Source: a virus
Strand: one strand, 5' to 3'
IMG/VR virus record: IMGVR_UViG_3300012009_000173
Span: 1-20,366 of that record
DNA length: 20,366 nt
The position numbers and the translations under genes are program-made. The notes under the pieces are model-generated. The model had not been told where the DNA came from. It worked only from the letters and a program-made list of their open reading frames with translations, and made no database searches. Position 1 is the first letter of the stretch. Every line of letters begins with the position of its first letter. Positions 1 through 20,366 of the stretch are shown piece by piece.

Positions 1-352
1 CGAGGCAATTAGGTGCGGTTGGGTTAACGGCACATCTCAAATAAGAGCTATTACATAAATATTTACAATTACGATTATTTAATTGATTATAACGCAATTC
101 AAGATGATCCGCAACTTGATCATGAGAGGTCGCAAGGTAATTGATCGCTTCATTAATCGAATATCGATGATCAATTAAAGAAGCTAATAATTGCCAATCT
201 TTAAAAGTAGAATTGGCTGTGGCGATCTTTAAATGCCTTCTTAGGGTAGGTAAATTTACGGATTCCTCTGCTAGAGATATTAACTCAATTCTTATTAATT
301 GAGCATCTAAATTGGCGTTGAAAAAATTACGCAAGTAATTAGTCATACTCAT
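1..352 (-). CDS. Partial gene, DUF6464-like C-terminus
   Basis: An open frame on the minus strand runs off the left edge; it was found by translating the strand by hand. From the ATG at 352 (a second ATG lies at 346) it gives 117 residues with no stop: a mostly helical N-terminal part, then a Cys-containing end reading NCKYLCNSSYLRCAVNPTAP-NC. A Cys followed by a CAVNP motif is, as I recall, the hallmark of the small cyanobacterial DUF6464 family, whose function is unknown; this is memory of a family, not a search. The same frame stays open and looks coding upstream of 352, through 33 more codons up to the palindrome at 440-460, but holds no ATG, GTG or TTG there. The gene may therefore be 5'-truncated, or start at the internal ATG. 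Confidence 0.6.
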   Translation of the reverse strand, partial: MSMTNYLRNFFNANLDAQLIRIELISLAEESVNLPTLRRHLKIATANSTFKDWQLLASLIDHRYSINEAINYLATSHDQVADHLELRYNQLNNRNCKYLCNSSYLRCAVNPTAPNCL

Positions 353-439
353 AAAAGTTTCTTGGGTTTGAGATTCCTCTAAGTGTAGCTCTAAACTAAG
401 GGATCCATAACCTACCGCGATCGCGGTTAAGTCTAAGAA

Positions 440-457
440 TTTTTTGATATCAAAAAA
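440..457. repeat. Gene-edge palindrome, copy 1
   Basis: Perfect 18-bp palindrome: six T, GATATC, six A (the A run goes on to 460). It lies between the end of the leftward open frame and the repeat-rich control region. It is the first of ten copies sharing the 14-bp core TTTTGATATCAAAA. Confidence 0.9.
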
Positions 458-462
458 AAACG

Positions 463-497
463 GATTAACTTAACGCGATAAGGTTAACTCGTTTTTT
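463..497. terminator. Possible bidirectional terminator hairpin
   Basis: GATTAACTT (463-471) can pair with AAGGTTAA plus TC (480-490) with one bulge. A T6 run follows on the plus strand (492-497), and a T9 run follows on the minus strand (complement of 452-460). No plus-strand gene is seen upstream of it, so a terminator role is uncertain. Confidence 0.3.
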
Positions 498-514
498 AGT
501 ATATGTCTAGAGGT

Positions 515-552
515 TATGTGCCAGTGAAGAAAAATAGAGAAAGTGGCACATA
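515..552. promoter_or_regulatory. 9-bp inverted repeat, candidate operator
   Basis: TATGTGCCA (515-523) and TGGCACATA (544-552) are perfect inverted arms separated by 20 bp in a gene-free stretch. About two helical turns between arm centres would suit a dimeric DNA-binding protein. As RNA it would form a 9-bp stem with a 20-nt loop. No T tract follows, so a terminator is unlikely. Confidence 0.5.
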
Positions 553-555
553 GGT

Positions 556-592
556 GTTATAGAGGGACTAGATAAGCGTTATATTAGGGACT
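556..592. repeat. Direct repeat GTTATA-N1/2-AGGGACT
   Basis: GTTATA-G-AGGGACT (556-569) recurs as GTTATA-TT-AGGGACT (578-592), a period of 22-23 bp, about two helical turns. It sits between an inverted repeat and a hairpin just upstream of the first plus-strand gene. It could be a tandem protein-binding site or part of an origin. Confidence 0.5.
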
Positions 593-597
593 CAGTA

Positions 598-616
598 ACC
601 TTTTTCGCAAAAAGGT
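598..616. promoter_or_regulatory. Hairpin just upstream of the 629 start
   Basis: ACCTTTTT (598-605), loop CGC, AAAAAGGT (609-616): a perfect 8-bp stem with a 3-nt loop ending 12 nt before the ATG at 629. It could be an operator or a leader hairpin that controls translation. It has no trailing T run. Confidence 0.5.
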
Positions 617-628
617 ATCAAACACACC

Positions 629-991
629 ATGGACTTATCTATCATGTTTTATAACCCGGAAAATGGCGTAGCAAGCGAACGAGCAGTATGGGAGGAAAAT
701 TGGCGATCAGACATTGTACAGTACATCCCCTATGATCAATTGTCTGCTCGCGATTTAGAAGCTTTAGGTAAGATTATAGAGCAACAAACGCCAGCAGGTA
801 GCTGCACAATAATCTTCATAATCGATTCTAAAAATGCTAATGATCGGTATTTCAAATCAACTAACTATAATGGCTTTGCTGATTTTTTTGAGGAATTCAA
901 AACGGCGATCGTGATTGGAAGGCTTAAGCGGATTTTATTCCCATTCGAGTACAAATCTTTTGGGTACTCAAGCAAAAAATTAACCGATTAA
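629..991 (+). CDS. Hypothetical protein, 120 aa
   Basis: I do not recognise this protein. It begins MDLSIMFYNP and has a central hydrophobic beta-like segment (CTIIFIID, about residues 58-65) followed by Asn-rich and aromatic stretches and a basic C-terminus (GRLKRILFPF). There is no membrane helix or known catalytic motif. It is the first gene of the plus-strand arm and stands alone: a repeat-rich region precedes it and a separate strong promoter follows it at 1011. The ATG is used as start because no earlier in-frame start lies outside the 598-616 hairpin; no convincing Shine-Dalgarno is present. Its position next to the control region would fit an early regulator or host-takeover protein, but that is inference only. 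Confidence 0.65.
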   Translation: MDLSIMFYNPENGVASERAVWEENWRSDIVQYIPYDQLSARDLEALGKIIEQQTPAGSCTIIFIIDSKNANDRYFKSTNYNGFADFFEEFKTAIVIGRLKRILFPFEYKSFGYSSKKLTD

Positions 992-1000
992 TAATCTAAT

Positions 1001-1040
1001 TAGGGGGGTGTTGACAGTATCATTTATCTCCCCCTATAAT
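1001..1040 (+). promoter_or_regulatory. Consensus promoter inside a G/C-tract inverted repeat
   Basis: A perfect -35 TTGACA (1011-1016) and perfect -10 TATAAT (1035-1040) are separated by 18 bp, the best sigma-70 match in the window. TAGGGGGG (1001-1008) upstream of the -35 and CCCCCTA (1030-1036) overlapping the -10 are inverted arms, so a protein bound to them would block the promoter. Transcription would begin near 1047, with AAGAGGA (1058-1064) as ribosome site for the gene at 1071. Confidence 0.8.
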
Positions 1041-1070
1041 AGTCATAACACCTAAAAAAGAGGATTACTA

Positions 1071-1892
1071 ATGGCTAAATCAACTAAGTCATTTGAGCGA
1101 GCAGATCACATCAAATCAGCAGAAGTTGTAGGACAAACAAATCGCAAGTCAACGAAAACAAAAGTTGTAAATGATAATGGGACTACTTCTAATTTAGTCC
1201 CATTTGATTCCCCTAATACTACTAAGTTAAATACTCATACTCAACCTAATAAGGGAGGCGATAAAGAGACCAAACTGGTTAAGATGGTAGAGGGATTAGA
1301 ACAGATGATCGCCTCTAGCGTCGCGTCAGCAGAAGGAAAATTACAAGCAATTTCTGCTGACATAGAAGGGCTCACCGCAGGTAAGCTTACTGTTGAGGAA
1401 ATAAGTAGCAAATATGGGGAATTAACATTAGCACAAGCTGACGAATTAACTCAACAATTAGAGCGAGTTAATAATTCTTTGATTGTGGAAAAAGCTAAGA
1501 CATTAACAGAGCGTGAAGCGATCAGCGTCAAGACTGAGCAAGCATTAACGCAATTAGCAGGACTTAAGTCTGCTTTCATCTTACAAGCTGCGGCAACAGA
1601 CGTTGCTGACGCTAAGGATGAAGCTGATTATCGCGAGCAAGTCCGCGATCAAAAAAATGTCACGCGAAGTCAAGATATTGATTATCGTCGCGTTAAGAAT
1701 GAGTTAGATAAAGCAGATAAAGCAGACAAAATAGCTCATACTGTAAGCTCAAATGAAACGAGCGCTGCTTATCGTTCATCTACACGCGAAGCTGCTAATG
1801 CTAGCTTACAATTAAGGCAATACAAGACCGCCCAAAAAGTATCAGTAACCGATCGCATTTTAAACAAAGTCAACAACAATAAAGGTAAGTAA
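1071..1892 (+). CDS. Coiled-coil hypothetical protein, 273 aa
   Basis: Not recognised. Residues 1-65 are Lys/Thr/Asn-rich and look disordered. From about residue 70 to the end the sequence is helical and rich in Ala, Lys, Glu and Gln with heptad-like spacing (for example around GLEQMIASSVASAEGKLQ and ELTQQLERVNNSL), which suggests a long coiled coil. There is no membrane segment or enzyme motif. It has the clearest expression signals in the window: the consensus promoter at 1011-1040 and an AAGAGGA ribosome site 6 nt before the ATG, so it is probably made in quantity. It may be co-transcribed with the 53-aa membrane peptide 9 nt downstream. A structural, scaffold-like or membrane-recruited role is possible; none is demonstrated. 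Confidence 0.75.
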   Translation: MAKSTKSFERADHIKSAEVVGQTNRKSTKTKVVNDNGTTSNLVPFDSPNTTKLNTHTQPNKGGDKETKLVKMVEGLEQMIASSVASAEGKLQAISADIEGLTAGKLTVEEISSKYGELTLAQADELTQQLERVNNSLIVEKAKTLTEREAISVKTEQALTQLAGLKSAFILQAAATDVADAKDEADYREQVRDQKNVTRSQDIDYRRVKNELDKADKADKIAHTVSSNETSAAYRSSTREAANASLQLRQYKTAQKVSVTDRILNKVNNNKGK

Positions 1893-1901
1893 AGGTAAGC
1901 G

Positions 1902-2063
1902 ATGATCGATCTTGATTTTGAGACAGTCTACTTATTACTGATCGCCTTTTTTAGTGGCTTGTCGCTTTGGGTAGCGTTAAGCATTGTAATTAATTCTGGT
2001 GTTGCGGGCATCATTGTTATTGGCTTATCAGTTCTTACCGCCTTTGCATTTTTCTCAGATTAA
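1902..2063 (+). CDS. Small membrane protein, 53 aa
   Basis: This short ORF begins MIDLDFETVY and ends FAFFSD. It has two hydrophobic helices, about residues 9-30 (LLLIAFFSGLSLWVALSIVI) and 33-51, joined by a short Asn-Ser-Gly turn, with an acidic N-terminus. Two-helix peptides of this size occur in phages as holins or superinfection-exclusion proteins, but nothing here decides between those roles and no endolysin is adjacent. It starts 9 nt after the 1071 gene and its TAA stop directly abuts the palindrome at 2064, which fits a real gene edge. The clean hydrophobic pattern, the spacing and the boundary support it despite its length. Confidence 0.6.
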   Translation: MIDLDFETVYLLLIAFFSGLSLWVALSIVINSGVAGIIVIGLSVLTAFAFFSD

Positions 2064-2077
2064 TTTTGATATCAAAA
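2064..2077. repeat. Gene-edge palindrome, copy 2
   Basis: TTTTGATATCAAAA begins at the base after the TAA stop (2061-2063) of the 53-aa gene. A G/C-tract hairpin follows one base later. Confidence 0.9.
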
Positions 2078-2078
2078 A

Positions 2079-2098
2079 CCCCCCTACTAATAGGGGGG
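2079..2098. terminator. G/C-tract hairpin, terminator-like on minus strand
   Basis: CCCCCCTA (2079-2086), loop CTAA, TAGGGGGG (2091-2098): a perfect 8-bp stem. On the minus strand it is followed by TTTTT from the neighbouring palindrome, the form of an intrinsic terminator; on the plus strand no T run follows. The arm CTAATAGGGGGG nearly repeats CTAATTAGGGGGG at the 1011 promoter, so a shared binding factor is an alternative. Confidence 0.45.
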
Positions 2099-2135
2099 AA
2101 CGCAAAAATCAAAAGTCAAGGATTATTATTATATC

Positions 2136-3704
2136 ATGAAAAATAACGTTGTACCTTTGATGGCTTCTATCTTAGGTATAGGATTAATGTTTTCACCATC
2201 GCCTATCGCGATAAAAATAGGTATAGGTTTAAGCGGGATTGCGTTGAATGGATATCAATTTTTATTAATAAAAGGACAGAAGAATAAGGAGAAAGGATTA
2301 GCAACAAAAAGCAACAAAAAATTACAAGATGAGTTAATTAAGTTAACACTTAAAACTAAAGAATTAGAAGAAAAAGAGAGAAGTCTAGCTAATTTTTCTG
2401 ATGAGTTGCTGTTACTTGAAGAAAAAATAACTAGACAAGAAAAACTCGCACGTCAAGAAATAGAGGAAGAAATTAAGCGATCAAGGATTGTTATGGCAAG
2501 GGAACAAGACGACATGATCGCTGATTGGGCGATGGAAGAAACACGATTAAGACAGAAGTTGACGGAAGACTTAGAAGCAAATAAGCAAGCTTTTACTGCT
2601 CAAATGATGACTGAGTTATCTGATAAGCAAGAGGTTATCAGGGAGCTTGATCAAGAATACCAGGAAAAAGAAAAACTATTAGAGGAAGAATTAGAGAGAA
2701 GACTAATAACTTTTGAGCAAGAATTAGCTAATAAAAGGAAGGAAGACGACAAGGAATTAGAGGAAGCTGAGCAAACTTTAACGGATAATTACGTACAGAA
2801 ACGTGATGAATTGATACAGGAATTGAATCAATTAAAAGAAGAATTAAATCAAGAATATCAGCGAAAATATGAAGACTGGCTAGTGCCACATTATCAGGAA
2901 ATGGATCGCCTCTTGAAAGAGATTGAGTCATTAAAGGCGACAATTGAATATTTGCAGGAAGAATTAGCGGATAACGTAGATATACGGCTACCATCCGATA
3001 TTGGAACACCGCACGCCGATCGCTCTACCTTAATTTTGATGTGGCTAAAAGAGCAAGGAATCTATGCTGATTATAAATCTAGTATCATCCTCCCAGATGA
3101 TACCTTTGTCTTAACTTTTCTACCTAAAATCATAGGTAGTTCAACCGAGAAAAAAATAAAAGGATTATTATTAGCAATGCAGGTTAAATTTGGGCTGCAA
3201 TCTCCGCCTAAATTTGAACCCAATCCATCAGCAAGAGGATGGAGCTTAACTTATTATCCTAACCGCAGTACGCCAATCCCACTAAATGAATTTTTCGTGA
3301 GGCGATTGCCAGAAGAGACATTAATGGGAGAAACGTTTAAGGACATAGAACCAGCTCTACAGGAGGCGATCGCCCGTCGCTTAAGCTATGAGGAACAACA
3401 CGCGGAAATGATGAATTTTAGTCCCCCTGTTCCCTTACAGAAGCCTTGCACGCGACAGATCACAGAGCTAGAGTGGTCTTGCTTTAAATGGTATTATTCA
3501 TGGCGGGCATTAGCAACTAATGGCAACAAACCAAACGTTACGACCAGGAAAGAGTTGTTATGGCATATTTACCAAGTCCGCGAAGGGAGAGCATCATCTA
3601 ACTTAGATCCATTATTAGGGGAGTCATTAGGTCAGCGAGTAAAGCGTATTTTAAATATGTTAGAAGCTGAAAGTAATCAGCAAGCAATTGATTACCAGGA
3701 TTAA
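2136..3704 (+). CDS. Membrane-anchored long coiled-coil protein, 522 aa
   Basis: Not recognised by family. Residues about 5-22 and 25-46 form two hydrophobic helices separated by a Ser-Pro turn (SPSPIAIK), so the N-terminus is probably a membrane hairpin. Residues about 50-280 are an almost continuous Glu/Lys/Leu-rich coiled coil. The C-terminal 240 residues look globular, with a beta-rich part (SSIILPDDTFVLTFLPKIIG) and a Trp-rich helical end (ELEWSCFKWYYSWRAL). A weak ribosome site (AAGGA near 2120) precedes the ATG. The gene is alone in its cassette, with palindromes at 2064 and directly after its stop at 3705. A membrane tether, exclusion protein or structural organiser is possible; no enzyme motif is visible. 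Confidence 0.75.
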   Translation: MKNNVVPLMASILGIGLMFSPSPIAIKIGIGLSGIALNGYQFLLIKGQKNKEKGLATKSNKKLQDELIKLTLKTKELEEKERSLANFSDELLLLEEKITRQEKLARQEIEEEIKRSRIVMAREQDDMIADWAMEETRLRQKLTEDLEANKQAFTAQMMTELSDKQEVIRELDQEYQEKEKLLEEELERRLITFEQELANKRKEDDKELEEAEQTLTDNYVQKRDELIQELNQLKEELNQEYQRKYEDWLVPHYQEMDRLLKEIESLKATIEYLQEELADNVDIRLPSDIGTPHADRSTLILMWLKEQGIYADYKSSIILPDDTFVLTFLPKIIGSSTEKKIKGLLLAMQVKFGLQSPPKFEPNPSARGWSLTYYPNRSTPIPLNEFFVRRLPEETLMGETFKDIEPALQEAIARRLSYEEQHAEMMNFSPPVPLQKPCTRQITELEWSCFKWYYSWRALATNGNKPNVTTRKELLWHIYQVREGRASSNLDPLLGESLGQRVKRILNMLEAESNQQAIDYQD

Positions 3705-3718
3705 TTTTGATATCAAAA
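3705..3718. repeat. Gene-edge palindrome, copy 3
   Basis: TTTTGATATCAAAA starts at the base after the TAA stop (3702-3704), and its A run extends to 3724. A TTG inside it (3707) would open a spurious MISKKK extension of the next gene. Confidence 0.9.
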
Positions 3719-3742
3719 AAAAAAGGGAGATTAAAGATAGGT

Positions 3743-4273
3743 ATGGGCATTTATGATGACAAAAATGATTATATGGCGCGTTATCGCGATGATCAAAAAG
3801 ATGTTAGAGGACAATATGTTTACTTACTTCAAGCAAATGGTTATCATGGCTTATTATCTAGCATTCGGTGGCGATGTAAGATTGGATTAGCTAATAATCC
3901 AGAGCGCCGCCTCAAAGAATTAAATTCAGCACAAGCACCATGTAAAATAACTGGGATTAGATACATAGAAGTAATAGATAATGTCAGTGTTGAATATCAG
4001 TTGCACCAAAAATTCGCTAAATACCGAGTATACGGTGAATGGTTTGATTTTTGGCGATGGGAGATCATATTAGTAAATCTAGCGTTTGACGAATACATCA
4101 AAGCAAATTCTCGGTCACGTAAATGGATTAAGCGCTTGTTTATAGTTAATCTCATGATTTTGGCATTTGTTGCTAGTCTAATCATTTCAGTGACCTTGAG
4201 TGACAATCTAAGTGGCGATGGGGATGAGAACATTAATAATAATGTCAATCATGATGTTATTATTAATAAATAA
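3743..4273 (+). CDS. GIY-YIG-like (T5orf172/MUG113-type) protein with C-terminal membrane helix
   Basis: Taken from the ATG at 3743 (176 aa). The frame is also open from a TTG at 3707, but that codon is inside the repeated palindrome, so the extension is doubtful. Residues about 22-105 fit the compact GIY-YIG superfamily domain called T5orf172 or MUG113: a YVYLLQ strand, then CKIGLANNPERRLKEL (45-60) with the KIG and Arg positions of the family, an invariant-type Glu near 84, LHQKFA and GEWF. Such domains are nuclease-like and common in phages. Residues 132-152 are one hydrophobic helix after a basic cluster (RKWIKRLF), followed by an Asn/Asp-rich tail. A nuclease-like domain tied to the membrane is unusual. 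It leads a cassette with the RHH-like and helicase genes. Confidence 0.7.
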   Translation: MGIYDDKNDYMARYRDDQKDVRGQYVYLLQANGYHGLLSSIRWRCKIGLANNPERRLKELNSAQAPCKITGIRYIEVIDNVSVEYQLHQKFAKYRVYGEWFDFWRWEIILVNLAFDEYIKANSRSRKWIKRLFIVNLMILAFVASLIISVTLSDNLSGDGDENINNNVNHDVIINK

Positions 4274-4295
4274 ATAGTCCTTATTAGTTGAAAAA

Positions 4296-4766
4296 ATGGC
4301 AAAACACAGAAAGCGATCTAAGCATAAATACGGTCAAAAGGAAAGGTTAACCGTTAGCCTTAGAAAGACTAATCACGAATTGATTGAGGTTCATCGGCAT
4401 TACCTTTGGCTGACAACCGGAAAGGATAAAAGCGTCAGCAAAATAATCGCTGAAATAGTCGAATACTACAAATTTATTCGTGATGAATCACCGCAATTTA
4501 TACTAAATAGTACAAAGCAAAATGAATCTCTAATCGAGGGAGTATCGAAAAAAGACAAGACGATCAAAAAAGAGCAAGTATACTTTGATCCAGCAGAGGT
4601 TAGCTTTTTATATTCTTTCTCCGATCAGTATACTAAATCAAGTGTTTCGGAAGCGATCAATAGGATTTTGATTGAGTATTACTTAGTAGTTAAGGATCAT
4701 ACCAGCATATTAACTACTTATTCTCTAATGCCTAAGCAAAAGCCACGATCAAGTACAGCAGCATAA
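4296..4766 (+). CDS. Protein with two RHH-like halves, 156 aa
   Basis: The N-terminus is very basic (KHRKRSKHKYGQK). Two segments share a ribbon-helix-helix-like pattern: residues about 17-62, strand RLTVSL, helix, then SVSKIIAEIVEYYKF; and residues about 93-133, strand QVYF, helix, then SVSEAINRILIEYYL. The shared string is S-V-S-(K/E)-x-I/A-x-x-I-(V/I)-E-Y-Y. RHH proteins normally bind DNA palindromes as dimers of a single domain; a tandem copy in one chain would be a built-in dimer. The assignment comes from pattern reading only. It sits between a nuclease-like gene and a helicase gene, with short gaps (22 nt each side), so all three are probably co-transcribed. Confidence 0.6.
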   Translation: MAKHRKRSKHKYGQKERLTVSLRKTNHELIEVHRHYLWLTTGKDKSVSKIIAEIVEYYKFIRDESPQFILNSTKQNESLIEGVSKKDKTIKKEQVYFDPAEVSFLYSFSDQYTKSSVSEAINRILIEYYLVVKDHTSILTTYSLMPKQKPRSSTAA

Positions 4767-4788
4767 AACACATTAACCAAGATTAATT

Positions 4789-6213
4789 ATGCTTACTTTA
4801 CGTAAGTTTCAGTTGCCTCTAGTCAACATTTTAGACGAGTTACCTTCTAGTATATTAGTCGCCCCTACCGGAAGTGGGAAAACCATGATCGGATGTGCCT
4901 TAGCATGGCGCGAGATCCAAAGAGGAGGTAAGGTTTGTTTTGTTATCCCACGGGATAACTTAGCTAGGCAAACTGAAAGAACTTTGAAGCAATGGGATCT
5001 ATCTAGCGCTTTCATCTTAGGGAATGAATCAGAGAATAGATCGGCTAATGTACAGATCGCCTCTTATCAGTCCCTAGGGAGTCAGTTAAGGGACTTGAAT
5101 TGGTTGATTGACATTACTACCCGTTGGATAATAGATGAAGCACACATTACTGCATTCGCTAAAGCATTAGAGAAGCCATTGCGAACGGCAAAAAGTAAAA
5201 TTGGGTTAACCGCGACTCCGTGGCAAATGCAACAACGATCGCTACTAGATATTTTTGATCGCCCTGTATTTGCCCCTAATCCCGGTGAATTAATTAAAAT
5301 GGGCTTTTTAGCCAAGCCAATTTACTTTATCCCAACTAATAAAGGGAAAGGTTCAAAATTACAAGCATCGCCGGAATTCGTTTACGATCATTGGGATCGT
5401 ATATCTGGAGGCGAGAGAACATTTATTTTTTGTAACTCGATTAATCATAGTGACGTGACGGCGCGATACTTTCAAAGTAAGGGAACTAACGCAGTTTCTG
5501 TTACTTCAAAAACAGAATGTAAAAAAGTAGAAAAGACATTTGAAGAATTCCGACAAGGTATTGTTACGGTATTAGTTAGTTGTCAAAAATTAGCAGAAGG
5601 TTGCGATATTCCGGAAGCAACAACAGTTATTTTAAATAATCGAACAGACAATCGTACAAGTTATTTTCAACGATTAGGACGAGGGGCAAGGATCGCTCCT
5701 GGAAAGGAATCATTTAAAGTTATAGACTTTGTTAAATTAGTAGATAAATTTGGTAAATTAGAAGATGTTAGATTAAGTGAAGAAGATTTTGATGTTACGC
5801 CCAAGGATGGCGATCGAGTACCTTTTAAAGTGTGTCCTATAGAGACCTGTAACCGCCTTAATCACCCAATGGCAAGAGTATGTAAATGCGGACACATATT
5901 TGATTTTGAGCTTGTAGAACGGGAGCACACACAAGATTTAATTCGCCTCACACAAGGAGATTGGGAAGATTTAGCATTAGAAGCCTTCCACAATTTAATG
6001 TTGCGAGATTTCCGGCAAGGCGTCGATCGCTGCGAAAAAGAATTCTTTAAGATGTATAGCTATTACCCACCCAATCATTGGGTGGTAGATGCGAAATTAC
6101 CGGATAATCTACGATCTCAAGCTGTAGATGTAAGTTGGCGAATGTTTAAAAAAAAGGTAATGAAAAGATTACCACAAGATAGCATTCAGTTATCCATTCC
6201 AGGATTACTCTAG
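4789..6213 (+). CDS. SF2 DEAH-type helicase with zinc ribbon
   Basis: A DNA or RNA translocase of helicase superfamily 2, 474 aa. Visible motifs in order: F7-Q8 near the start, Walker A APTGSGKT (25-32), Walker B DEAH (116-119), motif III TATP (141-144), a second RecA-like domain with SCQKLAEGCDIP (about 264-274), and motif VI QRLGRGAR (294-301) with arginine fingers. A four-Cys site follows (C349, C354, C365, C367), which should hold zinc, then a C-terminal helical part that I do not recognise. All ATPase residues are intact. Phages use helicases of this kind in replication, recombination or restriction avoidance. The partners upstream (nuclease-like, RHH-like) and downstream (DNA methyltransferase) point to DNA metabolism; the exact role is open. 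Confidence 0.88.
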   Translation: MLTLRKFQLPLVNILDELPSSILVAPTGSGKTMIGCALAWREIQRGGKVCFVIPRDNLARQTERTLKQWDLSSAFILGNESENRSANVQIASYQSLGSQLRDLNWLIDITTRWIIDEAHITAFAKALEKPLRTAKSKIGLTATPWQMQQRSLLDIFDRPVFAPNPGELIKMGFLAKPIYFIPTNKGKGSKLQASPEFVYDHWDRISGGERTFIFCNSINHSDVTARYFQSKGTNAVSVTSKTECKKVEKTFEEFRQGIVTVLVSCQKLAEGCDIPEATTVILNNRTDNRTSYFQRLGRGARIAPGKESFKVIDFVKLVDKFGKLEDVRLSEEDFDVTPKDGDRVPFKVCPIETCNRLNHPMARVCKCGHIFDFELVEREHTQDLIRLTQGDWEDLALEAFHNLMLRDFRQGVDRCEKEFFKMYSYYPPNHWVVDAKLPDNLRSQAVDVSWRMFKKKVMKRLPQDSIQLSIPGLL

Positions 6214-6224
6214 CTCAATTGTAG

Positions 6225-6244
6225 TTTTTTTGATATCAAAAAAA
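6225..6244. repeat. Gene-edge palindrome, copy 4 (longest)
   Basis: A 20-bp perfect palindrome: seven T, GATATC, seven A. The A run ends at 6246, one base before the methyltransferase ATG at 6248, and there is no Shine-Dalgarno between them. Confidence 0.9.
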
Positions 6245-6247
6245 AAG

Positions 6248-7231
6248 ATGGATCAATTAACGGGCATTACTTTATTTTCCGGGATAGGCGGCGCTGCTTA
6301 TGGAATGAAAAAAGCAGGAATTCGGATGATAGCATCTGTCGAGTATGATGAGGAAAATTCAAAGTATTCTGATTACTGTAAGCGCGTCAGTAGTATCAAT
6401 TTCCCAGATTGCCATTTTTATAAGGCTAAAGTAGAAGAAGTTGCCGCTTATTTACCGCGCTGTGATGTTTTACAAGCGTCGCCTGTCTGTAGTAATTTAA
6501 GCGTCGCTAATCACATGAGATCTTATGTGGCGAGTAAGCAAAAAGGCAAGGAAACTAGACGTGATCATGTAATGGCAAAAGGAATAGTTACGGCTATTAG
6601 ATCTACTTGCCCAACTTATTTTTGGCTTGAACAAGTACCCGCTTATCTTAAATCAGATAGTTTCGGAATTATTAAAAATTTCCTAGATGCTGCTGGGTAT
6701 GAAATGAAAATAAAAGTGATAGATGCTGCTGATTATGGAGTACCACAAAACCGGAAAAGATTGATTTTATTAGCAAGTAAAAATGGGCTCTGGGATTTTC
6801 CGTCAGAACGTCTAAGAATGGGATGGAAAGAAGCGATCGCGGGCATTGAATTAATGCCTGGCAAACTATCAGAGAGGCAGATATTAACTCTGATAAATAA
6901 GACAAAAAAAGGTATAGAGTATGACATGAAAAAAGGGATATTAGTCCAGAATGACGGTCTAAGCCCAACAATAAGAAGGTATGATCAGCCAATCTGGACG
7001 CTTACCCGAAATACTTTTAAGGATCGCGAGACTTCTGCTGTTGGGACTATCGTAGATGATGAGGGATTATGGTATATTCCTGTTAAAGGAATTGCTCGCT
7101 TATGCGGTTTTCCTGATGATTTCTACATCGAATCACGCTATGGTGGGCAAGGGTTAGGGTATGCCGTACCACCCCTATTAGCTCAAGTATTAACCCAAAA
7201 GTTAACAAGGAATATATCTCATGTATTCTGA
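6248..7231 (+). CDS. DNA cytosine-C5 methyltransferase
   Basis: Transfers methyl from S-adenosylmethionine to C5 of cytosine in a DNA target. From the ATG at 6248 it has 327 residues, the usual size for a single-domain Dcm-type enzyme. Motif I is LFSGIGG (9-15). Motif IV is ASPVCSNLS, with catalytic C81 in a Pro-Val-Cys context rather than the usual Pro-Pro-Cys. Motif VI is LEQV (127-130) in place of ENV. Motif VIII is QNRKR (167-171), followed by a target-recognition region, ARLCGFPDDF, and GYAVPP (304-309, motif X). All core motifs are present, so it is probably active. No restriction enzyme is adjacent, so self-protection or regulation is more likely than a full restriction system. An upstream TTG in the palindrome would add MISKKK and is rejected as the start. 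Confidence 0.92.
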   Translation: MDQLTGITLFSGIGGAAYGMKKAGIRMIASVEYDEENSKYSDYCKRVSSINFPDCHFYKAKVEEVAAYLPRCDVLQASPVCSNLSVANHMRSYVASKQKGKETRRDHVMAKGIVTAIRSTCPTYFWLEQVPAYLKSDSFGIIKNFLDAAGYEMKIKVIDAADYGVPQNRKRLILLASKNGLWDFPSERLRMGWKEAIAGIELMPGKLSERQILTLINKTKKGIEYDMKKGILVQNDGLSPTIRRYDQPIWTLTRNTFKDRETSAVGTIVDDEGLWYIPVKGIARLCGFPDDFYIESRYGGQGLGYAVPPLLAQVLTQKLTRNISHVF

Positions 7232-7520
7232 TTATTCTGATTTACCTATCGTAGAGGCGATAGATAAGCTAACTATAGATGCTTTAATCGGTTTTGTTGG
7301 ATTATCTTATTCGACTAATTCACTTGCTCAAATTACGGCAAGTGTACGGGATCATATTAATAGCGATCCTCGCTTAGAATTCATCAGTTTAGAGGTAGAA
7401 AATCAAGTGATTGTAAGTATAAACTTAGCTGCTGTTATTAGTTCTAATACGCCAGTAACTAAGGCGATACGGTACAATGGATCAACTCGATATAATGGTA
7501 CTTATAGTTATCAACGTTAA
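7221..7520 (+). CDS. Hypothetical protein, 99 aa, possible tail accessory
   Basis: Overlaps the end of the methyltransferase gene by 11 bp and has a good ribosome site (AAGGA about 10 nt before the ATG). Residues 1-70 look like a small alpha/beta fold (LPIVEAIDKLTIDALIGFVG; then LEFISLEVENQVIVSINL). The C-terminus is a tandem Tyr-Asn-Gly repeat, RYNGSTRYNGTYSYQR. Similar YDG/YNG repeats end various phage tail proteins. Its neighbour 10 nt downstream is a tail fibre, so a tail accessory or fibre-assembly role is plausible, but I do not recognise the family. Confidence 0.6.
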   Translation: MYSDYSDLPIVEAIDKLTIDALIGFVGLSYSTNSLAQITASVRDHINSDPRLEFISLEVENQVIVSINLAAVISSNTPVTKAIRYNGSTRYNGTYSYQR

Positions 7521-7530
7521 TTATCATATC

Positions 7531-8472
7531 ATGGCTTTTTTACCAGAATCAAGTGAAATATTCCCGCAAGGGATTACACAAGTAGAATTTGATGAACTAG
7601 GATATGGGGGTGCAGAAAATATAGATAAAACCCCTAACAAGCAATATATAGAATTAGCGAATAGAACTACTTACCTAAAAAAGAAATATGATGATTTACT
7701 ATTATTAGTAAATGATCTAAAAACGGATGTAGAAGCATTACAAGCACAAGTGACGAATTATCAACCCAAAAATCAAGTGTTAACGGAAATATCAGGATTA
7801 AGCTTAATACCAGGAAACTTTTTGATCGGTATAGATGAGAATCAGAAGGTTATGAGTTATGCTGCGAACGCCTTCCAGCCGGCTAATAATATCTTGTCAG
7901 AATTATCAGGTATTTCGCTATTACCCGATCGCTTACTAGGGACTGACGCGAATTCTCAACTTACATTAAAAGTACCACAGCCGCCTATGACAACTACGCA
8001 AATAAACGTAGTCATATTAACCGATAGAAAGCCAACCGGGATTGTTGCGGGCGATGGTACGATCAATACTTGGAACACAAGGACTTTAAATACAAAACAA
8101 GAGATCGGGGAAAGTTTTTGTGTTCTTAATGGTAACAATACTTTTGTATTAGATCCAGGGAGTTATTTGTTTTGGGCAAGGATACCCGCGACTATGACCG
8201 ATAAACATATGGGGCGCTTAGTAGAAGTACCTAGTGGTAATTTAATAGGATTTGGATCGTCTACTCAAACAGTAGCGGCAGAGGCGATCAGTGGTCAATC
8301 ATTCACCACAGATACTTGGATTTTTACTTCATTTAGCATCAGTATCGCAACCTCTTATAGCCTTCAGCATTGGATCGCTGAAAATTATGTATCTAGAGCA
8401 TTTGGGGCGGAAGTAGGAATACAAGGTGCACTTGAAACTTACGCACAAGTCACTATTTTAAAAGTACGGTGA
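7531..8472 (+). CDS. Phage tail fibre / receptor-binding protein
   Basis: Start taken at ATG 7531 (313 aa), 10 nt after the preceding stop. The frame also opens at 7477, but that would overlap the upstream gene and add an unrelated hydrophobic leader. The N-terminus ends in NKQYIELANRTTYLKKKYDD, matching the common phage-fibre pattern of a K-Q-x-x-LANRT-x-YLK attachment region, then a short coiled coil. Two similar segments follow: LTEISGLSLIPGNFLIGIDENQ and LSELSGISLLPDRLLGTDANSQ, a typical shaft repeat. The C-terminal 140 residues (FVLDPGSYLFWARIP... YAQVTILKV) look like a jelly-roll, C1q/TNF-like head. It would bind the host surface. It is convergent with the hub gene, opposite in strand to the rest of the tail module. 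Confidence 0.8.
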   Translation: MAFLPESSEIFPQGITQVEFDELGYGGAENIDKTPNKQYIELANRTTYLKKKYDDLLLLVNDLKTDVEALQAQVTNYQPKNQVLTEISGLSLIPGNFLIGIDENQKVMSYAANAFQPANNILSELSGISLLPDRLLGTDANSQLTLKVPQPPMTTTQINVVILTDRKPTGIVAGDGTINTWNTRTLNTKQEIGESFCVLNGNNTFVLDPGSYLFWARIPATMTDKHMGRLVEVPSGNLIGFGSSTQTVAAEAISGQSFTTDTWIFTSFSISIATSYSLQHWIAENYVSRAFGAEVGIQGALETYAQVTILKVR

Positions 8473-8480
8473 TGTGTTTT

Positions 8481-8494
8481 TTTTGATATCAAAA
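8481..8494. repeat. Gene-edge palindrome, copy 5
   Basis: Core TTTTGATATCAAAA with an eight-base T run from 8477. It lies between the convergent fibre and hub genes, and the TGA stop of the hub gene (8489-8491) is part of the palindrome itself. Confidence 0.9.
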
Positions 8495-10228
8495 TATCTT
8501 AATTAATTCTAATTCACTCGTCCAACCACGCGACGGTGATAATTTATGAGTAACTGCATCAATTTGATATTTACCCTTATCAACTGTATCAAATCCAAGT
8601 ATTCCAATATTTACACCAGCGTGATAAATACTTTTACCCTCAACGCTTATTTTACCCGTATGTCTTTGTCTATTAGTTATTTTTAACGCGCCTGCACTAC
8701 GAGCTAATGCTGTGTTAATATCATTATAAAATCCTTCTGGTCTTAAGTCTAAGTAATCGGTTGTGGGCGAATCAGCTACGATTGAAGCAGAGCTTGAAGT
8801 ATTTTTGTAAGCGGCAAATGCCCTCTGATAAATGCCTTTTGTGCGAGTAATAAATTCAGCGCTTAAGCAATCAGTAGTGCTAATTCCAGTCACAATTAGA
8901 TCATTTTCTAGATCAAAATATTTTTGAAAGTAAATGTTACCTAATTTCATTTTTAAGCGATAACCAAAGTTATTAGCTAAGCGCTTTAAAACTTCAGTGT
9001 AACTGCTTTCTTTGACTTCTACCGTACTAGATGAATCATTACTTGTTCCGGGTATAATCGTACTTGAAATATTACCAACTACGTTTAAATTAAATAAAGA
9101 AGCAATATCATAGATTATACCTCTTAAGTTTAAATTCCTATAAGTCACAATTGTTTGACTATTTAGTCCCATCCGATAATCGTAAGATTGAGAACTAATG
9201 GTTATCGTACTAGGATTATTACTTGAAAATTGGCGTTGAGGATAATCACACTTATGTGTTCCCGTGTTCAACCATCTATCTTCTATGTCGCCTTCATACC
9301 CCCATTTAATCTCAATTGAATCACCTTCTATGGGGATTGAATCTGCTTCTGCATCAAATTCTATATCAAGTGAAGATGTACCCCCACTAATCGGATCTTG
9401 ATAATTGATAGACGAAATTAATGGTGCTAATTGATTAACTTTTTGTACTGAATTAACAACAAAGCTAAATATTTTAGGACGCTTTGGTACTCCTAATGGT
9501 GATCCTAGTAATTGCATAGAAACATCAATTATTCCTTCTATTCTCATCACCGATTGTATTCGTTCAATAACATATTGTCCATAATCTATTCCTAGCAAAA
9601 ATAATGGATAACGTCCTTGGTTTTCAGCTAATATTGTTAAAGCTCGATAGCGATCGTCATAATTAGAATCATCTTGTTTTCTAAATCTAAAGTTTAGATT
9701 TATTGATCGCGGTGAATCACCTTCTACCTGTAATTTAGGTTTATTATTAAGTCTAGGTAACGATGAAAGTGGATAATCAGCATCTATTTTTAATCCTTGG
9801 ATTATATCATTTTGAGTAATATCAAAGCTACCTAGAGAACCTATTATTCTTGCTTGATTTTGAATAATGGTCGCAACATTCATAGTAAAGTTAACTTGAC
9901 TTAGCTCTACTATTGTAGTTACATGGTCTAAAGTATTAATCGATGAAGATAGTTTTTGGATTATAAACGATCCGTAATCGCTATTATTAATAATTACGTT
10001 AAGTGTAATTCTTGAATCTGCTAAATCCTGTAATGTACGATATCGCGCCGTACTAGGAAATTTAATTAATAAAATACAGGTTCCTGATCCCTTAGAAGCG
10101 ATCTGCAAGATTGGATAATTCGACAATCTTTGCATTTTGATGTATTGGTACTCTAAGCTATTTTCTACTCTAAGCAATTCATCTGAATTGATCGCTAAAC
10201 TTCCTAAGTAAGCAATTATATAAGCCAT
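8489..10228 (-). CDS. Baseplate hub, gpU-like plus gpD-like fusion
   Basis: 579 aa. The N-terminal part (about 1-250) holds features of the P2 gpU tail-completion type, including a DDRYRALTILAENQGRYPLFLLG region followed by GQYVIERIQ and a strand-rich end. The C-terminal part (about 255-579) resembles P2 gpD and the late-control-D hub family: PKIFSFVVNSVQKV, a beta-rich head, SSYTEVLKRLANNFGYRLKMKLGNIYF, and a closing LSPSRGWTSELELIKIF strand. In P2 and Mu these roles belong to separate genes after the tape measure, so a fused protein is notable. It would cap the tail tube and form the hub for the spike. The ATG directly continues the A run of the palindrome at 10229-10246, with no Shine-Dalgarno. 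Confidence 0.75.
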   Translation of the reverse strand: MAYIIAYLGSLAINSDELLRVENSLEYQYIKMQRLSNYPILQIASKGSGTCILLIKFPSTARYRTLQDLADSRITLNVIINNSDYGSFIIQKLSSSINTLDHVTTIVELSQVNFTMNVATIIQNQARIIGSLGSFDITQNDIIQGLKIDADYPLSSLPRLNNKPKLQVEGDSPRSINLNFRFRKQDDSNYDDRYRALTILAENQGRYPLFLLGIDYGQYVIERIQSVMRIEGIIDVSMQLLGSPLGVPKRPKIFSFVVNSVQKVNQLAPLISSINYQDPISGGTSSLDIEFDAEADSIPIEGDSIEIKWGYEGDIEDRWLNTGTHKCDYPQRQFSSNNPSTITISSQSYDYRMGLNSQTIVTYRNLNLRGIIYDIASLFNLNVVGNISSTIIPGTSNDSSSTVEVKESSYTEVLKRLANNFGYRLKMKLGNIYFQKYFDLENDLIVTGISTTDCLSAEFITRTKGIYQRAFAAYKNTSSSASIVADSPTTDYLDLRPEGFYNDINTALARSAGALKITNRQRHTGKISVEGKSIYHAGVNIGILGFDTVDKGKYQIDAVTHKLSPSRGWTSELELIKIF

Positions 10229-10246
10229 TTTTTTGATATCAAAAAA
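10229..10246. repeat. Gene-edge palindrome, copy 6
   Basis: An 18-bp perfect palindrome fills most of the 22-bp gap between the tape measure stop (10251-10253) and the hub ATG (10226-10228). Read on the minus strand, its A run flows directly into the hub start codon. Confidence 0.9.
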
Positions 10247-10250
10247 TAAA

Positions 10251-12377
10251 TTAAAATTTAGTGCGATCTACCTTTTGTCTCCCTCTTTCGATAAGCTGCA
10301 AAAACTCCCTATTACTGCGACGTAATGAATCTAGGATAAAATCATTACCTAGATCGCTTCCTGTACTGCCTCCTGTACCTCCATTTATGTGAATGGTACG
10401 ATTATCATTGATAACCATTGTACCACCTCCTGCGCCTCCTGTAGGGCTAACTAGAGCGCTCTTAGTTTGTCCTAATGCGTTCTTCATGGCACCAGCTCCA
10501 CTGAAGCCAGAAAAGCCAGAAGCAAAATTAGTCATCGTCGCTTTGCCGGCTTCCCCTAAATTAGATAAAGGCGATGGTATTTTGGGTTCACTTCCCGGTA
10601 ACATACCCCGTAATTGGTTTAATTGATTTCTAAATCTATCGATCACTTTATTAAATTCGTTGTTGATGCCGGCACCAAAATTACGGATAAAGCTAGTACC
10701 GGCATTCCAAGCATTACTCGCCATATTTAATAATGCAACTTTAATCCTAGTTAATTGATAATTTATTTCTGTTTCTAGTCTGGTAAATTTAGCACCAACT
10801 GATCCAAGTATTGTTCCTATCGCTCCGGGAACTTGCGCAATATTTCCAGGGAAAGCGATAATTGAATTCTTGAGTCCTAATAAATGATATTTCGCCTCTG
10901 AGGTGGCTGTATGTACTGCAGGGGGTAGTTTATCCCAATTAGCTATTAATAACCCTATTCCTGTCCCTAACGCTACAAAGCCCGCTAAAGTTGCGGCGAT
11001 CGGAAGCGATACCCCAGCGATCGCCGCACCTGCGATTTTAGCAGAAAATGCTAATTTACCTAAATTTAAAATAGCCCCTGGTAAGGCAAGCAATTTAAGT
11101 GTACTTATCGCCTGAATCAGCGATCCCATCACAATTAAAACTGGTGATACTGCTAAACCTACCCCGACAAGGGAAATACCAAACTTGACGATCTCTGGGT
11201 TAGTTTCCGCAAAAACAGTAAACTTGTCTACTAATGGGAGTAATCCACCGATTAAGTCAGTAATCGCGGGTAGGGCGACGCTACCTATCGTTATCCTTAA
11301 TCGTTCAAATTGAGCATTTAAAATAGCTTGTTGTCCTCGAACACCTGACAATCTTTTTTCTAATTCCTGATTTTTTTTAGCTAGATTTGATTTATCATAC
11401 TCATCGCCAGCAAATTTTAATGCTTCTCCTAATTTTTCATGGGAAACCGCTAAGGTTAGGATTTCGTCCGCGTAATCGGCTCCCATTATGTCTTTGACAG
11501 CTCCTAATGCTTTGCTAACATCAACATCAGAAACTTTCTTGATTTGAGTTAAGAAATGATTAATACCTTTATTCGCGTCTGTTGTCATTAATCTAGACAT
11601 TTCTTCTACTTCAATGTTAAGCGCTTTTAATCCATCAATCCCGCGAGTGCTTAATGTTTGAGGTGAAGTTAGCTTAGTCATCATCGAATTCATTGATCGA
11701 TAAGCTACCGCGTTCTTGATGCCTAACGCTTGCATCGTAGAGCCATAAGCGGCAAGATCTTTAACTCCTAATTTCAGTAATTTACCAGTAGCGGCTGTTT
11801 GTCGGACAAATTCGACGATCTGTGGAGTGGTGCCGCCTACCGCATCATCCATTTTATTTACTGCTGCACCAAATATATTTAACTCGTCTGTAGTCGCCCC
11901 TGTGATGGTCTGCAAGGCTGCGAAGGATTTCGCAAGATTAGTTACCTCTTGACCTTGCAAGTCTGTGATACCGGCGATCTCAGCGACTACCGTAGTGAAT
12001 CCCATTATTGCATCTTTAGCAACACCTAATCGCCCTGCTTCCGTCGCTAATTCTGCAAACTTAGATGGGAGCATTCCTAACGGTGGTGCAATTTCAAGAA
12101 CTTCTGCTCTAAATCCTGCTAAATCCTCACCGCTTAAATCTAATGCCCTAGACACTCCTAACATTTTTTGCTCAAAGTCGGCAGCGGTATTACCTGCAAC
12201 GTACAGTGCCGCCCCAAGTGGAGCCATGGCTAGTCCTAATTTCTGACCAGCCTTAACCATGTTTTTCCCAATTGCCTTGGCAGATGTTCCTACACTTTCC
12301 GCCGCCTTCCCAATATCGGAAAAGGCGCTTATTGCTTGTTTTACGTTAGCGATAACTCGGATAGTTTCGGTAATCAA
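10251..12377 (-). CDS. Tail tape measure protein
   Basis: 708 aa; sets tail length and is packed inside the tube. The N-terminal 300 residues match the phage tail tape measure core (TIGR01760-like): AADFEQKMLGVSRAL, LATEAGRLGVAK, LAKSFAALQTITGATTDELNIFG, AVAYRSMNSMMTKL. A Lys/Glu/Gln coiled coil follows near 325-350, then three hydrophobic segments (about 395-475), typical of the part inserted into the host membrane. The C-terminus is Gly-rich. The start is a TTG at 12377 that overlaps the TGA of the chaperone extension as TTGA, which suggests translational coupling. At roughly 1.5 angstrom per residue, the family rule, the tail would be about 100 nm. Confidence 0.9.
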   Translation of the reverse strand: MITETIRVIANVKQAISAFSDIGKAAESVGTSAKAIGKNMVKAGQKLGLAMAPLGAALYVAGNTAADFEQKMLGVSRALDLSGEDLAGFRAEVLEIAPPLGMLPSKFAELATEAGRLGVAKDAIMGFTTVVAEIAGITDLQGQEVTNLAKSFAALQTITGATTDELNIFGAAVNKMDDAVGGTTPQIVEFVRQTAATGKLLKLGVKDLAAYGSTMQALGIKNAVAYRSMNSMMTKLTSPQTLSTRGIDGLKALNIEVEEMSRLMTTDANKGINHFLTQIKKVSDVDVSKALGAVKDIMGADYADEILTLAVSHEKLGEALKFAGDEYDKSNLAKKNQELEKRLSGVRGQQAILNAQFERLRITIGSVALPAITDLIGGLLPLVDKFTVFAETNPEIVKFGISLVGVGLAVSPVLIVMGSLIQAISTLKLLALPGAILNLGKLAFSAKIAGAAIAGVSLPIAATLAGFVALGTGIGLLIANWDKLPPAVHTATSEAKYHLLGLKNSIIAFPGNIAQVPGAIGTILGSVGAKFTRLETEINYQLTRIKVALLNMASNAWNAGTSFIRNFGAGINNEFNKVIDRFRNQLNQLRGMLPGSEPKIPSPLSNLGEAGKATMTNFASGFSGFSGAGAMKNALGQTKSALVSPTGGAGGGTMVINDNRTIHINGGTGGSTGSDLGNDFILDSLRRSNREFLQLIERGRQKVDRTKF

Positions 12378-12568
12378 TGGCGACCTTTGTTTAGTTCTCT
12401 TTTCATTCTTCTCTCTTCTTTTTCTTGTCGTTCATTATCCTCTTTTATCAGATCATTTATTTCAATGATCCATTGACAAATGTTACTAAATCCACCTAAA
12501 CATTCTAAATCTTTAGGCGTCCACTTACACCAACGCAAAACCAAGATCAATTGCTTTGGTGACGGGAT
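12374..12568 (-). CDS. Chaperone C-terminal extension read by -1 frameshift
   Basis: The -1 reading frame continues from the slippery site at 12574-12568 for 64 codons (beginning IPSPKQLILVLRWCKWTPKD) to a TGA at 12376-12374. It is also open from a GTG at 12586, giving 70 aa if separately started. The position between the chaperone frame and the tape measure start is where phages encode the T part of a G-GT fusion. The C-terminal half is strongly charged (KEDNERQEKEERRMKRELNK) and may bind the tape measure. If frameshifting occurs, the fusion protein has 371 + 64 = 435 residues. Confidence 0.75.
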   Translation of the reverse strand: MPSPKQLILVLRWCKWTPKDLECLGGFSNICQWIIEINDLIKEDNERQEKEERRMKRELNKGRH

Positions 12569-12574
12569 AAAAAA
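12528..12574 (-). promoter_or_regulatory. Programmed -1 frameshift site with stem-loop
   Basis: On the minus strand the zero frame reads T_TTT_TTA (12574-12568), a canonical slippery heptamer. After a 6-nt spacer (TCCCGT) comes a stem: CACCAA (12561-12556) pairs with TTGGTG (12533-12528), then an A-G mismatch, then GCAA (12554-12551) pairs with TTGC (12538-12535), around a 12-nt loop. Heptamer, spacing and stem fit the known design of tail-chaperone frameshift signals. Confidence 0.75.
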
Positions 12575-13680
12575 CTTGTTAACCACTCTACTAACTTTTG
12601 TGTGCCACTAAATCCTAATTGATTAGGATCTTGTAATAAATCCTTGAAAATCAGTTTATCACTTGGATCACTCATATCTAATTGCTTACCATCAATAATA
12701 AATAGCCTTGGAATCATCCACAAATACGCGGCGAGGCGATCGCTATCAAGCCGTAATACATACTCATTAAATAAGTGCCTAGATGCCTTACCTTCTTCAA
12801 ATCTATGACTACAAATAGTAAAATCAGTAGATCGATTAAATGGGCGATTATCATTAATTTCAATTAATTTATCGGCATCTAATGCGTGATAAATCAAACT
12901 ACTATATTCTCTGAATTTTAAGCCTTGAACATCTTCATTTTTTAGATTAAAAGTATTAGCTAATAACCAATTATTTCCTTCTATTATTCCTTCTTTTTCC
13001 TTTTTTTCTTCATAATTAAAGTAATCTATACCGGCTAATTTTACTTTTTTGAATACTTTATCTGGGGCGATTAATTTATTATCAATTGGCTTAATAATTC
13101 CTAAAAAACCTTTCAGCCATTCGACTAACGTTATGACGCCATCAAAACCTAATCCTCCATTGATGGGTAATTCACTTAATAACTTTTCACGATCGTCTAC
13201 TTCATCAATTAGTAAGATCGCTTCTGACGTGATTGCCCATTCATAAGCATCAATAATACTGGAATTAAATAACCTCATATAATCAGAAAACGATTGTCCT
13301 GATTTTTCCTTTTCTCTAAATCTAAAACCATTAATAGCAAAGTCGCTAGTCTGATTGAATGGGCGATCGTCGTAACATTGTACTGTGACGGTAGAATCTA
13401 TTATTTCAGCTAGTAAACTACCATATTCTCTGCAGCTAAGAATGTCTAAATCTTCTTCAGTAATTCGCCTATTATCTATTAGAATCACTTCACTTAATAA
13501 CCATTCATTGCCGATCGTAACTGATTGACTTACCTTTCTTCTTTCATACTCAAAAAAAGCTTTTGCCGGCAATACATTTTTAGTAACATTTCCTAATACT
13601 GATAAATCAACATTAATCTGTTGTTTTTGTGCGACATCGACGATCGCGTGCGTTGATGATAAAACTTGATCTAAGTCCAT
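12547..13680 (-). CDS. Tail assembly chaperone, internally duplicated
   Basis: 377 aa, placed between tube and tape measure genes, the site of G/GT-type tail assembly chaperones in many phages; these coat the tape measure before tube polymerisation. The protein is two copies of one domain: residues about 24-194 and 203-371. Matching landmarks are NEWLL/NNWLL (58/236), REYGSL/REYSSL (84/257), DDRPFNQTSDF/DNRPFNRSTDF (104/277) and LVEWLKGFL/LVEWLTSFL (185/363). Both copies end at the same slippery heptamer in frame, at L193 and L371. The start ATG (13680) lies inside the end of the tube gene, a 10-bp overlap. The chaperone function is inferred from position and the frameshift; I do not recognise the sequence family itself. 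Confidence 0.75.
   Translation of the reverse strand: MDLDQVLSSTHAIVDVAQKQQINVDLSVLGNVTKNVLPAKAFFEYERRKVSQSVTIGNEWLLSEVILIDNRRITEEDLDILSCREYGSLLAEIIDSTVTVQCYDDRPFNQTSDFAINGFRFREKEKSGQSFSDYMRLFNSSIIDAYEWAITSEAILLIDEVDDREKLLSELPINGGLGFDGVITLVEWLKGFLGIIKPIDNKLIAPDKVFKKVKLAGIDYFNYEEKKEKEGIIEGNNWLLANTFNLKNEDVQGLKFREYSSLIYHALDADKLIEINDNRPFNRSTDFTICSHRFEEGKASRHLFNEYVLRLDSDRLAAYLWMIPRLFIIDGKQLDMSDPSDKLIFKDLLQDPNQLGFSGTQKLVEWLTSFLSRHQSN
13102..13108 (-). other. Second, probably vestigial slippery heptamer
   Basis: T_TTT_TTA in the zero frame at the end of the first chaperone repeat (codons 192-193). A -1 shift here would add only Arg-Asn-Tyr before a TAA (13093-13091), giving a 196-aa one-domain product. 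The following sequence can form only an AT-rich 6-bp stem (TTATTA with TAATAA). It looks like a relic copied with the duplication. Confidence 0.6.
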
Positions 13681-14195
13681 AAGTTTACGTCGTTGACTTT
13701 GTATATACCGTTGCCTGGATCAAATATAACATGAGATGATCCTACCTCATCTTCTACTTTATTCACCCCTAATTCTAACTCTAATTCTGATTTTTCCCCT
13801 GACTTCATTGTAAAGCCTGGTAAGGTTGTAATTATTCCCGTCATCAATACCCTAATAATTCCGGTTTGAGAAGTATATCTATCTGTCCCTTGACCAGAAA
13901 TCTGGAACGTTATAGGCTTTTTTAAAGCCATAGCAGTATTGACCATAGTATGAAAAATGGGTGAAATAGCTTTAAGGGTTAAAGATGATTCCATCGCCTT
14001 AAATATTAATGCACGATTGATTTGCCCTCCTTCTCCGAATCTTATCTCCTGCTCTACATCAATGGAAATTTTAGGCGGATCTATTGCTGATAACATCCCT
14101 TTCAGATCCGCAATATTTCCATCTAATCCAAGTAACCGAACGCTTGTAGAGTGATCGATTAGTAATTCAAAAATATTCTGATCGTCAAGTGCCAT
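13671..14195 (-). CDS. Major tail tube protein
   Basis: 174 aa, the size of the P2 FII-like tail tube family. The tube carries DNA and lies inside the contractile sheath. Supporting features: an N-terminal strand region with ISIDVEQEIRFGEGGQI, a central KPITFQISGQGTDRYTSQTG hairpin, and PGFTMKSGEKSELELELGVN, the typical strand near the end of this family. It follows the sheath gene by 34 bp, a gap holding a palindrome, and has a GAGG ribosome site about 9 nt before the ATG. It overlaps the chaperone start downstream. The sheath-tube-chaperone-tape measure order supports the call. Confidence 0.85.
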   Translation of the reverse strand: MALDDQNIFELLIDHSTSVRLLGLDGNIADLKGMLSAIDPPKISIDVEQEIRFGEGGQINRALIFKAMESSLTLKAISPIFHTMVNTAMALKKPITFQISGQGTDRYTSQTGIIRVLMTGIITTLPGFTMKSGEKSELELELGVNKVEDEVGSSHVIFDPGNGIYKVNDVNLWT

Positions 14196-14209
14196 AATTA
14201 AAACCTCAT

Positions 14210-14227
14210 TTTTTTGATATCAAAAAA
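14210..14227. repeat. Gene-edge palindrome, copy 7
   Basis: An 18-bp perfect palindrome in the gap between the sheath TAG (14230-14232) and the tube start. On the minus strand its A run reads into ATGAGG, a non-coding ATG that overlaps the tube ribosome site. Confidence 0.9.
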
Positions 14228-19117: not shown

Positions 19118-20366
19118 TTAATCTATCTCTTCTACATCAATAATATCTACTATTTTATCACTTGTTAATGTTTTTTTCTGGGAATTAATGAGTTTATATT
19201 TTGTGCCAATTGGGACTACAACTTCATCTTCATCCTTTAGAGTTGAAAATTGCTTGATTGATTTGCCTTTTTTATTGTCAATTACTCGAACTATAGCGGC
19301 AGGGGCTTCTTCACGCATGGATGACTCACCATTAGCGAATCCTACCGCTACTTTTCCACTGCTTGAAAAACTACTATGATTTTTTAACTCTATTCCCTCT
19401 GTGCGCGTTTTTTGTATAAAGCTATCTCGGTCTTTTTTACTTCTAAATGTAATCCCTCGGTACAATGATCCCTTGTAAGGTGAAATATTATCAGAATATA
19501 AAATTTTATCTAAATCTTTAGTTATCTTTTCTCCTAATGGATCGGCTTTACCTCGCTGATGATTTTTAACGTTTTCGTAACCTACTTTAGTCCAATTGCT
19601 AATAGATTTATGAACTTTCTCGGCTTCATCTTTACTAATACCAAGGCGATCAGATAATTGATCTATTCTTTCCGTTCTAAATATTGAGAAATCGTCATGA
19701 GAACCTTTGGGTTCTGGCTTTTTCGCTTTCTTTGTTCCCTTATTAAAGGTGAAATCATCATCCTTTAAGGAGCCCCAATCCGTGATGATTTTACCCTTGA
19801 AACTGCCATTAGGATGATCTGTATCTAACATCCCTCGCCGCTTTAATTCTGCAGTTAAGACGGATGGCGCAGCTTCTAATGATTTAGCCTTTAACGGCGC
19901 ACCAGCTTTAACTACTCCCATAGAATGCTTAGATGCTATTTCTGCTAGGTCTTTATTCCCTAATTTACTTAGCTTTTCGCCGATCTGCCTATTATAAAAT
20001 TCCCCATATTTTCCGGTTAAATTTTTAGCATAAGTCAGAGTATTACTTGATAATGTTGTTTTGATGGCGTTAGGCGTCTGCGCTTCCATCAATGAGATCG
20101 CCCGCGTCCATACTGATGCTTCATTTTCATTTACGCCAATAGACTTTAAATATTTTTTATCTGCTTGTGAAACCTTACCTGAACCGCCCGTATCTGCTAT
20201 CTCAACTAGGCGATCGTTCATCTTACGCATGTCAGAGATTTCTGCTTTATTCAGTGGGCTTAATGGTAAGGGACTTTTAGCCGCCGCCATCATTTCCCTA
20301 TTACGATCTTTGCGATCGCTTATCCCTAACTTTCCATCTTCCCACGGTTCAAATTTCTCAGATGTC
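19118..20366 (-). CDS. Head-type protein with C-terminal ADP-ribosyltransferase domain (partial)
   Basis: The frame is open to the right edge: upstream of the ATG pair at 20293 it continues through 24 more codons (TSEKFEPWEDGKLGISDRKD...) with no stop, so the true start lies outside the window. Counting from that ATG, residues about 255-391 form an R-S-E class ADP-ribosyltransferase: Arg in SLYRG (R279), the Ser motif SFSSS (308-312), and E355-D-E357 (ExE) followed by VVVPIGTKY, typical of the last strand. All three catalytic sites are intact. These enzymes move ADP-ribose from NAD+ to a protein, usually on Arg when ExE is present. In phages such domains are often attached to or next to SPP1 gp7-type minor head proteins and may be injected with DNA. 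The substrate is unknown. Confidence 0.82.
   Translation of the reverse strand, partial: TSEKFEPWEDGKLGISDRKDRNREMMAAAKSPLPLSPLNKAEISDMRKMNDRLVEIADTGGSGKVSQADKKYLKSIGVNENEASVWTRAISLMEAQTPNAIKTTLSSNTLTYAKNLTGKYGEFYNRQIGEKLSKLGNKDLAEIASKHSMGVVKAGAPLKAKSLEAAPSVLTAELKRRGMLDTDHPNGSFKGKIITDWGSLKDDDFTFNKGTKKAKKPEPKGSHDDFSIFRTERIDQLSDRLGISKDEAEKVHKSISNWTKVGYENVKNHQRGKADPLGEKITKDLDKILYSDNISPYKGSLYRGITFRSKKDRDSFIQKTRTEGIELKNHSSFSSSGKVAVGFANGESSMREEAPAAIVRVIDNKKGKSIKQFSTLKDEDEVVVPIGTKYKLINSQKKTLTSDKIVDIIDVEEID

Follow-up and report, generated by a model that had tools for sequence, protein, structure and literature searches.

Why should a phage tail assembly chaperone gene contain the same slippery heptamer twice, and does the ribosome change frame at both? 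The question is raised by a virus record of 20366 bases with a G+C content of 37% (the window, i.e. the whole stretch of DNA analysed), in which an open reading frame of 377 codons carries T_TTT_TTA in the zero frame at two places, hereafter site 1 and site 2. The reading preferred here, to which we give a probability of roughly 0.87, is that the doubled gene arose from a one-domain ancestor, that –1 frameshifting at site 2 yields chaperones of 377 and 435 aa, and that site 1 is a relic.

A doubled chaperone gene in a contractile-tail operon

The window contains 13 GCGATCGC sites, which we take to be a hallmark of cyanobacterial hosts. Its minus strand holds a contractile-tail operon consisting of the sheath, an FII-type tube, the chaperone, the tape measure and a gpU/late-protein-like fusion (Table 1). 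The chaperone gene lies downstream of the PF04985 tube and upstream of the phrog_28/PF10145 tape measure, whose TTG start at 12377 is overlapped by the TGA (12376-12374) of the –1 frame. The coordinates of the 377-aa ORF, the frames and the product sizes are all as given in a preliminary description of the locus.

Table 1. Positions in the window of the tail genes, the halves and modules of the chaperone, and the elements around its two heptamers.
Feature	Position	Strand	Basis
Tail sheath protein	14230..15414	-	phrog_23
Tail tube protein, P2 FII type	13671..14195	-	PF04985
Tail assembly chaperone ORF, 377-aa zero-frame product	12547..13680	-	one-domain homologues
First half, D1, aa 1-193	13102..13680	-	homologous to one-domain relatives
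Module A1, aa 26-104, ~80 aa, chaperone-like (putative)	13369..13605	-	profile A vs B; HK97 gp13 match
Module B1, aa 105-193 (putative)	13102..13368	-	profile A vs B
Site 1, T_TTT_TTA in the zero frame, probably vestigial	13102..13108	-	–1 frame RNY, then stop
Second half, D2, aa 194-377	12550..13101	-	
Module A2, aa 203-277 (putative)	12850..13074	-	profile comparison
Module B2, aa 278-377 (putative)	12550..12849	-	profile comparison
Site 2, T_TTT_TTA in the zero frame, predicted functional –1 frameshift site	12568..12574	-	
Hairpin after site 2, arms 12561-12551 and 12538-12528, 10 bp, one mismatch, 6-nt spacer	12528..12561	-	weak evidence of function
–1 frame extension, 64 codons and stop	12374..12568	-	homologous to relatives' –1 peptides and P2-like E'
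Tail tape measure protein, 708 aa	10251..12377	-	phrog_28, PF10145

Two related domains of about 170 residues, each with T_TTT_TTA at its WLxxFL end, had been proposed for the protein, and the alignment of the two halves bears this out: they align end to end with 33.5% identity and a score of 229, where the best shuffle reaches 62 (z 37), as a head-to-tail duplication, and the heptamers (13108-13102 and 12574-12568) fall at equivalent residues (WLKGFL and WLTSFL). Since no ATG, GTG or TTG is found in frame within the first 68 codons of D2, the second half would be made only as a fusion. Three further zero-frame slippery heptamers in the gene, T_TTT_TTT (13558), A_AAA_AAG (13006) and A_AAA_AAT (12943), are without a useful –1 frame.

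The whole 377-aa query had no relatives among viral contigs, phages, plasmids, genome contigs and 386 cyanobacterial genomes, and no second doubled member was found among the one-domain loci, by profile search or in two further viral scans by neighbour genes. The PF04985 prophages from the family search have ordinary short E genes; of those inspected by eye, none looked doubled, and several loci hold another gene at that place. The doubled gene is thus known from one example, in a single metagenomic record.

Some other genes of the window are also recognizable. In one protein of 579 aa (8489-10228), a part resembling P2 gpU is fused to a part resembling a late tail protein (PF06995, phrog_52); P2 has a separate gene for each. 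The plus-strand genes at 3707-7231 encode a GIY-YIG/homing-endonuclease-like protein of 188 aa, a helicase (phrog_16) and a C5 DNA methyltransferase (phrog_116), and the C-terminal part of the minor head protein (19118-20293) is similar to phage proteins of the ADP-ribosyltransferase-like kind (phrog_16619, phrog_832). The palindrome TTTTGATATCAAAA occurs in ten perfect copies (at 442, 2064, 3705, 6228, 8481, 10231, 14212, 17726, 17753 and 18878; 0.02 expected by chance), all of which lie at gene borders, on both genome arms; none is present in nine related phage loci. The palindrome has the look of a stoperator-like, distributed operator or of some other putative protein-binding site. The TTG starts given by the ORF finder at 3707, 6230 and 18889 fall within it, all reading LISKK, and the true starts of these ORFs are probably a few codons downstream.

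Site 2 and the one-domain relatives

The relatives were reached only by way of the sheath; used as a query on 388 genomes of the order Cyanobacteriales, it turned up prophages in three of them (a cyanobacterial PsbA query served only for picking a central cyanobacterial genome). In five of the loci (L128, L129, L130, L131 and L134, from two or three genomes) the tube gene is followed by a one-domain gene, whose product aligns with either half of the window protein on its own. With the further loci and two IMG/VR contigs found by profile search, ten complete one-domain genes are available from cyanobacterial (pro)phages (L128, L130, L131, L134, L145, L153, L154 and the divergent L132, L133 and L136); none of the ten is doubled, each consisting of one domain of ~170 aa. 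The order tube, chaperone, tape measure is kept in the loci whose neighbours were checked (L128, L130, L134, L160).

In L128, the closest relative, T_TTT_TTA stands at the residue where the window has it, while L130, L131, L134, L145, L153 and L154 have A_AAT_TTT and L136 has G_GGA_AAG, and every relative with a classical heptamer encodes a homologous –1 peptide. The divergent chaperones L132 (9326-10078) and L133 (8203-8934) have a homologous –1 peptide as well; a classical X_XXY_YYZ site is absent from both, and their shift may take place at CTTAAAC/CTTAAAT or another motif.

In the window, a –1 slip at site 2 would open the 64 codons ending at the tape measure start that had been described, giving a predicted product of 435 aa. 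The encoded –1 peptide has 47% identity with its L128 counterpart (E 4e-15), scores above all 2000 shuffles against every relative (z 9-20, nine loci) and shares the family pattern P-[SN]-P-x-[DE]-L-...-K-[WY]-x-x-W-x-x-[KR]-[DE]-L. It also matches the E' profiles of P2-like prophages with an hhalign probability of 96.7% and a score of 48.6, against a shuffle maximum of 16.5, none of 200 column shuffles being as good. In the profile-profile comparisons (A-B and M-E') the 200-shuffle controls, and not the E-values, are the measure, as the profiles were compared on their own and not in the course of a database search. The –1 peptide is kept although the type of heptamer varies, a pattern that counts as the classical proof of programmed frameshifting by comparison, and this evidence argues strongly that site 2 is a real programmed –1 frameshift site; a –1 ORF arising by coincidence is refuted by the same conservation.

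The contribution of the mRNA structure after site 2 is less clear-cut. The 6-nt spacer and the 10-bp stem with one mismatch noted before are present, but the hairpin (–15 kcal/mol) is not better than shuffled sequence, 33 of 200 dinucleotide shuffles being as good (z –0.92) and 10% of the codon-order shuffles folding as well. In the relatives, the stretch following the heptamer tends to fold somewhat better than its codon-order shuffles (fractions 0 to 0.27). Conservation of the hairpin itself was considered and rejected, the stem positions of the window pairing in 7 of 11 cases in L128 and in 3-6 elsewhere, for most loci no better than in slid registers. A stimulator at site 2 is possible but unproven.

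Origin of the halves and the fate of site 1

The proposal that the ancestor had one domain and a frameshift site of its own finds support in the one-domain relatives at the equivalent place of the operon, in the T_TTT_TTA and homologous –1 peptide of L128, and in the grouping of each half, taken alone, with L128 (support 99/98 for D2 and 85/92 for D1). In the best tree D1 and D2 are joined with support of 82/87, or 92/93 when L136 is left out. The sister relation is not firm, as AU tests do not reject D1 with L128 (p 0.08) or D2 with L128 (p 0.15), and this result, together with the mere 33.5% identity of the halves, would also suit an event in which two diverged chaperone genes, one of them from another phage, recombined. 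Such an origin is nevertheless unlikely compared with duplication within one lineage: the best tree unites the halves, the DNA directly upstream of sites 1 and 2 is similar over about 50 bases, and both halves carry the heptamer that is otherwise found only in L128, the other relatives having different ones. Because L128 alone among the relatives has T_TTT_TTA, a one-domain ancestor already carrying this heptamer appears to be the simplest account. A similarity of the DNA past both sites (AAGCCAATTGAT versus AAAGCAATTGAT) was also considered; by it, the stop codon of the ancestor would lie one base off the reading frame of copy 1, but with p about 0.02 the similarity was not relied on.

As for site 1, a –1 slip would add RNY to the 193 aa read so far and then meet a stop, i.e. 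the three codons and 196-aa length foreseen earlier. The 68 nt past the heptamer fold with –4.5 kcal/mol, as compared with –15 at site 2; with neither an open –1 frame nor a comparable hairpin, the first signal has probably decayed, in line with the preliminary description. The heptamer itself needs no selection to persist, since the Phe-Leu pair at this place is common to L128 and both halves and codon usage predicts T_TTT_TTA in about 16% of such pairs; in the window it is present in 3 of 15, one of them inside an unrelated fibre gene. The short –1 frame, the weak fold and a retention explicable by codon usage together make a fossil the best reading of site 1.

The same description had suggested that site 1 still slips, to a useful single-domain form. 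If both heptamers were active, the 196-aa protein would be added to the other two and the ratio of single- to double-domain chaperones could be tuned; this is improbable. Site 1 is intact, in the right frame and at the homologous place, and sites of the TTTTTT type (TTTTTTG) slip measurably in P2-like phages (PMC3091744), but its –1 frame is closed, its heptamer is no more frequent than codon usage gives, the A_AAA_AAG at 13006 likewise stands in the zero frame with no useful –1 frame behind it, and no second doubled gene is known from which the conservation of site 1 could be judged. Site 1 may slip at a low level; a programmed role of it is not supported, nor are three products from one gene.

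Modules, known systems and a model for the doubled chaperone

A deeper repeat is suggested within each half. The profile of the first ~80 residues matches that of the second ~90 at 95%, with none of 200 shuffles near, and in the models predicted for D1 and D2 (pLDDT 82 and 87) one succession of helices and strands occurs twice in each half. The top Foldseek PDB match of D1 is the HK97 tail chaperone 2ob9, a weak one (E 2.0), which VIA places on model residues 21-100, i.e. the first repeat (A1), with Z 4.6 and 13% identity; D2 had no chaperone match in Foldseek or VIA. The comparison of modules A and B with E gives probabilities of 30-66%, above all 200 shuffles and below usual confidence. Each ~170-aa half probably goes back to an old pairing of chaperone modules of ~80 aa, and a chain of four modules is likely, A1-A2 and B1-B2 being close (z 15-28) and A-B distant, the pattern that nested doubling predicts. 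A history in which two rounds of doubling (one, two, four modules) are combined with slippage at both heptamers, giving forms of 196, 377 and 435 aa (two modules, four modules, and four together with E', respectively), is very improbable. Finally, chance or misassembly as the source of the halves and of the –1 ORF, which the single metagenomic record might invite, can be set aside, since the halves are far too divergent for a misassembly and their homology and that of the –1 peptide are highly significant.

Judged by its sequence, the window protein belongs to the known G/GT (E/E+E') chaperone class, its doubled form being the new part. In P2, a –1 shift at TTTTTTG produces E (91 aa) and E+E' (142 aa), and no downstream hairpin is known (PMC3091744). 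As in the window, P2 gpE/gpE+E' of the FETUD tail operon are encoded between an FII-type tube and the tape measure, and the ribosome changes to the –1 frame at a T6 heptamer close to the 3' end, as predicted for site 2; the E' of P2-like prophages is homologous by profile to the –1 extension. The differences are the size (377 and a predicted 435 aa, where the P2 E/E+E' family has a single E domain of ~90 aa), the last base of the heptamer (TTTTTTA in the window), the possible hairpin and the number of modules, apparently four in place of one. Phage lambda makes an abundant short gpG and a rare –1 extended gpGT, for whose roles a model exists (PMC5009743); it resembles the window in the rare extended form and in the place of the gene between tail tube and tape measure, and differs in being a siphovirus with a one-domain G and another slippery site. 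HK97 gp13 (PDB 2ob9) is one module of 104 residues. The one-domain chaperones of the cyanobacterial prophages are directly homologous, the –1 peptide included, but lack a second, heptamer-bearing half.

The preferred reading can be set out as follows. A one-domain ancestor that already bore the heptamer would have undergone an in-frame tandem duplication, after which the first copy lost its stop and its –1 ORF, so that the heptamer of site 1 was left only as Phe-Leu coding. Each domain being, probably, an older pair of modules, the chain would contain four of them. Most ribosomes would make the 377-aa protein, while a minority would shift to the –1 frame at site 2 and make the 435-aa protein, extended at its C terminus by an E'/T-like part. 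If lambda G/GT and P2 E/E+E' are a guide, the main 377-aa part may coat the tape measure and the extension of the longer form may recruit the tube protein at a fixed ratio. The doubling appears not to have brought a longer tail, as the 708-aa tape measure is within the range of the open frames of the one-domain relatives (666-836 aa).

In tailed phages the correct ratio of short to extended chaperone is needed for tail assembly. With two (apparently four) chaperone units fused in a single chain, the number of units per extension would change at an unchanged slip efficiency. The doubled chaperone may serve as a natural experiment on the number of chaperone units needed per tape measure and per extension, and the gene would record how duplication retires a programmed frameshift signal.
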